Source: Salegentibacter agarivorans
Lineage (GTDB): Bacteria > Bacteroidota > Bacteroidia > Flavobacteriales > Flavobacteriaceae
Direction: 5' to 3'
NCBI RefSeq assembly: GCF_900113135.1
Contig: NZ_FOOH01000002.1
Span: 186,001 to 250,000 of the forward strand
Length of the DNA: 64,000 nt
Part shown: piece after piece, positions 1 to 64,000 of the stretch
Position numbering within the stretch: the first letter of the stretch is position 1
Layout of the letters: each line of letters begins with the position of its first letter
Program-made: the position numbers and the translations under genes
The notes under the pieces: generated by a model
Databases searched by the model: none
Told to the model about the DNA's origin: nothing
What the model saw: the letters and a program-made list of their open reading frames with translations, nothing else

Positions 1-1
1 T

Positions 2-744
2 TTTATCAATTTGTTGAGTAATGCTAATAAGTTTACTGCAGACGGAATTATTGAATTTGGAAGTTTAGATGAACACGGTAATATTGTTTTTTATGTAAAA
101 GATAATGGTATAGGAATTCCGGAAAACCGAATTGATGTTATTTTCGATCGGTTTGTACAGGCAGATTCGAGTTTAAGTCGCCCACACGAAGGTTCTGGTT
201 TGGGCTTATCAATAGCCAAAGCTTATGCCGAAATGCTTGGGGGTAATATATGGGTAGAATCTGAAGAAGATAAAGGCAGCACCTTCTATTTTAGCATTCC
301 TAAAGATGAAGTCACTACCACAACAACCCATACCAATAAAGAGAATAACGAAATAACCCAGCTACCAAACCATAAGATTTTAATTGCTGAAGATGATAAA
401 TTGAATTATTTAATTCTGAAAAAGATCGTCGAAAATATGGGGGTAACCAATATTCTACATGCAGAAAATGGTTTAGAAGCAGTTGAAATGGTTAAAAAAG
501 ATACTGAAATCTCTTTGGTGCTCATGGACATAAAAATGCCAAAAATGAGTGGCGAAGAAGCAATTCAAAAATAAGAATTTTTAATCCAACTATTCCTATT
601 ATTGCCCAAACGGCATTCGCCATGCCTAATGACAGGGACAAGTTTATTGAGATTGGGAGTAATGATTATATTCCAAAGCCAATTGATAAAAACGAATTGA
701 AGCGACTTTTGAAAAAATATCTTCCAGCTCACAGTACGATATGA
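2..744 (+). pseudogene. Hybrid sensor histidine kinase, 3' part, frameshifted in the receiver domain
   Basis: The reading frame is open from the window edge, so the 5' part lies outside. The visible part is a HATPase_c domain: N box NLLSNANKFT, G1 DNGIGIP, F box FDRFVQAD and G2 GSGLGLSIAK. A receiver domain follows, with acidic pair AEDD and phosphoacceptor Asp in LMDIKMP. The frame hits a stop at 572-574, directly after a run of five A (567-571). The frame beginning at 571 continues the same receiver without a gap: NPTIPIIAQTAFAMP supplies the conserved Thr and YIPKPID the conserved Lys, ending at 744. Loss of one A explains this. It is either a real inactivating or phase-variable frameshift or a sequencing error. 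As written, the product lacks the receiver's last two beta strands and conserved Lys. Input signal and partner are unknown. Confidence 0.8.
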
Positions 745-764
745 CTAATAGATATAAAAAAGAA

Positions 765-796
<32 letters not shown>

Positions 797-826
797 TAGA
801 GCTGAAACTTATCTTTCATTTAGAAC

Positions 827-1318
827 CTACTCCTCTTCTTCTAACTCACTTAACCTTCCCTGGTAAGATATAAACGAACGCTGGCTGCTATTCACCCTGG
901 TATTTACATCTCCTTCAGGAAAAATATTTATTGAAAAATCCAGATTCTCAGTATCCTGGTCGGTAGAAAATTTTATTATTTGGGAATTATTCTTTCCGCT
1001 GCTAATTTCAAAATCCTGTAACGGGCCGTTATAAATTATGCCGCCTTCATTATTATAACCACCGCCAGAAAAACGTTCACCAAAAAATGGCAGAAATAAA
1101 TTCACAGAATCTTTTTTAAAGCGTATAAAATTAGTATTTCCTATCAGGTTAATTCTACCACCAGACATCGGGTTGAGCCAATCGTGCTCAATTTCAAATT
1201 CCATGCTTTCAATTAAAGCTTTGGTTTCAGCAATTTTAGTAGTATCAGCACTACTACCACAACTTTGCAGTACAATTAGAGCAAAAATAATAGTTAAATA
1301 TTTGATTTTAAGGTTCAT
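827..1318 (-). CDS. DUF4251-type lipoprotein
   Basis: This is a predicted lipoprotein of about 163 residues. It has a hydrophobic leader followed by lipobox LQSC (Cys about residue 20), so the mature protein should be lipid-anchored in the envelope. The body resembles the Bacteroidota DUF4251 family, with a glycine-rich SGGRINLIGN stretch, FFGERFSGGGYNNEGG in mid-protein, and an acidic tail ending SELEEEE. I chose the ATG at 1318; a TTG six bases upstream would add only two residues. It stands alone, pointing toward the histidine kinase fragment. The molecular function of the family is not known to me; the call rests on leader and motif resemblance. Confidence 0.75.
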   Translation of the reverse strand: MNLKIKYLTIIFALIVLQSCGSSADTTKIAETKALIESMEFEIEHDWLNPMSGGRINLIGNTNFIRFKKDSVNLFLPFFGERFSGGGYNNEGGIIYNGPLQDFEISSGKNNSQIIKFSTDQDTENLDFSINIFPEGDVNTRVNSSQRSFISYQGRLSELEEEE

Positions 1319-1569
1319 AATCAACTTTATAAGATTCTTAGCTTAAGATACAATCTTTAACTTTTTATTACTCTTAAAAGACTTTTAAATTCGTAGTTCA
1401 CAAATTTTTCCAAGCTATTTTATTGATAAATATAGTTCTAATTTATCTTCAACTAAAAAATAAGTTTATGCACTTAAAAATATTCTTAAACCTTTGCTAA
1501 GAATCACTTAATTGATTTGGGTACTTAGAGAATTATGGGTTTATTGGTACTACTAAAATAAACTTATTT

Positions 1570-1875
1570 ATGGAAGCAATATATCAGTTCGTAAAACTCG
1601 ATAAAAGCGAATCACTACAGGAGTTCGCTCAAAAAAAATTAGATAAACTGGAGAATAAATATGACTGGATCGTGAAAGCCCAGGTGTATTTTAAAAAGGA
1701 AGAAGTCCAGGATCCTAAAGGTTATATTTGTAATATTAAATTGAGTGCTCCCGGGCCTCAAATTTTTGCCGAATCTAACGAAAACTCTTTTGAAGCTGCA
1801 ACCTCTGAAACTATTAGAGATTTGGAACGGCAGTTATCAAAAAGAAAAGGCCAAATGAAAACACATTCAAACTAA
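1570..1875 (+). CDS. Ribosome hibernation promoting factor (short HPF/RaiA type)
   Basis: This 101-residue protein matches the short HPF/RaiA family. A beta-alpha-beta-beta-beta-alpha fold is suggested by QEFAQKKLDKLENKYDWIVKAQVYF, then a strand ending YICNIKLSAPGPQIFAES, then a basic C-terminal helix (IRDLERQLSKRKGQ). Family members bind the 30S subunit decoding region in stationary phase or starvation and stabilise inactive ribosomes. The C-terminal dimerisation domain of long HPF is absent. The gene is monocistronic, with about 250 bp upstream and a strong intrinsic terminator directly after its stop, which fits a separately regulated stress gene. I see no exact TAnnTTTG element upstream. 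Confidence 0.9.
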   Translation: MEAIYQFVKLDKSESLQEFAQKKLDKLENKYDWIVKAQVYFKKEEVQDPKGYICNIKLSAPGPQIFAESNENSFEAATSETIRDLERQLSKRKGQMKTHSN

Positions 1876-1897
1876 GAATATTTTCAGTTTAATTCAT

Positions 1898-1933
1898 AAA
1901 AAACCCTGATGTAACTCACATCAGGGTTTTTTT
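1898..1933 (+). terminator. Intrinsic terminator of the HPF gene, probably bidirectional
   Basis: A perfect 9-bp stem (CCCTGATGT, 1904-1912, with ACATCAGGG, 1918-1926) encloses a 5-base loop and is followed by seven T. A run of A precedes the left arm, so it can also serve the opposite strand, where the aconitase gene ends at 2008. Confidence 0.9.
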
Positions 1934-2007
1934 CGTCCTACAATTGTTTCAGAAACCAGGTAGATAATAATCAGAATATCCAGAAGTGAATTCGGGAATA
2001 TCAATTT

Positions 2008-4029
2008 TTATTTTGTTTCGGCTTCTTCAGCATCTTTGGCTTGATCTTCACCAAGTTCGTTTGCTTCAATACGTTCTTTAAACTCATTAATAATTCCACC
2101 TTTTAGTAAAATATTAATTTGTCTGTCGCTCATACTGTGTTTTGTTTCAAACTCCAGTTTATCACCATTTGCTTTTCTAACAATTACCTTAATATTATTT
2201 CGGTTTATGATATCTTCCCGCAGGTTTCTAAAAATTATTTGATCGTCCTGATCTATTTTTTCATAATCTGCGATGTCTAAAAATTCCAACGGAAGAATAC
2301 CAAAATTCACCAGGTTTTGCCAGGCAATTCTTGCATAACTATTTGCAATTACCGCTACCTGTCCTAAATATTTTGGGGCAATTGCCGCGTGCTCCCTACT
2401 GGAACCTTGCGCATAATTATCTTTAGCAACTACAATATGGCCGCCGTGTTCTCCTTTAGCTTTCATTGCACGATCATAAAAACTTTCGTCAATAACCGTG
2501 TAAGAAAATTTACTAATTTCTGGCAGGTTACTTCTAAATGGCAGTACCTCTGCTCCTGCTTTTAAAATTTCATCGGTAGAAATATTATCACCCATTTTCA
2601 GCATAACCGGTACGCTGTATTTATCCTGCATAGGCTCAATATATGGGAGCGATTTAATATTTGGACCTTTTTGAAGTTCAACTTTAGAACCATCTTCTGG
2701 AGGAGCAACCAGCATATCTTCTTTAATAATCTGAAATTCGGGATATTCAAATTTAGGATACTTCATATTATAAAGCTTTTCCATATCCCTTGGATCGGTA
2801 ATTTTTCCTGTTAAAGCTGAAGCTGCTGCTGTTTCTGGACTACATAAATGTACCTGGTCATCTTTTGTACCGGAACGATCTGGGAAGTTTCTGGGCATAG
2901 TACGCAAACTAATAGTTCCAGATGCCGGTGCCTGTCCCATTCCTATACAACCCATACATCCTGACTGGTGAAAACGCGCTCCTGCCTTGATTAAGTTCGC
3001 AAAAGCTCTATTTTCTATCATATTCTGAATAATTTGCCTTGAAGTTGGGTTAATATCAAAAGAAACATCACTACTAACCGATTTATCTTCTACTATAGCA
3101 CCTGCCACCCAGAAATCTCTTAAACCGGGATTGGCTGAAGAACCAATAACTACCTGGCTAATTGATTTTCCTGCAACCTCCCTCACTGGAACAACATTTC
3201 CAGGACTGGTTGGTAAGGCAATTAAGGGAACCAGTTCATCTAAAATTATTTCTTCGTGAAGATCGTATTCACAACCTTCATCGGCTACCAATTCTCTCCA
3301 ATCATCTTCACGTTCCTGAGATTTTAGAAATCTTTTTGTCTCGTTATCACTTGGGAAAACGGTGGTGGTAGCACCAAGTTCAGCACCCATATTGGCAATC
3401 ACGTGACGATCCATAGCACTTAAATTCTTAAGTCCGTCGCCATAATATTCTATTACTTTGCCAACTCCGCCTTTTACATCGTGACGGCGAAGCATTTCAA
3501 GAATAACATCTTTAGCACTTACCCAGTCTGGTAATTTTCCGGTAAGTTTTACGCCCCAAACTTTTGGCATTTTCACGAAATATGGTTGTCCTGCAATCGC
3601 TGCCGCAACGTCAAGTCCACCAGTACCAATGGCCAGCATTCCTAAAGAACCTGCAGCCGGAGTGTGGCTATCTGAACCTACCATAGTTTTACCCGGTTTC
3701 CCAAAGCGTTCCATATGTACTGGATGGCTTACACCGTTTCCGGGTCTACTATACCAAAGTCCGAATTTTTGCGCTGCCGAAAGTAAAAACAAGTGGTCAT
3801 CGGCATTTTTAAAGTCGGTTTGTAGCAGGTTGTGATCTACATATTGCACGGCTACCTCGGTTTGAGCTTTTTCGAGCCCCATAGCTTCAAGCTCTAATTG
3901 TACCAGTGTTCCCGTAGCATCCTGCAGTAATGCCTGATCTATTTTTATTCCTATTTCCTTTCCGGGAATCATTTCTCCCTTGAGCAAATGTTCTTTAATT
4001 AATTTTTGAGTTACGTTTAATTTAGACAT
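2008..4029 (-). CDS. Aconitate hydratase, Aquifex-type (LeuC/LeuD-fused), with atypical Fe-S ligands
   Basis: This 673-residue protein is shorter than AcnA or AcnB (about 750-900) and fits the Aquifex-type aconitase group. Active-site motifs are DHN (65-67) and GSDSHTPAAG (119-128). The cluster CxxC is at 358/361 (SGCMGCIGMG), and the C-terminal swivel domain carries the substrate loop QGSSREHAA. Aconitase isomerises citrate to isocitrate on a [4Fe-4S] cluster in the cytoplasm. The third canonical ligand, normally in a GSCTN motif about 60 residues before the CxxC, reads GSSAN here (Ser298). An extra Cys occurs shortly after the CxxC (HLCSPE, 396). Whether this is the housekeeping TCA aconitase or acts on another hydroxyacid cannot be told from the window. 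The gene is monocistronic. Confidence 0.85.
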   Translation of the reverse strand: MSKLNVTQKLIKEHLLKGEMIPGKEIGIKIDQALLQDATGTLVQLELEAMGLEKAQTEVAVQYVDHNLLQTDFKNADDHLFLLSAAQKFGLWYSRPGNGVSHPVHMERFGKPGKTMVGSDSHTPAAGSLGMLAIGTGGLDVAAAIAGQPYFVKMPKVWGVKLTGKLPDWVSAKDVILEMLRRHDVKGGVGKVIEYYGDGLKNLSAMDRHVIANMGAELGATTTVFPSDNETKRFLKSQEREDDWRELVADEGCEYDLHEEIILDELVPLIALPTSPGNVVPVREVAGKSISQVVIGSSANPGLRDFWVAGAIVEDKSVSSDVSFDINPTSRQIIQNMIENRAFANLIKAGARFHQSGCMGCIGMGQAPASGTISLRTMPRNFPDRSGTKDDQVHLCSPETAAASALTGKITDPRDMEKLYNMKYPKFEYPEFQIIKEDMLVAPPEDGSKVELQKGPNIKSLPYIEPMQDKYSVPVMLKMGDNISTDEILKAGAEVLPFRSNLPEISKFSYTVIDESFYDRAMKAKGEHGGHIVVAKDNYAQGSSREHAAIAPKYLGQVAVIANSYARIAWQNLVNFGILPLEFLDIADYEKIDQDDQIIFRNLREDIINRNNIKVIVRKANGDKLEFETKHSMSDRQINILLKGGIINEFKERIEANELGEDQAKDAEEAETK

Positions 4030-4157
4030 AGTTGGTTATTTTTAAGCTTTAAAATATTACAATTTATAAGAACAAAGGGTGCGTTTAACAATATCTTATA
4101 TCTTCTACCCTGCCCTAAATACTTAATGTTTAGCGGATATTGAAAACTTTAAACATT

Positions 4158-4202
4158 AAAAAAGCCACAAATAGAGAAGGTTCTCTTCTTTATTTATGGC
4201 TT
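4158..4202 (-). terminator. Intrinsic terminator downstream of the MBL-like gene
   Basis: A 17-bp stem with one mismatch and one G-U pair (4163-4179 with 4185-4201) encloses a 5-base loop and, read on the minus strand, ends in six T. It lies about 95 bases after the stop of the minus-strand gene ending at 4297 and before the aconitase start. Confidence 0.75.
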
Positions 4203-4296
4203 CAAAAAAAGCTGTTTGAAAAATAGCTGTTGTAATATTCTGAATCTAAGTTGTAAATATTCAACGGGCTACTTTCGAAACAGCTTAATTATATTT

Positions 4297-5013
4297 TTAA
4301 CTTCTGCTTAAAGCGTTTAAAATATCGGTTTGCTGACCTTCTTCAATATTGAAACCGGGTTTTCCTTTTCTTGGAAATAAATAGGCAAATTCTTCATCAA
4401 AAGCACTCCAGCTTCCTGCCAATCCAAAATCGTCGTTAGATTTATCCATTTTTGGTCTTTTAAAGGTATTTAAATTTGAATTATATGGAGAGCCTTCGGC
4501 ATCTTCACCCGGGAATAACATTCCATCGTTTACTTCAGAATAAATAACTACTGAAGCGCCACCGTTTCCTGGAAGATCAAAAACTTTTAAACCAAAATCT
4601 TTTAAAACTCCTTTGCGTTCTGTTATATCTTTGGTTTTAAAACTGTCTTTAAAATTGTTGCGTGGATGTGCAAAAATTGGTGCGCCACCGGCATCTTCAG
4701 AAATTGTCTTTAGATCGGCATAAGCATCTTTTAAAATAGCATCGCAGGTAATTAAAATACCTTTTATTTTATACCCATCGGTTACCAGCTTTTTTATAGC
4801 ATCTTTAGAAGATTTTTCAACTACATCAATAAGCAGTATATCCTGCCTGTTTATATGTCTAATAGCGTAACCCTGGTTAAAAACGCCATCTTTTTCTTCA
4901 CCTTTAATAATAAATGTGTCTGGGATTAACTTTAAAAATTTACCGGTTTCACCTTTTTCAACAAATTCGGCACTTTGGCTGTGCAGCACTTCCATCTTAT
5001 CAACAGTCTTCAT
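4297..5013 (-). CDS. Metallo-beta-lactamase-fold-like protein lacking the metal-binding motif
   Basis: This 239-residue cytoplasmic protein is not firmly recognised. Its segment order resembles an MBL-fold hydrolase: ILLIDVV (59-65); KGILITCDAILKDAYADL (84-101), where ILxTHxHxDH would be expected; IFAHPR (113-118); a strand-loop LPGNGGASVVIY (147-158), where PGHTPGS would be expected; and GMLFPGEDAEG (164-174), where LFxGD sits in true enzymes. None of the histidines of the HxHxDH motif is present, so hydrolase activity of the usual kind is unlikely. The C-terminal third is rich in Phe, Gly and Asp. I chose the ATG at 5013 rather than a TTG two codons upstream. The gene has its own terminator and sits alone between the aconitase gene and the polyketide operon. 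Confidence 0.45.
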   Translation of the reverse strand: MKTVDKMEVLHSQSAEFVEKGETGKFLKLIPDTFIIKGEEKDGVFNQGYAIRHINRQDILLIDVVEKSSKDAIKKLVTDGYKIKGILITCDAILKDAYADLKTISEDAGGAPIFAHPRNNFKDSFKTKDITERKGVLKDFGLKVFDLPGNGGASVVIYSEVNDGMLFPGEDAEGSPYNSNLNTFKRPKMDKSNDDFGLAGSWSAFDEEFAYLFPRKGKPGFNIEEGQQTDILNALSRS

Positions 5014-5086
5014 AATCAAAATCGTTTTAAATTAGTTGTTTCAAGATACAAATAAGGCTATGTTTTCACAATGCTGAAGTCGGGTT

Positions 5087-5650
5087 TTAGGACAGATTTA
5101 ACGAGACAGCGTAAGCTGAAAAATTACCGTGGTGGGAAAGGCTAAACGGAATTTGCAGATTATCACCCCCGTAGCTCACAAATGGTACTCCCTGCTGGTC
5201 TTTACTTATGTTAAGGGATTCTAATGGAATTCCTCTCTGCTCAGCAATTTTTTGAAGCAACCTGAGCCTGGAATTTTTATTTTCTGAAATAAGGGAAAAC
5301 TCAGTGTTTCCGGTAATTGTATGAATCATATTTGGAAAAAGAATAGAATTTATTACAAAAACATCTTCTTTATAGCACACCACTCCCCTTGCCTTATCAG
5401 GATTAATTTTAACCTGTTCGCAAACAAATTGCTTCGGATTATAAAAACGCTTCAGCTTATATTTACGCTGAACCGCTTTATAAACCGCCTCTTTCATACT
5501 CCAAAGCAACCAGACATTTAATTCAGGATCTTCTGAATTCTGAATAAAAGTTTGTTCTTCTTCCGAAAATAATTTCTGAAGAAAGCCTTCTCTTTGCCAG
5601 TTACTTTGAGCCCGAATCAGGTTAAGGTCTATGATATCGTTGCCAATCAC
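5087..5650 (-). CDS. 4'-phosphopantetheinyl transferase superfamily protein
   Basis: This 187-residue protein has the signatures of the Sfp/AcpS superfamily: GNDIIDL at 3-9 (Mg-binding Asp) and WSMKEAVYKA at 50-59, the W-x-x-K-E-x-x-x-K motif with Glu54 and Lys58. Such enzymes move 4'-phosphopantetheine from CoA to the serine of a carrier protein. It is the last gene of the eight-gene operon and overlaps the stop of the acyl carrier protein gene by 4 bp, so that ACP is its most likely substrate. Its size lies between AcpS (about 120 residues) and Sfp (about 230). The C-terminal SLSHHGNFSAYAVS is like the strand closing the second subdomain. Confidence 0.85.
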   Translation of the reverse strand: MIGNDIIDLNLIRAQSNWQREGFLQKLFSEEEQTFIQNSEDPELNVWLLWSMKEAVYKAVQRKYKLKRFYNPKQFVCEQVKINPDKARGVVCYKEDVFVINSILFPNMIHTITGNTEFSLISENKNSRLRLLQKIAEQRGIPLESLNISKDQQGVPFVSYGGDNLQIPFSLSHHGNFSAYAVSLNLS

Positions 5651-5901
5651 GCTGAAGCAAGTTTGCGCTCAATAATATTTTTAGCATCGCCCACAGTGAG
5701 CATACCTTCCATAGATTCGTTGTCTATTTCAATATTAAACTCGTCTTCAACATCCAAAATCACATCTACCAGGTTAGCCGAATTTACTTCCAGGTCTTTA
5801 ATAAAATCGGTTTTTTGGCTAAAATTTTCCAGGCCTTCCTTGCGTTGGGTATAAGGCGTGACGATCTTTTTGATAGCATCCAATATTTCTTTTTCTTTCA
5901 T
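5647..5901 (-). CDS. Acyl carrier protein of the type III PKS operon
   Basis: This 84-residue acidic helical protein has the ACP pattern. The phosphopantetheine serine is probably Ser41 in DLEVNSANLVDVILDVEDEF, where the usual DSL motif reads NSA. The following helix II (LVDVILDVEDEFNIEI) is typical. It lies between the ketosynthase gene (18-bp gap) and the phosphopantetheinyl transferase gene (4-bp overlap). The non-canonical DSL site and operon position suggest a dedicated carrier protein rather than the fatty-acid ACP, tethering the growing acyl chain for KS, dehydratase and reductase. Which thioester it passes on, and whether it hands it directly to the type III PKS, is inference. Confidence 0.88.
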   Translation of the reverse strand: MKEKEILDAIKKIVTPYTQRKEGLENFSQKTDFIKDLEVNSANLVDVILDVEDEFNIEIDNESMEGMLTVGDAKNIIERKLASA

Positions 5902-5919
5902 TTTTTGTAATAAATAGCT

Positions 5920-7182
5920 TTATATTTTTTTAAAAATAACTACGGAATTTACATCCCCAAATCCAAAACTGGATTTTGCCAGAATATTAGTTGGTATCTC
6001 TAAAGTTTTCCTTGGAATTTTCTCTTCTGAAACCAAATTTGCTATTTCCGGTTTCAGGTCTTCGCAATTCACATTTCCGAAGATAAAATTTTTATCCATC
6101 TGTAACACACTTGCAACACATTCTATACTTCCCGAAGCGGCCAGGCAATGCCCGGTCATTCCCTTTAAAGAATTTATATACGGAAAATCACTTCTTTTCA
6201 ATGCTTTCTTCCAATTCTCAATTTCCAGCGCATCTTTAGTGGTTGCGGTAAGATGCCCATTAATCACGTCGATTTCCTCTGATGAAATGTTAGAAAAATG
6301 AATAGCTTCCTTAATACAACGAATAACCGCTTCGCTATTAGCAGCCGTCATACTGCCACCACCCCGCTGGCCACCACTATTTACAGCACCACCTAAAACT
6401 TCGGCGTAAATTTTCGCGCCCCGCTCTTTAGCCGATTCGTATTCTTCTAACACCAAGGCCCCTGCTCCACTGCCGGGCACAAGACCTGCTGCCGAGGCGC
6501 TCATTGGCCGGGAAGCTTCAGTAGGATTTTTGTTATATTTTGAAGGTAAAATACGCATGGCATCAAAACCGCCCCAAACATAAGGGCCGTGATCGCTGCA
6601 GCTTCCAACTAACATTCGCTTTGCTTTTCCGGCAGCAATTCTTTCAAATCCCATTAATAAAGCTTCGGTGCCCGTGGTACAGGCCGAGGAGTTAGTAGTT
6701 ACCTGATTTCCGCAGCCTAAAATACCGCCTAAATAAGCGCTAATTCCACTGGCCATAGTTTGCATAACGCTGGTACTTCCCAACCTTCTGGTTTTCCCGG
6801 CATCTATTAAATGAATCGCTTCCCGAAATTTATCTACACCTAGAATTCCGGTGCCAAAAACAATTCCGCAGTCCCAATCTGGTTGTTCGTTATCTCCAAT
6901 TTTAAGTCCTGCATCCTGCCAGGCATCGGTTCCGGCAATTACCCCGTACACAATCCCGCTGGAATTAAGTCCGCGTAGTTGTAAAGACGTAAAATATTCA
7001 GCTATTTTTTCTTCCGAAAGTTGTGGTTTTCCAGCAATCTGGCAACTAAAGTTTAAACGTTCCAGTTCCTCTTCAAACCTAATCCCACTTGCGCTTTTTC
7101 TAATTGCATCTTCAAAATTAGCCAGCCCAACACCATTTGGTGCAACCACACCCATTCCTGTGATGACTACGCGCTTTTTCAT
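5920..7182 (-). CDS. Beta-ketoacyl synthase (FabF-like) of the type III PKS operon
   Basis: This 420-residue cytoplasmic thiolase-fold condensing enzyme has the full KS I/II triad: Cys168 in NSSACTTGTEAL, His310 in INGHLTATTKDALE and His345 in SLKGMTGHCLAASG, with the conserved Lys340. The C-terminus SSFGFGDVNSVVIF is the usual GFGG-like loop. Motifs are somewhat divergent (ACTTG instead of ACATS, NGHLTAT instead of NAHGTST), which suggests a specialised substrate rather than bulk fatty-acid elongation. No chain-length factor or acyltransferase lies next to it, so malonyl-ACP is presumably supplied by housekeeping FabD. The gene is 12 bp after the dehydratase gene and 18 bp before the ACP gene. 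It could also be compared with aryl-polyene KS enzymes, but the neighbours do not fit that pathway. Confidence 0.88.
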   Translation of the reverse strand: MKKRVVITGMGVVAPNGVGLANFEDAIRKSASGIRFEEELERLNFSCQIAGKPQLSEEKIAEYFTSLQLRGLNSSGIVYGVIAGTDAWQDAGLKIGDNEQPDWDCGIVFGTGILGVDKFREAIHLIDAGKTRRLGSTSVMQTMASGISAYLGGILGCGNQVTTNSSACTTGTEALLMGFERIAAGKAKRMLVGSCSDHGPYVWGGFDAMRILPSKYNKNPTEASRPMSASAAGLVPGSGAGALVLEEYESAKERGAKIYAEVLGGAVNSGGQRGGGSMTAANSEAVIRCIKEAIHFSNISSEEIDVINGHLTATTKDALEIENWKKALKRSDFPYINSLKGMTGHCLAASGSIECVASVLQMDKNFIFGNVNCEDLKPEIANLVSEEKIPRKTLEIPTNILAKSSFGFGDVNSVVIFKKI

Positions 7183-7194
7183 TTAAATAAATTT

Positions 7195-7641
7195 CTAAAC
7201 AGATTCGTTTTTAATCATTCCGGCAATCTTTCCGCGACAAATTAGCTTATCTTTCTTGCTATACATTCTTACTTCACATTTCAATTTATTAAACCTATAA
7301 AACAACTTTTCTGAAACTACTTTTACCGTTTCCCCGGGAAAAACCGGCAAGTAAAAATCTACTTCAGAAGAACTTAAGGCAAGTTTAATATTTTCAGAAT
7401 TAGTTTTTTCATTTCCCAGCAGGAAAATCCCCAGGCATACCACGCCAATTTGCGCCATACATTCAGTTAAAATAACACCTGGCGTTACCGGATTATTTTT
7501 AAAATGCCCTTTATAAAAAAAAGAATCTTCTGGAAATGTATAAATTCCTTCAGCAGATTTCTCATTTACGTTCAACAATTCATCTATAAATAGGAATGGC
7601 TTTGAATAAGGTAATTTTTCGAGTATGTTTTTATAATCCAA
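7195..7641 (-). CDS. FabZ-like 3-hydroxyacyl-ACP dehydratase
   Basis: This 148-residue single hotdog-fold protein has the FabZ pattern: LPYSKPFLFID (10-20), then FYKGHFKNNPVTPGVILTECMAQ, in which His46 and Glu60 are the expected catalytic pair. Length is normal for FabZ. FabZ removes water from 3-hydroxyacyl-ACP to give trans-2-enoyl-ACP. Its place between the reductase gene (7-bp gap) and ketosynthase gene (12-bp gap) indicates that it serves the carrier-protein chain made by this operon. A non-catalytic or thioesterase role is possible for hotdog proteins but less likely because both active-site residues are kept. Confidence 0.85.
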   Translation of the reverse strand: MDYKNILEKLPYSKPFLFIDELLNVNEKSAEGIYTFPEDSFFYKGHFKNNPVTPGVILTECMAQIGVVCLGIFLLGNEKTNSENIKLALSSSEVDFYLPVFPGETVKVVSEKLFYRFNKLKCEVRMYSKKDKLICRGKIAGMIKNESV

Positions 7642-7648
7642 TCGCTGC

Positions 7649-8443
7649 TTATTTTAAATGTTCCCCACCATTTACCGGAATAATAGTCCCCGTAATCCAA
7701 CCGGCTTCGTCTTTACTCAATAAATAAACCACATTGGCCACATCATTTGGAACGGTAAGCCTTTTAAACGGATTATGTTTTAGCGCGTGGTTGCGTAAAG
7801 TTTCGTTCCCGGGAATCATCTGGAAAGACCGGGTAACCGTAACTCCCGCCTGGATACAATTTGCGCGAATACCGTAAGGAGCAAATTCCAGGGCGATATT
7901 TCGGGTTATAGATTCTAAGGCTACTTTTGCTGCAGAAACCGCGGCGTAATTGGCCCAGGCTTTTTTATTGCCTTCACTGGTAAACGATATAATCCTGGCA
8001 TCTTTTGCAAAAAGATTAGCTTTGAAAATAGCTTTTGTCCAATCGTAAAGGCTAATAGCCATCGCATCTATAGTAATTTGAAAATCTACATTATCTAAAG
8101 TAGGTTCATCACCGGTCATAGGTTTTAGGTTTCCCTTTGCAATACTATGTACCAAACTTCTAATTTTGCCTTCTTTTCCTAAGATCTTAGCAATTTCTTC
8201 AATTAAATTTGCTCGTTTTTCAGCGTTTGTAGCATCCACATTAAAGCTTTCAAACTTAACATCCTGTTCTCTAATATCTTCAAAAGCTTCTTCTATTTCG
8301 GCTATATCGGTTCTTCTATCACGGTGTACTATAATTATATTCATCCCATGATGGGCGAGTTTTCTGGCGGTGGCAAAGCCAAGGCCTGTACTTCCGCCTA
8401 AAATAATTGCCCAGTAATTACGATCTTTAAACTCTGTTACCAT
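7649..8443 (-). CDS. SDR-family acyl-ACP reductase, FabI/FabL-like
   Basis: This 264-residue Rossmann-fold enzyme has nucleotide-binding GGSTGLG (16-22). It carries LVHSIAKG (97-104), like the HSIA segment of FabI, and the dyad Tyr166 and Lys173 in a Y-x6-K arrangement. Y-x6-K is the spacing of enoyl-ACP reductases FabI and FabL, whereas ketoreductases such as FabG use Y-x3-K. This favours enoyl reduction over ketoreduction. If so, the operon has no ketoreductase of its own and borrows FabG. The gene overlaps the type III PKS stop by 7 bp and precedes the dehydratase gene by 7 bp. Annotation as a generic 3-oxoacyl-ACP reductase would be the alternative. Confidence 0.8.
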   Translation of the reverse strand: MVTEFKDRNYWAIILGGSTGLGFATARKLAHHGMNIIIVHRDRRTDIAEIEEAFEDIREQDVKFESFNVDATNAEKRANLIEEIAKILGKEGKIRSLVHSIAKGNLKPMTGDEPTLDNVDFQITIDAMAISLYDWTKAIFKANLFAKDARIISFTSEGNKKAWANYAAVSAAKVALESITRNIALEFAPYGIRANCIQAGVTVTRSFQMIPGNETLRNHALKHNPFKRLTVPNDVANVVYLLSKDEAGWITGTIIPVNGGEHLK

Positions 8444-9489
8444 TCCAATAAAATTCTTTGTGCCGAAAAACCTGGACCAAAACTTAACATTAAGCCTTGC
8501 TCGCCCGGTTTTGGCTGATTTTTCATAAATTCTTCTAACACAAACAGCACCGTTGCACTGCTCATGTTCCCGTATTGCTTAAGCACCTCACGGGTTTTAT
8601 CAATATTCTTTCCTAAGTTACCAAAAAGATCTTCAACTGTTTGTACAATTTTCTTTCCGCCGGGATGAAATATTAAATGGTCTACTTTTTCAATATTTGA
8701 GTTGAATTTTTTCAAAAACGGATGAACAATTTCAGGAAAATGGGAAGCTATAGTTTGCGGCACGCTTTCATCTAAAATCATTTTGAGGCCGTGGTTGGTG
8801 AGATCAAAACCCATTAAATGGGTGGCTTCATAAAAATGATACATTTCTTCACCCAGAATTTTCGGCCCTGTAGCGTTTTCCTCTGAAGATAGCAATACAC
8901 AAGCGGCACCATCTCCAAAAATTGCAGCGCTCACCATATTGGCCATCGAGAAATCATCTAACTGAAATGTAGCCGTAGGACTTTCAACTGCAATAACGGC
9001 CGCTCGTTTTCCCGGATTTGCCTTAAGAAAATTCGCGGCATACATTATTCCTGAAATTCCTGCCGCGCAGCCCATTTCGGTAACCGGGAGCCGGGTAATA
9101 TCCTGGCGTAATTTTACTTCATTGATTAGGTAAGCATCTAAGGAAGGAATCATAATCCCGGTGCAACTCACGGTAATTATAAAATCGATTGAATCTGCTT
9201 CCCACTTATTATTCTGTAAAGCTTTTTTTAATACATTTTTGCCGAGTTTCTTAACTTCCCGTATATAAATATTGTTTTTATCTTCAAAAGAAGTTGCCGT
9301 GAAAACTTCTTCGGGATCCATTATAGAATAGCGTTTATCTACCGCAGCACCTTCAAAAATCTTCAATACTTTTCGTCGATAGCGATCATTTTGGTCCTGA
9401 AGCCAGGTTTCTACCAACGGTAAAATATCTTTGGTTTCCCGGGCATACTGCGGTAATTCTTTTTCTACGCCTGTAATTTTTACACTCAT
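8437..9489 (-). CDS. Type III polyketide synthase (chalcone/stilbene synthase family)
   Basis: This 350-residue protein is a type III PKS: nucleophile Cys141 in EMGCAAGISG, His275 in FHPGGKKIV, Asn308 in YGNMSSATVLF (the Cys-His-Asn triad), and a C-terminal FGPGFS loop matching the family GFGPG motif. Such enzymes extend an acyl-CoA or acyl-ACP starter with malonyl-CoA and cyclise it to resorcinols, pyrones, phloroglucinols or related rings without their own carrier domain. Neighbouring KS, dehydratase, reductase and ACP genes suggest an acyl chain from the carrier line as starter, as in the Azotobacter Ars system. The downstream tailoring genes recall the Streptomyces srsABC set. The product is unknown. 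It overlaps the methyltransferase gene by 4 bp. Confidence 0.92.
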   Translation of the reverse strand: MSVKITGVEKELPQYARETKDILPLVETWLQDQNDRYRRKVLKIFEGAAVDKRYSIMDPEEVFTATSFEDKNNIYIREVKKLGKNVLKKALQNNKWEADSIDFIITVSCTGIMIPSLDAYLINEVKLRQDITRLPVTEMGCAAGISGIMYAANFLKANPGKRAAVIAVESPTATFQLDDFSMANMVSAAIFGDGAACVLLSSEENATGPKILGEEMYHFYEATHLMGFDLTNHGLKMILDESVPQTIASHFPEIVHPFLKKFNSNIEKVDHLIFHPGGKKIVQTVEDLFGNLGKNIDKTREVLKQYGNMSSATVLFVLEEFMKNQPKPGEQGLMLSFGPGFSAQRILLEW

Positions 9490-10202
9490 ATTTTATCTTT
9501 CTGAATAATCCATTGGTAGCGAAATGCCCACTTCCAGCTAATTTGATGATTGGTTTGCGGAATTTTCCCGGCAAAATCTTTTAATTCTTCTTTTTTAAAT
9601 CCTCTTAAGATAGATGTCAACCCATCTTTTCGCGCAATCTCGTTGTTGATAAAAACTGCACAAAAAACCTGAAATAACCTATACGCAAGTTTGGAGCGAT
9701 GTAAATCGTTAATCACCACACCCAGCCTGGATTGTTGATTAAAAAGGTTTAGTAAAGCTGAAATTTCACCGTTTTTAAAATGATGTAGTGTTAAGGTACA
9801 CAAGATTATGTCGCTATAAAAATTTAATTCCAGGCTAAAAATATCTATAGATTTAAAATCAATTTCGGGATAGTCTATAGACATTTCTTCAGCAATTTTG
9901 ATGGCATAGCTATTGGCATCAATGCCGGTAAGTTTAAATTTATAGCCGTTCTTCCTTCCCCATCTCGCGATTTCCCGAAGTACAGCACCATTGCCGCAAC
10001 CCACATCAGCAATGTGGATTTCTTTCGTTTTCGAATGGTTTTGTACAATATTTTTTACTCCTTCTAAGGTGATTTTATTCCCACCCAACCATTTGTTTAT
10101 GTTATCCAGGTCACGTAAGGTTTTGTCCAGTTCTTTTCCCTGGAGGTCAAAATCGTCCATAATTTCAACCGCGTTTGTTCTTTTTGAGGTATCTATGCTC
10201 AT
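9486..10202 (-). CDS. Class I SAM-dependent methyltransferase of the PKS operon
   Basis: This 238-residue protein has the class I motif I as IADVGCGNGAVL (64-75), a second acidic strand in KLTGIDANSYAIKIAEEM, and motif IV around SDIILCTLTLHHF. It lies between the FAD oxidoreductase and type III PKS genes with 4-bp overlaps on both sides, so translation is probably coupled. The simplest reading is methylation of the hydroxyaromatic product of the PKS, comparable to SrsB in Streptomyces; O- versus C-methylation cannot be told from sequence. The C-terminal part is hydrophobic and aromatic (WKWAFRYQWII), which may bind a lipid-like substrate. Confidence 0.85.
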   Translation of the reverse strand: MSIDTSKRTNAVEIMDDFDLQGKELDKTLRDLDNINKWLGGNKITLEGVKNIVQNHSKTKEIHIADVGCGNGAVLREIARWGRKNGYKFKLTGIDANSYAIKIAEEMSIDYPEIDFKSIDIFSLELNFYSDIILCTLTLHHFKNGEISALLNLFNQQSRLGVVINDLHRSKLAYRLFQVFCAVFINNEIARKDGLTSILRGFKKEELKDFAGKIPQTNHQISWKWAFRYQWIIQKDKI

Positions 10203-11326
10203 ACTATGGGTTGCCCGTGGGTTTTACTAATGATTTTCTCTAACAGGTACGGAAATTTTTTAACGAGCTGCTGTGAAGTTGAAGCTAAAAATGGATTGAT
10301 CAATATTTTCTGAAGGATTCGTCCAGTCTTTAATCGGATTTCGAAATGCGTATTCCAGTTTTGTCGGTATTGATTTTCCAGGTTTTTGCGGTCTAAATTA
10401 TTTCCGTGGAAATTATTTAAAACAGCTTCTGAAGCGATTTTTCCAGAATGAATAGCCATAGCCATCCCATTACCACAAAGCGGGTGAATTAAGCCCGTAG
10501 CGTCACCCAGCATCAAAATATGATTGTTGATCAGGGATTTTTTATGAAAAGAGATCTGAGCAATACTCAGGTCTTTTTCAAATAGAGGTTTAGCTTTTTT
10601 AAAGAAACCTTTTAAATAAGCATTCTGAAATAAAACTTTTTCCTTGAATTCTTCGGTATTCCTGTATTTTTTGAAGCTTTTATACGAAACCATATAACAG
10701 GCGTTTACTGCGCCGGTTTCAGTTTTTGATAATCCGCAGTAGCCGCCTTCAAAATTGTGTAGCGCCACTAAATCTGGAGGAAATTCTGGCTTTTCATAAT
10801 GTGATTTTATAGCGAGCCAGGAAGATTTTTCCTGGATAAATTCCCGTCCCAGGCTTTTATCGAGATTAGATCTTTTTCCAAAAGCACCTAATACTATAGG
10901 GGTTTTTAGTTGTTTTCCTGAAGAAAGTTTCAGTGTAAATTCATCATTTTCAAAATTTATATTTTCAACTGATTCAATTAGAGTTTCTGCTCCATTTTCT
11001 TCAGCTTTTTTAAAAAGAAAATCATCTAAAGCATAACGGCTTAAGCCCATTCCGCCCAGGTTTAAAGAAGTTTCTATCGATTTTGCATTCTGGGTACTGT
11101 AAAGGAGTTTATGAATTTTTACCGGGTTTAAATCTTTTTCGAGATCTATATCCAGGGAATGGAGATAAGGAATTACTTCGTTAGAAAGGTATTCCCCACA
11201 GACTTTATGTCTGGGATATGCTTTTTTCTCTATAAGCAAGACACGTTTTCCTGCCCGGGAAAGATGAATGGCAGCAGTTAATCCCGCCAGGCCTGCACCT
11301 ACTATAATTACTTGAAAATCTGCCAT
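10199..11326 (-). CDS. FAD-dependent oxidoreductase (geranylgeranyl reductase/monooxygenase-like), first gene of the PKS operon
   Basis: This 375-residue flavoprotein has the dinucleotide-binding motif GAGLAG at 10-15 and a PRHKVCGEYLS segment (38-48) as in the geranylgeranyl reductase branch. The second FAD motif is GDATGLIHPLCGNGMAMAIHSG (274 onward). Family members hydroxylate aromatic rings or reduce isoprenoid double bonds. With a type III PKS and a methyltransferase in the same operon, ring hydroxylation to a quinol or quinone is plausible, as done by the SrsC flavoprotein. It is the promoter-proximal gene, starting 25 bp after the OmpA-type gene's terminator. Its stop overlaps the methyltransferase start (ATGA). 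Confidence 0.85.
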   Translation of the reverse strand: MADFQVIIVGAGLAGLTAAIHLSRAGKRVLLIEKKAYPRHKVCGEYLSNEVIPYLHSLDIDLEKDLNPVKIHKLLYSTQNAKSIETSLNLGGMGLSRYALDDFLFKKAEENGAETLIESVENINFENDEFTLKLSSGKQLKTPIVLGAFGKRSNLDKSLGREFIQEKSSWLAIKSHYEKPEFPPDLVALHNFEGGYCGLSKTETGAVNACYMVSYKSFKKYRNTEEFKEKVLFQNAYLKGFFKKAKPLFEKDLSIAQISFHKKSLINNHILMLGDATGLIHPLCGNGMAMAIHSGKIASEAVLNNFHGNNLDRKNLENQYRQNWNTHFEIRLKTGRILQKILINPFLASTSQQLVKKFPYLLEKIISKTHGQPIV

Positions 11327-11349
11327 TGGTTGAAGATAAATAAATACAT

Positions 11350-11377
11350 AAAAAAATCCCGGAAATTTCCGGGATTT
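11350..11377 (-). terminator. Intrinsic terminator of the OmpA-family lipoprotein gene
   Basis: A perfect 24-bp palindrome (11354-11377; core CCCGG-AAATTT-CCGGG) is followed on the minus strand by seven T (11356-11350). It separates the OmpA gene (stop at 11402) from the polyketide operon starting at 11326. I found no exact TAnnTTTG between them, so the operon promoter is unassigned. Confidence 0.85.
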
Positions 11378-11401
11378 AATATTTGTTTGAAGAAATAGAA
11401 C

Positions 11402-12100
11402 CTAGTTCTTCTGTTCAGCCTGTTTCCTGGCTTCTTCTTTTAATTCTTCGTTTGCAACAATTGCAAGCTCTACCCTACGGTTTTTAGCACGACCTTCTGC
11501 AGTTTCGTTATCATATTTAGGCTGGGCTTCGCCATACCATTTAGTATCAAATCTTCCGCTGCTAAGACCCTGGCTGGTTAAATAATTAGTCACAGCCTGT
11601 GCTCTGTTTTTAGAAAGTGTAAGGTTATAGGATTCACTACCGGTATCATCTGTATGTCCCTCTACAAGAATATTAGAATCTGGATATTCTTTAAAAATAT
11701 CGGCCAGTTTATTTAAAGTAGCCTGGGATTTAGAGTTGATATTATATTTTTCAGTATCAAAATATACCCCGCTGCTTTCATCAAAAGTCACGTTAATTCC
11801 TTCGCCAACTCTTTCAACTTCAGCACCTGGAATTTCCTGTTCAATTTCCTTGGCTTGCTCGTCCATACGGTTACCAATAATTGCTCCGGCTGCTCCACCT
11901 ACAACTCCGCCAATAATGGCGCCAAGCGCAGTATTTCCGTCTCCGGTATTGTTTCCAACAACACCACCAATTACGGCTCCACCGGCAGATCCAATTACAG
12001 CTCCTTTTTGTTTATTATTCGCATTCTTAGTGGCTTCACAACTAAAAAGAAGTGTGGCAGCAAAAAGAATGGCAAACATTCTGTTTATAGTAGTTTTCAT
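11402..12100 (-). CDS. OmpA-family lipoprotein with glycine-zipper domain
   Basis: This is a 232-residue outer-membrane lipoprotein. The leader ends in lipobox LFSC. A glycine-zipper stretch follows (GAVIGSAGGAVIGGVVGNN and GAIIGGVVGGAAGAIIGNRMDE, about residues 33-80). The C-terminal OmpA/MotB peptidoglycan-binding domain has the signature ILVEGHTDDTGSESYNLTLSKNRA and the R-x-x-N-R-R-V-E motif (GRAKNRRVELAI). It should link the outer membrane to peptidoglycan by binding diaminopimelate. The C-terminal tail is Lys/Glu-rich. It follows the lipocalin-like lipoprotein gene by only 15 bp and probably shares its transcript. Confidence 0.9.
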   Translation of the reverse strand: MKTTINRMFAILFAATLLFSCEATKNANNKQKGAVIGSAGGAVIGGVVGNNTGDGNTALGAIIGGVVGGAAGAIIGNRMDEQAKEIEQEIPGAEVERVGEGINVTFDESSGVYFDTEKYNINSKSQATLNKLADIFKEYPDSNILVEGHTDDTGSESYNLTLSKNRAQAVTNYLTSQGLSSGRFDTKWYGEAQPKYDNETAEGRAKNRRVELAIVANEELKEEARKQAEQKN

Positions 12101-12115
12101 AGTAAATTAATTTAA

Positions 12116-12595
12116 TTAAAGTTTAGAAAAATTCATTCTTATCACAAATGGAGAACCTTCAAGCATTACAGATTGTTCCCATACCATTTGTGTTTCAGAA
12201 AGTGATCTTAAATTCATTCGGAAACCTTGATTTCCCGTTGTAGAGTTATAATCTTCATCGGTTGGTTTCAATAGAAAATCGAAAATTCCTTCCGGAGTAT
12301 TTTCTTCATCTATAGACCAAACAAAATACCGCTGCCCTGCACTGCAATTAGGTCCCTGTACAGTATATGCGCCCCTGTTATTATTAGAGACAAAATTCCA
12401 CGTACTGTTTTCAAAACAGGAGGCATTGGCATCATTTAGTAGGGTAACATCAAACTCACCAGAACTATTTGGGTAAGTTACACTGGTAAGCGTCCAGTTT
12501 CCATTAAAGGTTTTTCTGGCTTCTTTGGCGGTTTTGCTGGGTCCGCAAGCGGCAAGTAGTACCGCTACAAAGCCAAGTATAAATATTTTTTTCAT
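12116..12595 (-). CDS. Lipocalin-like lipoprotein
   Basis: This 159-residue lipoprotein has lipobox LLAAC (Cys about residue 17). The mature part begins with a lipocalin-like GNWTLTSVTYPNS segment, where the family G-x-W sits on the first strand, followed by alternating strands (CFENSTWNFVSNNNRGAYT, QRYFVWSIDEENT, FRMNLRSLSETQMVWEQS). Two cysteines (CFEN and NCSAG) could form a disulfide. This agrees with the lipocalin-like domain family common in Flavobacteriia, which binds small hydrophobic ligands in some members; no ligand can be assigned. It is upstream of the OmpA-type gene, with a 15-bp gap. Confidence 0.75.
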   Translation of the reverse strand: MKKIFILGFVAVLLAACGPSKTAKEARKTFNGNWTLTSVTYPNSSGEFDVTLLNDANASCFENSTWNFVSNNNRGAYTVQGPNCSAGQRYFVWSIDEENTPEGIFDFLLKPTDEDYNSTTGNQGFRMNLRSLSETQMVWEQSVMLEGSPFVIRMNFSKL

Positions 12596-12619
12596 TAGTT
12601 AGTTGTTTGGGTTATACAT

Positions 12620-12668
12620 AAAAATCCAATGCTTGCCGATTGGTACCTGGCGCAATACATTGGATTTT
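12620..12668 (-). terminator. Probable intrinsic terminator of the DUF1328 gene
   Basis: Perfect 11-base arms (AAAATCCAATG, 12621-12631, and CATTGGATTTT, 12658-12668) enclose an inner segment that can pair further. On the minus strand the structure ends in five T. It lies 20 bases after the stop of the small membrane protein gene. Confidence 0.6.
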
Positions 12669-12687
12669 ATTCTTTATTTATTTGTTT

Positions 12688-12849
12688 TTATCTTCTAAAT
12701 AATCTGCTCACTAAAGAAATTACTAATAGTACCAGGAAAATGTAAAAGATTATTTTAGCAATGTCTGCAAAACCTTCGGCGATTCCACCAAAGCCGAAAA
12801 TAGCAGCTACCAAAGCAATGATTAAGAAAATAACGATTAAACGTATCAT
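12688..12849 (-). CDS. DUF1328 small membrane protein
   Basis: This is a 53-residue gene. The product is almost wholly hydrophobic, with two membrane segments ([17 protein letters not shown] and [15 protein letters not shown]) flanking [12 protein letters not shown], and ends in the basic tail SRLFRR. That is the arrangement of the DUF1328/YtjA family of small inner-membrane proteins. Function of the family is unknown to me; it often behaves as a stress-associated gene. Upstream on the minus strand a TAATTTAG near-match to the TAnnTTTG element follows TTTTG by about 20 bases, and a hairpin terminator lies downstream, so it is probably transcribed alone. Confidence 0.9.
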
Positions 12850-12978
12850 AATAAAAGATTTTTGATTAGTTGTAATCTAAATTACGGTAGGTGTTGAACG
12901 GAGACAAAAGATTATTAATACTTTAACAGCAGAACTGTTAAGGAATCTTAAAATATGAAATATTTGGACTTCTTATTA

Positions 12979-14985
12979 TTAATAGTCTATTAATTGCTGT
13001 AATTTTTCTTTCAATTTTTTCTTCGGAAGATATCCTTCTTCAAGTGCAGCGGCAAACGGAATTGGAGTTTCCCCACTGCCAAGTCGCATTACTGGAGCGT
13101 CTAAAAATTCAAAACATGCTTCTGAAATAATTGCTGAAATTTCTGAGGCTAAACTTCCAAAAAGCGAGTCTTCAGTAAGTACAAGTGCTTTTCCGGTCTT
13201 TTTAACCGAATTAATTATGGTCTCTTTATCTAAAGGTTGCAGGCTACGAAGATCTATTAATTCAATGTTTTCTAACTCTGCTCCCTCTAAGGTATCTAAA
13301 GCCCAGTGAACGGCTGCACCATAGGTTATAATTGTAAGTTTTTCCCCTTCTTTTAATATTGAAGCTTTTCCAAATGGTAAGGTGTAATAATCTAAAGGAA
13401 CTTCCTGCCGAATACTGCGGTATAAGGCCTTGTGTTCAAAGAATAACACGGGATTTGGATCGTTAAAAGCTGTATTCAGCAAGCCTTTTGCATCATATGG
13501 AAAAGCTGGGTAAACAACTTTTAAGCCCGGAATTTTAGTAAACCAGGCCTCGTTGGTCTGACTATGGAAAGGTCCTGCACCTACACCGGCTCCACAAGGC
13601 ATTCTTATAACCACATCGGCGTTTTGATTCCATCGGTAATTGCTTTTAGCCAGGTAATTTACAATAGGATTAAAACCGGAACTCACAAAATCTCCAAACT
13701 GCATTTCTACCATAGCCTTCATTCCATTTATAGAAAGTCCCATTGCAGTTCCAACAATAGCCGACTCGCAAATAGGTGTGTTTCGCACTCTTTCTTTGCC
13801 AAATTCTTCCAGTAATCCTTCAGTAATTTTAAAAACCCCACCGTATTCTGCAATATCCTGTCCCATTAACACCAGGGACTTATGTCTTTGCATAGATTGT
13901 TTTACCGCTTGAGAAATAGCGTCAATAAATCTTATAGTTTCAGTTTCTGAATTTGTTTTAATCTCTTGATATATAAACTCCTGGTAAACATCATTTAATT
14001 CATTAATTTCAATGTATTCTGAAACCGGTTCTTCATTAGCTGCTTTTAAATTTTCATCAATTTCAGCTTTAATTTCGTTTTTAAAGTGCACATCCTGCTC
14101 TTCAGAAAGTATATTTTCTTCTATGAGAAAACGTTTAAAATTCTCTACGGGATCTTTTTGTTGCCAGAAATTCATTAAATCTTCTGGAACGTATTTTGTT
14201 CCACTGGCTTCCTCGTGGCCGCGCATTCTAAAAGTTTTGAACTCCAGTAAAACCGGTCGGGGATTTTGTCTAATACTTTCAGCAACCTCAGAAACTTTAG
14301 AGTATACTTCAATTATATTATTTCCGTCTATAATATGAGATTCCATTCCGTAGCCCTGGGCCCGGTCGGCAAGATCTTTACATCTATATTGTTCATTTGT
14401 TGGAGTTGAAAGTCCGTAGCCATTGTTTTCTATGCAAAACAAAACCGGTAAATCCCAGACTGATGCAATATTTAGCGCTTCGTGAAAATCGCCTTCACTG
14501 GTGCCTCCCTCTCCAGTAAAAACCGCGGTAAGCTTATTTTCATTTTTCAATTTATGCGCTAAAGCAATCCCATCGGCCACGCCAAGCTGTGGGCCTAAAT
14601 GAGAAATCATTCCAACAATTTTATACTCCTGGGTACCAAAATGAAAACTGCGGTCACGACCTTTTGTGAAACCGTTTTGTTTTCCCTGCCACTGGGAGAA
14701 AAGTCGGTTTAAAGGGACGTTTCTAGAAGTAAATACTCCTAAATTACGGTGCATTGGTAAAATATACTCATCGGCGTTAAGCGCTTTCGTAACTCCAATG
14801 GAAATAGCTTCCTGGCCTATCCCACTAAACCATTTAGAAATTTTGCCCTGTCTTAGCAAGATGAGCATTTTTTCTTCTATTAAACGTGGCTTTAATAAAG
14901 ATGCATATAAGTCTAATAACTGGGTTGAGGAGAGATTTTTCTTCTCAAATTTTATAGCAGGCGGCTGGGAAGAATTTGGTTGCAT
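12979..14985 (-). CDS. 2-oxoacid dehydrogenase E1 component, fused alpha and beta subunits
   Basis: This protein of about 668 residues joins both E1 subunits of a branched-chain-type 2-oxoacid dehydrogenase. The alpha half (to about 330) carries the thiamine diphosphate motif beginning GEGGTSEGD and ending IENN (about 157-188). The beta half (from about 335) contains a transketolase-like pyrimidine domain (RFIDAISQAVKQSM, GQDIAEYGGVFK) and the C-terminal transketolase domain. It decarboxylates branched-chain 2-oxo acids (or pyruvate) and acylates the E2 lipoyl domain; E2 and E3 are not in the window. I prefer the ATG at 14985 (MQPNSS) over a TTG ten codons upstream. It is divergent from the 2OG oxygenase gene. 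Confidence 0.9.
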   Translation of the reverse strand: MQPNSSQPPAIKFEKKNLSSTQLLDLYASLLKPRLIEEKMLILLRQGKISKWFSGIGQEAISIGVTKALNADEYILPMHRNLGVFTSRNVPLNRLFSQWQGKQNGFTKGRDRSFHFGTQEYKIVGMISHLGPQLGVADGIALAHKLKNENKLTAVFTGEGGTSEGDFHEALNIASVWDLPVLFCIENNGYGLSTPTNEQYRCKDLADRAQGYGMESHIIDGNNIIEVYSKVSEVAESIRQNPRPVLLEFKTFRMRGHEEASGTKYVPEDLMNFWQQKDPVENFKRFLIEENILSEEQDVHFKNEIKAEIDENLKAANEEPVSEYIEINELNDVYQEFIYQEIKTNSETETIRFIDAISQAVKQSMQRHKSLVLMGQDIAEYGGVFKITEGLLEEFGKERVRNTPICESAIVGTAMGLSINGMKAMVEMQFGDFVSSGFNPIVNYLAKSNYRWNQNADVVIRMPCGAGVGAGPFHSQTNEAWFTKIPGLKVVYPAFPYDAKGLLNTAFNDPNPVLFFEHKALYRSIRQEVPLDYYTLPFGKASILKEGEKLTIITYGAAVHWALDTLEGAELENIELIDLRSLQPLDKETIINSVKKTGKALVLTEDSLFGSLASEISAIISEACFEFLDAPVMRLGSGETPIPFAAALEEGYLPKKKLKEKLQQLIDY

Positions 14986-15068
14986 AGTGTGTATTTGTTT
15001 ACCAAATGTAACCAAAATTATAAATGCTAAGAAATTTAAAAAGCCTCGTTAGCTCCCGTATTTTTCTT

Positions 15069-15076
15069 TAACTTTG
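15069..15076 (+). promoter_or_regulatory. Candidate -7 element for the 2OG oxygenase operon
   Basis: TAACTTTG fits the Bacteroidetes TAnnTTTG consensus, 31 bases upstream of the ATG at 15108. No clear TTTG is present at -33, so this is a partial match. Confidence 0.4.
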
Positions 15077-15107
15077 TGTGTTAAATTCTCAAAAAACTAA
15101 GCATATT

Positions 15108-16064
15108 ATGGCAATGAATAATATTCCAAGCGTAGATCTTGCCGATTTTCTATCTGATTATCCAAACAGAAAACAAAAATTTGTTGAAGAGATTGGCAAA
15201 GCTTACGAAGAGATTGGTTTTGTAGCTTTAAAAAATCATTTTCTTGATAATGAGCTGGAAGAAAACCTATATAAAGAAGTAAAAAGTTTTTTTGCGCTTC
15301 CTTTAGAAATAAAGAAAAAATATGAAATTGAAGGTCTTGCAGGTCAGCGGGGCTATATTTCCTTCGGAAAAGAACACGCAAAAGGTAAAAAAGAAGGTGA
15401 TCTTAAAGAGTTCTGGCATTTTGGGCAGGAACCGGCTGAAGATGCAAATCTTACTGAAGAATACCCCGAAAATGTACAGGTTTCTGAACTTAAGGATTTT
15501 AATAAGGTAGGCATGGAAGCTTACCGAATGCTGGAAAAAACCGGTATTTATGTATTACGGGCATTAGCTTTATACATTGGTTTGGAAGAACATTATTTTG
15601 ATCACTGGGCCAGCAACGGAAATAGTATTTTAAGACCAATCCACTACCCTCCTATTACCGAGGAACCTAAAGGTGCGGTTAGAGCCGGCGCTCATGGAGA
15701 CATAAACCTTATCACTTTACTTATGGGAGCCTCTACAGGAGGTTTACAGGTATTGCGAAAAGATGGCGAGTGGATTGATGCGGTACCCCAGGAAGATGAG
15801 TTGGTAATCAATGTGGGAGATATGTTAGAGAGACATACCAATAATAAATTACGCTCTACAATTCATCGCGTAATTAACCCGCCAAAGGAGCAATGGGATA
15901 AACCAAGATATTCAATTCCTTTCTTTATGCACCCCAGAAGTGAGATGCGCTTAGATTGCCTGGAAGAATGTATAGATGAAGAGAACCCAAAACAATATGA
16001 AGATATTACTGCCGGCGAATTTTTACACCAGCGCCTGGTAGAAATTGGACTCCTAAAAAAGTAA
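15108..16064 (+). CDS. 2-oxoglutarate/Fe(II)-dependent oxygenase, isopenicillin N synthase family
   Basis: This 318-residue protein has an N-terminal non-haem dioxygenase domain (VDLADFLSDYP, EEIGFVALKNHF) and a C-terminal double-stranded beta-helix. The Fe(II) triad is His196 and Asp198 (AHGDINLITLL) with His253 (STIHRVINP); the 2-oxoglutarate site is Arg267-x-Ser269 (PRYSIPFFMHP). Soluble, cytoplasmic. Such enzymes hydroxylate or desaturate small molecules; the substrate is unknown. The ATG at 15108 is chosen over a GTG ten codons upstream. It starts a co-directional run with the SUI1 gene (3-bp gap), the DUF1835 gene and a phosphorylase gene. It is widespread in Flavobacteriia, so this is not by itself evidence of secondary metabolism. 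Confidence 0.88.
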   Translation: MAMNNIPSVDLADFLSDYPNRKQKFVEEIGKAYEEIGFVALKNHFLDNELEENLYKEVKSFFALPLEIKKKYEIEGLAGQRGYISFGKEHAKGKKEGDLKEFWHFGQEPAEDANLTEEYPENVQVSELKDFNKVGMEAYRMLEKTGIYVLRALALYIGLEEHYFDHWASNGNSILRPIHYPPITEEPKGAVRAGAHGDINLITLLMGASTGGLQVLRKDGEWIDAVPQEDELVINVGDMLERHTNNKLRSTIHRVINPPKEQWDKPRYSIPFFMHPRSEMRLDCLEECIDEENPKQYEDITAGEFLHQRLVEIGLLKK

Positions 16065-16067
16065 GTT

Positions 16068-16418
16068 ATGGCGAAGAAAAAACTCGGACTAGAAGATTTA
16101 GGCGGTTTTGTTTTTTCTACAAATGATGATTTTGAAGGAAACGAGCACGAAGAAACCGAAGAAACCTTAGCACCAGCAGATCAGCAACTGGAAGCGCATT
16201 TTAGCAGTAAAGGTCGCGGTGGAAAAACCGTTACTATTATTAAAGGCTTTGAAGGAACTAATGACGATTTAGTAATTCTTGGAAAGAAGCTAAAGAAAAA
16301 ATGTGGAGTTGGCGGTTCGGCTAAAGATGGTGAGATTATTATCCAGGGTGACGACAGGGAAAAAATTATGGAACTGCTTAGAATAGATGGTTATAATGTA
16401 AAACGGGTTGGCGGTTAA
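16068..16418 (+). CDS. SUI1/eIF1-like translation factor (YciH family)
   Basis: This 116-residue protein has an acidic N-terminal tail (to about 45) and a C-terminal SUI1 domain: KGRGGKTVTIIKGFEG, LGKKLKKKCGVGGSAKDGEIIIQGD and the final NVKRVGG. Bacterial YciH relatives of eIF1 influence start-codon selection and initiation fidelity on the 30S subunit. It is 3 bp after the oxygenase gene. A GC-rich hairpin spans the stop codon and the short gap to the next gene. Confidence 0.88.
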   Translation: MAKKKLGLEDLGGFVFSTNDDFEGNEHEETEETLAPADQQLEAHFSSKGRGGKTVTIIKGFEGTNDDLVILGKKLKKKCGVGGSAKDGEIIIQGDDREKIMELLRIDGYNVKRVGG

Positions 16419-16444
16419 TTTCCACCAACCTTTAAATTCTCCCA

Positions 16445-17377
16445 ATGGAAAAAAAGGCCCTGCATATTGTTAATGGTGATAGCTTAACCGAACAGGTTGA
16501 AGAACTGGATCTACCCGGGCAAATTATTGTTTGGCGGGAATTGCTTTGCGAAGGGCCGTGTGTTAAAGAAGTCGGTTCTTTGAAATTCATTAGGAAAAGA
16601 GAGGAATTTTTAAAAGAAGCCTACAATATTTCTTCTGAAGAATATAAAAAACGTTTTGTATCCCAGCTTAAAAAACTAAAAAAAGCTAAAGATTACGACC
16701 ACGTGGTACTCTGGTTTGAATTCGATCTTTTTTGCCATATAAATATGCTGGCGGCCATAAGTTTTTACAGGGAACACCAGCCAAAAGTTCCTTTTTACCT
16801 GGTATGTAGTAAACGCCAAAAAGGAGAGGATGAATTTCTACCGCTTTCCAGGCTTCCGCAAAAACATTTATTAAATCATTTTAATAAAAAAATTCAGTTA
16901 GAAGAAGAAGACCTGGAGATTGCTAATTTGGTTTGGGAGCTGTATTGCAGCAACGACCCCATGAAACTCAAAAAACAAATAAAAAAGACTTCAAATTTTG
17001 AATATCTTTCCAGTTGCATTAGGGCGCATATAGAACGTTTTCCCAATAGTAAAACCGGTATTAATTCGCTGGAGAGAAATGTACTTAAACTGGTAGAAAA
17101 TCAGCAAATAACTTCATTTAACCAATTGTTGGGTTACGCCCTGCAGTACCAGGGATATTATGGTTATAGCGATTCTCAAATGGAAAGGGTACTCAGTAAA
17201 CTATCTATTTTCTATGCGCTGGAAGATAATCGCGTGGTGTTAACCTCAAAAGGTCAGGATGTCTTAAACCAGAAGAAAAATTTTTACCAGGAACTTAAGA
17301 ACGAAGAATATTTGGGAGGTGCAAGAGTTTTTGATTTTCTCTATGATGCCGACTCCCATAAAGTTTTAAAATTATAA
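16445..17377 (+). CDS. DUF1835 domain-containing protein
   Basis: This 310-residue soluble protein has the N-terminal DUF1835 pattern: LHIVNGDSLTEQVEE at 6-20, IIVWRELLCEGPC with its conserved WRE-x-x-x-x-GP, and later VLWFEFDLFCHINML. The C-terminal half is helical (NSLERNVLKLVENQQ, SDSQMERVLSKLSIFYAL) and resembles the DUF3658-like companion region. Biochemical role is unknown. It lies 26 bp after the SUI1 gene and 1 bp before the phosphorylase gene, suggesting one transcript. Confidence 0.8.
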   Translation: MEKKALHIVNGDSLTEQVEELDLPGQIIVWRELLCEGPCVKEVGSLKFIRKREEFLKEAYNISSEEYKKRFVSQLKKLKKAKDYDHVVLWFEFDLFCHINMLAAISFYREHQPKVPFYLVCSKRQKGEDEFLPLSRLPQKHLLNHFNKKIQLEEEDLEIANLVWELYCSNDPMKLKKQIKKTSNFEYLSSCIRAHIERFPNSKTGINSLERNVLKLVENQQITSFNQLLGYALQYQGYYGYSDSQMERVLSKLSIFYALEDNRVVLTSKGQDVLNQKKNFYQELKNEEYLGGARVFDFLYDADSHKVLKL

Positions 17378-17378
17378 T

Positions 17379-18248
17379 ATGCCAATAGAAGCTTCAGAAT
17401 TTATACAAAACAGTGATGGTAGCGTTTACCATTTAAATTTATTACCAAAACATCTTGCTAAGACTGTGATTTTAGTGGGCGATCCTAACCGGGTTGAGAG
17501 AATTACCAGGCATTTTGATAGAGTTGAATTCAAATTAAAAAAACGGGAATTTTATACTCAAACAGGTTATTATAAAGGAAAACGCATCAGTGTGATTTCT
17601 ACTGGCATTGGACCCGATAATATTGATATTGTACTTAACGAACTTGATGCACTTGTAAATATAGATTTTGAAACCAGGGAGCTTAAAAAAGAAATTACGA
17701 GTTTAGATATTATAAGAATTGGAACTTCGGGCTCTATTCAAAAGGAAGTTCCGGTAGATTCCTTTTTAATTAGCGAAAGCGCTATTGGCTTTGACGGACT
17801 TTTACACTTCTATGAAAGCGAGCATATTCAAAATTCAGAATTTGCTGATGCTTTTAGTCAACATTTAGACTGGTTTAAAAAGAAAGCTGCACCTTATGTT
17901 GTAGACGGGAGTGAAAAGCTTATTTCCCGTATGGCTTATTCCAGGTTGCATAAAGGGGTGACCGCTACAAATATTGGATTTTACGGTCCGCAGGGTAGAA
18001 TTTTACGTTTAGCACTCCAGGATGATAAAATGAACGATAAACTAGCTTCGTTTTCATTCAATAATAAGAAAATCACAAATCTTGAAATGGAAACTTCAGC
18101 GATTTACGGCTTATCTAAATTACTTGGACATAATGCGATTTCAATGAATGCAATAATTGCTAACCGGGCTGCGGGAACATTTTCTAAAGATCCTAAAAAT
18201 ACCGTAGATGAGCTTATTCAATACAGTTTAGAGCAATTGGCAAAGTAA
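17379..18248 (+). CDS. Nucleoside phosphorylase (PNP/UDP family, uridine phosphorylase-like)
   Basis: This 289-residue protein belongs to the NP-I nucleoside phosphorylases. It shows VILVGDPNRVERI (phosphate-binding GDPxRV), VISTGIGPDN, IRIGTSGSIQ and the ribose/base-binding NLEMETSAIYGLS, in which the E-M-E-T motif is diagnostic. It should split nucleosides with phosphate in salvage. Uridine phosphorylase is the closest resemblance, but specificity among uridine, purine nucleosides or methylthioadenosine cannot be settled here. Length is slightly above the usual 250. It begins 1 bp after the DUF1835 gene. Confidence 0.88.
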   Translation: MPIEASEFIQNSDGSVYHLNLLPKHLAKTVILVGDPNRVERITRHFDRVEFKLKKREFYTQTGYYKGKRISVISTGIGPDNIDIVLNELDALVNIDFETRELKKEITSLDIIRIGTSGSIQKEVPVDSFLISESAIGFDGLLHFYESEHIQNSEFADAFSQHLDWFKKKAAPYVVDGSEKLISRMAYSRLHKGVTATNIGFYGPQGRILRLALQDDKMNDKLASFSFNNKKITNLEMETSAIYGLSKLLGHNAISMNAIIANRAAGTFSKDPKNTVDELIQYSLEQLAK

Positions 18249-18333
18249 TCTTATTATAAAATTATAGGAGTCTTAAAATCTTTCTGCCTGCGCATTTAAC
18301 AGAAAATTAAAAGCAAACCTCTGCCCTTATTTG

Positions 18334-18341
18334 TATTTTTG
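18334..18341 (+). promoter_or_regulatory. Candidate -7 element for ppk1
   Basis: TATTTTTG matches TAnnTTTG exactly, 19 bases before the ppk1 ATG in a 112-bp intergenic region. No convincing -33 TTTG at the expected spacing. Confidence 0.4.
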
Positions 18342-18360
18342 GTCAAACCACTAATCAATA

Positions 18361-20415
18361 ATGCAGGAACCACAAGAAATTCCATTAAGGCATCGTGACC
18401 TTAACTGGCTGAGCTTTAATGCTAGAGTCTTACAGGAGGCAGAAGATAAACTCAATCCGCTTTACGAGCGGATTCGTTTTTTAGCTATTTTCTCTTCTAA
18501 TTTAGATGAATACTTTAGGGTAAGGGTTGCGCAGCTTCGCCAAATGAAGCGTGTGGAGAAAAGCATTCGTAAAAAACTCGCCTTAAAACCTACTAAAACT
18601 ACCAAGGAAATCCTGGAGGAAGTAAAACGGCAGCAGCACAAATTTGGCGAGATTTACCAAAAACAAATTTTACCTGAGCTTGCTAAAAACGATATTCTTC
18701 TTATAGATGCCGAGCATTTTAATACAGCCCAAAATGAATTTGCATCTAATTATTTTCAGCAAAAGGTAAAATCGCATATTAAGCCCGAGGTTATTGATCT
18801 TGAGGAAGAAAATGAACTTTTTCTTCAAAACGCCGAATTATATTTTGTGGTGAGTTTTACCGATAAAGAAAAACTTGGGATCGTAAATATTCCTGTGGAT
18901 GCCTGCGGAAGATTTGTTAATCTTGAAGGCGACGGCGAAGATAATTCCATAACTTATTTAGACGAAATTATTAGAAGTCAGGTAAGTTCTATTTTTAAAG
19001 ATCATAAGATTGAAGGTGTTTATGAAATTAAACTTTCCCGCGATGCCGAGCTTTATATTGAAGATATTTATGAAGGTGTTTTAGCTGAAAAAATTTACGA
19101 CTCCCTCGCTCAAAGAACCGATGGGCAGCCAACACGACTATTATATGATGCAGAAATGCCAAATTTTCTTCATAAAAAAATTAGAAAACTGCTGAAGCTG
19201 GGAAAAATTGATATGATGCCTGGGGGGAAATATCATAATTTTAATGATTTCTTTTCTTTCCCCGATCCTACAAACAATCCAGATCTTCATTATAAAAAAC
19301 TTCCTGCAATAGAGCATAAAGTACTCTCGGGATCAAAAAATTATTTTGAAACAATTTCAGAGAAAGACCAGGCAGTACATTTCCCTTATATGTCTTTTGC
19401 TTATGTAGAGAATTTCCTGGAACAGGCCGTAAAAGATAAAGATGTAACCGCTATTAAGATTTCTTTATACCGCGTTGCAGATGAATCAAGATTAACAAGT
19501 TTACTTTTAAAGGCTCTGGAAAACGGAAAACAGGTTACGGTATTTGTAGAAGCCAAAGCCAGGTTTGATGAAGAAAATAATATAATTTGGGGCCGAAAAT
19601 TTGAGGAAAAAGGCGCCAATGTAATTTATTCTTACCCCAAGATCAAAGTGCATTCTAAAATAATGCTGGTACAGCGTATGGAAGGCGATGATTTAGTCAA
19701 CTATTCCTATATTGGCACGGGGAATTTTAATAGTGAAACTTCAGAAATATATTGCGATCACGCTATTTTTACTTCAAATAAACAAATTGCTAAAGAATTA
19801 TCGCGTTTGTTTAAAGTTCTTGAAGGAGAATTAATTATTCCGCGGGAAAAAAACTTATTGATCTCTCCATTTTCTACACGACAGGAATTTATTAAACTTA
19901 TCTACAACGAAATTGATAACGCCCGGGAAGGAAAAAAGGCAAAAATCACCGCTAAAATGAACAGCCTTGAAGATCCCGAAATAATCGAGTTACTTTATAA
20001 AGCCAGTAATGCCGGTGTAGAAATAAGACTGCTGGTTCGCGGTTTTACCTGCCTAACTCCCGGAATTAAAGGTTTAAGTGAAAATATTTATATTACCAGT
20101 ATTGTAGATAGATATTTAGAACACGGGCGTATTTATATTTTTGAAAACGGTGGAGATGAAAAGATCTATTACGGTAGTGCCGACTGGATGACGCGTAACC
20201 TTTCCCGCCGAATAGAAGTGCTCTCCCCTATTCTGGATAAAGATGTAGCACAGGAATTCAAAGAAATCCTTGAAATTCAGCTAAACGATAATGTAAAAGC
20301 GAGAATTCAGGATGCTGATGAGAAAAATGAGTATGTTAAGAGAACAAACGGTGAGCAGCCCGTGAGATCGCAATACGAAATCTATAATTATTTAAAAGAA
20401 AAACATAGCAAATGA
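18361..20415 (+). CDS. ppk1: Polyphosphate kinase 1
   Basis: This 684-residue enzyme has the four-domain PPK1 layout: N-terminal helical domain (LNWLSFNARVLQEAED and FSSNLDEYFRVRVAQLR), a head domain, and two phospholipase-D-like catalytic domains. The catalytic histidines are visible: His431 in KVHSKIMLV (autophosphorylated) and His588 in YLEHGRIYIFENGG. It polymerises the gamma phosphate of ATP into polyphosphate reversibly, at the inner membrane or cytosol. Length matches the family. Its stop overlaps the start of the binding-protein-like gene by 4 bp, so the two are translationally coupled. Confidence 0.95.
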   Translation: MQEPQEIPLRHRDLNWLSFNARVLQEAEDKLNPLYERIRFLAIFSSNLDEYFRVRVAQLRQMKRVEKSIRKKLALKPTKTTKEILEEVKRQQHKFGEIYQKQILPELAKNDILLIDAEHFNTAQNEFASNYFQQKVKSHIKPEVIDLEEENELFLQNAELYFVVSFTDKEKLGIVNIPVDACGRFVNLEGDGEDNSITYLDEIIRSQVSSIFKDHKIEGVYEIKLSRDAELYIEDIYEGVLAEKIYDSLAQRTDGQPTRLLYDAEMPNFLHKKIRKLLKLGKIDMMPGGKYHNFNDFFSFPDPTNNPDLHYKKLPAIEHKVLSGSKNYFETISEKDQAVHFPYMSFAYVENFLEQAVKDKDVTAIKISLYRVADESRLTSLLLKALENGKQVTVFVEAKARFDEENNIIWGRKFEEKGANVIYSYPKIKVHSKIMLVQRMEGDDLVNYSYIGTGNFNSETSEIYCDHAIFTSNKQIAKELSRLFKVLEGELIIPREKNLLISPFSTRQEFIKLIYNEIDNAREGKKAKITAKMNSLEDPEIIELLYKASNAGVEIRLLVRGFTCLTPGIKGLSENIYITSIVDRYLEHGRIYIFENGGDEKIYYGSADWMTRNLSRRIEVLSPILDKDVAQEFKEILEIQLNDNVKARIQDADEKNEYVKRTNGEQPVRSQYEIYNYLKEKHSK

Positions 20416-21263
20416 AAACTATAAAAGTAGGTGGAGTCCTCGAGCATTTTAACCTTCCGTGGCATTTATGTATAGAAGAAAAATTATTTGAAACGCGTGG
20501 CATTAATGTTATTTGGAAAGATTTTCCAGGTGGAACCGGTGCTATGAACAAAGCCTTACGATCTGGAGAAATTGATGTCGCAGTAATTTTAACTGAAGGA
20601 ATTTTAAAAGATATAATTTCGGGAAATGAAAGTAAGATTATTCAAACTTACATAGGTTCTCCTTTGGTTTGGGGAATTCACGTAGCGGCTGGTTCTAAGT
20701 ATAAATCGGTTGAAGAACTTAAACACACAAAAGCGGCAATTAGCAGAAAAGGTAGCGGTTCACATCTTATGGCCTATGTTAATGCACAAAACCACGAATG
20801 GAATCCTGAAGAATTACAGTTTGAAATAGTAAAAGACCTGGATGGAGCTGTAGAAGCGCTAAAAGAAGATAAAGCCCAGTATTTTATGTGGGAGCATTTT
20901 ACTACCAAACCTCTGGTAGATAACCATACCTTTAGAAGACTTGCCGATTGCCCTACGCCCTGGCCGTGCTTTGTGATTGCAGCCAGAAATGAGAGTTTAA
21001 AAAATGAACCGGAACGCCTTAAGACGATGTTAGAAATTTTAAACAGGGAGACTCAACGCTTTAAAAAACTACCAAAAATCGCCGAAAAATTAGCCGAAAG
21101 ATACGATCAGCGCCTTGAAGATATTGAAAAATGGCTTGATATTACACATTGGAGTGCAGAGCAAATTGCTGAAGCTGAGGTAGAAAAAGTGCAGGAGAAA
21201 TTATTGGAACTAAACTTAATTTCAAAAAAACAGCGTTCATCCGAATTTATTCATAATTTGTAG
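20412..21263 (+). CDS. Cytoplasmic substrate-binding-protein-like protein (NMT1/SsuA-like fold)
   Basis: This 283-residue protein has the type II periplasmic-binding fold pattern of NMT1/SsuA-type receptors: VGGVLEHFNLPWHLCIEEKLFETRGINVIW at the N-terminus, FPGGTGAMNKALRSGEIDVAVILTEG, then SRKGSGSHLMAYVNA and DGAVEALKEDKAQYFMWEHFTTKPLV. It has no signal peptide or lipobox and no ABC permease or ATPase beside it, so it probably works in the cytoplasm as a sensor or enzyme rather than in transport. The 4-bp overlap with ppk1 hints at a link to phosphate or polyphosphate metabolism, which is inference. Ligand unknown. Confidence 0.75.
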   Translation: MKTIKVGGVLEHFNLPWHLCIEEKLFETRGINVIWKDFPGGTGAMNKALRSGEIDVAVILTEGILKDIISGNESKIIQTYIGSPLVWGIHVAAGSKYKSVEELKHTKAAISRKGSGSHLMAYVNAQNHEWNPEELQFEIVKDLDGAVEALKEDKAQYFMWEHFTTKPLVDNHTFRRLADCPTPWPCFVIAARNESLKNEPERLKTMLEILNRETQRFKKLPKIAEKLAERYDQRLEDIEKWLDITHWSAEQIAEAEVEKVQEKLLELNLISKKQRSSEFIHNL

Positions 21264-21303
21264 CCTAATTAATCATCAATCATAACTCATCAATTTTACT
21301 TTA

Positions 21304-21879
21304 ATGAAAAAACTATTACTACTATTTTTAGTACTTATTTCATCAGTTACTTTCGCGCAAGACTCGCAAAATACCCAAACTACCGAACCCGATAAAAGGG
21401 ATATTACTCAAAATGAATTAAGTATTGGTGCGCTTAACCTCGTTGCCTTTGGCGCTTTAGATCTCACATACGAACGCATTATCGACAAGAATTCCAGTTG
21501 GGCAATTGAAGGCTTTATAAAAGCTTTAGATCGCGACAACGAGAATATAGACGATGCATTTTATAAAGATTTTTCGCTAACCGGGAAATACAAATATTTC
21601 TTTGGCGACCGTTACGCTCGTGGTTTCTACGTTCACGGTTTCGGAATGCTTTCCAGTGGAGAATATGACGATAATTATGTAGTGGGACCAGACGGCTATG
21701 GTTATTACGAATATGAAAATTACACAGATTTTGCGCTTGGCTTTGGCGTTGGCGGCAAATTCGTTTCTACGGGAGGATTCTTTCTAGACCTAGGTGCAGG
21801 AATTGGTAGAAATCTACTTAGCGAAAACTCTCCAACTATCGTGGGCCAGTTTAACGTAAATCTTGGATTTAGATTTTAA
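21304..21879 (+). CDS. Predicted outer-membrane beta-barrel protein
   Basis: This 191-residue exported protein has a clear signal peptide (MKKLLLLFLVLISSVTFAQ). The remainder alternates short amphipathic strands (LSIGALNLVAFGALDLTYERI, SWAIEGFIKAL, FYVHGFGMLSSG, DFALGFGVGGKF, FFLDLGAGIGRNLL) and ends in Phe (NVNLGFRF), the usual C-terminal residue for BAM-dependent insertion. That suggests an eight-stranded barrel. It resembles small DUF3575-type barrels but I cannot place it firmly. It is 40 bp after the binding-protein-like gene and ends 2 bp from the convergent ung gene. Confidence 0.7.
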   Translation: MKKLLLLFLVLISSVTFAQDSQNTQTTEPDKRDITQNELSIGALNLVAFGALDLTYERIIDKNSSWAIEGFIKALDRDNENIDDAFYKDFSLTGKYKYFFGDRYARGFYVHGFGMLSSGEYDDNYVVGPDGYGYYEYENYTDFALGFGVGGKFVSTGGFFLDLGAGIGRNLLSENSPTIVGQFNVNLGFRF

Positions 21880-21881
21880 GC

Positions 21882-22547
21882 TTACCAGTCTATTGGCTGT
21901 TTCCCGTTTTCTTTTAGATAAGCATTTGCTTTGCTGAAATGCTTATTACCAAACCAGTAACCACGATTTGCGCTTAAAGGAGATGGATGCCCACTGGGTA
22001 ATATAAGATGTTTAGAGGAGTCAATTATGGCTCCTTTCTTTTTTGCATAACCGCCCCAGAGTAAGAAAACTACATTTTCTTTTTCCTTAGAAATTATTTC
22101 TATAATCCTATCGGTAAATTGTTCCCAGCCTTTCTTTTGGTGAGAACCTGCCTGGTGCGCTCTAACCGTTAATGTGGCATTCAGCAATAAGACACCCTGA
22201 TCTGCCCAGCGTTCTAAATTTCCGGAATCTGGTACCGGTTTACCCAAATCATCTTTAATCTCCCTAAAAATATTTTGAAGCGATGGCGGTGATTGAATTC
22301 CATCGTTAACAGAAAAACAGAGCCCATTAGCCTGTCCCGGCCCGTGGTAAGGATCCTGACCTAAAATAACCACCTTGGTATTGGGAAAAGTGGCGTGTTC
22401 AAAAGCCGAGAAAATATCTTTCCCTTTTGGAAAACAAGTATGTTCGGTATATTCGGTTTTTACAAATTCTGTCAGGCTTCTAAAATAACCTTTTTCAAAT
22501 TCTTCTGCCAGTTCTTTTTTCCAGCTGGGGTGTATATCTACCTTCAT
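21882..22547 (-). CDS. ung: Uracil-DNA glycosylase, family 1
   Basis: This 221-residue enzyme has all family-1 UDG motifs: water-activating GQDPYHG with the catalytic Asp, the uracil-binding LLNATLTVRAHQAGSH, and the HPSPLSA loop containing the catalytic His. SPPSLQNIFREI is the typical PPSLxN segment. It excises uracil from DNA to start base excision repair. Length is normal. It is divergent from mutS2 with only 47 bp between the starts. Confidence 0.96.
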   Translation of the reverse strand: MKVDIHPSWKKELAEEFEKGYFRSLTEFVKTEYTEHTCFPKGKDIFSAFEHATFPNTKVVILGQDPYHGPGQANGLCFSVNDGIQSPPSLQNIFREIKDDLGKPVPDSGNLERWADQGVLLLNATLTVRAHQAGSHQKKGWEQFTDRIIEIISKEKENVVFLLWGGYAKKKGAIIDSSKHLILPSGHPSPLSANRGYWFGNKHFSKANAYLKENGKQPIDW

Positions 22548-22558
22548 TTTAATTAAGT

Positions 22559-22566
22559 AAATTTGC
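22559..22566 (+). promoter_or_regulatory. Candidate -7 element for mutS2
   Basis: TAAATTTG matches TAnnTTTG, 28 bases upstream of the mutS2 ATG in the short ung-mutS2 divergent gap. No clear -33 element. Confidence 0.4.
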
Positions 22567-22594
22567 AGAACCTCAAAAGTAGGGAAATTTATTT

Positions 22595-24781
22595 ATGATT
22601 AAAATTGCACCAAAAAGCCTTATAGACCTCGAATTTCCTGTTGTTTGCCAGCAAATTTCAGATTTATGCATTACAGGACCGGGAAAAGAAAAAGCTTTAA
22701 AACTTCAGCCATATAAAACTGGAAAAAAGACACTCTTCGGACTTCATCAAACAAATGAGTATGTAAGTTCAAAAACCCGGGAAAGCCGCATTCCAAATCA
22801 CGGCTTTGATGCTATTAAAAATGAATTGCGTACTCTGGAAATTGAAGATTCTATCCTGGAAATTGGAAGTTTCAGAAAAATCGCAAGCCTTTCAGAAACT
22901 GTAAATACACACATCAAATTTTTTAGAAAATTCGAGGAGTATTACCCGAGTTTGTTTGAAACAACTTCTGAAGTAGAATATACTACTGAAATTGTAGATA
23001 GCATTGGCGGGGTGATCAACAAATTTGGCGAGTTAAAAGATGATGCCACGCCGCATTTACAACAAATTAGACGATCAATTAACCAGGTAAAAGGTCAAAT
23101 TAACTCCAGTTTCGCAAAAGCGCTTACCACTTATCATTCTTATGGTTATTTAGATGAAATTAGAGAAAGTGTGGTTGAAAACGTCAGGGTTTTAGCCGTT
23201 ACGGCAATGCATCGCCGAAAGGTTAAAGGCGGAATTTTAGGAAATTCGAAAACCGGAAGTATTGTTTATATTCAGCCGGAAGCGACTTACCAGTATACTC
23301 GTGAGCTTAATAATCTTGAGTATGAAGAAAAAGAGGAAATTAAACGTATTTTAAAGGAGCTGACCAATAGAATAAGGCCGTTTAAACCACTTTTAATAGA
23401 TTATCAGAATTTGCTTTGTGAAATAGATGTTATTGCGGCAAAAGCGAAATATGCCGAAATGACCAATGGGTTGCTGCCAAAAATCACAAAAGAGCGCGAA
23501 CTTCAGCTTAAAGATGCTTACCACCCACTACTCTATTTAAGCAATAAGAAAAAAGGCGATAAAACCTATCCGCAAAGTATTGAACTAGCAAAAGACAACA
23601 GAATTATTGTAATCTCCGGGCCTAATGCCGGCGGAAAAAGTATTACCTTAAAGACCGTAGGATTATTACAGTTAATGCTACAAAGTGGAATTTTAGTACC
23701 TGTTCATGAGTATAGCAGGATGTGCTTGTTTGAAAAAATTCTAACCGATATTGGTGATAATCAATCTATAGAAAATCACTTGAGTACCTATAGCTACCGC
23801 CTCAAGAATATGAATTATTTTCTGCGGAAATGTGACGATAAAACCCTCTTCCTTATCGATGAATTTGGAACCGGAAGTGATCCAGAACTCGGTGGTGCTT
23901 TAGCTGAAACTTTTCTCGAAGTTTTTTACGAAAAAGAATCTTTTGGTATTTTAACCACGCATTATGCGAATTTAAAAAAGCTGGCCAACGAAATGCCTAA
24001 TATGAGCAATGCCAATATGCTTTTTGATTCTAAAAGCCTGGAACCAATTTATAAGCTTCAGGTTGGGGAAGCCGGTAGCTCATTTACTTTTGAAGTTGCC
24101 CAAAAAAATGGTATTCCTTATAGTTTGATAAATAGATCCCGAAAAAAAGTTGAAAAAGGAAAAATTAGGTTTGACAGGAGTATTGCAAAACTTCAGCAAG
24201 AACGCTCTAAACTTGAAAAAACTACCAATTCTCTAAAAACTAAGGAACAAAAGGCAGCTCTTGAAAAAGATAAACTGGAGGAAACCAATACCAGGATCCA
24301 GCAAAAGCTGGAAAGCTACCAGGAGTTGTACGACAGCAACCAGCGCCTCATTTATATGGGACAAAAGGTAAATGAGCTGAGTGAAAAATATTTTCAGAAT
24401 AAAAAGAAAAAGGAGCTTATTGGCGAATTCCTCAAGTTTGTAGAAATTGAAAATTCCAAGCGTAAAAAAGAGTCGGCTAAACAGCGAAAAATTCAGAAAG
24501 AAAAGGAGAAAAAAGTTCAGCAGGAAGTTAAAAAGAAGGTTGAAGTAATTAGAAAAAGGAAGAAAGAAGAAAAGGATAAAACTACCGAGAAAGAACGCCA
24601 GGAAGCGAATAAGCCTAAGATTCCGCCTAAAATTGGAGACAGGGTGAGATTAGAAGACAGTCGCTCGGTAGGAACTTTAGATAAAATTGAAAAAGAAAAA
24701 GCAACAGTAAACTACGGAATGTTCACCACACAGGTTGATGTGGAAAAACTGGAACTGGTGCAGGCAATGAAAAAGAAATAA
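22595..24781 (+). CDS. mutS2: MutS2-family ATPase without Smr domain
   Basis: This 728-residue protein shows the MutS2 core: helical lever region (about 1-310), then the ABC-type ATPase with Walker A GPNAGGKS (342-349), TDIGDNQSIENHLSTYS as signature region, Walker B TLFLIDEFGTGSD and switch His in GILTTHYANL. A long Lys/Glu-rich coiled coil (about 520-670) follows, then a small KOW-like strand domain (KIGDRVRLEDSRSVGTLDK). The C-terminal Smr nuclease domain of Bacillus-type MutS2 is absent and the protein ends at VQAMKKK. MutS2 acts against recombination or in ribosome rescue in other bacteria; without Smr any nicking must be done by another protein. It is followed 1 bp later by the DCC protein gene. 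Confidence 0.9.
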   Translation: MIKIAPKSLIDLEFPVVCQQISDLCITGPGKEKALKLQPYKTGKKTLFGLHQTNEYVSSKTRESRIPNHGFDAIKNELRTLEIEDSILEIGSFRKIASLSETVNTHIKFFRKFEEYYPSLFETTSEVEYTTEIVDSIGGVINKFGELKDDATPHLQQIRRSINQVKGQINSSFAKALTTYHSYGYLDEIRESVVENVRVLAVTAMHRRKVKGGILGNSKTGSIVYIQPEATYQYTRELNNLEYEEKEEIKRILKELTNRIRPFKPLLIDYQNLLCEIDVIAAKAKYAEMTNGLLPKITKERELQLKDAYHPLLYLSNKKKGDKTYPQSIELAKDNRIIVISGPNAGGKSITLKTVGLLQLMLQSGILVPVHEYSRMCLFEKILTDIGDNQSIENHLSTYSYRLKNMNYFLRKCDDKTLFLIDEFGTGSDPELGGALAETFLEVFYEKESFGILTTHYANLKKLANEMPNMSNANMLFDSKSLEPIYKLQVGEAGSSFTFEVAQKNGIPYSLINRSRKKVEKGKIRFDRSIAKLQQERSKLEKTTNSLKTKEQKAALEKDKLEETNTRIQQKLESYQELYDSNQRLIYMGQKVNELSEKYFQNKKKKELIGEFLKFVEIENSKRKKESAKQRKIQKEKEKKVQQEVKKKVEVIRKRKKEEKDKTTEKERQEANKPKIPPKIGDRVRLEDSRSVGTLDKIEKEKATVNYGMFTTQVDVEKLELVQAMKKK

Positions 24782-24782
24782 T

Positions 24783-25196
24783 ATGGAAATTCCAAAAGAT
24801 AAAAAAATTGTTCTTTTTGATGGCGTTTGCAACCTCTGTAATAGCGCTGTTACTTTTATAATTGAACACGATAAAAAAGATGTATTTCGATTTGCCTCTT
24901 TACAAAGCGAAATGGGTCGAAAACTGGTTGAAGAACGCGGTATGGATCCAGAAGAATTGGATTCTATTGTTTTAATTGATCCAGGAGTTGCTTATTATCG
25001 AAAATCTACCGCTGCACTGGAAATTTCCAGAGAACTTTCCGGCGGTTATTCTTTGCTGAAAAACTTCCTATTTATTCCCGAAAGTCTGCGGGATGGCATT
25101 TATAATTTTGTGGCTAACAACCGTTATAAATGGTACGGTAAAAAAGAAAGTTGTATGATCCCTACACCAGAATTAAAATCTAAATTCCTGGACTAA
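24783..25196 (+). CDS. Thiol-disulfide oxidoreductase of the DCC family (DUF393)
   Basis: This 137-residue protein has the family's name motif in VLFDGVCNLCNSAVTFIIEHD (DxxCxLC, residues about 12-30) and FRFASLQSEMG. Members are thioredoxin-like proteins with a CxxC redox centre; substrates are mostly unknown. It lies 1 bp after mutS2 and its stop overlaps the stop of the convergent symporter gene by 4 bp. Confidence 0.9.
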   Translation: MEIPKDKKIVLFDGVCNLCNSAVTFIIEHDKKDVFRFASLQSEMGRKLVEERGMDPEELDSIVLIDPGVAYYRKSTAALEISRELSGGYSLLKNFLFIPESLRDGIYNFVANNRYKWYGKKESCMIPTPELKSKFLD

Positions 25197-26539
25197 GCTT
25201 TCTCTTTTTTCTCCAGTCCGGTTTCATCAACATCACTGTCAGGGTGGTAATCATCATTCCATTCTTTTACATTGGGTGGCCCCATCTTGTCTACAGATTT
25301 TGCAACCATTAGTGAAACTGCGGCGTCACCGGTAACATTTACCATAGTTCTACACATATCTAAAGGTCTGTCTACCGCAAAAATAAGGGCTAAACCGGCT
25401 TCTGGAATACCGGCCTGGGCCAGTACAATAACGAGCATCACCATTCCCGCACCTGGCACAGCAGCAGAGCCAATAGAGGCTAAAGTAGCAGTGGCGATAA
25501 TTCCCAGTTGGGTACCAATACTAAGGTCCATTCCAAAGGCCTGGGCAATAAAAACTGCAGCGACGGCCTGGTAAAGGCTGGTCCCATCCATATTAATAGT
25601 GGCTCCAATTGGCAGTACAAAACTGGAAACCTCCCGGCTCACGCCCATATGTTCCTCTACCCTCTCCATAGTAACGGGTAAAGTAGCAGCGCTGGAACTT
25701 GTTGAAAATGCCAGTAATTGTGCCGGAGCAATTCCGTTTACAAAAAAAGAAGGTTTATTTTTAGTTACACCCCAAACCAAAAGAATATAAAATCCTATCA
25801 TTAAGGCAAGACCAATTAAAACGGTTACTCCGTACATGGCAAGTGCTGCAAAAAGATCGGTGCTGGGAGATTCTACCACCAGGGCGGCAAGAAGTGCAAA
25901 TACACCATATGGCGCCGTAAGCATAATTAAATCGATCATTTTTAGGATCACTTCATTGAATCCGTCAAAGAAATCTTTTACCGGTTTTGCCGTTTTTTCG
26001 GGAATAAGAATGAGTCCAATTCCAAAGAAAATGGCGAAGAAAATTACCTGAAGCATATTGGCATTATCTCCTGCAGCTGCAAAAATATTTTCTGGAACTA
26101 TATCTTCTAAAGCCTGTAAAGGCCCAGATTCCCTTTGTTTATCCGCATTGGCTTTAATCCCAGATGCGTCTCCCTCATAACTTGCAATAAGATCTTGCTG
26201 GGTTTCTGCGGTAATTGCGTTCCCAGGTTTTATAAGGTTAACCATTCCTAGCCCTATGCTTACCGCTACAATAGTGGTGAAAATATAGATCCCTATGGTA
26301 CGCGCTCCCATTTTTGAAAGCTTCGAAATATCTTTAAGGTCGGAAATTCCTTTTACCAAAGATGCCAAAATAAGCGGCACTGCAATAAGTTTCAAGGCAT
26401 TGATAAAAATGTTCCCAAAAGGTTTTATCCAATCTGCAATAAATTCTGATCCCCAGCTAAAATTTGTAAGAATTAAGGCAAAAATAACCCCGGCAGCCAT
26501 TCCAAGTAAAATCTGCCAGTGCAGTGCAAGTTTTTTCAT
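25193..26539 (-). CDS. Dicarboxylate/amino acid:cation symporter (DAACS family)
   Basis: This 448-residue inner-membrane transporter has about eight membrane segments and the glutamate-transporter-type core: the serine-rich hairpin loop LLAFSTSSSAATLPVTMERVEEHMG, the NMDGTSLY motif (INMDGTSLYQ) for sodium and substrate, and FAVDRPLDMCRTMVNVTGDAAVSLMVAK in the last transmembrane region. It imports C4-dicarboxylates, glutamate or aspartate with Na+ or H+. The C-terminal tail is acidic and cytoplasmic (DDYHPDSDVDETGLEKKEKA). It is 28 bp after aroC, perhaps on one transcript. Confidence 0.93.
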   Translation of the reverse strand: MKKLALHWQILLGMAAGVIFALILTNFSWGSEFIADWIKPFGNIFINALKLIAVPLILASLVKGISDLKDISKLSKMGARTIGIYIFTTIVAVSIGLGMVNLIKPGNAITAETQQDLIASYEGDASGIKANADKQRESGPLQALEDIVPENIFAAAGDNANMLQVIFFAIFFGIGLILIPEKTAKPVKDFFDGFNEVILKMIDLIMLTAPYGVFALLAALVVESPSTDLFAALAMYGVTVLIGLALMIGFYILLVWGVTKNKPSFFVNGIAPAQLLAFSTSSSAATLPVTMERVEEHMGVSREVSSFVLPIGATINMDGTSLYQAVAAVFIAQAFGMDLSIGTQLGIIATATLASIGSAAVPGAGMVMLVIVLAQAGIPEAGLALIFAVDRPLDMCRTMVNVTGDAAVSLMVAKSVDKMGPPNVKEWNDDYHPDSDVDETGLEKKEKA

Positions 26540-26567
26540 GCTAAGTAAATTTCAGGATTTAAATCAA

Positions 26568-27632
26568 TTAAATTTTTGAACTTTTATTCTGAAGTAAATA
26601 ATCGGCGATTACCAGGGCGGCCATTGCCTCAACTATTGGGACAGCACGAGGTACTACACAAGGATCGTGTCTTCCCTTTCCCTGCATTTCAACATTTTCG
26701 CCCTGTTTATTTATGGTTTCCTGTTTTTGCATAATTGTAGCCACAGGTTTAAAAGCTACATTAAAATAAATATCCATTCCGTTAGAAATACCACCCTGTA
26801 TGCCACCGCTTAAATTGGTTTTAGTGGAGCCGTCTTCATTAAAAAGGTCATTATGTTCGCTACCTTTCATTTTAGTTCCTTCAAACCCACTACCGTATTC
26901 AAAACCTTTTACGGCATTTATAGAAAGCATAGCTTTTCCCAATTCGGCGTGAAGTTTATCAAAAACCGGTTCTCCAAGGCCTTTTGGCATATTTCTAATT
27001 ACACATTGCACGGTTCCACCCACGGTATCCCCTTCTTTTCTAATTTGCTTGATGTAATCTTCCATTTTTTCTGCGGAAGCTGGATCTGGACAACGTACAG
27101 CGTTAGTTTCAATTAAACTAAAGTCAAGTTCTTTGATATTTTTATCCAGTTCAATTTTTCCAACCGAAGCTGTATAGGCATTAAACTGAATATCCTTTAA
27201 AAACTGCTTTGCGACCGCACCGGCTACTACCCTACAGGCAGTTTCACGGGCAGAAGATCTTCCGCCGCCGCGATAATCGCGCACGCCATATTTTTCATCG
27301 TACGTATAATCGGCGTGGCTGGGACGATACGTGTCTTTTATATGTGAATAATCTTTAGATTTCTGGTTGGCATTTTTAATTACAAACCCAATAGGAGTTC
27401 CAGTAGTTTCTCCTTCAAAAGTTCCCGAATAAAATTCTACGGTATCAGGTTCCTTTCGTTGAGTAACAATCGCCGATTGACCGGGTTTTCTACGGTTGAG
27501 TTCAGTTTGAATTTTTTCAAGATCCAACTTTATTCCGGCCGGGCAACCGTCTATAATTCCTCCAATGGCCTGCCCGTGGGATTCTCCAAAAGTGGTTAGT
27601 TTAAAAAGTTTTCCGAAGGAATTTCCTGCCAT
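26568..27632 (-). CDS. aroC: Chorismate synthase
   Basis: This 354-residue enzyme converts 5-enolpyruvylshikimate-3-phosphate to chorismate using reduced FMN, the last shikimate pathway step. Visible signatures are [20 protein letters not shown] at the N-terminus, [38 protein letters not shown], and the C-terminal [21 protein letters not shown] chose the ATG at 27632 (MAGNSFG); a TTG six codons upstream is not needed. It is encoded before the symporter gene on the same strand. Confidence 0.96.
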
Positions 27633-27767
27633 TTTATTGATTTTGAACAAATGTAATTTTTTCAGTCAATATTTGAAAATGTAAGTTGATTTAATATTCC
27701 GTTAACAAATGGAAATGAATTTAATGATTTGATAAATATTCAATAAGGCAGATTAATGGTTTAAATT

Positions 27768-28604
27768 TTGTCAATTTCTGTTATTTGTAATGAAAAGAAT
27801 TTCAAGCATTTGACAAGTAAGAGAAAGCCGGAAATAGTTGTTATTTCAGATATTCATTTAGGCACATTTGGCGCTCACGCTAAAGAACTTCTTGAATATT
27901 TGGAGAGTATTCAGCCCAAAAAACTGGTGTTAAATGGAGATATTATTGATATTTGGCAGTTTAGAAAAAGTTATTTCCCAAAATCTCATCTTGAAGTTAT
28001 TAAAAAGATCATTGATCTTAGTACCACTGGAACCGAGGTAATTTATATTACCGGAAACCACGATGAATTCCTTAGAAAATTTAGCGATACTCAACTTGGT
28101 GATTTAACAATTACCAATAAATTAGTGCTAGAGCTGGATGGCAAAAAAGCCTGGTTCTTTCACGGAGATGTATTTGATGTTGGAATTCACAAAGCGAAGT
28201 GGATCGCTAAATTGGGCGGTTGGGGTTACGATGTGCTGATTCTCATTAATCGTCTACTCAACCAAATACTTGTTAAAATGAGAAGAAACAAATATTCGCT
28301 TTCTAAAAAGATAAAAAACAGTGTAAAAAATGCCGGGAAATTTATCTCGGCATTTGAAAAAACCGTTTCAGATCTTGCCATAGAAAATGGCTATAAATAT
28401 GTGATTTGCGGCCATATTCACCAGCCCAAAATCGTAAGAAAAACCAATAAAAAAGGTACGTGTTTATATTTAAATTCTGGAGATTGGGTAGAAAACCTGA
28501 GCGCACTGGAGTATGAAGATAAAAAGTGGAACATCACTTATTACCATCAACTTCAAAAACAACCTGAAAAAGGCCTGCTCGCAGCAATAACCGTAATAAA
28601 ATAA
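27768..28604 (+). CDS. Metallophosphoesterase, LpxH-like (UDP-2,3-diacylglucosamine diphosphatase family)
   Basis: This enzyme of about 264-278 residues has the calcineurin-like metal motifs: DIHLG, NGDIIDIWQ, ITGNHDEF, FFHGDVFD and CGHIHQPK. The overall pattern matches LpxH-type UDP-2,3-diacylglucosamine hydrolases used in lipid A synthesis, with the longer mid-region seen in Bacteroidota homologues (NRLLNQILVKMRRNKYSLSKKIK). There is no ATG between the preceding in-frame stop (27762) and the catalytic core, so a TTG start is required, either at 27768 or, giving a more usual N-terminus just before RKPEIVVISDIHLG, at 27810. The true substrate could also be another phosphodiester. Confidence 0.85.
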   Translation: MSISVICNEKNFKHLTSKRKPEIVVISDIHLGTFGAHAKELLEYLESIQPKKLVLNGDIIDIWQFRKSYFPKSHLEVIKKIIDLSTTGTEVIYITGNHDEFLRKFSDTQLGDLTITNKLVLELDGKKAWFFHGDVFDVGIHKAKWIAKLGGWGYDVLILINRLLNQILVKMRRNKYSLSKKIKNSVKNAGKFISAFEKTVSDLAIENGYKYVICGHIHQPKIVRKTNKKGTCLYLNSGDWVENLSALEYEDKKWNITYYHQLQKQPEKGLLAAITVIK

Positions 28605-28607
28605 AGA

Positions 28608-28826
28608 TTAGTCTGGCAATTCTTCAGCATAAAAACCTTTTTCAGCAATTAGATTAATAATAGCCTCCCTACAAATTTCATTATTAAAAGATTCAATTCT
28701 CAGGATATTATCACAATCTTCTAAATCAAAATTCGCTATATAATTGCTGAAATTTAAGTGAATAGAATCCACAAATTCTTCTGCCAGGGCTGTATCTGTA
28801 ATATTGGTTTTAAATACTCTAACCAT
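28608..28826 (-). CDS. Small conserved-type protein, HMA-like fold without metal cysteines
   Basis: This 72-residue acidic protein begins MVRVFKTNITD and reads as a beta-alpha-beta pattern ending in AEKGFYAEELPD, reminiscent of a heavy-metal-associated ferredoxin-like fold. It lacks the CxxC pair (two lone Cys: LEDCDNIL and NEICREAI), so copper transfer of the usual kind is not supported. Function unknown. Convergent with the phosphoesterase gene, 3 bp apart. Confidence 0.6.
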   Translation of the reverse strand: MVRVFKTNITDTALAEEFVDSIHLNFSNYIANFDLEDCDNILRIESFNNEICREAIINLIAEKGFYAEELPD

Positions 28827-28948
28827 TTTTGTTCATTTTTTGGTTAAGGATTTTTTTAACAAATTTATTTTAAGTTTCCAGTTAGTAGCAGTCTCCTTAA
28901 TAAGTTACAGAACCTAAGGTTAATTTATAGTTAACAAATTAAGTAGTT

Positions 28949-29548
28949 CTATTCTGGAAAATCCTCTGAAGATTTTATCTCTTCAATCTGTAACGTATGC
29001 CTACCGGTATGGCCGGCGATAAATAGCATAGATTGATAGGCATCTACTGCGCCAAAAGGGGAATCACTAATATGATTTCTGAAAGTTTCTACCGGCGTTT
29101 TCTCTATAAAATCCAGGATTATTTGCCGCTGTTCATTAAAAGCTGCCATAGCTGTTTCAGGATTGTTGTACTGCCCATCGCCCGTTAGTTCATCGGTGGC
29201 CTGGGCTTTTTTACTTCTGTCTTTTATTCCTTTAATTAAATCTTCGTCTTTAAATTTCACTTCTCCTTTTAGTTCCGGATTTTCGGCTTTTTTTAGCTCG
29301 CTTTTAGCCATTTCAAACAGCATTTTTTCAGTTAAAATAATGTGTTCTATACATTGACTAATTGACCATTCATTTTCAGAAGGTTTAAAATGCATTTGCT
29401 CTTCTGAAAGTCCGGAGATTTCGTCTTGCAGGTTCACTGTAGTTTCTTCAAAATAATTTAAAAGAAACTCATTGTTGTTTGTATTTTGCTGTGCTGTAAT
29501 TGGCAAAGCTGCTATTAAAAACAAGATGCCTAAAATTGAATTTTTCAT
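28949..29548 (-). CDS. Exported DinB-family protein
   Basis: This 199-residue protein has a signal peptide (MKNSILGILFLIAALPITAQ) and a DinB-like four-helix bundle. Metal-ligand-type histidines are in SISQCIEHIILTEK (helix 2) and in the C-terminal GHTGRHTLQIEEI (two His), giving the usual three-His site. DinB/YfiT proteins are metal-dependent, some acting as thiol transferases with bacillithiol; most are cytoplasmic, whereas this one should be periplasmic. A bacillithiol glycosyltransferase (BshA) is encoded about 9 kb away, but no link is shown. It is the last gene of the small-protein block on this strand. Confidence 0.8.
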   Translation of the reverse strand: MKNSILGILFLIAALPITAQQNTNNNEFLLNYFEETTVNLQDEISGLSEEQMHFKPSENEWSISQCIEHIILTEKMLFEMAKSELKKAENPELKGEVKFKDEDLIKGIKDRSKKAQATDELTGDGQYNNPETAMAAFNEQRQIILDFIEKTPVETFRNHISDSPFGAVDAYQSMLFIAGHTGRHTLQIEEIKSSEDFPE

Positions 29549-29587
29549 AATTGAATTTTATATTGATTGTTTTTGATGGTATAAATT

Positions 29588-30022
29588 TTATTTTTCTATT
29601 GGATAATTCAGATTCCATTTGATTCCGAATTTATCTGTAAAACTCGCAAAAAGATCACCCCAGAACATTTCTTCCAGCGGCATTTCTATATCTCCGCCAG
29701 CCGTAAGTTCTTTGAAAAGTCGGCGGGTTTCTTCTTCACTTTCGGGAGTTACCGAAATATAATTATTGCTACCAAAAACAGCTTTCTGCCCAAATGCTTC
29801 AATACAATCAGATCCCATTAAAACGCTGTCACCAAATGGTAAAGAAACATGCAGAATTTGATTTTCGTATTCCTTCGGAATTTTATCTGCACCTTCTTCT
29901 CCCGGAGGCATATCCGTAAAACGCATCAACTGTGAGAAATCACTTTTAAACACCGATTTATAGAAGTTAAAAGCTTCTTCGGTATTGCCGTTAAAATTCA
30001 AATAAGGATTTAGTGTTGCCAT
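29588..30022 (-). CDS. VOC-superfamily protein, PhnB-like
   Basis: This 144-residue protein matches the PhnB/3-demethylubiquinone methyltransferase-like branch of the vicinal oxygen chelate superfamily: LNPYLNFNGNTEEAFNFYKSVF at the N-terminus, LMGSDCIEAFG in the middle and the closing WGDLFASFTDKFGIKWNLNY. Function of the branch is uncertain. It is 39 bp before the DinB gene and separated from the SRPBCC gene by a short gap containing a palindromic repeat. Confidence 0.88.
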   Translation of the reverse strand: MATLNPYLNFNGNTEEAFNFYKSVFKSDFSQLMRFTDMPPGEEGADKIPKEYENQILHVSLPFGDSVLMGSDCIEAFGQKAVFGSNNYISVTPESEEETRRLFKELTAGGDIEMPLEEMFWGDLFASFTDKFGIKWNLNYPIEK

Positions 30023-30070
30023 TGTTTTGTAGTTTAAATGATTGTAGTTTATTTTTATAATAATTCAAAT

Positions 30071-30100
30071 GAGACCCTGAAACAAGTTCAGGGTGACAAA
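30071..30100. repeat. Short palindromic intergenic element (REP-like)
   Basis: ACCCTGAA (30074-30081) and TTCAGGGT (30087-30094) form a perfect 8-bp stem around ACAAG, flanked by GAG and GACAAA. Very similar palindromes occur as dispersed intergenic repeats in Flavobacteriia as far as I recall. It lies between the PhnB-like and SRPBCC genes and has no T-tract, so it is not a standard terminator. Confidence 0.6.
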
Positions 30101-30120
30101 GATTTCTAAGCCTGGTAATT

Positions 30121-30984
30121 TCATTTTAAATTTTCCGCATACTTTTTAAAATTATTCAAAATGGCCTGCCAGCCTTCTTGCTGCATTTGGCGACTGTTTT
30201 GGTTTTCGGCTTCAAAGCTTTCCTCTATAAGAGTATTGTTATCTTTTTCATTAAAATTTACACTGACTTTCCTCCCATCAGAAAGTTTAAAGCTAAGAGA
30301 TTTGTTAGGTTTTACTTCGCTATAAATACCTTCAAAATCAAAGCCAGTACTACCGTCTTTTGCTTCCATACGGTAAGATATTTTGCCGCCTTTTTTTAAA
30401 TTATTTTTAGCTGAAGTTGTATGCCAGTCATCTGAAGCCGCATTCCAGTTTTCAATATGTTCCGGTGTGTTCCATACCTCCCAAACCTTTTCAACAGGAG
30501 CATTAACTATAGCAGAAATTGTTATCGGGTTTTTCATCTGGCTATCGTTTTCAGCTATTTCTTTTAATTTCTCCAATGCTTTGGGCCAGGTTTTTAAAAA
30601 ATAATCCTTGTATTCAGCTTTTAAATCCATAGTTACGGTGAGAATGGTCTTTCCGTTTTTATCTTCTAACCGGTAATTTTCCATCAGCCCGGCCCAGGAT
30701 TTTACTTTTTCACTTTCATAATCTTCGTTGCCGTTTTTATCAACCATCCCAATATGCTTAAAATTCATAATTTCGGGATCTTTACGTTTATAGATTAATG
30801 CCACCATACCTTCTCCATCGGCATTTAAGAAATATACTTTACTGCCTTCCTCCCAGTCAGATTTTGCCCGGGAGCCTTCGCTAAACGGCGCGGTCCACTT
30901 TGAGTAGGTTTCATCGCTCCATAATGCCTCCCAAACCTTTTCTCTAGAAGCATTAATTGTGCTTGTAAATTCTTTTCGTTCCAT
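30121..30984 (-). CDS. Tandem SRPBCC (AHSA1/START-like) domain protein
   Basis: This 287-residue protein contains two consecutive SRPBCC domains. The first (about 1-145) begins TSTINASREKVWEALWSDETYSKWTAPF and the second (about 152-287) begins ISAIVNAPVEKVWEVWNTPEHIENWNAAS; both end in the typical amphipathic helix (TWPKALEKLKEIAEN and GWQAILNNFKKYAENLK). AHSA1-like domains form a hydrophobic ligand cavity or bind protein partners. The duplication in one chain is not the usual single-domain state but such fusions are known. Ligand unknown. It belongs to the minus-strand block opposite the GlxA-type regulator. Confidence 0.88.
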   Translation of the reverse strand: MERKEFTSTINASREKVWEALWSDETYSKWTAPFSEGSRAKSDWEEGSKVYFLNADGEGMVALIYKRKDPEIMNFKHIGMVDKNGNEDYESEKVKSWAGLMENYRLEDKNGKTILTVTMDLKAEYKDYFLKTWPKALEKLKEIAENDSQMKNPITISAIVNAPVEKVWEVWNTPEHIENWNAASDDWHTTSAKNNLKKGGKISYRMEAKDGSTGFDFEGIYSEVKPNKSLSFKLSDGRKVSVNFNEKDNNTLIEESFEAENQNSRQMQQEGWQAILNNFKKYAENLK

Positions 30985-31070
30985 AATTTTATTTTTTATT
31001 ATTAAGCTAATAGTTCCGTTGAATTATAGAATTAGTTTTTTAAGCTTTTAAATCATTAAAAGTCTTCCAT

Positions 31071-31457
31071 TTAAAATACATTGAACTTATGACCGTCTGG
31101 ATCAGAAAACACAAAACCGTAATATCCTTCCCCAAATTCATGAGGTTTGGAAACAATGGTGCCCCCTGCATTTTTAACTTCTATTTCCCACTGGTTTACT
31201 TCCTCAGTGCTTGAAGCTGCCAGGGTGAATAAAATTTCATTTCCCTTCTTTAAATTAGCTAATTCACCATTTAATGCGGTCTTAAGTTTACTTTTTATAA
31301 AAAAGTGAATCACAAAATTATTATCTCCCACCATGAAACTCGTAAGCTCTTTTGAGGGGCGGGAATTATTGGATTTAAAACCTAATTTGGTATAAAAACT
31401 TGTTGTTCGCTCTAAATCTTTTACAGCTAAATTTGCCCATATTTGCTTTGTCTTCAT
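31071..31457 (-). CDS. VOC-family protein (glyoxalase/bleomycin-resistance-like)
   Basis: This 128-residue protein has the VOC pattern WANLAVKDLERTTSFYTKLGF at the N-terminus and FVFSDPDGHKFNVF at the C-terminus. The final Asp-Pro-Asp-Gly-His turn is typical of the family. It may bind a divalent metal and a small organic molecule, but the reaction cannot be named. It is one of four VOC-type genes in this block, 60 bp from the tandem PhnB gene. Confidence 0.88.
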   Translation of the reverse strand: MKTKQIWANLAVKDLERTTSFYTKLGFKSNNSRPSKELTSFMVGDNNFVIHFFIKSKLKTALNGELANLKKGNEILFTLAASSTEEVNQWEIEVKNAGGTIVSKPHEFGEGYYGFVFSDPDGHKFNVF

Positions 31458-31516
31458 AAGCTTTAGATTTAAGTTTTGACTCGATAATGGAGATTTAAAT
31501 ACTTTGAGGTAGTTTA

Positions 31517-32452
31517 CTAGCCTTCAAAATCCTTCTTTAATTGCTGAATATTGAATTTCTTCATTTGCATAAAGGAAGCGACGGCACGTTCTCTTTTTTC
31601 ATTATCAGGATCCTGCAGCATTTTATTAAGTAATGTGGATGGTACCACCTGCCAGGAAATTCCAAACTTATCTTTTAGCCACCCACATTGCTCTGCTTCG
31701 GGTATTGTAGAAAGCTTGTTCCAGTAATAATCTATTTCTTCCTGTGTTTGGCAATCAATAATGAATGAAATGGCTTCATTAAATGGAAAATCGTTCTCTA
31801 TCCCGCTATCCATTGCCATAAAAGTTTGCCCTTCCAGCTGAAACTGGGCGTGTTTAACCGTACCAAAAGCGTAATCGTTTTTATCATCTTTGGTATATTT
31901 TAAGATGCCTTCAATCTGGGAATTTTTAAAAACCGAAGTATAGAAATTTATCGCCTCTTCTGCCCTTCCGTGGCTTTTACCGGTAAAAAAGAACGAGGGC
32001 ACAATTTTTTCTTTTGTGCTTCGAGATTCTTCCAACATTAATTGCCAGTTAACTCCAAACTTATCCTCAACCCATCCATATTTTGGACTCCATTCATAGT
32101 TATCTAAGGGCATTAAAACTTTTCCATTTTCCTTCAATTTAGACCAAAAATCTTCAATTTCTTTTTCTGTATTACAAAGCACGAAAAATGAGACTGAAGG
32201 ATTTAATTGAAAATAATCTCCGCCATTTAAGCCTACGAATTCATAATTTTCAATAGAGAAATTCACAGTCATTACACTACCTGGTTTTTGCTTATGAATT
32301 TCCTGACCTGCTTTCCCATAGCGGGAAATATTTTTAATTTCAACGTTTTTAAAAACTGTTTTATAGAACTCCACCACTTTCTCTACCGAATTTTTTTCGT
32401 TATCGAACCACAGATGGGATATAATTTTTTGTGTTTTCATTTTTCTAATCAT
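31517..32452 (-). CDS. Tandem PhnB-like VOC protein
   Basis: This 311-residue protein contains two PhnB-like VOC modules: one from about 5 to 150 (ISHLWFDNEKNSVEKVVEFYK ... WVEDKFGVNWQLML) and one from about 160 to 285 (VPSFFFTGKSHGRAEEAINFY ... WLKDKFGISWQVVP). Each module repeats the DKFG-x-x-W-Q closing strand, so it probably arose by duplication and folds like a dimer in one chain. Function is uncertain. ATG codons at 32452 and 32440 are both possible starts. Confidence 0.88.
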   Translation of the reverse strand: MIRKMKTQKIISHLWFDNEKNSVEKVVEFYKTVFKNVEIKNISRYGKAGQEIHKQKPGSVMTVNFSIENYEFVGLNGGDYFQLNPSVSFFVLCNTEKEIEDFWSKLKENGKVLMPLDNYEWSPKYGWVEDKFGVNWQLMLEESRSTKEKIVPSFFFTGKSHGRAEEAINFYTSVFKNSQIEGILKYTKDDKNDYAFGTVKHAQFQLEGQTFMAMDSGIENDFPFNEAISFIIDCQTQEEIDYYWNKLSTIPEAEQCGWLKDKFGISWQVVPSTLLNKMLQDPDNEKRERAVASFMQMKKFNIQQLKKDFEG

Positions 32453-32501
32453 TTGAATTTATAGGTCATTTTAAAACAGTTCAGAGACTATTTCTTTAAA
32501 A

Positions 32502-32864
32502 CTATTCTTCCTTCAGCGGAATTACATACGAAGTCATTTTCTTCACTTTCGCATTTTTAAATCCGTTGAATTCATAGAGGTCACAAAACCCATATGCCTT
32601 TTCTTTACCGTTTTTCTTCAACCTGAAAGTACCATTTGAGGCAGCAGATTTTCCGTGGGTAATGATTTTATCAACCTTCATTTCCAGCATTTCAATATCT
32701 TCCATTGTAGCCATTTCTTTTTCAATTTCTGCTTTACCGCGGCTGGTGTTTCCTCCAATCATTTCCCATACAATATCTTCAGCCATACAATTTAGAATAT
32801 ATGGAACATCTCCTTTCGCAAATGCATCGTTAAGCTCCCGGATAAACTTTTCTTTTTCTGTCAT
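32502..32864 (-). CDS. SnoaL-like (NTF2-fold) protein
   Basis: This 120-residue protein has the NTF2/SnoaL-like shape: helix EKEKFIRELNDAFAKGDVPYILNCMAEDIVWEMIGG, then GKAEIEKEM, and strands GKSAASNGTFRLKKNGKEKAYGFCDLYEF and VKKMTSYVIPL. Members are small enzymes or ligand binders with a conical cavity. Substrate unknown. It is 40 bp after the leading VOC gene on the minus strand. Confidence 0.85.
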   Translation of the reverse strand: MTEKEKFIRELNDAFAKGDVPYILNCMAEDIVWEMIGGNTSRGKAEIEKEMATMEDIEMLEMKVDKIITHGKSAASNGTFRLKKNGKEKAYGFCDLYEFNGFKNAKVKKMTSYVIPLKEE

Positions 32865-32904
32865 AATTTCGTTTTTAGTAAAACCTGTGAGGTTATGTTT
32901 TAAT

Positions 32905-33285
32905 TCATTCCTTCAAAATCGAGATAATATTTCCAGCTGGGTCTTTAAACCAGGCTATATCTGGACCTTTTCCATCACTTCTACATATTCCTTTTTCATC
33001 GGTGGCGATTTCTCCTTCATATTGTTCAAACTGAACTCCTTTTCTAACCAGGTGGTTTACAGCTTCATCAATATTTTCTACCGGTATATTTAATACGGTA
33101 AAAACAGCCGGTTGGTGATCTGGTTTTGGATAGATAATAATGTTATTATTATCAGGAATATCTAATTCAATATGTCCCATAGCATTACTCTTCACTGAAA
33201 ACTCCAGGATATTGCTATAAAACTTTTCTGCTTTCTCTATATCGTTTACCGAAAAGCCGCTAAATACTGCTGAATACTTAAACAT
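32905..33285 (-). CDS. VOC-family protein, leading gene of the small-protein block
   Basis: This 126-residue VOC protein begins YSAVFSGFSVNDIEKAEKFYSNIL and ends IAWFKDPAGNIISILKE, with the family K-D-P-x-G-N turn. It is the promoter-proximal gene of the minus-strand block, which is divergent from the GlxA-type regulator across 177 bp. That arrangement suggests regulator and block share a control region. Reaction unknown. Confidence 0.88.
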   Translation of the reverse strand: MFKYSAVFSGFSVNDIEKAEKFYSNILEFSVKSNAMGHIELDIPDNNNIIIYPKPDHQPAVFTVLNIPVENIDEAVNHLVRKGVQFEQYEGEIATDEKGICRSDGKGPDIAWFKDPAGNIISILKE

Positions 33286-33341
33286 TTCACATTAATTTAT
33301 TGGTTATCATAAAATTACAGGGTTTTTAGTAAAAACAGCTG

Positions 33342-33377
33342 GGGGAAATACGCCAAATTTTAGGGGAGTTTGCGTCA
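33342..33377. promoter_or_regulatory. Candidate operator: imperfect direct repeat between GlxA-type regulator and VOC block
   Basis: GGGGAAATACGCCAAA (from 33342) and GGGGAGTTTGCGTCAAA (from 33363) form an imperfect direct repeat with a 21-bp period, two helical turns. AraC-family regulators often bind such repeats. It lies in the divergent gap, about 85-120 bases upstream of the regulator ATG and 57-92 bases upstream of the block's first ATG. Confidence 0.4.
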
Positions 33378-33407
33378 AAAAAGTTTTAGAGTTATTAAAT
33401 TAGTTCC

Positions 33408-33439
33408 TTGATTTTCAGAATAAATCAATAATAAATTCG
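33408..33439 (+). promoter_or_regulatory. Weak promoter candidate for the GlxA-type regulator
   Basis: TTG (33408-33410) and TAAATTCG (33432-33439, one mismatch to TAnnTTTG) are separated by 21 bases, with the ATG 24 bases further on. Confidence 0.35.
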
Positions 33440-33462
33440 TTTTAGATACAAGAGTAAGACAG

Positions 33463-34449
33463 ATGAAAAAACATATTTCCATACTAATTCCCAGGGGCCA
33501 TACCAGTTTGGTAAATATTGTTGGTTCTCACCAAATTTTTAATCAGGTGAACGGCTTTTTAGAACAGCGCGCTAAGAAACCGCTCTTTGAAGTGGAACTT
33601 GTAGGCGTTTCTAATCCTACTGAGCAAACCAACGGACTTTTTTCAGTTAAACCCGAAAAAATGATTGGGGAGATCACTAAAACCGATCTTATAATTATTC
33701 CCGCCATTCACGATGAACCGGCAGTTGCTTTAGAAAAAAATAAAGATTTTATACCCTGGTTAAAGAAACGCTATGATGAAGGAACCGAAATTGCCAGTTT
33801 ATGCGTGGCAGCATTCTTCCTGGCAGAAACGGGGCTTTTAAACGGAAAACAATGTTCCACCCATTGGATTCACGCTGATAATTTTAAATCTCGTTACCCT
33901 GAAGCCAATTTGGTAGCCGATAAAATTTTGACTGAAGATTCGGGTATTTATACCAGTGGCGGGGCTTATTCTTATTTAAATTTACTTCTGTATTTAGTTG
34001 AAAAATATGCGGGTCGTGAAATGGCTATTCTCACTTCTAAAGCTTTTATGATAGATATGGATAAAGCGGAGCAATCCGCATTTAGAATATTTGAAGGTCA
34101 AAAAAGTCATGAAGATCAAACCGTAAAAAAGGTTCAGGAATATATTGAAGCTCATTTTCCGGAAAAAATTACTGTAGATAATCTGGCTAATAAATTCGCT
34201 CTTAGCCGTCGCAGCCTGGAACGCCGATTTAAGAAGGCAACAGATAATACTATAAGCCAGTACACACAACGCGTAAAAGTTGAAGCCGCCAAGCGTAGCC
34301 TGGAAACTTCCCGTGAAAATGTGGGAGAAGTAATGTTTGAAGTCGGTTATTCTGATGAAAAAGCATTCCGGAACACTTTCAAAAAAATAACCGGGATTTC
34401 CCCGGTTCAGTACCGAAATAAATACAATCGCGCAAGGGCGAGCACTTAA
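33463..34449 (+). CDS. GlxA-family transcriptional regulator (DJ-1/PfpI domain plus AraC HTH)
   Basis: This 328-residue protein has an N-terminal DJ-1/PfpI-like domain (about 1-190, with IIIPAIHDEP and the nucleophile-elbow-like ASLCVAAFFLAETGLL). A C-terminal AraC-type double helix-turn-helix follows (about 225-322): ITVDNLANKFALSRRSLERRFKKATDNTISQY and VGEVMFEVGYSDEKAFRNTFKKITGISPVQYR. GlxA regulators usually activate nearby genes in response to small metabolites. The divergent VOC/SnoaL/SRPBCC/DinB genes are the natural targets. It ends next to the convergent dehydrogenase gene. Confidence 0.92.
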   Translation: MKKHISILIPRGHTSLVNIVGSHQIFNQVNGFLEQRAKKPLFEVELVGVSNPTEQTNGLFSVKPEKMIGEITKTDLIIIPAIHDEPAVALEKNKDFIPWLKKRYDEGTEIASLCVAAFFLAETGLLNGKQCSTHWIHADNFKSRYPEANLVADKILTEDSGIYTSGGAYSYLNLLLYLVEKYAGREMAILTSKAFMIDMDKAEQSAFRIFEGQKSHEDQTVKKVQEYIEAHFPEKITVDNLANKFALSRRSLERRFKKATDNTISQYTQRVKVEAAKRSLETSRENVGEVMFEVGYSDEKAFRNTFKKITGISPVQYRNKYNRARAST

Positions 34450-37368
34450 TTAAACCAAAGCTTCCCTTAAAATACTCACAGGATGCAGTGCGTTACGTTT
34501 TGTTCCATCAAAAATCTGGTGGCGACAACTTGTACCATTTGCTGAAATCACTGTCTCCTTAGACGCTTTTCTAACTGCGGGGAACAAAGTTTGTTCACCA
34601 ATATTCATACTCACTTCGTAATGTTCTTTTTCGTAACCAAAAGAGCCAGCCATGCCACAGCAACCTGATGGAATTATACTCACTTTAAAGTTCTTCGGAA
34701 GATTGAGGATATCAAACGTCACCACCGTATTAGAAAGTGCTTTCTGATGGCAATGCCCGTGAATTTTAATATTTTTTTCTTCTGAAGTAAATTGTTCCGG
34801 GTTTATATTACCAAGTGCGATTTCCTTTTTCAGGAATTCTTCTATGATGAATGAGTTTTTTGCCAGTTTTTCAGCTTCTGGTTTATTATCGGCTAAACGC
34901 AAATATTCATCTCTAAAAGTCAAAATAGCCGATGGCTCCAAACCTATTAAAGGGGTTTTTTCAGAAACGATATCTTTAAATATACTAATGTTTTTATTGG
35001 CGAACTCTTTAGCTTCTTCCAGGAAACCTTTGGAAATATGGCTACGGCCACTTTCTTCGTGTTTTACAAATTCTACCCGATAGTTGAGTTTATGTAATAA
35101 TTCCAGCGCATCAATTCCTATTTCTGAATCGAGAAAATTGGTGAATTCATCATTAAAGAAATATACTGTTTTGATAGGATTTTCAAGTTGAAAACGCATC
35201 TTATTTTTCTTATAATAATTAGCCAGAGTTCGCTTTGCTAAAATTGGTAAATTCCTTTCCGGTGCTACGCCCATCATCTTTTTGGCAATGCTGGAAGTGA
35301 AAGAATTTTTAAAGAAAAAATTGGAGATTCCGTGAGCTTTAGAAGCCAGGCCGTTCATTCTGCCATTGTTCGCAAATGCCTTACTTCTTAAGCTTTTCCC
35401 GTTTTCTTTTTGATATTGGTACTGGAATTCGGCTTTTAAAGCAGCTACATCAACACTGGAAGGGCATTCGCTTTTACAACCTTTACAACTAATACAAAGA
35501 TCAAAGGCCTCCTTTATTTCTTCGTGGTTAAATCGGTTACTTTTATCTGAATTTGTTAAAAACTCCCGTAAAGTATTTGCCCGGGCGCGAGTAGTATCTT
35601 TTTCGTCTTTTGTGGCCCGATAACTTGGGCACATTGTGCCACCGGCTTCAGCCGATTTTCTACAATCTCCACTCCCGTTACATTTTTCCGCAAGTTTTAG
35701 AATTCCTTCAGACTCTGAAAAATCCATTAAAGTGGAAATCTCAGGCTCTTTTCTGTCTACTTCATAACGAAGGGAAGTATCCATTGGAGCGGTATCGGTA
35801 ATCTTACCGGGATTAAAAATATTATCGGGATCAAAAGTGAATTTAATATCCCTGATAATTTGGTAGTTTTTAGGGCCAATCATCATTTCAATAAATTCAG
35901 CCCTTACCCTACCGTCACCGTGCTCACCACTTAAAGAACCATTGTATTTTTTTACGAGTTTAGCAACATCGGTTGTTATACTTCTAAAGAGTTTTACATC
36001 TTCAGATTTCTTTAAATCCAGGATTGGACGTAAATGAATCTCACCGGCACCGGCGTGCGCGTAATACACCGCATCCTGGCCGTAATTTTTCATTATTTCG
36101 GCAAATTCAGCAATATAATCGGCTAAATATGGAATCGCTACCGCAGTATCTTCTATACAGGCTACGGCTTTTTTATCGCCGATAATATTTCCTAAAAGTC
36201 CGAGTCCAGCCTTTCTCAGCTCCATTGCCAGCTCTATTTGATCGCCCATTAAAACCGGAAAAGCATAACTTAAATTTGATGCTTTTAAGGTTTCTAATAC
36301 CTGCTGGCTTTGTTCCTGGACTTCTTCAGCGGTATTTGCCCTTATTTCCAGCATTAAAATCGCCTTGGGATCGCCTTCAATAAAGAAGCGATTTTCTTTA
36401 TATTTTAGGTTTTGTTTGGTGCAATCCAGGATGGTTTTATCCATCATTTCACAGGTATACAGCGAATGCTTCATCACCGGTACCACGGCTTGCATGCAAC
36501 TTTCTATACTATCAAAATGAGCGGCGATCATAGCGGCTTCCGGAGGTTGTAAATCGTCCAGTTTCAGCGTTATTTCTGTAGTAAAAGCCAAAGTACCTTC
36601 ACTTCCGCAAAGTAATTTACACAGGTTTAATGGCTCGGTAGAACCTTCCGAAAAAACTTCAGCATAGAGCAATTCATCTATTGCGTAACCGGTATTTCTT
36701 CGGTGTAAACTTTTAGGTGGATATTTCTCAATTAGCTCTTTTTTGTTTTCTTCAGAAGATAAGTGCTTATGGATATTTCGATAAATCTCACCTTCCAGGT
36801 TTTCCAGCTTTAATTTTTCCTGAAATTCTTCTGCAGAAATATCTTTAAATTCGGCTTCACTCCCATCGCTAAGAATGGTTTTTAAAGAAACCAGTTTCTC
36901 CCGGGTTGTACCGTATTTAATAGAAGTGGTTCCGCTGGAATTATTTCCAACCATTCCACCAACCATACACCTATTGGAAGTTGAAGTATTGGGGCCGAAA
37001 AATAAACCAAATTCATTTAAAACCCGGTTAAGGTCGTCACGAATTACACCGGGCTGCAAGGTTACGGTTTTTGCTTCCGGATCTATTTTTAAGATTTTTG
37101 TAAAATGCTTTGATACATCTACCACGATGCCATCTCCCACACACTGGCCGGCGAGAGAGGTTCCTGCCGTTCTTGGGATTAAAGAAGTTTTATTTGTTTT
37201 TGCAAATTTTATAAGTTTCTTTAAGTCATTTTTACTTTTTGGATAACAGACTGCCAAAGGCATTTCGCGATAAACGGAAGCATCTGTAGCAAAGATTGAT
37301 CGCCATAATTTATCGTCATATAACTGGCCGTCAATTTGCTGGGATAGTTGGTTAAGTTTTTCTTTCAT
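34450..37368 (-). CDS. FAD-linked oxidase and Fe-S domain fusion (YdiJ/D-2-hydroxyacid dehydrogenase-like)
   Basis: This 972-residue protein fuses a GlcD-like flavoprotein to a GlcF-like Fe-S unit. Residues about 35-230 form the PCMH-type FAD domain (IPRTAGTSLAGQCVGDGIVVDVS, GGMVGNNSSGTTSIKYGTTR), followed by the FAD-oxidase C domain (YYAHAGAGEIHLRPIL, SLSGEHGDGRVRAEF). A ferredoxin-like region has CNGSGDCRKS plus MCPSYRAT and CISCKGCKSECP, and C-terminal CCG motifs read GHCHQKAL and SGCCGMAGSFGYE. Relatives oxidise D-lactate, D-2-hydroxyglutarate or glycolate and pass electrons to the quinone pool. Length is close to YdiJ (about 1,000). Substrate not determined. Confidence 0.88.
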   Translation of the reverse strand: MKEKLNQLSQQIDGQLYDDKLWRSIFATDASVYREMPLAVCYPKSKNDLKKLIKFAKTNKTSLIPRTAGTSLAGQCVGDGIVVDVSKHFTKILKIDPEAKTVTLQPGVIRDDLNRVLNEFGLFFGPNTSTSNRCMVGGMVGNNSSGTTSIKYGTTREKLVSLKTILSDGSEAEFKDISAEEFQEKLKLENLEGEIYRNIHKHLSSEENKKELIEKYPPKSLHRRNTGYAIDELLYAEVFSEGSTEPLNLCKLLCGSEGTLAFTTEITLKLDDLQPPEAAMIAAHFDSIESCMQAVVPVMKHSLYTCEMMDKTILDCTKQNLKYKENRFFIEGDPKAILMLEIRANTAEEVQEQSQQVLETLKASNLSYAFPVLMGDQIELAMELRKAGLGLLGNIIGDKKAVACIEDTAVAIPYLADYIAEFAEIMKNYGQDAVYYAHAGAGEIHLRPILDLKKSEDVKLFRSITTDVAKLVKKYNGSLSGEHGDGRVRAEFIEMMIGPKNYQIIRDIKFTFDPDNIFNPGKITDTAPMDTSLRYEVDRKEPEISTLMDFSESEGILKLAEKCNGSGDCRKSAEAGGTMCPSYRATKDEKDTTRARANTLREFLTNSDKSNRFNHEEIKEAFDLCISCKGCKSECPSSVDVAALKAEFQYQYQKENGKSLRSKAFANNGRMNGLASKAHGISNFFFKNSFTSSIAKKMMGVAPERNLPILAKRTLANYYKKNKMRFQLENPIKTVYFFNDEFTNFLDSEIGIDALELLHKLNYRVEFVKHEESGRSHISKGFLEEAKEFANKNISIFKDIVSEKTPLIGLEPSAILTFRDEYLRLADNKPEAEKLAKNSFIIEEFLKKEIALGNINPEQFTSEEKNIKIHGHCHQKALSNTVVTFDILNLPKNFKVSIIPSGCCGMAGSFGYEKEHYEVSMNIGEQTLFPAVRKASKETVISANGTSCRHQIFDGTKRNALHPVSILREALV

Positions 37369-37453
37369 AATTATGGGTTAAAAATAGAAAATTTCCCCTA
37401 AAGCGCTTAACAGATTTTTAAACAATATTAACAATAGATTGGCTTACCAGAAG

Positions 37454-37483
37454 TTTTCGGAGCGGTTTTAACATTTAAATTTG
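37454..37483 (+). promoter_or_regulatory. Promoter candidate for the barrel protein gene at 37508
   Basis: TTTT at -33 (37454-37457) and an exact TAAATTTG -7 element (37476-37483) are 18 bases apart. The ATG follows 24 bases later. Confidence 0.5.
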
Positions 37484-37507
37484 CCAACAAATCTAAAAAT
37501 GCTAACT

Positions 37508-38008
37508 ATGAAGAAATTAGTTTTACTTGCCGTTTTTACAATCGGCGCTACGTTTTATAACCAGGCTGAAGCTCAGACTATTTCAGACAATGCCATTGGA
37601 CTAAGATTTGGTGGTGGAGATGGTGTTGGTGCTGAAGTTTCTTATCAAAGAGCAGTAGGAACCAATAATAATCGTTTAGAATTTGACCTTGGATGGCGTG
37701 ATAATAGCGATTATGATGCATTTAAACTTACCGGACTGTACCAATGGGTTTGGAACATTGAAGGCGGATTTAACTGGTATGCAGGTGCAGGAGCCGGAAT
37801 CTTAGGGGTAGATGCTAACCGGGAGTTTCGTGATGAGGATGACGGTACTTATTTATTCCTTGCAGGTGATATAGGTATAGAATACAATTTCGATATCCCG
37901 TTATTGCTTTCTTTAGACTTTAGACCAGAATTTGGATTCTTTAGTGATAATAATGTACTGAATGAATTTTCTCCAGATATAGCTCTTGGAGTAAGATACC
38001 AATTCTAA
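37508..38008 (+). CDS. Small outer-membrane beta-barrel protein
   Basis: This 166-residue exported protein has a signal peptide MKKLVLLAVFTIGATFYNQAEA followed by an alternating-strand barrel pattern (NAIGLRFGGGDGVGAEVSYQRA, NNRLEFDLGWRD, AFKLTGLYQWVW, FNWYAGAGAGILGV, YLFLAGDIGIEYNF, LSLDFRPEFGFF) and a terminal Phe (VRYQF). It is probably an eight-stranded outer-membrane barrel; function unknown. The start at 37508 places the signal peptide correctly; an ATG three codons earlier is also possible. It has its own promoter-like element and a strong terminator. Confidence 0.8.
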   Translation: MKKLVLLAVFTIGATFYNQAEAQTISDNAIGLRFGGGDGVGAEVSYQRAVGTNNNRLEFDLGWRDNSDYDAFKLTGLYQWVWNIEGGFNWYAGAGAGILGVDANREFRDEDDGTYLFLAGDIGIEYNFDIPLLLSLDFRPEFGFFSDNNVLNEFSPDIALGVRYQF

Positions 38009-38031
38009 ATAATAACAGATAAGGTTAAAGA

Positions 38032-38065
38032 AAAAGAGGCTGATTCAAAATCAGCCTCTTTTTTT
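38032..38065 (+). terminator. Intrinsic terminator, bidirectional
   Basis: A perfect 10-bp stem (AGAGGCTGAT, 38035-38044, with ATCAGCCTCT, 38050-38059) is followed by seven T and preceded by five A. It serves the barrel gene and, on the other strand, bshA, which ends at 38079. Confidence 0.9.
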
Positions 38066-38078
38066 ATACGGTAATTTG

Positions 38079-39197
38079 TTAAGCTCTTTTATAAATATCT
38101 TCATAAAGGGGCATTACATTTTTAATGTCAAATTTTTCTGCAACACTCCTGGCGTTGTTTTTAAATTTCTCCAGGGTTTCATCGTTTTCCAGGATTTTTA
38201 AAGCATTAGCTGCCATTTCCTGAACATCACCCACATTACTTAAATACCCAGAAATTCCATTTTGGTTAACTTCAGGAAGTCCGCCGGTATTTGTAGAAAT
38301 TATTGCAACTCCATTAACCATTGCTTCCAGTGCTGAAAGACCAAAACTCTCTTTTTCTGAAGGCAGTAAGAATAAATCAGAGAAGCAAAGAATCTTATCT
38401 ATTTCGTGACTTTGCCCCAGAAACATTACTTTATCGGCAATATTGAGTTCATCTACTAAATCTTCTGCCATTTCTTTTTCAGGGCCTTCTCCAACCATCA
38501 TTAATTTTGCATCTATTTTTTTCTGAATTTCATAAAAGATTTTAATCACATCATCTATGCGTTTTACTTTTCTGAAGTTACTAATATGCGTAATAATTCT
38601 CTCTTTATTTTCGGCCATCATTTCGCGTTGGCAGTCGGTAAAGGCTTTATTATCGTATTTGCTGCAATCTATAAAATTGGGTATTACTTCAATTTCATTC
38701 CTGATTTTGAAGAATTTTAAGGTATCTTCTTTTAAACTTTTAGATACCGAAGTCACTATATCGCTATTATTAATACTAAAAGTTACCGCCGGTTTGTAAA
38801 AAGGATGATTGCCAACCAAAGTAATATCGGTACCGTGAAGTGTGGTTACCATGGGTAGGTTAATTCCTTCTTCAGCAAGCATTTTTTTAGCCATATAACC
38901 GGCATAAGCGTGCGGAATTGCATAATGAACATGCAGCATTTCAATATCAAACTGTTTTACAACATTTACCAATTTACTACTAAGCGCAAGCTCGTATGGT
39001 TGATAGTGAAATAGCGGATATTCTGGAACGTGTACTTCGTGAAAACGTACATTGCTGGAAAGTTGATCTAAACGTACAGGTTGGCTGTAGGTTACAAAAT
39101 GTATTTCGTGACCACGTTTTGCAAGGGCCAGCCCCAGCTCTGTGGCTACCACTCCACTACCCCCAAAGGTAGGATAACATACAATGGCTATTTTCAT
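38079..39197 (-). CDS. bshA: N-acetyl-alpha-D-glucosaminyl L-malate synthase (bacillithiol synthesis)
   Basis: This 372-residue GT4 glycosyltransferase joins UDP-GlcNAc to L-malate, the first step to bacillithiol. Typical BshA segments are MKIAIVCYPTFGGSGVVATELG at the N-terminus, HVHYAIPHAYAGYMAKKM, TTLHGTDITLVGNHPFYKP, and the GT4 E-x7-E region SEKESFGLSALEAMVNG. I chose the ATG at 39197 (MKIAI), removing six residues from a GTG start. Other bsh genes are not in the window. Bacillithiol is the usual low-molecular-weight thiol in Bacteroidota, which fits. Confidence 0.93.
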   Translation of the reverse strand: MKIAIVCYPTFGGSGVVATELGLALAKRGHEIHFVTYSQPVRLDQLSSNVRFHEVHVPEYPLFHYQPYELALSSKLVNVVKQFDIEMLHVHYAIPHAYAGYMAKKMLAEEGINLPMVTTLHGTDITLVGNHPFYKPAVTFSINNSDIVTSVSKSLKEDTLKFFKIRNEIEVIPNFIDCSKYDNKAFTDCQREMMAENKERIITHISNFRKVKRIDDVIKIFYEIQKKIDAKLMMVGEGPEKEMAEDLVDELNIADKVMFLGQSHEIDKILCFSDLFLLPSEKESFGLSALEAMVNGVAIISTNTGGLPEVNQNGISGYLSNVGDVQEMAANALKILENDETLEKFKNNARSVAEKFDIKNVMPLYEDIYKRA

Positions 39198-39293
39198 TTG
39201 GCTCGATTTACTCACCTTAGCGAGAATTTAAATTACGACCAAGGCCGATTTTTTGTTTTCAAATTAAGTTCTGCGGGCCATTCCCCCAATTAT

Positions 39294-42221
39294 CTAAAAA
39301 TCTATAGATTCGTAGATAACTTCCTGTATTCTAGATCTTACATCTTCCCTAATTAACTTCCTATTGGTAGAATCGGGGAAAGTTCTATTAGACAAAAATA
39401 CATAAACAATTTCTTCTTCGGGGTCTGCCCAGGCAAAGGTGCCCGTAAAACCGCTATGACCAAAACTTTCCATAGATAAGCAATTACAGGTTGGTCCTGA
39501 ACTTCCTAGTTGGGGTTTGTCGAAACCAACGCCACGTCTTACATTTTTTTCGCAATAATAACAGGTATTAAATTTAGAAATGGTTTCTTCTTTTAAATAC
39601 CTTTTACCACCGTAAACCCCATTATTAAGGTAAACATGCATTATTTTAGCAACATCGTTAGCGGTGCTAAAAAGCCCGGCGTGCCCTCCAATACCTCCCT
39701 GCAAAGCGGCACCCTGATCATGCACCACCCCGTGAATAAGTTGCCTACGCCAAAGTTTATCAATTTCGGTAGGAACAACTTGTGCTAAGGGGAATCTTGA
39801 AGCTGGTATATAACCTGTATGGGTTGCTCCCAAAGGTTTATAAATTTTCTCCTGGGTAAGATTATGCAAAGTTTGGCCATAATAGCCTTCCAGGTAATAT
39901 TTTAAAATGTAGAAAGGTAGATCACTGTATTTATAATCTAATCTTCGTTCTAAGTCGCTATCCCTAATAATACTGATAATTGTATCTTTCATGTCATTTC
40001 TAAGATACATTTCATTGGCAACTTTAGTATTAAATTCAGCTGAAGGAGTTTTTTGAAAATAATCTTTAGAAGGTAACCTTGTTTTCCTGTCTATAGTATT
40101 AATATGAAAAGGAATCCAGGATTTTAACCGGGCATAATGCATAAGCATATCCTGTAACCTAATATTCGCTTTATTCGAATTTTGAAAAACCGGCATCATT
40201 TCTCCCAACTTTGAATCAAAACTTACAATCCCTTCTTCTTCCTGCTCCATAATAAGCGGTAAAGTTGCCAGAATTTTGGTTAATGATGCCAAATCGTAAA
40301 CCGATGTATCTGAAACGGGAATTTGTTTATCGTAGGTATGATAGCCAAAATTCTTGTTGTAAACTATTTTCCCTTTTCTCGCTATTAAAATTTGAGCGCC
40401 GGGTGTCATTTCTTTGTCAATAGCTTCAGTAATAATACTATCAATTCTGTTTAATTTATAGGAATTTAGACCTACACTTTCCGGTAACCCGTATGCCAAC
40501 CTATCTATATTTCTGGTTTGATAGCCGGTACCTTCGGGAAAATTATTTCGTATGCTTATCGGGAGTTTTCCCCTGGCTTCAACAGCACCAAAAATTAATT
40601 GTGCAGCTTTTTTTTGGGCTACGGGATGGTTTTGGTAATTAACTAAAATACCTTCCAATTCACTGATTCCCCGAAGTTCCCTTAACGCATACGGACTCGA
40701 AAAAAGACTTAGAACGGTTTTATTTTCTATGGCAATTTGATTGATCCAGTGTAATTCTCCCGAAGAAAATTTATAGGACGCCCAGGGACTGTTATTAGAT
40801 TTATGGTAACCTAAAATTACGAGATCGTATTCTTTTAATTTCTTTTGTAAATCGTTTAAATGCGTTGCTGAAATCCAATCTATATGGGCATATCGTTTTA
40901 ATTCATTTAAAAAGGTACTCCCGTCATCATCTCCAAAATTCACATAAGCAATCCTGGTGTCGGCAATATCTTTAACCGGGAGTACGGCTCTGTTATTTTT
41001 AATTAAGGTAATTGCATTTTCAAAGAGTTCTTCCAGGAGAACTTTATCGCGAACAGAATTAAGTTCTTCAAAAATAAAATTTTCCTGGATGCTTTGTTGC
41101 TGATGCAGGCCTACTTTATATTTCGCCTTCAATATTTTTTTTACTGAATGTGCCAATCTACCGGGACTTATAATATTATTCTTATAAGCATTGATTAAAA
41201 CTTCAGAAGCAACTTCAACTTTTTCCGGCATTAATAATACATCATTGCCTGCTAAAAATGCTCTTAACTCGGCATCACCGGGCTCTGCATTGTTGGTGAG
41301 ACCTTTCATATTAAGGGCATCGGTAAAAATAAGCCCTTCAAAATTCATTCTTTCTTTTAAAAGGTCTGTGATTAGCGCTTTTGAAAGCGAAGATGGCGTA
41401 TTAGGATTTTCCTGAAGGGCAGGAACATTTAAATGAGCAACCATTACGCTGGAAAGTCCGTGGGCAATTAAGGGGTAATATGGATATAGTTCTAAACTAT
41501 CCAACCTTTCTTTAGAAAAAGGAATGGTGGGTAAGGTTTTATGCGAATCGGTATCTGTATCACCGTGACCCGGAAAATGTTTTGCACTGGATAATGTACC
41601 TACCCGGTGCATACCACGCATAAACGCAAGCGATTTTTCGGCTACATTAATTTTATTCTCGCCAAAACTTCTATTTCCAATAATGGGATTATTGGAATTG
41701 GTATTAATATCTACTACTGGAGCAAAATTAATATGTACGCCAAGTCTTTTGGAATGCCTGGAAATTGCCGCCCCGGCCTCTTCAATTAAATTATTATCCT
41801 GAATAGCACCCAGCGTCATATTCCAGGGTAGCGCAAAGGTAGAATCAAGGCGCATGGCCAGGCCCCACTCGGCATCCATACCAATAAGTAATGGAGTTCT
41901 TGAAAGTTCCTGGAATTCGTTGGTTAATTTTATCTGCCTTTGTGGGCCGCCTTTAGAGAAAATAACCCCTCCAATATATTCTTCTGAAATTTGTTTTTTC
42001 GCCTTTTCAATATAAGCCTTACCACTTTCTGAAGAAACACTAATCATTAGCAACTGCCCTATTTTTTCTTTAAGGCTCATTGCATTATAGGTGCTATCTA
42101 CCCATTCTTTTTGTGCAATGGTATCTTCTGCCAGCAAAGGATTGTTTTGTGCAGAAAGATTAGAGCAAACAAGAAGAAAACAGGTTAATACAAAGATTTT
42201 CGGAGTGAAAGTGAATTTCAT
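39294..42221 (-). CDS. Glycoside hydrolase family 3 / serine beta-lactamase-like fusion, exported
   Basis: This 975-residue exported protein has a signal peptide ending LSAQ. The N-terminal GH3 domain (about 30-370) carries the NagZ-type motif KHFPGHGDT (His215) with DSH nearby and FTDALNMKGL; an intermediate GH3 C-domain-like region follows. The C-terminal serine hydrolase domain (about 590-970) carries the S-x-x-K nucleophile at Ser646/Lys649 (SLTK), a Y-S-D motif (YKYSDLPF) and HSGFTG in place of KTG. The GH3 part should cleave beta-N-acetylglucosaminyl links of peptidoglycan fragments; the second part resembles D-alanyl-D-alanine peptidases and esterases. A bifunctional wall-recycling enzyme in the periplasm is the likely role. 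Confidence 0.9.
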   Translation of the reverse strand: MKFTFTPKIFVLTCFLLVCSNLSAQNNPLLAEDTIAQKEWVDSTYNAMSLKEKIGQLLMISVSSESGKAYIEKAKKQISEEYIGGVIFSKGGPQRQIKLTNEFQELSRTPLLIGMDAEWGLAMRLDSTFALPWNMTLGAIQDNNLIEEAGAAISRHSKRLGVHINFAPVVDINTNSNNPIIGNRSFGENKINVAEKSLAFMRGMHRVGTLSSAKHFPGHGDTDTDSHKTLPTIPFSKERLDSLELYPYYPLIAHGLSSVMVAHLNVPALQENPNTPSSLSKALITDLLKERMNFEGLIFTDALNMKGLTNNAEPGDAELRAFLAGNDVLLMPEKVEVASEVLINAYKNNIISPGRLAHSVKKILKAKYKVGLHQQQSIQENFIFEELNSVRDKVLLEELFENAITLIKNNRAVLPVKDIADTRIAYVNFGDDDGSTFLNELKRYAHIDWISATHLNDLQKKLKEYDLVILGYHKSNNSPWASYKFSSGELHWINQIAIENKTVLSLFSSPYALRELRGISELEGILVNYQNHPVAQKKAAQLIFGAVEARGKLPISIRNNFPEGTGYQTRNIDRLAYGLPESVGLNSYKLNRIDSIITEAIDKEMTPGAQILIARKGKIVYNKNFGYHTYDKQIPVSDTSVYDLASLTKILATLPLIMEQEEEGIVSFDSKLGEMMPVFQNSNKANIRLQDMLMHYARLKSWIPFHINTIDRKTRLPSKDYFQKTPSAEFNTKVANEMYLRNDMKDTIISIIRDSDLERRLDYKYSDLPFYILKYYLEGYYGQTLHNLTQEKIYKPLGATHTGYIPASRFPLAQVVPTEIDKLWRRQLIHGVVHDQGAALQGGIGGHAGLFSTANDVAKIMHVYLNNGVYGGKRYLKEETISKFNTCYYCEKNVRRGVGFDKPQLGSSGPTCNCLSMESFGHSGFTGTFAWADPEEEIVYVFLSNRTFPDSTNRKLIREDVRSRIQEVIYESIDF

Positions 42222-42706
42222 TAACTAACAAAACGCTTATGCCAACTTTCAGAAGCAGGAACTTCCCAATCTGAAAGAAATTCAGCTTTATTATTTACAA
42301 GATTATTAAATACAATGGTTTTAGAAGAAACAGCTTTTTCTTTCGCCATTTTTCTAAAATCTGAAAGGGTTTTATAGGCTATAAACTCTCCCTGTTTATA
42401 AGAGACATTCATCTTATCTAATAGATCTACATTAAATTCTTTTTCCAATTGCTGGATAAAATGTACTGAAGCATCAATAGAACAACCGGTGGCTGCATTC
42501 ATTTCCTGGTCTAAAGCCAGAACGATAAATCTTTTATATTTAATTAGATAACCGGCCTGTAAATCGGCTCCATGGGCCGTCCATTGAGTTACAAACTGGT
42601 CCAATCTTGATTTTATTTCTTCTAACTCTTCAGTAGTAAAAGAACGGTTTGCCTGGTATATCCAAACCCTTGAAGAATCGGGTAGATTTTCGAATGGTAC
42701 TAACAT
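42221..42706 (-). CDS. Conserved protein of unknown function (often labelled ABC transporter ATPase)
   Basis: This 161-residue soluble protein contains no Walker A, Walker B or ABC signature. It begins MLVPFENLPDSSRVWIYQANR and has a mid segment FVTQWTAHGADLQAGYLIKYKRFIVLALDQ and the conserved-looking GCSIDASVHFIQQLEKEF. Flavobacterial homologues are, as I recall, often named ABC transporter ATPase without support from sequence. Its start overlaps nothing and its stop overlaps the GH3-fusion start, so the two are probably co-transcribed. Function unknown. Confidence 0.75.
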   Translation of the reverse strand: MLVPFENLPDSSRVWIYQANRSFTTEELEEIKSRLDQFVTQWTAHGADLQAGYLIKYKRFIVLALDQEMNAATGCSIDASVHFIQQLEKEFNVDLLDKMNVSYKQGEFIAYKTLSDFRKMAKEKAVSSKTIVFNNLVNNKAEFLSDWEVPASESWHKRFVS

Positions 42707-42803
42707 AAATTACTGAAATTATATTTTTACAAAACTAATTGATTTAAACATTGTCTCAAGGTTACTTTTACCTTTTAACGTTTGGATTTCATCAAAAATT
42801 ATA

Positions 42804-42846
42804 CTTAAAAAATCAAAAAGCCCGAGAAAAAATCTCAAGCTTTTTT
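42804..42846 (-). terminator. Intrinsic terminator of the Hdr-like operon
   Basis: On the minus strand a 9-bp stem AGCTTGAGA / TCTCGGGCT, with two G-U pairs, is followed by TTTTTGATTTTTT. On the plus strand the same positions would be C-A mismatches, so it is directed at minus-strand transcripts ending at 42881. Confidence 0.75.
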
Positions 42847-42880
42847 AAATTGAATTTTTTGATTGAATACTTAAAATATT

Positions 42881-43672
42881 TTAGAGATCGTGGGCATTGG
42901 CAATAAGTTCTGCCACATCCATTACTTCTACACTATCTTCTTTATTTTTTCCTTTTACACCATCGGTCATCATCGTATTGCAAAAGGGACAACCCGCGGC
43001 AATAACTTCAGGTTTAACCTCCATAGCTTGTTCGGTACGTTCAATATTCACGTCTTTATTTCCTGGCTCCGGTTCTTTAAACATTTGGCCGCCACCTGCA
43101 CCGCAACAAAGTCCGTTAGACTTGCATTTGCGCATTTCTACGAGTTCTACTTCAAGTTTTCTTAGTAAGTCTCGAGGCGCTTCGTATTCTCCGTTAGCAC
43201 GGCCTAAATAACAGGGATCGTGAAAAGTAATTCGTTTTCCTTTAAATTTTCCTCCTTCAACCTTTAACTTTCCTTCAGTAAGAAGGGATTTTAAAAATTG
43301 TGTATGGTGCATTACTTCGTAATTTCCACCAAGGGCAGGATATTCGTTTTTTATGGTATTAAAACAGTGCGGACAGGCAGTAACCACTTTTTCTATTTCA
43401 TAGCCATTAAGAACTTCAATATTTGTAGCAGCCTGCATTTGAAAAAGAAACTCGTTCCCGGCGCGTTTCGCAGGATCTCCCGTACAGCTTTCTTCGGTTC
43501 CTAAAACAGCAAAATCAACTCCGGCTTCGTGCAATAATTTTACAAAGGCCTTGGTGATTTTCTTTGCCCTATCATCAAAACTACCGGCGCAACCAACCCA
43601 AAATAAAACTTCGGGTTTTTTGCCTTCTGCCATATACTCGGCCATTGTTGGTACTTTTAACGCTTCTGCCAT
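42881..43672 (-). CDS. HdrB-like CCG-domain Fe-S protein
   Basis: This 263-residue cytoplasmic protein has two cysteine-rich CCG domains: VGCAGSFDDR with CPHCFNTIKNEY (first half), and CYLGRANGEYEAPRD with CCGAGGGQMFKE and CPFCNTMM (second half). Such domains bind non-cubane Fe-S clusters or FAD/quinone in HdrB, GlpC and LutA-type proteins. Upstream genes encode a membrane Fe-S protein and an MCE protein. Together with the former it probably forms a membrane electron-transfer module similar to HdrDE or a (Fe-S)-quinone reductase; the electron donor is unknown. Confidence 0.88.
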   Translation of the reverse strand: MAEALKVPTMAEYMAEGKKPEVLFWVGCAGSFDDRAKKITKAFVKLLHEAGVDFAVLGTEESCTGDPAKRAGNEFLFQMQAATNIEVLNGYEIEKVVTACPHCFNTIKNEYPALGGNYEVMHHTQFLKSLLTEGKLKVEGGKFKGKRITFHDPCYLGRANGEYEAPRDLLRKLEVELVEMRKCKSNGLCCGAGGGQMFKEPEPGNKDVNIERTEQAMEVKPEVIAAGCPFCNTMMTDGVKGKNKEDSVEVMDVAELIANAHDL

Positions 43673-43749
43673 ATCTAATTTCTTTTAATTTTATTCCGAA
43701 GACTTCTAATAAGTCTGGTATTCAATATATTTTTGAGCTATTAAGAAAA

Positions 43750-45090
43750 TTAATTTTCTTTAGCCCAGTTTAATCTATCTTGCTGGTTGTAAGGCCAGGG
43801 TGCGCCATTGTTTTCAATATTGGTCATTGCAATAGCCAGCTCATTTGGAGCAGCACTTTCTTCCATCACTAAATAACGACGCATATCTAAAATTATGGAA
43901 AGCGGGTCTATCCCAACCGGGCAGGCTTCTACACAAGCATTACAGGTGGTACAGGCCCAAAGTTCTTCGCGTAAAATAAAGTCGTCCAGTAATTGCTTGC
44001 CGTTATCTTCGTATTTCCCTTTTGTATTAATAATCTCCCCTACTTCTTCCAGCCTGTCTCTGGTATCCATCATAATCTTCCTGGGAGAAAGTTTTTTACC
44101 GGTTTGATTTGCGGGACATTCTGCCGTACATCTTCCGCATTCGGTACAGGTGTATGAGTTTAATAATTGCACCTGGTTAAGGTCAAAAACATCTGATGCT
44201 CCAAACTTATCGGGTTCTGCACCTTCCTCTTCCTCTGCCGGGGCAGCAAAAGGATCGGCATCCGGATCCATCATTAATTTAACTTCATCGGTAACCGCTT
44301 GCAGATTGTTCATTTCTCCCTGTGGCTGAAGTTTAGATAAATAAACATTTGGGAAAGCCAGGAGAATGTGTAAGTGCTTGGAGTAATACAGGTAATTTAA
44401 GAAGAAAAGAATTCCTAAAATATGTAACCACCAGGCTGCTCTTTCTATTATGATGAGCGTTGCATTGCTCATTCCTTCAAAAATAGGAAGTAAGAATTGG
44501 CTAATAGGAAAACTTCCGGTTATGCCTGCTTCACTTGCATAATGAGGAGCTCCATTAAGCTGAAGTTGATAATCTGTAGCATTCATTACTAGGAAAAGCA
44601 CCATAAGCACCATTTCAAAATAAAGAATGTAATTGGCGTCATTTTTAGGCCAGCCTTTTAATTCACGACTTAAAAACCGATAAATGTTTAAGATATTTCT
44701 TCTAATCCAAAATACAATAACTCCAATTAAAACTAATAGCGCTAGAACTTCAAAAGAAGCGATAAGAACATTGTAGAAGCCGCCCATAAAAGAGAGTACC
44801 CGGTGAGTTCCGAATAAACCATCTATTATAATTTCAAGAACTTCAATATTTATTATAATAAAGCCTACATAAACAATTACGTGAAGAAAGCCTGAAACTG
44901 GTTTTTTCACCATTTTGCTTTGCCCAAGCGCAATCCTGGCCATTTTAGCGAAACGCTCTCCTTTATTATCGCTACGATCTACTTCTTTTCCTAATTTTAT
45001 ATTTCTTAATAACCTACGGATGTTTCGAATAAAAAAACCTATACCTACCACTAAGGCAATTAGAAATAAGACCTGGGAAATAATTTGCAT
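43750..45090 (-). CDS. Membrane-bound 4Fe-4S dicluster protein (HdrC/NarI-like fusion)
   Basis: This 446-residue protein has about five N-terminal membrane helices (for example LFLIALVVGIGFFI, FLHVIVYVGFIIINIEVL, FEMVLMVLFLVMNA) and a cytoplasmic ferredoxin-type domain with CTECGRCTAECP (about 312) and CTTCNACVEACP (about 378), each a CxxCxxCxxxCP motif. Histidines in the helices may bind haem b, as in NarI-type subunits. Quinone-linked electron transfer with the adjacent CCG protein is the likely function. An acidic linker (PAEEEEGAEPDK) precedes the clusters. It starts 6 bp after the MCE gene. Confidence 0.88.
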   Translation of the reverse strand: MQIISQVLFLIALVVGIGFFIRNIRRLLRNIKLGKEVDRSDNKGERFAKMARIALGQSKMVKKPVSGFLHVIVYVGFIIINIEVLEIIIDGLFGTHRVLSFMGGFYNVLIASFEVLALLVLIGVIVFWIRRNILNIYRFLSRELKGWPKNDANYILYFEMVLMVLFLVMNATDYQLQLNGAPHYASEAGITGSFPISQFLLPIFEGMSNATLIIIERAAWWLHILGILFFLNYLYYSKHLHILLAFPNVYLSKLQPQGEMNNLQAVTDEVKLMMDPDADPFAAPAEEEEGAEPDKFGASDVFDLNQVQLLNSYTCTECGRCTAECPANQTGKKLSPRKIMMDTRDRLEEVGEIINTKGKYEDNGKQLLDDFILREELWACTTCNACVEACPVGIDPLSIILDMRRYLVMEESAAPNELAIAMTNIENNGAPWPYNQQDRLNWAKEN

Positions 45091-45096
45091 AGTTGG

Positions 45097-46053
45097 TTAT
45101 TTAATAGAATCCTTTTCTTTGGGTTCCTGATATGGTTTCGGGTTTTTACCGAAGACAGAGAAATGTACGTATCTTTTAGGATTCAGTTTTACGTCTTGTA
45201 GTAATTGTTCCAACTGTTTGGTAGCATTATCCAGATTATTATAAACGGCATCATCATTAATTAACTTCCCTGCAGTACCTTCTTTATTATTTAGTTTGTC
45301 TGAAACACTTTCAAAATCGGCTACCACTTTTTCAAGATCAGCAGTGATTTTACCAATATCCATTTTGGTTAAAGTATCTGAAAATGAATTGAAATTGGTA
45401 GTCATTTCATCAAGATTAGTAAAAGTATTATCTATTTTTCCTGAATTTCTACCTACAATTCCTTCTAGTGCATTAGCGGTTACTTTAAACGAAGCAACAG
45501 TTGCATTAAGATCTTTAAAAGTGTTTTGAATATTATACCTGGTACTATCGTTTAGAATTTTATTAATTGCTGTAACTAAAGAATCTGCGCTAACTATGGT
45601 ATTTTCAACTTTATCCTGAAGCGGGGTCAACCTATCGTTTACCAACTCCATAATACCTTCTTCAATATCACTGTTTAAGGTATCTCCAGATTTTGCCATT
45701 TGATTAATTTCGTAATCTGGAAGAATAGCAAGAGATTTTCCGCCAATTATATTCCCACCATAAATTTGCGCAGTACTATTTTTTGAGAATTCGAAATCAT
45801 TTTCTACAGTAAAGCTAACTACCAGGGTTCCCTGGGCATCAAGAAAATTAATTTGGGTTACCTGCCCTACTTTAAGACCGTTTATGGTTACTGCCGAGGA
45901 AGGTGATAGCCCTTCTACATCGTTATAAACTGCATGAAAAGTTCTGCTGGAATCCAACAGGTTTTTACCCTTTAAGAAACTATAACCAAATATTAATAAG
46001 AGGATAGCAATTATTGCTAGGAATGCAGTTTTTACTTCACGTGTAAATTTCAA
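45097..46053 (-). CDS. MCE/MlaD-domain protein
   Basis: This 318-residue inner-membrane-anchored protein has one N-terminal helix (FLAIIAILLLIFGYSF, 11-26) and one MCE domain (VYNDVEGLSPSSAVTINGLKVGQVTQINFL, IYGGNIIGGKSLAILPD). A long helical region (about 120-300) may form a needle-like tube. MCE proteins of MlaD type carry phospholipids across the periplasm with an ABC engine. No MlaE/MlaF gene is adjacent here, which is common in Bacteroidota. It lies between the amidase gene (55-bp gap) and the Fe-S gene (6-bp gap). Confidence 0.9.
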   Translation of the reverse strand: MKFTREVKTAFLAIIAILLLIFGYSFLKGKNLLDSSRTFHAVYNDVEGLSPSSAVTINGLKVGQVTQINFLDAQGTLVVSFTVENDFEFSKNSTAQIYGGNIIGGKSLAILPDYEINQMAKSGDTLNSDIEEGIMELVNDRLTPLQDKVENTIVSADSLVTAINKILNDSTRYNIQNTFKDLNATVASFKVTANALEGIVGRNSGKIDNTFTNLDEMTTNFNSFSDTLTKMDIGKITADLEKVVADFESVSDKLNNKEGTAGKLINDDAVYNNLDNATKQLEQLLQDVKLNPKRYVHFSVFGKNPKPYQEPKEKDSIK

Positions 46054-46108
46054 AAGCTATTTTTTTAGGAATATGGACAAATTTAGAAATAAAAATAGAA
46101 AAGAACCG

Positions 46109-47215
46109 TTAATTCACCTTAGATTTTAACGCCTCATTAACTGTAATCTTGCTGCCTTCCTTAAATGCAACAATATAACTTGAAGGATATCCATTTTGTT
46201 TTGCCTCGTTATGAAGCTTATTTATTTTTATATAATCTGAAGTAGCTCCATAATAGTATTTATACATTCCCTCTTCCTTTGCTCGCTCTACATTTTGCAA
46301 TCCTTTAAAATTGTAGGCTTTGGTTTCTAAACGTTTAGAACCGGCCGCAAGTTGAATTTTAAAGGTAATTCCCTCATAAATTTGGCTTTGAGGTGGGATG
46401 TTTGAAGAGGAAGTACTCCCAATACTCTCAAGGTTAGACAGGTTTATGGTGTTAGCATATTTATTTATTGCTTCTACAATAGCCGCAGCCATTTTGTTTT
46501 GGCCGCCCGCACTGTTTAAATATGGGCCTTCGTGGTTATTGGTTAAAAATCCAGTTTCAATAAGCACACTTGGCATTACCGCCATTTTTAATACCACGAA
46601 ACCGGCTTGTTTAACTCCACGATTTTTTCTTTTTAATTCGTGGGTGAAATTTTTCTGAACAAAATCGGCTAAAAGAATACTTTGATTTAAATATTCCTCT
46701 TGCATTAGCGCCATTCCTATATAAGATTCAGGGGAATTGGGATTAAAACCACCATAAGTTACTTCGTAATCTTCCTCTAAAAATATTACCGAGTTTTCTT
46801 TCTTGGCTACTTCAAAATTTTCTTCGGTTTTATGAAGTCCCAATACAAAGGTTTCGGTACCGTAAGCCTGGGAATTATGAGAATTACAATGTACCGAAAC
46901 AAAAAGATCAGCATCGGCCTCATTGGCAATTTGTGCTCGTTTATCTAAAGGAATAAATATATCAGAATCGCGGGTATAGATCACTTCTATTCCTTCCTGT
47001 TTTTCTAATGCCTTTCCAATTTTTAGAATAATATTAAGCGCAATATCTTTCTCTTTAAAACCATTTCCCATATTTCCGGGATCTTTCCCACCGTGCCCGG
47101 CATCTAAAACCACCACAAATCTATCTCTCGGTTTATCATTATTTGCAAATAAGCTTTGCAAGCTTGCAATAAAAATGAAGAAAAATACGAAAAGTTTAAG
47201 TAGGTTCGTTCTCAT
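46109..47215 (-). CDS. N-acetylmuramoyl-L-alanine amidase (Amidase_3) with C-terminal SPOR-like region
   Basis: This 368-residue exported protein has a signal peptide to about 24, then an Amidase_3 domain with zinc motifs VVLDAGHGGKDPG, EKDIALNI (Glu), SVHCNSH and LIETGFLTN. An insertion typical of Bacteroidota (KENSVIFLEEDYEVTYGGFNP) is present. The C-terminal part ITFKIQLAAGSKRLETKAYNFKGL with YKYYYGATSDY resembles a SPOR domain, which binds denuded glycan at the septum. It cleaves stem peptides from peptidoglycan in the periplasm during division. First gene of the amidase-MCE-HdrC-HdrB-like run. Confidence 0.9.
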   Translation of the reverse strand: MRTNLLKLFVFFFIFIASLQSLFANNDKPRDRFVVVLDAGHGGKDPGNMGNGFKEKDIALNIILKIGKALEKQEGIEVIYTRDSDIFIPLDKRAQIANEADADLFVSVHCNSHNSQAYGTETFVLGLHKTEENFEVAKKENSVIFLEEDYEVTYGGFNPNSPESYIGMALMQEEYLNQSILLADFVQKNFTHELKRKNRGVKQAGFVVLKMAVMPSVLIETGFLTNNHEGPYLNSAGGQNKMAAAIVEAINKYANTINLSNLESIGSTSSSNIPPQSQIYEGITFKIQLAAGSKRLETKAYNFKGLQNVERAKEEGMYKYYYGATSDYIKINKLHNEAKQNGYPSSYIVAFKEGSKITVNEALKSKVN

Positions 47216-47296
47216 AAAAAGGTAACGCTAAGTTTAGGCTAATTATTTTAATTACTTTTTTCAGGAAATCTCAAATCTAAGCTGAAAAAATATATG

Positions 47297-47304
47297 TAAT
47301 TTTG
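47297..47304 (+). promoter_or_regulatory. Candidate -7 element for lptD
   Basis: TAATTTTG matches TAnnTTTG exactly, 47 bases upstream of the TTG start; no clear -33 partner. Confidence 0.35.
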
Positions 47305-47351
47305 ATTTTGCAAAAAGCAAGCCATTCTTTACAAAAATAGCACTTAGAGCA

Positions 47352-50081
47352 TTGCAAACAAACATACCTAATATACTTTTTCGCTGTATTTTTATACTGC
47401 TTCCTATCGTTTGTCTAAACGCACAGGAAATAGGGAATAATCAGGAAATAGATATTGAAGCCCGGGAACGAGATTCGCTGGTTACTGTGGGCGATTCCTT
47501 ACCACTTACCGAAACCATAAGGCTAACCGATAGTATTGTGGGAGATTCGTTGCAAACTCCGCAACGGGGCAACCAATTAATTACTGATGCGGTAAAGTAC
47601 CAGGCTAAAGATTATATGCGTATTAGCCAGAAAGAGAATCGCATGTATCTCTATAATGAAGCACAAATTATTTATGGAGATATGCAGATAAATGCCGGGC
47701 TTATAATAATGGACAATGAAAAAAATGAAGTCTATGCCTACGGAATTCCCGATTCTACCGGTGCATATTCTCAAAAACCGGTTTTTGTACAGGGAAATCA
47801 AACCGTAGAGCCAGATTCTATTCGGTTTAATTTTGATACTGAAAGAGCACTGGTTTATAATTCCAGGACACAACAAGCCAATTTTAATGTAAGAGGTGAA
47901 GTTACCAAACGTGAAAACGATTCGGTGTATTTTATGCAAAATGTGCGCTTTACCACAGATGACGATTTAGATAATCCCGATTATTATTTCTATGCGAGAA
48001 AAATAAAATTTGTTCCAGATAAAAAGATCGTGGCAGGTTTTGTTAATATGTACCTGGCAGATGTACCTACACCGTTGGGGCTTCCCTTTGGATATTTTCC
48101 TTTAACCGAAGAAGAAACTTCAGGATTCATTATCCCCAGTTTTGGGGATAGCCGTCGTGGTTATTTTCTGCAAAACGGAGGTTATTATTTTGCGATTAGC
48201 GATTATGTAGATTTACTAACTTTAGGCGATTATTATACCAATGGAAGTTATGCTGTACGCCTGGAAAGTAATTATGCCAAGCGTTATAATTACCGCGGTA
48301 ACGTAAGAATACGGTACGAAAACCTATTTCAAAGTGAACGAGGATTCCCAGATTTTGCTGAGCAATCTGTCTATAATATTCAATGGTCCCATAACCAGGA
48401 TGCCAAGGCAAATCCTAATTCCAGGTTTAGTGCCTCGGTAAACTTAGGGAGTAGTACTTATTATCAGAATTCTGTAAATCAAATGAATACAGGAAACTTC
48501 TTAACAAACACTTTAAGTTCTTCGGTTTCGTATAGTAAAACCTTTCCCGGTGAACCTCAGATTAATTTAAGCCTTGCAGCAAGGCATCAACAAAATACAA
48601 GGACGCAAACTATAAATATGAGTTTGCCAACTTTACAGGCGAGTATGACGCGTATTTATCCTTTTGCTCCAAAAACCGGCGCAAAAAAAGGATTGATAGA
48701 AAATATAAATTTTCAGTATAACGTAAGGGCCGAGAATCAAATTAGAACAACAGATTCTTTGTTTTTTAAACCCGAAATGTTCCAGGATGCCAATTATGGC
48801 GCACAGCATTCTATTCCGGTTACCACAAACTTTAAGCTTTTCAATTATCTAAGTGTTAGTGCTAATGCTAATTACGAAGAAAGTTGGGTTTTCAAAACCT
48901 TCGAACAATCTTACGATGAGTTTAATAACGAGGTGGTAATTGATACTATAAACGGGTTTGATTCTTACAGAACCTATAATTTTGGAGCCAGTATTGGTAC
49001 CACCTTATATGGATTAAAGAATTTTGGAAAGGACAAAAAAATCCAGGCTATTAGGCATGTGATGCGACCCTCGATTAGTTATAATGTAAACCCCGCTTTT
49101 GACCAGTATTACGATACATATGAGCGTATTGATCCTGCAAACCCTATTGAAACCAATATGGTAGATTATTCCCGGTTTAATGGGACATTATATGGAGCAC
49201 CGGGAAACAGGTTTTCAAGTTCGCTGGGGCTTAGTTTAAGCAATACCCTGGAAGCCAAAGTGCGTTCTAAAGACAGTACCGCTACCGAACCCGAGAAGAT
49301 CACACTACTTAATAATTTTAGTATGAGTACGGCATATAACCTTGCCGGGGAAGATGGCCAACCAAAGCTGTCTCCCATTGCTCTTAGAGGTAGTATTCCC
49401 ATAGTTCGCGATAAATTGGATATTAATGTTGCCGGTAATATGGATATTTATGCTTTAGATAATAATAACCGAAGAACCGATAAACTAAATATAAATAACG
49501 GTGGTAGTTTATTTAGGTTTACCAACGCCAATGTAAGCTTTGGCTATGCTTTCTCCAGTAAAGATTTTGAAGACGAGGGCGAAGACGAAAGTGAAGATGA
49601 AATAGATAACGATACTTATCGCGGTGGCGGAAGACGTGATGACCTTTTTGGAAAAGGATCTGATTTAGAAGGAAAGTTCTACGATGAAGAAGAAGACCCA
49701 TTTGCAGATGAAGATCGTGAAGAAAGAACCGATAACTGGTATAATTATAAAATCCCATGGGATTTACGGCTCTCTTATACCATGACGTACAATAATACGG
49801 CTCGTCAAAATGAAATTACCTCCCACTCTATAATGTTTTCGGGAGATGTGGAACTTTCGCCAAAATGGGTAGTTGGAGCTTCCTCGGGTTACGATTTAAA
49901 AGAGTTAGGCTTTACTTATACCCAATTAAGATTTCAGCGTGATTTAAATACCTGGCGATTAAGTTTTAACTGGGTGCCTTTTAGTGAGCGTAGATCCTGG
50001 TATTTCTTTATCGGGATAAAATCGTCTATCTTAAGTGATATTAAATACGATAAACGAAACGAACCAGACCGAAGTTTATAA
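47352..50081 (+). CDS. lptD: LPS-assembly outer-membrane protein LptD (Bacteroidota type)
   Basis: This 909-residue protein has a leader NILFRCIFILLPIVCLNAQ, an N-terminal beta-jellyroll (about 75-230: ISQKENRMYLYNEAQIIYGDMQINAG, NFNVRGEVTKREND, DDDLDNPDYYFYARKIKFVPDKKIVAG), and a large barrel starting at PLGLPFGYFPLTEEETSGFIIPSFGDS, the typical LptD strand-1 region. It inserts LPS or lipooligosaccharide into the outer leaflet with LptE. No ATG precedes the leader in frame, so TTG at 47352 is used. An unusual acidic insertion (about 737-796, with runs of Glu and Asp) lies in a late barrel loop. Confidence 0.88.
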   Translation: MQTNIPNILFRCIFILLPIVCLNAQEIGNNQEIDIEARERDSLVTVGDSLPLTETIRLTDSIVGDSLQTPQRGNQLITDAVKYQAKDYMRISQKENRMYLYNEAQIIYGDMQINAGLIIMDNEKNEVYAYGIPDSTGAYSQKPVFVQGNQTVEPDSIRFNFDTERALVYNSRTQQANFNVRGEVTKRENDSVYFMQNVRFTTDDDLDNPDYYFYARKIKFVPDKKIVAGFVNMYLADVPTPLGLPFGYFPLTEEETSGFIIPSFGDSRRGYFLQNGGYYFAISDYVDLLTLGDYYTNGSYAVRLESNYAKRYNYRGNVRIRYENLFQSERGFPDFAEQSVYNIQWSHNQDAKANPNSRFSASVNLGSSTYYQNSVNQMNTGNFLTNTLSSSVSYSKTFPGEPQINLSLAARHQQNTRTQTINMSLPTLQASMTRIYPFAPKTGAKKGLIENINFQYNVRAENQIRTTDSLFFKPEMFQDANYGAQHSIPVTTNFKLFNYLSVSANANYEESWVFKTFEQSYDEFNNEVVIDTINGFDSYRTYNFGASIGTTLYGLKNFGKDKKIQAIRHVMRPSISYNVNPAFDQYYDTYERIDPANPIETNMVDYSRFNGTLYGAPGNRFSSSLGLSLSNTLEAKVRSKDSTATEPEKITLLNNFSMSTAYNLAGEDGQPKLSPIALRGSIPIVRDKLDINVAGNMDIYALDNNNRRTDKLNINNGGSLFRFTNANVSFGYAFSSKDFEDEGEDESEDEIDNDTYRGGGRRDDLFGKGSDLEGKFYDEEEDPFADEDREERTDNWYNYKIPWDLRLSYTMTYNNTARQNEITSHSIMFSGDVELSPKWVVGASSGYDLKELGFTYTQLRFQRDLNTWRLSFNWVPFSERRSWYFFIGIKSSILSDIKYDKRNEPDRSL

Positions 50082-50098
50082 AATTTAAAAGTTTAAAA

Positions 50099-50485
50099 AT
50101 GATGAAAAAAATAATTAAAACCGACAAAGCTCCGGCTCCAATTGGGCCTTATAACCAGGCAGTTTTAACCGGAAATATGCTTTATATTTCTGGTCAAATA
50201 GCGCTTAATCCAGAAACTAACGAACTGGAAACAGGCGAACTTAAAAAAGAAACTACCAGGGTAATGCAAAACTTAAAGGCAATTTTAGCTGAAGCCGGGA
50301 TGAATTTTGAAAATGTAATAAAAACTTCAATTTTTATAAGCGATATGAATAATTTCGCTAAAATCAACGAGGTTTATGGATCTTATTTTAATGCAGAAAC
50401 TGCTCCTGCAAGAGAAACGGTAGAAGTTGCAAACCTCCCTAAATTTGTAAATGTAGAGATTAGCGCAATTGCGGTAAAAGATTAA
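50099..50485 (+). CDS. RidA-family enamine/imine deaminase
   Basis: This 128-residue protein matches RidA/YjgF: KAPAPIGPYNQAVLTGNMLYISGQIALNPETN, NLKAILAEAG and PARETVEVANLPKFVNVEISAIA, where the Arg of PARETVEV is the catalytic residue that hydrolyses 2-aminoacrylate and related enamines. Cytoplasmic trimer. It is 17 bp after lptD. Its stop overlaps the stop of the convergent HExxH gene. Confidence 0.93.
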   Translation: MMKKIIKTDKAPAPIGPYNQAVLTGNMLYISGQIALNPETNELETGELKKETTRVMQNLKAILAEAGMNFENVIKTSIFISDMNNFAKINEVYGSYFNAETAPARETVEVANLPKFVNVEISAIAVKD

Positions 50486-51372
50486 TAATTGCTAAAAAGA
50501 TAAGCTTCACGCTCAAAATAATTGGAATAATAGCCTTCAAACGATTTTTGGTCTTTTCCAAAATGCTCCATTTTATATAAACCGGCAAAAACGAAAATAT
50601 TAAAATCGTAATGAAAGATTTTATCCATTTTCCGGAAGAAGCCAGAGCCTTTTTTGAATTCTTTCAATGGTTTATTTGCATAAGCGTTTAGTACATTAAA
50701 ATCGTGATACTGGAACACGTGAATTAATTCGTGGGCAACGGTATTATAATTGAATCCGCCGGCTTCAGGATTTAGTAATATTGCCGTGCTTATGGCTCTG
50801 CCAAGGTAATAATCGTTATTATCTTCATAGCCAAAAGTATTATTGCCTGAGAAAACAAATTCTCCAACTCTTAGGCTTAATTCAGCTTCAAATTTATTCT
50901 GAACCGCGGTATAAGCAGTAAGAAGAAAAGAAACCGGTTGTATCCTGTATTTAAGATGAAAACGGTCTTTAGTGTGAAATTCAATTCGGTTAAAGCCAAT
51001 ATTCAGGTTCCATTGTTCCCAGAAATTTCTATTAGAAGCGGCATTCTCTATTATTGAAGTTCCTGCAGAGTTCATAAACTTTGCCGGCCAGCCATAAGTA
51101 AGGTTTTTTTGGTTAGAAATTCTTCCGGCAATAACTTTACTTTCATAAACCAGGTAGCCGCCGAGTGCACCCTGTGCCATTCCTTTAACCAGTACTTTTC
51201 CGAACTTTTCCTGCGGTTCTTTATTAATTACAGCACCAATTCCACTAAAAACCGTCCCTATTCCTATATTAAAAATAGCCGCTTCAGTTTGGTTGCTCTG
51301 TGACCGTGCCTGGGAGGTTGAGATCAATAAAACAATAATTAAAAATAGAAGAAAGCGGGGTGAAAATTTCAA
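50482..51372 (-). CDS. Exported protein with HExxH motif, function unknown
   Basis: This 296-residue protein has a signal peptide (MKFSPRFLLFLIIVLLISTSQARS) and then a hydrophobic, glycine-rich section (FNIGIGTVFSGIGAVINKE, KGMAQGALGGYLVYESK). The centre carries AHELIHVFQYHDF, a HExxH zinc-protease motif preceded by NYNTVAHE. A possible third ligand Glu occurs in the C-terminal YFEREAYLFS. It may be a periplasmic or outer-membrane associated peptidase; the motif alone does not prove activity. Similar proteins exist in Flavobacteriia as hypothetical proteins. It is 16 bp after the mgsA stop, on the same strand. Confidence 0.65.
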   Translation of the reverse strand: MKFSPRFLLFLIIVLLISTSQARSQSNQTEAAIFNIGIGTVFSGIGAVINKEPQEKFGKVLVKGMAQGALGGYLVYESKVIAGRISNQKNLTYGWPAKFMNSAGTSIIENAASNRNFWEQWNLNIGFNRIEFHTKDRFHLKYRIQPVSFLLTAYTAVQNKFEAELSLRVGEFVFSGNNTFGYEDNNDYYLGRAISTAILLNPEAGGFNYNTVAHELIHVFQYHDFNVLNAYANKPLKEFKKGSGFFRKMDKIFHYDFNIFVFAGLYKMEHFGKDQKSFEGYYSNYFEREAYLFSNY

Positions 51373-51388
51373 TTAAATAAATTAGATT

Positions 51389-51754
51389 TTAGAAAGCCTG
51401 CATTAATAAACGGGCACTGGCGGGATTTGTAGCCAGGGGAATATCGTGTACATCGCACAAACGCATTAACATAAAAATATCGGGTTCATGTGGGTGCTTG
51501 TCCAGCGGGTCTCTAAAGAAGATTACCATATCTACTTTACCTTCGGCAATACGGGAGGCTATTTGCGCATCTCCACCTAAGGGGCCTGATAGTAGTTTTT
51601 CAACCTCAAAACCGGCAGATTCTGTTTTTGCGCCCGTAGTTCCCGTAGCAATTAAGGTAATATTTTTAGCCTGAAGGGCTTCTCTATGGTTATTTAAAAA
51701 CTGAACCATCTCAGCCTTTTTCCCGTTGTGGGCAATGATTGCAACTGTTTTCAT
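51389..51754 (-). CDS. mgsA: Methylglyoxal synthase
   Basis: This 121-residue enzyme converts dihydroxyacetone phosphate to methylglyoxal and phosphate. Motifs: VAIIAHNGKKAEMVQF, IATGTTGAKTES (phosphate binding), SGPLGGDAQIASRIAEGKVDMVIFFRDPLD with the catalytic Asp, and PLATNPASA. It starts 3 bp after pfkA, so both are expected to be co-transcribed. This pairs upper glycolysis with the methylglyoxal overflow bypass that frees phosphate. Confidence 0.94.
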   Translation of the reverse strand: MKTVAIIAHNGKKAEMVQFLNNHREALQAKNITLIATGTTGAKTESAGFEVEKLLSGPLGGDAQIASRIAEGKVDMVIFFRDPLDKHPHEPDIFMLMRLCDVHDIPLATNPASARLLMQAF

Positions 51755-51757
51755 AAA

Positions 51758-52744
51758 TTAGACAGATAAAATATCAGAAATGCGAAGTAATTCCTTATTA
51801 ATTGTAGGTTTTGATTTTAATGCATTTACCAGTTCTATAGATTTTATTTCATTATTCATCATTCCAACCATAATATCCTGCTGACCGTCCAGGGCAAGTT
51901 CTACTGCTTTCACGCATAATCTACTGGCCAAAACACGATCAAAACAAGTTGGACTTCCACCTCGTTGAATATGCCCTAAAACGGTAACTTTTGCATCGTA
52001 ATAAGGTAAATTGTCTTTTACGTAAGCTGCCAGCTCAAATACATTTTTACCAATTTTGTCACCTTCAGAAACAATAACTATACTTGATGTTTTTCCAGAT
52101 CTACGGCTGCGCTCCAGGGAGTTTAGCAAACGATCTAAACCAAGATCTTCTTCTGGAATTAAAATTTCTTCTGCTCCTGCTCCAATTCCACTGTTTAGCG
52201 CAATAAATCCCGCGTCTCTACCCATTACTTCTACAAAGAATAATCTATTATGGGAACTGGCAGTATCGCGAATTTTATCTACAGCATCTATAACTGTATT
52301 TAAAGCCGTATCGTAACCTATGGTATAATGGGTTCCAAAAATATCGTTATCTATAGTTCCCGGCACGCCAATTACAGGGATATTATGTTCTTCACTAAAA
52401 ACTTTTCCACCTCTAAAGGTCCCGTCACCACCAATAAGAATCATTGCATCTATATTAGCTTTTTTAAGATTGGCCGCGGCTTTCACCCTACCTTCTTCAG
52501 TAAGAAATTCTTTAGACCGGGCCGATTTTAGGATAGTTCCGCCTAAATTGATAATATTTCTAACGCTACGTGCATTAAGCTCTATATAATCGTTTTCTAT
52601 CATTCCCTGGAAGCCTCTCATAAACCCGAGACATTCAACACGATAATAAGAACTTGCCCTTGCCACAGCTCTTATTGCAGCGTTCATTCCGGGGGAATCT
52701 CCGCCGGAGGTCATTACTCCTATTCGTTTAATTCTTTTTGTCAT
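51758..52744 (-). CDS. pfkA: ATP-dependent 6-phosphofructokinase
   Basis: This 328-residue glycolytic enzyme phosphorylates fructose 6-phosphate. Motifs: GVMTSGGDSPGMNAAIRAV (ATP phosphate loop), IGGDGTFRGG, VPGTIDNDIFGTHYTIGYDTAL (TIDND with the catalytic Asp), EVMGRDAGFIAL and HIQRGGSPTCFDRVLASRLC. The Gly-Gly-Asp-Gly sequence (GGDG) points to an ATP-dependent rather than pyrophosphate-dependent enzyme. It is the first gene of the pfkA-mgsA pair. Confidence 0.96.
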   Translation of the reverse strand: MTKRIKRIGVMTSGGDSPGMNAAIRAVARASSYYRVECLGFMRGFQGMIENDYIELNARSVRNIINLGGTILKSARSKEFLTEEGRVKAAANLKKANIDAMILIGGDGTFRGGKVFSEEHNIPVIGVPGTIDNDIFGTHYTIGYDTALNTVIDAVDKIRDTASSHNRLFFVEVMGRDAGFIALNSGIGAGAEEILIPEEDLGLDRLLNSLERSRRSGKTSSIVIVSEGDKIGKNVFELAAYVKDNLPYYDAKVTVLGHIQRGGSPTCFDRVLASRLCVKAVELALDGQQDIMVGMMNNEIKSIELVNALKSKPTINKELLRISDILSV

Positions 52745-52865
52745 ACTTTAAAATTCTTGCCTAAAATTACAAACTCAGAAGCTACCTGAAAAGAAAAAAG
52801 AATAAGTTTTACCCAATATTCGAGATTTGAATATTCTTAATTGATTTGCTTAATATTCCTGATTT

Positions 52866-55800
52866 TTAATTTTCATCTGGAAAACGAATATAATCAGGAG
52901 ACTGGGGACGCGTTGCAGGCTCTTCTTGCTCGGTTTCGCTATTTAAAGATTGAATTTCGGTATTTGCAATTTTTCTAATCAATTCTTTGAAGGTGTCAAA
53001 ATCTACCGAATAAGACAACCCAATTCCCTGTGTGAAGCCTATTTCTTCCCCTATAAACTGAATATTATTTTCCCGATTAAAAACCTTTGCTCTTAAGCTT
53101 CCGTCTTCGTTTAAAAGAAAATCTATCTCCAGATCGCCTACAATAATAGATTCGGTAACCCCTCCAATGGGCACACCTACCTGGCCATTAATAATTACCC
53201 GGTCGTTAATTTGGGTAGAAAGTGTTAATCCAAACCGGTCTACGGTTTGTTGGTCTGGCGTGCGATCTCCCTGTACATAATTAACGCCAACCTGAAATTT
53301 ACCATCATCTCCCGCAAAAATATCGTTCACTATACTCGAAGCCCTTTCAGCCAAAGTTCCTGTAATTGCATTTTGCCTTAATCCGAATTCACTATAGAAA
53401 GCTCCCTGGGTTACCAGGAATAACGCTTGTAGCTCTTTACTGGAACGGTCGTCCATTCTATATTCTAACTCAGATCTAACCACAGAGCTGGCGTTTGGAA
53501 AAGCAATATCAAAAGTAATATCGGGTTGTTCTATTTCTCCCTGCAAATTTATAACTACTTCCACCGGAATTTTTCTGTTAATTGAAGGATTTTCAAGTAA
53601 AACTGCTGGGTTTGCGTTTAAGGAATAAATTGCACTCACATCAAGTTGAGCATCGGTAGGATCTCCATTCCAATTGATACTTCCGCCAGATTCTACATTA
53701 AAAACTTTTTGAACCAGCCCCGCATACTTAAAATTATAAACTCCTTCATATACTACGAAATCACCCCACATATTAAATTTTCCGTTAGTATTTATCTCCA
53801 AAAGTAAGTTTCCTGAACCACGGCCTTTCAATGTACTTCCACTGGTTTGGTCTACTACTACTTCTACTTCAGCATCATTGGTAACATCAAGATCAAATAT
53901 AAGTTCCAGGCCAGTGACTTCAGGCAGCTCAATAGATTCACCGGCTTCACGGGCAGCTTTTTCTTCTGGACTTAAAAAATGAATGTACGAGTTATCTCCT
54001 ACTGATTCTGTATCACTTAACGGAATTTTAAAAACCGTTCCGCGCTCGGTTGTGGCGGTAACATCTATAACCAATTGATCTGTAGGGCCGGCTATACTTG
54101 CGTCTCCACTTATAAAAGCTGTTCCGTAATACAGGGCGTCCTCATCACCTTCGGTATCTAAAACCAAAAGCCTGTCTGTATCAATATTTAGATCTAAATC
54201 CCATTCCTTGAAATTTTTATGCCCAATACTTCCATTAAGGGTTCCGGTGGTTTTGTATTTAGTATCTTCAATTTCAACATCATCAAATACAAACTCCTGC
54301 TGGGTTAAATTAACTATTGCTTCATCTTTAAAATCCAGATCTATATTAAGATATGGAACCCGTAAACCTGCATTTTCAAGACTTATTTCTCCTGAAAAAT
54401 CGGGATTTTTGTAATTTCCCGAAACCTGGGCATTTCCTGAGGCACCACCCCTAATATTACTAAGTACTTCACCTCCCAAAGAACTAAATGCAGCAAGATT
54501 TAATTCGTCTAAATCTACATCCATTTCTATGGTGGGTTCACTCCCACTCACATTTATACTTCCTATGGCATTTAAAGATTCATTGCCATTTTTACGTAAA
54601 TTGGCATTTATATTATAATTGGTGAGATTTTCATTTCCTTCTACATCCAGTACCAAATTACCCAGTAAATTGTCGTTAATATTTAAAGAATCTACCTTAA
54701 GATTTGTATTGGGATAATAAGCCCCGTTTTCCTGAAGTAAATCGAATTTTCCATTTAGCGTTCCGGCAAGGTCCAGGCTATCTATATGGGGAGTGATTTT
54801 GCCAATATCTACATTATCAAATTCCATTTTAAAATCTTTATACGTAGAATCTCTCATAACGCCGCTAAGCCTTATTTCTTCATTTTTATGATTCATCACC
54901 AAAGAATCTATCGCAAAATCTTTAAAATCTAGGTCAAAAACTATTTTATTGCTTTTATTGCTTTCCTCATTTATATACCACGTATTATTTTTAAAAGTAA
55001 GATCTGACCGCTGTATCCCAACAACCGATTTATTTTCTTCGTTAATAGTATGAAAAAGGTTAAGGTTAAAAAAATCTTCATTGTTTTTGCCACCCTGAAA
55101 TTCAGATCTTATAAAAAGCGTATCGCGCTGAGTTACGTTAATAAAGCTGAATTCAGAAAAATTATAAAAATTTGTAGAAACGCTATCGGCTTCAAAATAG
55201 GTATTATAAATAGGGTTGGTATTATCTACGTTTAGATTTACGGTCTCCATCATATTCCCGAAAATATCTATTCTGGGAGAACGGAAATTCACTTTAAATT
55301 CAGATTCATCTGAAGCTAAGTGACCACGAATAAATGTATTTGGTGCAAGATTAATTTCGGGGTAAAAAACTTCTATAATCTTATTATAAATATCAAAATC
55401 GAATTCAAGGTATTGATTATTGGTAATGGTTCTGGGTTGATAATTGGTATAAATACTTCCCAGCGAATTCTCAATTAAAGGTCTTATTTCTGAAAGATTG
55501 AAATCTCCAATAATTTCACCGCTTATCACATCGGGAGAGTTTATACTTAAAGTTCTTTCCCTGCCTTCAAAACTGGAAGTTATGCTGAAATCATCAAAAA
55601 AGTAAAGATCATTTTGATTTTGGTAGGAAGTGTTAAGCAGCAAAATTTCACCAAAAGCATCGTCTATACTGGTGCCTTTCATATTCATAATCACGTCTCC
55701 TTTAAAAATAGAAAGGGTATCGCGAGACACAAAATTTAGGGCATTAAGATCGGCATAACCAACAGAAGCTTCAAAATCGTAGTTATTTATATCTTCAGAA

Positions 55801-57269
55801 AGGTCGGCCAAACCATTAAATTCCATTTTTAAATTAGGATCGCTGGCCATTAATAAACCATTAAAAACCGGATTTCTAAGATTCCCAATAACCCGTATGC
55901 CCTGGTAGGTATACCCGTTAAATTGCAATTTAGAAATTTGTCCTTTTAATTCGGCATCCAGCGATTCAGCATCAAATCCGCTACCATCTATATCCAGGTT
56001 AAAGCTGGTTTTTCCCAGGCTTGAATTATTAGCGAGTTTACCAATGTTTACATCTTCAAAAATTAGTTTACCCTGGTAGGTTACTTCTCTCGGGTTATCA
56101 AAACCACGTAAAATTAGATCTGCTTCAGCCGAGCCTAATTGCGTATTTATAATTACATCTGCATCTAAATTTGAACCGGTAACAATAGCATCACCACGCA
56201 TTCTTAAATTACCAAAATCCCGAAGATTTTCGGGAAGTTTTCCCTGAAGATCACCCGGCAATAAATTCACCAGGTCGTAATAATTAGTAGTAAAATCACT
56301 AAAATCTCCTGTTAATTTAAAATTTTCACCTCCGCGAGAAAATGCTCCTTCAACATTAACTTCTCCCTCAATCCTGCTACGATCCATCCCGGTTAATTGC
56401 AAATTGGGAAGAACAAAATCGTTTAACGTTCCATCAATATCGGTAGTTAATTGCATTATTTGGTCATCTCCAAAACTTGAATAAAAAGCCTGAAGATCGG
56501 TACTGGAAATAATACTTTCAGTAAAAGTTCCTGTTACTTCAACTTTATTAACAAAATCAGAGAAATACTCGGTTTCATAATTAAATTCCAGGTTTGCTTT
56601 TACAAAAGACTGGGGAGTTTGAATCCTGAGATTATCAAAAACCATTTTTTGCGGACTATAGAAAAAATTCGTGCTTAGGTTATCTACCCTTAAGCCACGC
56701 TTTTCGTAACCCTTAAGTCCTTCAATATCAACATTAATTTCTGGCCCCTTAATTTTTAAATCTGTGGCATAAATATTTAAATCGTCCAGAACTACGAATT
56801 CCGGGTTTTCACTATCTTCATTTATAAAACTGTAAGAACCGTTATTAATCTCTACCCTATCTACCAGAAGTTCAAATTGTGTAGAATTGCCAGAGGGTTT
56901 AGTGCTTAATTGCTGAATAAAATAAGCAAGATTATCCCTGTCTTCGCCTTTATATTTTTTCATATTTAGTTCTAAACCTTCTAAATAGGTTTTTCCTAAA
57001 TGTGGGTTATTGCTAAAGAGGTTTGAAATTCCTAATAGTGAAGTACGTAATTCTTTAGAAAAAATTAAGGTATCTTTATGATGATCTTCAATGTAAACTC
57101 CATTAATTTTCACCCGGCCAAAATACGTGAGACTAACACGGTCTACAGAAATATTTACCTGGTTATTTTCGTTAATTGAAGTAGTAATGCGGTTTGCAAT
57201 ACCGGTTTGGACGGCAGGAATGGAGAATACGATCAAAATTATGACAAAAAGTAAAACCAGCGCAACCAC
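52866..57269 (-). CDS. tamB: Translocation and assembly module protein TamB
   Basis: This 1,467-residue protein has an N-terminal inner-membrane anchor (LVLLFVIILIVFSIPAVQ) and a very long beta-helical periplasmic part. It ends in the TamB C-terminal domain (about 1000-1440) with GRGSGNLLLEINTNGKFNMWGDFVVYEG and GLRQNAITGTLAERASSIVNDIF. TamB-type bridges help barrel insertion and move lipids between the membranes. No ATG, TTG or other GTG lies between the upstream in-frame stop and 57269, so the GTG there is the start, unless an ATA/ATC codon further up is used (which would add WKILTRT-like residues). It is divergent from tsaD. Large size is typical of Bacteroidota. Confidence 0.92.
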   Translation of the reverse strand: MVALVLLFVIILIVFSIPAVQTGIANRITTSINENNQVNISVDRVSLTYFGRVKINGVYIEDHHKDTLIFSKELRTSLLGISNLFSNNPHLGKTYLEGLELNMKKYKGEDRDNLAYFIQQLSTKPSGNSTQFELLVDRVEINNGSYSFINEDSENPEFVVLDDLNIYATDLKIKGPEINVDIEGLKGYEKRGLRVDNLSTNFFYSPQKMVFDNLRIQTPQSFVKANLEFNYETEYFSDFVNKVEVTGTFTESIISSTDLQAFYSSFGDDQIMQLTTDIDGTLNDFVLPNLQLTGMDRSRIEGEVNVEGAFSRGGENFKLTGDFSDFTTNYYDLVNLLPGDLQGKLPENLRDFGNLRMRGDAIVTGSNLDADVIINTQLGSAEADLILRGFDNPREVTYQGKLIFEDVNIGKLANNSSLGKTSFNLDIDGSGFDAESLDAELKGQISKLQFNGYTYQGIRVIGNLRNPVFNGLLMASDPNLKMEFNGLADLSEDINNYDFEASVGYADLNALNFVSRDTLSIFKGDVIMNMKGTSIDDAFGEILLLNTSYQNQNDLYFFDDFSITSSFEGRERTLSINSPDVISGEIIGDFNLSEIRPLIENSLGSIYTNYQPRTITNNQYLEFDFDIYNKIIEVFYPEINLAPNTFIRGHLASDESEFKVNFRSPRIDIFGNMMETVNLNVDNTNPIYNTYFEADSVSTNFYNFSEFSFINVTQRDTLFIRSEFQGGKNNEDFFNLNLFHTINEENKSVVGIQRSDLTFKNNTWYINEESNKSNKIVFDLDFKDFAIDSLVMNHKNEEIRLSGVMRDSTYKDFKMEFDNVDIGKITPHIDSLDLAGTLNGKFDLLQENGAYYPNTNLKVDSLNINDNLLGNLVLDVEGNENLTNYNINANLRKNGNESLNAIGSINVSGSEPTIEMDVDLDELNLAAFSSLGGEVLSNIRGGASGNAQVSGNYKNPDFSGEISLENAGLRVPYLNIDLDFKDEAIVNLTQQEFVFDDVEIEDTKYKTTGTLNGSIGHKNFKEWDLDLNIDTDRLLVLDTEGDEDALYYGTAFISGDASIAGPTDQLVIDVTATTERGTVFKIPLSDTESVGDNSYIHFLSPEEKAAREAGESIELPEVTGLELIFDLDVTNDAEVEVVVDQTSGSTLKGRGSGNLLLEINTNGKFNMWGDFVVYEGVYNFKYAGLVQKVFNVESGGSINWNGDPTDAQLDVSAIYSLNANPAVLLENPSINRKIPVEVVINLQGEIEQPDITFDIAFPNASSVVRSELEYRMDDRSSKELQALFLVTQGAFYSEFGLRQNAITGTLAERASSIVNDIFAGDDGKFQVGVNYVQGDRTPDQQTVDRFGLTLSTQINDRVIINGQVGVPIGGVTESIIVGDLEIDFLLNEDGSLRAKVFNRENNIQFIGEEIGFTQGIGLSYSVDFDTFKELIRKIANTEIQSLNSETEQEEPATRPQSPDYIRFPDEN

Positions 57270-57296
57270 TGTTCTAGTTAATATTTTCCAGAATTT

Positions 57297-57324
57297 TTTG
57301 ATACGCTTTTATATTTTAACTTTG
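57297..57324 (+). promoter_or_regulatory. Promoter candidate for tsaD
   Basis: TTTG (57297-57300) and TAACTTTG (57317-57324) match both Bacteroidetes elements, with 16 bases between them, slightly short of the usual spacing. The ATG is 38 bases further on. Confidence 0.5.
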
Positions 57325-57362
57325 TACACAATATTAACAATTTCTATGCCCCTTATTTCTTA

Positions 57363-58385
57363 ATGGTTTCACAAAATATTTACATATTAGGGATCGAATC
57401 TTCCTGCGACGATACTGCTGCAGCTGTACTGCATAACGGTAAAATACTATCTAACATTGTAGCAACCCAGGAAGTTCATAAACAATACGGCGGTGTAGTA
57501 CCAGAACTCGCTTCCAGGGCTCACCAACAAAACATAGTTCCTGTAATTCACCAGGCATTGGCCAGCGCAAATATCGGTAAAAAAGATGTATCTGCAATTG
57601 CTTTTACACGTGGTCCCGGCCTTATGGGTTCTTTGCTTGTGGGCACTTCTTTTGCCAAGTCTTTATCGCTTGGTTTAGGAATTCCACTTATTGAAGTGAA
57701 TCATATGCAAGCGCATATTTTAGCGCACTTTATTGAAGAAAATGGTTTTAAAAAACCAGAGTTTCCTTTTTTGGCTTTAACCATAAGCGGTGGCCACACC
57801 CAAATCGTAAAAGTTTCTAGTTATTTTGAAATGGAAGTAATTGGTGAAACTACCGATGATGCCGTGGGGGAAGCTTTTGACAAAAGCGCTAAAATTCTAG
57901 GTCTACCCTATCCCGGCGGGCCTTTAATAGATAAATATTCTAAAGAAGGGAATCATAAAGCTTTTCCGTTTCCCAATCCTAAAGTATCTGATTTGAATTT
58001 TAGCTTTAGCGGATTTAAAACTTCAGTGCTCTATTTTGTGCAGAAACAAACCAAAGAAAATCCTGATTTTGTTGCTGAAAATTTGAAAGATATCTGCGCT
58101 TCCATTCAGTTTTCAATAGTTAGAATTTTAATGGATAAACTGAAGAAAGCAGTAAAACAAACCGGAATTAATCAAATTGCCATAGCCGGTGGGGTTTCAG
58201 CAAACAGCGGGATTAGAAATGCGCTTATGGATGCTGAAAAAAAATACGGCTGGAACTGTTTTATTCCAAAATTTGAATATACTACAGATAATGCAGCGAT
58301 GATTGCTATCGCGGGCCATTACAAATATTTGGAAAAAGATTTTTCAGACTATTCTATTACTGCCCAGGCACGTTATAACTTTTAA
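57363..58385 (+). CDS. tsaD: tRNA N6-threonylcarbamoyladenosine synthase subunit TsaD
   Basis: This 340-residue Kae1/TsaD protein transfers the threonylcarbamoyl group to A37 of ANN-decoding tRNAs, working with TsaB and TsaE. Motifs: LGIESSCDDTAAAVL (ATP site), VPELASRAHQQNI, VNHMQAHILAHF (the iron-binding HxxxH), TISGGHTQIV and AGGVSANSGIR. Length is normal. Divergent from tamB; followed 3 bp later by rsmE. Confidence 0.97.
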   Translation: MVSQNIYILGIESSCDDTAAAVLHNGKILSNIVATQEVHKQYGGVVPELASRAHQQNIVPVIHQALASANIGKKDVSAIAFTRGPGLMGSLLVGTSFAKSLSLGLGIPLIEVNHMQAHILAHFIEENGFKKPEFPFLALTISGGHTQIVKVSSYFEMEVIGETTDDAVGEAFDKSAKILGLPYPGGPLIDKYSKEGNHKAFPFPNPKVSDLNFSFSGFKTSVLYFVQKQTKENPDFVAENLKDICASIQFSIVRILMDKLKKAVKQTGINQIAIAGGVSANSGIRNALMDAEKKYGWNCFIPKFEYTTDNAAMIAIAGHYKYLEKDFSDYSITAQARYNF

Positions 58386-58388
58386 TCA

Positions 58389-59099
58389 ATGCAACTTTTT
58401 TACACGCCAAATATTGAAAAAACCGATAAACAAATTGTCTTTCCAAAAGATGAAAGTCGGCATATTGCGAAGGTTTTGCGAAAAAGTGCTGGTGATACTT
58501 TAAAAGTAACCAACGGAAAAGGATTTTTATTTACGGCAGAAATAATTGAAGCTAACCCTAAGCAGTGTTTAGCTAAGGTTATTAAGGTTGAAGAAGAAGC
58601 TTCTAAACCTTATCGTTTGCATCTTGTAGTAGCGCCTACCAAAATGAATGACAGGTACGAGTGGTTCCTGGAAAAAGCTACCGAAATTGGGATTGATGAG
58701 ATCACCCCTATAATTTGTGATCACAGCGAAAGAAAAACCATAAAATTGAATCGTTACGAAAGGGTTTTGCAAAGTGCGATGAAGCAATCTTTACATTATA
58801 ATTTACCTATTCTTAATGAAGCGATTAGTTTTTCAGGATTTATAACAACTGAAACCGAAGGGCAAAAATTTATTGCTCATTGTGAAGATGGAATGGAACG
58901 TTTTTTATTAAAAAATCAAGCTAAACCACAAGAAAATATAACTATTTTAATTGGTCCCGAAGGTGATTTTTCTCCTGAAGAAATAAAATTAGCACTTAAA
59001 AATAACTGGAAACCTGTGAGTTTGGGTGAAAGCCGCTTAAGAACAGAAACTGCAGCCGTAGTTGCCTGCCATACCTTAGCACTTATAAACCAGGATTAA
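58389..59099 (+). CDS. rsmE: 16S rRNA (uracil(1498)-N(3))-methyltransferase
   Basis: This 236-residue SPOUT-class enzyme methylates U1498 of 16S rRNA. N-terminal PUA-like domain (HIAKVLRKSAGDTLKVTNGKG), then the trefoil-knot domain with MNDRYEWFLEKATEIGIDEITPI, SERKTIKLNRYERVLQSAMKQS, IGPEGDFSPEEI and SLGESRLRTETAAVVA. It is 3 bp after tsaD and presumably in one operon. Confidence 0.95.
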   Translation: MQLFYTPNIEKTDKQIVFPKDESRHIAKVLRKSAGDTLKVTNGKGFLFTAEIIEANPKQCLAKVIKVEEEASKPYRLHLVVAPTKMNDRYEWFLEKATEIGIDEITPIICDHSERKTIKLNRYERVLQSAMKQSLHYNLPILNEAISFSGFITTETEGQKFIAHCEDGMERFLLKNQAKPQENITILIGPEGDFSPEEIKLALKNNWKPVSLGESRLRTETAAVVACHTLALINQD

Positions 59100-59188
59100 G
59101 CCTATAGAATTAACCTAAATTTTTTCAAAATATTTTGAAATTTATTCCGGGTTAGTAAACTCCCTTTTTTATTGATATTTTTACCCAA

Positions 59189-59842
59189 ATGTTGAATTTA
59201 AAAAAATATTTATTCTTAATTATTTTTCTTGGTTGCTGCCAGTTCTTAGCAGCTCAGGAGATAGCGCTATTAAAATATAATGGCGGTGGCGATTGGTATG
59301 CAAATCCTACTTCCTTACCCAATCTTATAAATTTTGCCAACAATAATATCGGTACACATTTAAACGCCAAACCGGTTACGGTTACCCCAGAGAATTCAGA
59401 TATTTTTCAATATCCTTTTGTGCATATGACGGGCCATGGAAATATAGTTTTCAATGATAAAGAAGCCGAAAATCTTAGAAATTATTTATTAAGCGGTGGT
59501 TTCCTCCATATAGACGATAATTACGGAATGCAGCAATATTTAGAAAAAGAGCTAAAGAAAATTTTTCCCGAAGAAACACTTGAAGAATTGCCGGCCAATC
59601 ATCCTATTTTTAATTCAGCATTTAATTTTCCGCGTGGCTTGCCTAAAATTCACGAACATGATAATAAACCGCCACAGGCTTTAGGGATTTTTGATAAAAA
59701 CAGGCTTGTTCTCTTATTTACTGTAGAAAGTGATTTAGGTGATGGCTGGGAAAGCCCCGAAGTTCACAAGGATCCCGAAGAAGTAAGATTAAAAGCACTG
59801 CAAATGGGAGCAAATATTTTAAAATACGTATTTGAGAATTAA
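59189..59842 (+). CDS. DUF4159 domain-containing exported protein
   Basis: This 217-residue exported protein has a signal peptide (NLKKYLFLIIFLGCCQFLAAQ) and a DUF4159 domain: ALLKYNGGGDWYANPTSLPNLINF, FVHMTGHGNIVFNDKEAENLRNYLLSGGFLHIDDNYG and FTVESDLGDGWE. The domain has a class-I-glutaminase-like fold in prediction; the function is unknown and it is often coded near AAA ATPase genes, not seen here. Its stop overlaps the start of the RNA methyltransferase gene by 1 bp. Confidence 0.88.
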   Translation: MLNLKKYLFLIIFLGCCQFLAAQEIALLKYNGGGDWYANPTSLPNLINFANNNIGTHLNAKPVTVTPENSDIFQYPFVHMTGHGNIVFNDKEAENLRNYLLSGGFLHIDDNYGMQQYLEKELKKIFPEETLEELPANHPIFNSAFNFPRGLPKIHEHDNKPPQALGIFDKNRLVLLFTVESDLGDGWESPEVHKDPEEVRLKALQMGANILKYVFEN

Positions 59843-60363
59843 TGGAACAACTCACCCATTTTGACGAAAAATTCAATAAAGAAAAATCTCCGGTTATTCT
59901 TCTATTAGACAATATTACCGGGGAAGCGAATATTGGTAGCATCTTTAGAACCGCCGATGCTTTTAATGTAGAAAAGATTGTATTCTCGGGCACTGAACCT
60001 AATCTTGATAGCAGAAGACTGCAAAAAACGGCCAGAAATACTCATAAAACCGTAGTGTATGAATTTACGCAGGATGCACAGGGTTTTATAAGAGATTTAA
60101 AAGACAATAGTAACGTTTATGCGCTTGAAATTACTTCAGCCAGTATTCCTGTTGAAGATTTTAAATATTCTGAAGAAAAAAAGAACGTTATTCTAATCCT
60201 GGGAAATGAAGTTTCAGGAATAAATAAAGAATTATTAGAAATTTCAGATAAACATTTGCATATCAATATGTTTGGGCAAAATAGTAGTATGAATGTTGCC
60301 CAGGCCGCAGGAATTGCATTATATGAAATATCAAAAACAATATTCGCTTTCACTAAGAAATAA
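59842..60363 (+). CDS. TrmH/SpoU-family RNA 2'-O-methyltransferase
   Basis: This 173-residue SPOUT protein has the SpoU motifs: LLLDNITGEANIGSIFRTADAF (motif 1), NVILILGNEVSGINKE (motif 2) and HLHINMFGQNSSMNVAQAAGIALYE (motif 3). It contains only the catalytic domain, so the target (tRNA or rRNA) is not clear. Start overlaps the stop of the DUF4159 gene (TAATG). Confidence 0.93.
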   Translation: MEQLTHFDEKFNKEKSPVILLLDNITGEANIGSIFRTADAFNVEKIVFSGTEPNLDSRRLQKTARNTHKTVVYEFTQDAQGFIRDLKDNSNVYALEITSASIPVEDFKYSEEKKNVILILGNEVSGINKELLEISDKHLHINMFGQNSSMNVAQAAGIALYEISKTIFAFTKK

Positions 60364-60375
60364 TATATTTACCTC

Positions 60376-61464
60376 GTGAACTCAAAATCGATTACTTTAG
60401 GGATATTAAGAGCGGCAGGAATAATGATTGGCATTGTTCTTTTGCTGTATTTTTTATGGGAAATCCAATCGGTATTGGTTTATATCGCTATTGCAGCAGT
60501 AATTTCGCTTATTGGCCGGCCTGTAGTTATCTTTTTTAGACAAAGATTAAAGATTCCAAACCAACTTTCGGTAATTCTTGTGCTCATTCTTGTCCTTTCC
60601 ATATTTGCGGGAATTATTTTCGTCTTTGTCCCCATCGTGGTAGAGCAAAGTCAGTATTTAAGCCGAATAGATATGGAAGCTTTTAGGAGCGATCTAAATG
60701 AACTTAACGATCAAATAAATAATTATCTGGGAGTTCAGGAGATTAATTTAATTGAAGGCTTAAAACAAAGTGAATTTATTAGAAACTTTGATATAAGTGC
60801 GGTTCCCAGGCTTTTAAACAATGTTTTTAGCATTTTGGGAGCTACTATTATTGCTATTTTTTCTATACTATTTATTTCCTTTTTTCTGCTTAAAGACAGT
60901 AAGTTAATGCTGAATAGTATCCTGGTTTTTGCAAACCGTGGTGACGAAAAGAAATTTCAGCGTGTTTTTAATAAGATTAAAATTTTACTATCGCGCTATT
61001 TTGTTGGGCTTACCTTACAAATAACCGTACTATTTGTTCTTTACGCGGTTTTATTAAGTGTTTTCGAAATTAATAATCCTATAGCCATTGCTTTTATTTG
61101 TGCATTTTTAAACCTGGTACCTTATCTAGGTCCTCTTTTTGCCGGGATTTTAATGGCATTATTTGTTATTTCCAGTAATCTTGGTGCCGATTTTCAACTA
61201 ATTATACTCCCAAAATTAGGGTATATAATGTTGGGCTATGCTATTTGTCAGCTTATAGATAATATGATCTCCCAACCTATGATTTTTGGTGCCAGCGTAA
61301 GATCACATCCATTAGAAATTTTTCTAATAATCTTAATTGCAGGTATTATTTTTGGAATTACCGGGATGGTGGTCGCAGTTCCCTTCTATACGGCGCTTAA
61401 AGTAATTGCAAAAGAATCTTTAAGTGAATATAAGATCGTAAAACGACTTACCCGAGACCTTTAA
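60376..61464 (+). CDS. AI-2E family transporter
   Basis: This 362-residue inner-membrane protein has about eight helices with the AI-2E/PerM pattern: N-terminal GIVLLLYFLWEIQSVLVYIAIAAVISLIGRPVVIFF, a soluble amphipathic loop after FVFVPIVVEQSQYLSRI, and C-terminal LNLVPYLGPLFAGILMALF, DNMISQPMIFGASVRSHPLEIFLIIL and MVVAVPFYTALKV. The family name derives from E. coli TqsA; members also include cation/proton exchangers and PerM, so export of AI-2 is not established. Start is GTG at 60376, 12 bases after the previous gene. Confidence 0.9.
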   Translation: MNSKSITLGILRAAGIMIGIVLLLYFLWEIQSVLVYIAIAAVISLIGRPVVIFFRQRLKIPNQLSVILVLILVLSIFAGIIFVFVPIVVEQSQYLSRIDMEAFRSDLNELNDQINNYLGVQEINLIEGLKQSEFIRNFDISAVPRLLNNVFSILGATIIAIFSILFISFFLLKDSKLMLNSILVFANRGDEKKFQRVFNKIKILLSRYFVGLTLQITVLFVLYAVLLSVFEINNPIAIAFICAFLNLVPYLGPLFAGILMALFVISSNLGADFQLIILPKLGYIMLGYAICQLIDNMISQPMIFGASVRSHPLEIFLIILIAGIIFGITGMVVAVPFYTALKVIAKESLSEYKIVKRLTRDL

Positions 61465-61474
61465 ATCCTTAATT

Positions 61475-62653
61475 TTGAATAAAGCGATTTTAAATGAAGA
61501 GGTTCAGGAATTTCTTAGAAATAACCTGAAAACCACTGCTGCTGAGTTAGCGCTACGCGGAAGCTCTTTTAGCGGAATTTCTTCTTCAGAATTAGCGCAG
61601 CAATTAACAGGATTACAAAAGGCTGAAAAAAAGTTGCCAACCTGGTTTAAAAACTCCCAGATTTATTATCCACAAAAATTAAATTTAGAGCAAACTTCTT
61701 CTGAAACTACCGCAAAATACAAGGCTTCACTTGTAAAAGGTAAAACTTTAATAGATCTAACCGGCGGACTGGGAATAGATGATTTTTATTTTGCTCAGAA
61801 TTTTAAAGAAGTAATTCATTGCGAATTAAATGCTGAATTATCTGAAATCGCAGCACATAATTTAAAACAATTAGGGTGGGAAAATATTTCCTTTAAAAAT
61901 GAAGATAGTATTGAATATTTAAAAAATACAGATCAAAATTTCGATTGTATTTATGTAGATCCCGCGCGGCGTGATAATGCAGGTGGTAAAGTCTTTAGAC
62001 TGGCCGATTGTTTACCAAATGTTCCTGCAAATCGTGACTTGCTTTTCAAGAAAACCGATATAATTCTTATAAAAACCTCTCCACTACTCGATTTACAATC
62101 CGGAATTTCAGAATTACAGTTTGTTACTGAAATACATATAATAGCGGTAAATAATGAAGTTAAAGAATTACTCTGGTTTTTGAAGAAAGGCGATAATCAG
62201 GAAATGAAAATCACAACGCTAAACTTTACGAAAAAAGGTGTAGAAAAATTTGAAGGTATTTTAGACAAACTCACTGGCGAAGTAGCATATTCTTTACCTA
62301 AAAATTTTCTATATGAGCCTAATGCCGCCATTATGAAAAGCGGACTTTTCAAGGAAATTGCTTTACAAACGCAAACTTCAAAACTTCATACCAATTCTCA
62401 TTTGTATACTTCAGAAAAAGAAATTAATTTCCCGGGAAGAAAATTCAAAATACTTGAAATTGAAAAATATAAACCCGGTTTATTAAAGAAGAAGTTTAAA
62501 AACCTTAAAGCTAATATTACCACCAGAAATTTTCCTGAAAGCGTTGTTATTTTGAGAAAAAAATTAAAAATAAAAGACGGCGGAAAAACCTATTTATTCT
62601 TTACCACCAATATCAATAATCAAAAAATAGTGCTGGTTTGCGAAAAGGTTTAG
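61475..62653 (+). CDS. Class I SAM-dependent methyltransferase with THUMP-like C-terminus
   Basis: This 392-residue protein has an N-terminal helical region, a class I methyltransferase core (LIDLTGGLGIDDFYFAQ, IHCELNAELSEIAAHNL, then the DPARRDNAGGKVFRL motif resembling the DPPR-type catalytic loop of RNA or DNA methylases) and a C-terminal THUMP-like domain (KILEIEKYKPGLLKKKFKNLKANITTRNFPES). Probably an RNA methyltransferase; target unknown. Start is TTG (61475), since no ATG occurs in frame before the conserved helices. Stop overlaps the convergent thioesterase gene's stop. Confidence 0.85.
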   Translation: MNKAILNEEVQEFLRNNLKTTAAELALRGSSFSGISSSELAQQLTGLQKAEKKLPTWFKNSQIYYPQKLNLEQTSSETTAKYKASLVKGKTLIDLTGGLGIDDFYFAQNFKEVIHCELNAELSEIAAHNLKQLGWENISFKNEDSIEYLKNTDQNFDCIYVDPARRDNAGGKVFRLADCLPNVPANRDLLFKKTDIILIKTSPLLDLQSGISELQFVTEIHIIAVNNEVKELLWFLKKGDNQEMKITTLNFTKKGVEKFEGILDKLTGEVAYSLPKNFLYEPNAAIMKSGLFKEIALQTQTSKLHTNSHLYTSEKEINFPGRKFKILEIEKYKPGLLKKKFKNLKANITTRNFPESVVILRKKLKIKDGGKTYLFFTTNINNQKIVLVCEKV

Positions 62654-63045
62654 GCGCGATTCTGTAACCTGTCTTTTACAAATTCAACCTTGGTTTTCCC
62701 GTGCGGGGTTGGCTTGCCCTCTTCATCTAAAGTTACCATAATCACTTTATCTATAGTAATAATAGTATGGCGTGTCATTTTATTTCTAACCTCGCATTTT
62801 AAGGTTAGCGAGGTATTACCGAATTTAAGCACTTCAATCCCTATTTCAACAATATCTCCCTGTCTCGCAGAATGCTGAAAATTTATCTCACTCATATATT
62901 TAGTGACACACTTTGAATTTTCCAGCTGAATAATACTGTACAAAGCACATTCTTCGTCTATCCAGGCCAGTAAATTCCCGCCAAACAAAGTACCATTGGG
63001 GTTTAGGTCTTCTGGTTTAATCCATTTTCTGGTATGAAATCTCAT
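62650..63045 (-). CDS. Acyl-CoA thioesterase (hotdog fold, 4HBT type)
   Basis: This 131-residue hotdog protein has the acyl-CoA hydrolase signature: LNPNGTLFGGNLLAWIDEECALYSI near the N-terminus (the G-x-L-F-G-G-x-x-L-x-W-x-D motif with catalytic Asp), then VTKYMSEINFQHSARQGDIVEIGIEVLKFGNTSLTLKCEV. It hydrolyses acyl-CoA thioesters; chain preference unknown. Convergent with the methyltransferase gene. Confidence 0.92.
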   Translation of the reverse strand: MRFHTRKWIKPEDLNPNGTLFGGNLLAWIDEECALYSIIQLENSKCVTKYMSEINFQHSARQGDIVEIGIEVLKFGNTSLTLKCEVRNKMTRHTIITIDKVIMVTLDEEGKPTPHGKTKVEFVKDRLQNRA

Positions 63046-63170
63046 ATTTTTGTTTTAAAAATAACCATAAAATACAGGCTGATAAAAACTTTTAAAATTT
63101 TTACCGGCTCCTTAAAATCAAATGGATTATTTCAGATTTTAATAATTAAGAGCATAAGAATTTTTAAATT

Positions 63171-63584
63171 CTATAAATAATTTTTTGCAGCATCAATTAT
63201 TTGGGCGTGATCAAAAGCTAATTCCGGTAAATCATTAACATTTACCCATGAGGCTTCACCTGCATCGTCCCCAGCCTTAAGTTCCTCTTCACAGAATATT
63301 CGGCTTACAAAGGCTATAGAAATAGTTCTTCCTCTTGGATCCCGACCCGGAGCTCCAAAGGCTCTCACCTGTTCCATTGTTTTTACCGCAACTCCTGTTT
63401 CTTCTTCGAGTTCTCTTTTGGCGGCTGTTTCTAAATCTTCGGCCTCATTAATATAGCCACCAGGCAATGCCCACTGGCCTCCGTAAGGATCATTTTTTCT
63501 TTTTATAAGTAAAACCTTGAATTCATTATTTGCATTACAAAAAACTACACTATCTACGGTTACTGCTACTTCTTGCTGTTTCAT
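63171..63584 (-). CDS. NUDIX hydrolase
   Basis: This 137-residue protein carries a complete Nudix box, GGYINEAEDLETAAKRELEEETGV, with the Gly, Glu, REL and EExG residues in place. QWALPGG and SRIFCEEELKAGDDAGEASWVNVNDLPELAFDHAQII are typical of ADP-ribose or (deoxy)nucleoside triphosphate-cleaving members. Substrate unresolved. It starts 7 bases after the DUF72 gene's stop. Confidence 0.92.
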   Translation of the reverse strand: MKQQEVAVTVDSVVFCNANNEFKVLLIKRKNDPYGGQWALPGGYINEAEDLETAAKRELEEETGVAVKTMEQVRAFGAPGRDPRGRTISIAFVSRIFCEEELKAGDDAGEASWVNVNDLPELAFDHAQIIDAAKNYL

Positions 63585-63591
63585 TATTATT

Positions 63592-64000
63592 CTAATTTAA
63601 AGTTTTAGGTATTTTTATATCTGTTTTAAATCTTTTATTGAAGCGTTCTATAAAATATGCTGAAAGCAATGGCGAAGCCTCTTCTACATTTTGATGTATA
63701 AAAAAGTATACATTCTCCAAACCTTCTTTATGCCATTCTTCAAGCTTATCTAACCAATCGTCTAACCTTGTATAATCTGAACTGTGATTAGCGCCGTTGT
63801 ATCTAATAAAAACGGTGGTATTACTTAACCGCATATGAATTAGATCGCGTCTTCCGGCGGTATCGGTAATTATATGTGCCACATCTCTTGTTATCAGAAC
63901 ATCGTATAGTTCATTAGCTGTGTTTTCATCAGCATACCAATCCGGGTGCCTTAATTCTAATGAGAGCGGAATTTCCTTTGGCCAATGTGCAAGGAAATCA
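63592..64000 (-). CDS. DUF72 domain protein, C-terminal part (cut by window edge)
   Basis: The frame is open to the window edge, so the start lies outside; the visible part has 135 codons. It reads FLAHWPKEIPLSLELRHPDWY, then ITRDVAHIITDTAGRRDLIHMRLSNTTVFIRYNGAN and NVYFFIHQNVEEASPLLSAYFIERF. The E-x-R-H-P-x-W and VYxFxxN motifs are diagnostic of DUF72 (YecE-like, TIM-barrel-like). The GTG inside at 63882 is not the true start. Function of the family is unknown. It lies immediately before the Nudix gene. Confidence 0.9.
   Translation of the reverse strand, partial: DFLAHWPKEIPLSLELRHPDWYADENTANELYDVLITRDVAHIITDTAGRRDLIHMRLSNTTVFIRYNGANHSSDYTRLDDWLDKLEEWHKEGLENVYFFIHQNVEEASPLLSAYFIERFNKRFKTDIKIPKTLN

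Follow-up and report, generated by a model that had tools for sequence, protein, structure and literature searches.

The minus strand of the window, by which we mean the whole 64,000-nucleotide stretch of Salegentibacter agarivorans DNA analysed here, carries at positions 5087-11326 an eight-gene operon whose reality is confirmed and which, as is well supported, encodes one pathway, in which a type II acyl-ACP line probably loads a starter onto a type III polyketide synthase (T3PKS) whose ring product would then be methylated and oxidised.

An operon of discrete type II enzymes and a type III PKS

All eight open reading frames (ORFs) described in the earlier note were found on the minus strand, and from the FAD gene to the phosphopantetheinyl transferase (PPTase) gene they are spaced by -4, -4, -7, +7, +12, +18 and -4 bases, as expected from its claim of overlaps or gaps of at most 18 bp. 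Pfam and NCBIfam searches back all eight gene identities as first read, with NCBIfam matches that are all under the curated cut-offs and an acyl carrier protein (ACP) that falls just short in Pfam (19.9 bits, cut-off 20.8). The features are as follows:

11354..11377, minus strand: terminator-like hairpin, 10 pairs with a T tail, separating the operon from the OmpA-type gene upstream
10199..11326, minus strand: FAD-dependent oxidoreductase of 375 aa (geranylgeranyl-reductase/UbiH-like superfamily), with which the operon begins; TIGR02032 at 129 bits, under cut-off
9486..10202, minus strand: SAM-dependent class I methyltransferase (MT), 238 aa; best model NF004851 at 140 bits, under cut-off
8437..9489, minus strand: type III PKS (chalcone/stilbene-type), 350 aa; Cys141-His275-Asn308 triad, clade-specific Pro171
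7649..8443, minus strand: FabL/FabI-like enoyl reductase-type SDR, 264 aa; Tyr166-(x6)-Lys173
7195..7641, minus strand: FabZ-like 3-hydroxyacyl-ACP dehydratase (DH), 148 aa; His46/Glu60
5920..7182, minus strand: FabF/FabB-like ketosynthase (KS), 420 aa; Cys168/His310/Lys340/His345
5647..5901, minus strand: discrete ACP, 84 aa; attachment Ser41 within an Asn-Ser-Ala motif
5087..5650, minus strand: PPTase, ACPS-fold, 187 aa; motif order GND-KEA-GxP-SHHG; optional gene

Terminator-like sites, which are consensus matches only, numbered 12, where shuffled sequences averaged 7.6.

The operon's catalytic residues that we checked do not vary across relatives: the triad C141, H275 and N308 of the T3PKS is present in 142/142, Asp66 and Asp95 of the methyltransferase in 141/141, the Tyr and Lys of the SDR in 107/107, the His and Glu of the dehydratase in 137/137, all four ketosynthase residues in 136/136 and the attachment Ser of the ACP in 134/134. 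The Y(x)6K spacing is a feature of enoyl reductases that the SDR fits, and its best PDB match is the enoyl-ACP reductase 3oic. Thus, the KS, DH, enoyl reductase and ACP of a type II fatty-acid line are intact, each as its own protein; all enzymes of the operon are discrete and no type I FAS is present as starter supplier.

Since the same genome possesses genes of the flexirubin type that combine KS, SDR and small proteins in a similar way, we considered whether the operon belongs to flexirubin or aryl polyene-dialkylresorcinol biosynthesis. These genes form a distinct cluster on this contig, at a distance of about 69-79 kb, with FlxA, FlxB and LolA2 above their cut-offs, whereas in the operon the SDR reaches 88 with the FlxB model (cut-off 340) and the T3PKS 22 with the DarB model (cut-off 550); we therefore rejected this origin, which is scarcely credible.

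Gene order is fixed across the Flavobacteriaceae and beyond

Among 299 sampled genomes of the Flavobacteriaceae family, the distinct T3PKS clade to which the window's enzyme belongs occurs in 103 and is no rarity, and the operon's ketosynthase (called at E <=1e-80) is found in 101 of these 103 and in none of the remaining 196. The genes follow a single order, FAD-MT-T3PKS-[SDR]-DH-KS-ACP-[PPTase] (brackets denote optional genes), in 102/102 other family loci, the first three being adjacent in the window and in every one of these; the order is reversed in 0 of 142 loci. The operon also occurs in Pedobacter, Spirosoma and Chitinophaga, and the T3PKS and ketosynthase occur together in other taxonomic orders too. 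A chance association is ruled out by the gene order, which is conserved both within the family and in other lineages.

The dehydratase is present in 97/102 and the SDR in 93/102 other family loci; locus L054 lacks the dehydratase, and the SDR, absent from 9/102, was found in none of the named Flavobacterium or Pedobacter loci, including that of Flavobacterium johnsoniae strain CI04 (L109), whose operon comprises seven genes. The DH-KS-ACP block lies elsewhere in the assembly in genomes G190, G144 and G276, both halves being kept, while G138 has FAD-MT-T3-SDR and no detected ketosynthase. None of the 16 more distant T3PKS loci examined has an ACP line, and FAD and MT homologues flank the T3PKS in 3 of them. 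Plasmid carriage was rejected: the T3PKS matched 176 plasmid records, every one at <60% identity, and the ketosynthase had no plasmid match at E 1e-60.

The T3PKS and the ketosynthase co-evolve

Pairwise distances of the T3PKS and the ketosynthase remained correlated once three flanking genes were removed (partial r 0.71, 0/999 permutations), and the two proteins thus co-evolve beyond the genomic background. Their trees are broadly congruent, as a single pathway would have it: the main groups agree and both trees intersperse Pedobacter, Spirosoma and Chitinophaga among members of the window's own family, with L054, L057, L066 and the Spirosoma rows being placed differently in the two. ACP distances do not co-vary with those of the T3PKS (partial r 0.07) or KS (0.12); the ACP is a short protein and the mirror-tree test is uninformative for it.

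These data bear on whether the two halves merely share an operon, the T3PKS drawing acyl-CoA from the general pool while the ACP genes serve the synthesis of a different lipid. T3PKSs generally take CoA starters, according to the available part of PMC6274091, and the physical separation of the halves in three genomes, as well as the T3PKS half standing alone in G138, would fit such a division. However, in 299 genomes the ketosynthase was not found without the T3PKS, the two co-evolve and they are found together in other taxonomic orders as well, making separate lipids very unlikely. Co-occurrence, fixed order, split operons that keep both halves, co-evolution and congruent trees all support that the operon is one pathway.

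A putative hand-over from acyl-ACP to the T3PKS

In the pathway that we favour, the KS, the FabZ-like dehydratase and the FabL-like enoyl reductase would assemble or lengthen an acyl chain on the private discrete ACP, and primary metabolism would lend a ketoreductase (FabG) and a malonyl transferase (FabD). The T3PKS would take the acyl group off the ACP as starter, extend it with malonyl-CoA and close it into a ring of the resorcinol or pyrone type, which the methyltransferase and the FAD enzyme would methylate and oxidise, perhaps to the phenolic lipid or quinone that the earlier note proposed. We infer the ACP-to-T3PKS transfer, the product class and the order of tailoring from Ars, germicidin synthase and Cyl. 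The discrete type II line that the earlier note had envisaged stands as far as its KS, DH, enoyl reductase and ACP are concerned, but no ketoreductase was found among the eight operon genes (by ORF list, Pfam or NCBIfam) and the named loci of Flavobacterium and Pedobacter have no SDR; because the operon is without a ketoreductase, the acyl line is not self-contained.

The missing ketoreductase would also suit a KS that hands an unreduced beta-ketoacyl-ACP to the T3PKS, as with germicidin synthase and CylI, the DH and enoyl reductase serving earlier rounds only. The fold model of the T3PKS, a thiolase fold, superposes on Mycobacterium tuberculosis PKS11 and CylI with a TM of ~0.9, and CylI, which was solved with a beta-ketoacyl substrate, ranks second among folds; the title of Song et al. 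2006, cited in the available part of PMC6274091, reports a beta-ketoacyl-ACP as T3PKS starter. Nevertheless, the prevalence of DH and SDR in the family loci argues that reduction is complete in the earlier rounds at least, and we regard a beta-ketoacyl starter as unlikely.

PKS11 is the closest solved relative of the T3PKS by sequence and fold (~28% identity), and PKS18 was also matched (~23%). Position 171 of the T3PKS, which corresponds to the acyl-tunnel residue C205 of PKS18, is Pro in 142/142 proteins, whereas the T3PKSs compared have Cys, Ser or Thr there, Cys being the residue of Mycobacterium PKS11 and PKS18. With an invariant Pro at what is known to be an acyl-tunnel site, the enzyme may use an unusual starter, perhaps no ordinary long fatty acyl chain. 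It is conceivable, though we put it forward tentatively, that the tunnel has been remodelled by the invariant Pro for an acyl group coming only from the private Asn-Ser-Ala ACP, and that the pathway is near-core metabolism in one-third of the sampled Flavobacteriaceae, yielding Bacteroidota membrane lipids or quinones of a new class.

An altered acyl pocket, as Pro171 suggests, could also point to the reverse order of events, with the T3PKS making an aromatic acyl-CoA, as DpgA does, for transfer to the ACP and elongation by KS, DH and SDR. DpgA is indeed the best NCBIfam model for the T3PKS (176 bits, cut-off 425), but the match is weak, since the 12 NCBIfam matches include no other type III PKS model. 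Moreover, no ACP-loading ligase or acyltransferase is present among the eight genes or was recognised, judged by first residues, in the 30 commonest neighbour clusters, and a related trio of FAD, MT and T3PKS genes is found with no ACP line at all. We consider the reverse order improbable and retain the acyl-ACP hand-over to the T3PKS.

Comparison with known systems

The three core functions (MT, FAD enzyme and T3PKS) lie side by side in Streptomyces srsABC as well, and germicidin synthase relies on the general ACP, with no private ACP line. The papers searched gave no pathway of identical make-up and no product for this architecture, which would carry out an Ars/Cyl-like principle with discrete enzymes. 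The available part of PMC6274091 describes how in Azotobacter vinelandii ArsABCD a dedicated FAS passes ACP-bound acyl chains directly to T3PKSs to give alkylresorcinols and alkylpyrones, and how ArsB/ArsC and germicidin synthase accept acyl-ACP. As in Ars, an acyl-ACP line is proposed here to feed a T3PKS and, like the germicidin synthase of Streptomyces coelicolor, this T3PKS is proposed to take an acyl-ACP starter; unlike Ars, with its type I FAS and two T3PKSs, the operon has discrete enzymes and one T3PKS accompanied by a methyltransferase and an FAD enzyme. MT-FAD-T3PKS operons (hidABC, planctomycetal), which likewise have these three core functions next to one another, are linked to alkylresorcinol formation, but the available part of PMC10896814 describes no ACP, KS, DH or enoyl reductase in them and proposes acyl-CoA starters. 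In cyanobacterial cylindrocyclophane biosynthesis (CylB-CylD/H-CylI), CylI, a near fold, is given a chain that was started on the free-standing ACP CylB, a T3PKS pairing akin to the one proposed here, whereas elongation is by two type I PKSs and a halogenase is present (PMC8086630, in the part available).

The koreenceine cluster (PMC6498172), a Pseudomonas type II PKS cluster, is unrelated. In their available parts, PMC12376047 and PMC10608841 merely mention T3PKS clusters, and the T3PKSs described in PMC8776678 are other ones.

If the hand-over is real, the FAS-to-T3PKS principle is not confined to a type I FAS but covers discrete enzymes too, and a lipid could be assigned to about one-third of the family. 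According to the available part of PMC7440613, type III PKS clusters, which may include this operon, were the second most frequent BGC class in one Flavobacteriaceae survey (9% of BGCs).

The adjacent PPTase

The notion that the operon has its own PPTase holds for this locus and fails for most relatives: the gene adjoins the operon in just 30/102 other family loci and hence is not a defining part. Where present, the neighbouring PPTase would activate the ACP; elsewhere another PPTase would have to. AcpS-type PPTases have the order GxD-KEA-SHxx in a protein of about 120 aa, and in Sfp-type enzymes the SHS half precedes the GIDIE...KES half. The operon PPTase has the AcpS order at a length of 187 aa and lacks the Sfp order, which the genome's other PPTase shows. 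Foldseek matched both AcpS and Sfp types at TMq 0.27-0.47 and did not separate them, and a circular permutation was dropped as a candidate because the motif order is already that of AcpS. The PPTase residues D5, K53 and E54 are conserved in 68/68 relatives.

Operon structure and gene identities

Eight ORFs, all on the minus strand (5087-11326 of the window), encode in order an FAD-dependent oxidoreductase (FAD), a methyltransferase (MT), a type III polyketide synthase (T3PKS), a FabL-like enoyl reductase (SDR), a FabZ-like dehydratase (DH), a ketosynthase (KS), an acyl carrier protein (ACP) and a PPTase. Pfam and NCBIfam support these assignments, which the earlier note had made from sequence alone together with overlaps or gaps of at most 18 bp, and the measured spacing from FAD to PPTase is -4, -4, -7, +7, +12, +18 and -4 bases (range -7 to +18). 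As the NCBIfam scores lie below the curated cut-offs, the proteins represent distinct subfamilies; the KS scores about equally against FabF (257 bits) and FabB (236 bits). The SDR carries a lysine seven residues beyond Tyr166, the spacing of enoyl reductases (ketoreductases having Y-x3-K), and its best PDB match is the enoyl-ACP reductase 3oic. A terminator-like hairpin of 10 pairs (11354-11377) lies 27 bases ahead of the FAD start codon, implying either a very short-spaced operon promoter or read-through from the OmpA-type gene. The operon comes after this same OmpA-type gene in 71 loci, which suggests an old site that was kept vertically.

Distribution and gene order

The nearest named relatives are Salegentibacter species (T3PKS identity 85-92%), on which ground we regard Flavobacteriaceae as the family of the window. 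T3PKSs of the operon type (the clade, limited to an identity of at least 60% and including a single gene in two pieces at 57 and 71%) occur in 103/299 Flavobacteriaceae genomes, and a separate KS search (E <= 1e-80) hit 101/299, every one within these 103. One of the two clade genomes without a KS match (G293) has a contig that stops after the DH gene (L168); in genome G138 (L193), FAD, MT, T3PKS and SDR are present and no KS was found. In the Bacteroidota sample, 165/395 genomes gave a T3PKS match at E 1e-30, with 33 members at 66% identity or more and the next at 37% among the matches listed; three clade members belong to other families (G375, G428, G536), and the carriers named beyond Flavobacteriaceae comprise Pedobacter, Spirosoma, Chitinophaga and [Flexibacter] ATCC 35208. 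Coverage beyond Bacteroidota comprised plasmids, whose T3PKS matches were all below 60% identity, and a scan of named members that finds close relatives only, owing to its strict peptide patterns. A 3.4 kb contig from a MAG labelled Klebsiella pneumoniae (L117) carries T3PKS-DH-KS-ACP-PPTase (T3PKS 73%) and, being at flavobacterial identity, is probably mis-binned.

No core gene lies on the opposite strand in the 142 clade loci surveyed, some of which come from one record twice. Counting genes up to 5.5 kb from the T3PKS, the 102 family loci besides the window all have FAD, MT and T3PKS, with DH in 97, KS in 96, ACP in 94 and SDR in 93; the genes are co-located in one order, save for missing genes and one doubled ACP, which supports the single pathway of the earlier note. 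In L183 and L185 the ACP sits just beyond the 5.5 kb cut, and in G066 a contig end divides the operon halves (L180, L197). Three genomes (G190, G144, G276) have a DH-KS-ACP(-PPTase) block elsewhere in the assembly (L194-L196), so that both halves persist despite the split. The named Flavobacterium and Pedobacter loci are without SDR. By tblastn, the T3PKS of G150 (L067, ~7669-8708) and the KS of G205 (L062, ~10429) are each in two pieces, perhaps through decay or sequencing error.

As control, we used 16 distant loci of 13-17 kb each (T3PKS match 28-35%), 14 from 132 distant genomes of the Bacteroidota sample and two from the family sample, L069 among the latter being possibly a different KS type. 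KS, DH, ACP and PPTase gave no match at E 1e-4 in these loci, and one has a 24% SDR match 5 kb off. FAD and MT both adjoin the T3PKS in three of the 16 (L088, L089, L093). Judged from these loci, the (SDR)-DH-KS-ACP line thus appears to have been added to a trio already known, FAD-MT-T3PKS.

Co-evolution of T3PKS and KS

Across the 62 loci in which none of the six core genes or three flanking genes is missing, T3PKS and KS distances correlate at 0.81, and at 0.71 once the flanking genes are regressed out (0/999 permutations as high). Correlations with T3PKS distances are 0.64 for FAD and 0.45 each for DH and MT; ACP distances show none (0.07; 180/999 permutations). In the phylogeny proposed in the earlier note, T3PKS and KS trees, built by a quick method with several open forks and with the KS tree midpoint-rooted only, agree in their main groups. 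Pedobacter and Chitinophaga fall close to Flavobacterium in both, for which transfer of the whole operon between orders is the simplest reading, and L054, L057, L066 and Spirosoma differ in position.

Active sites and the starter pocket

Catalytic residues are retained throughout the relatives: C141/H275/N308 in the T3PKS (142/142), C168/H310/K340/H345 in the KS (136/136), attachment S41 in the ACP (134/134), H46/E60 in the DH (137/137), Y166/K173 in the SDR (107/107) and D5/K53/E54 in the PPTase (68/68). The ACP motif is Asn-Ser-Ala in place of the usual Asp-Ser-Leu. Within the T3PKS segment E-x-P-x-x-T-F, Pro171 is present in 142/142 clade proteins, and the equivalent residue, read by eye, is Cys in 15 and Ser in one of 16 distant T3PKSs (the control set with L078 included and L069 left out). 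In PDB alignments it is Cys in PKS11, PKS18, THNS and Steely1, Ser in CylI and two others and Thr in a chalcone synthase, and Pro in none of the PDB sequences aligned. Aligned by way of L088, Pro171 corresponds to PKS18 C205, an acyl-tunnel residue (excerpts of PMC6274091). The starter pocket has therefore probably changed, judging from these alignments, which argues against presuming an ordinary long-chain phenolic lipid.

Proposed route and precedents

The operon unites pathway parts with intact sites, linkage and co-evolution. We propose that KS, DH and SDR would make an acyl-ACP, using FabG and FabD of primary metabolism, and that its acyl group is what the T3PKS would accept, extend and cyclise, and that MT and the FAD enzyme would tailor the resulting ring. 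Beta-ketoacyl-ACP is a realistic alternative starter: the operon encodes no ketoreductase, and the T3PKS model has CylI among its near folds. Use of acyl-ACP has precedents in ArsB/C and germicidin synthase (excerpts of PMC6274091) and in the CylB-CylI route (PMC8086630, in part). In Planctomycetota, trio T3PKSs make alkylresorcinols, and the methyltransferase of G. maris probably acts on carbon, as a C-methyltransferase (passages of PMC10896814). In one survey, T3PKS clusters account for 9% of Flavobacteriaceae BGCs (PMC7440613, in part). The accessible portions of the open-access literature, with MIBiG and most subscription journals outside the search, yielded no characterised pathway of this composition and hence no counterexample to the same claim of the earlier note. 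We rate the FAS-to-T3PKS principle as known and the discrete enzymes as the new part.

The same genome (4.3 Mb, 56 contigs) has a separate FabF-like KS adjoining another ACP, one further PPTase of Sfp order and, ~69-79 kb from the operon on the same contig, a flexirubin cluster (L215, C32:262000-280063, outside the window) in which FlxA (tyrosine ammonia-lyase), FlxB and LolA2 exceed cut-offs; the operon is thus extra to primary fatty-acid synthesis and flexirubin.

The PPTase and flanking genes

The dedicated PPTase of the earlier note holds for the window but not for most relatives, as 30/102 other family loci have the gene no further than 5.5 kb from the T3PKS. The 187 aa protein has AcpS motif order, and its model (pLDDT 90) matches PPTases of both types only partially. 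ACPs are 45-93% identical to the window ACP in PPTase-bearing loci (n=68) and 31-50% in loci without one (n=66), a split that fits a partner effect and is confounded by relatedness, since the PPTase-bearing group includes the Salegentibacter loci.

A small membrane-type protein of ~145 aa occurs in 28 loci (e.g. L036:4622-5059, L041:12117-12548), in 27 directly 3' of the last operon gene and in just 4/28 with a PPTase gene; two members scanned had no Pfam match. Downstream of the operon and on its strand, 4297-5019 encodes a 240 aa protein with no Pfam match at E 0.01, apparent relatives of which lie immediately downstream of the operon in nine loci. Upstream, 12979-15015 encodes a fused two-subunit E1 dehydrogenase of 2-oxoacid type, whose cluster members are close to the operon in 79/142 loci; a connection with branched-chain starters could be imagined, but the arrangement may be plain synteny.
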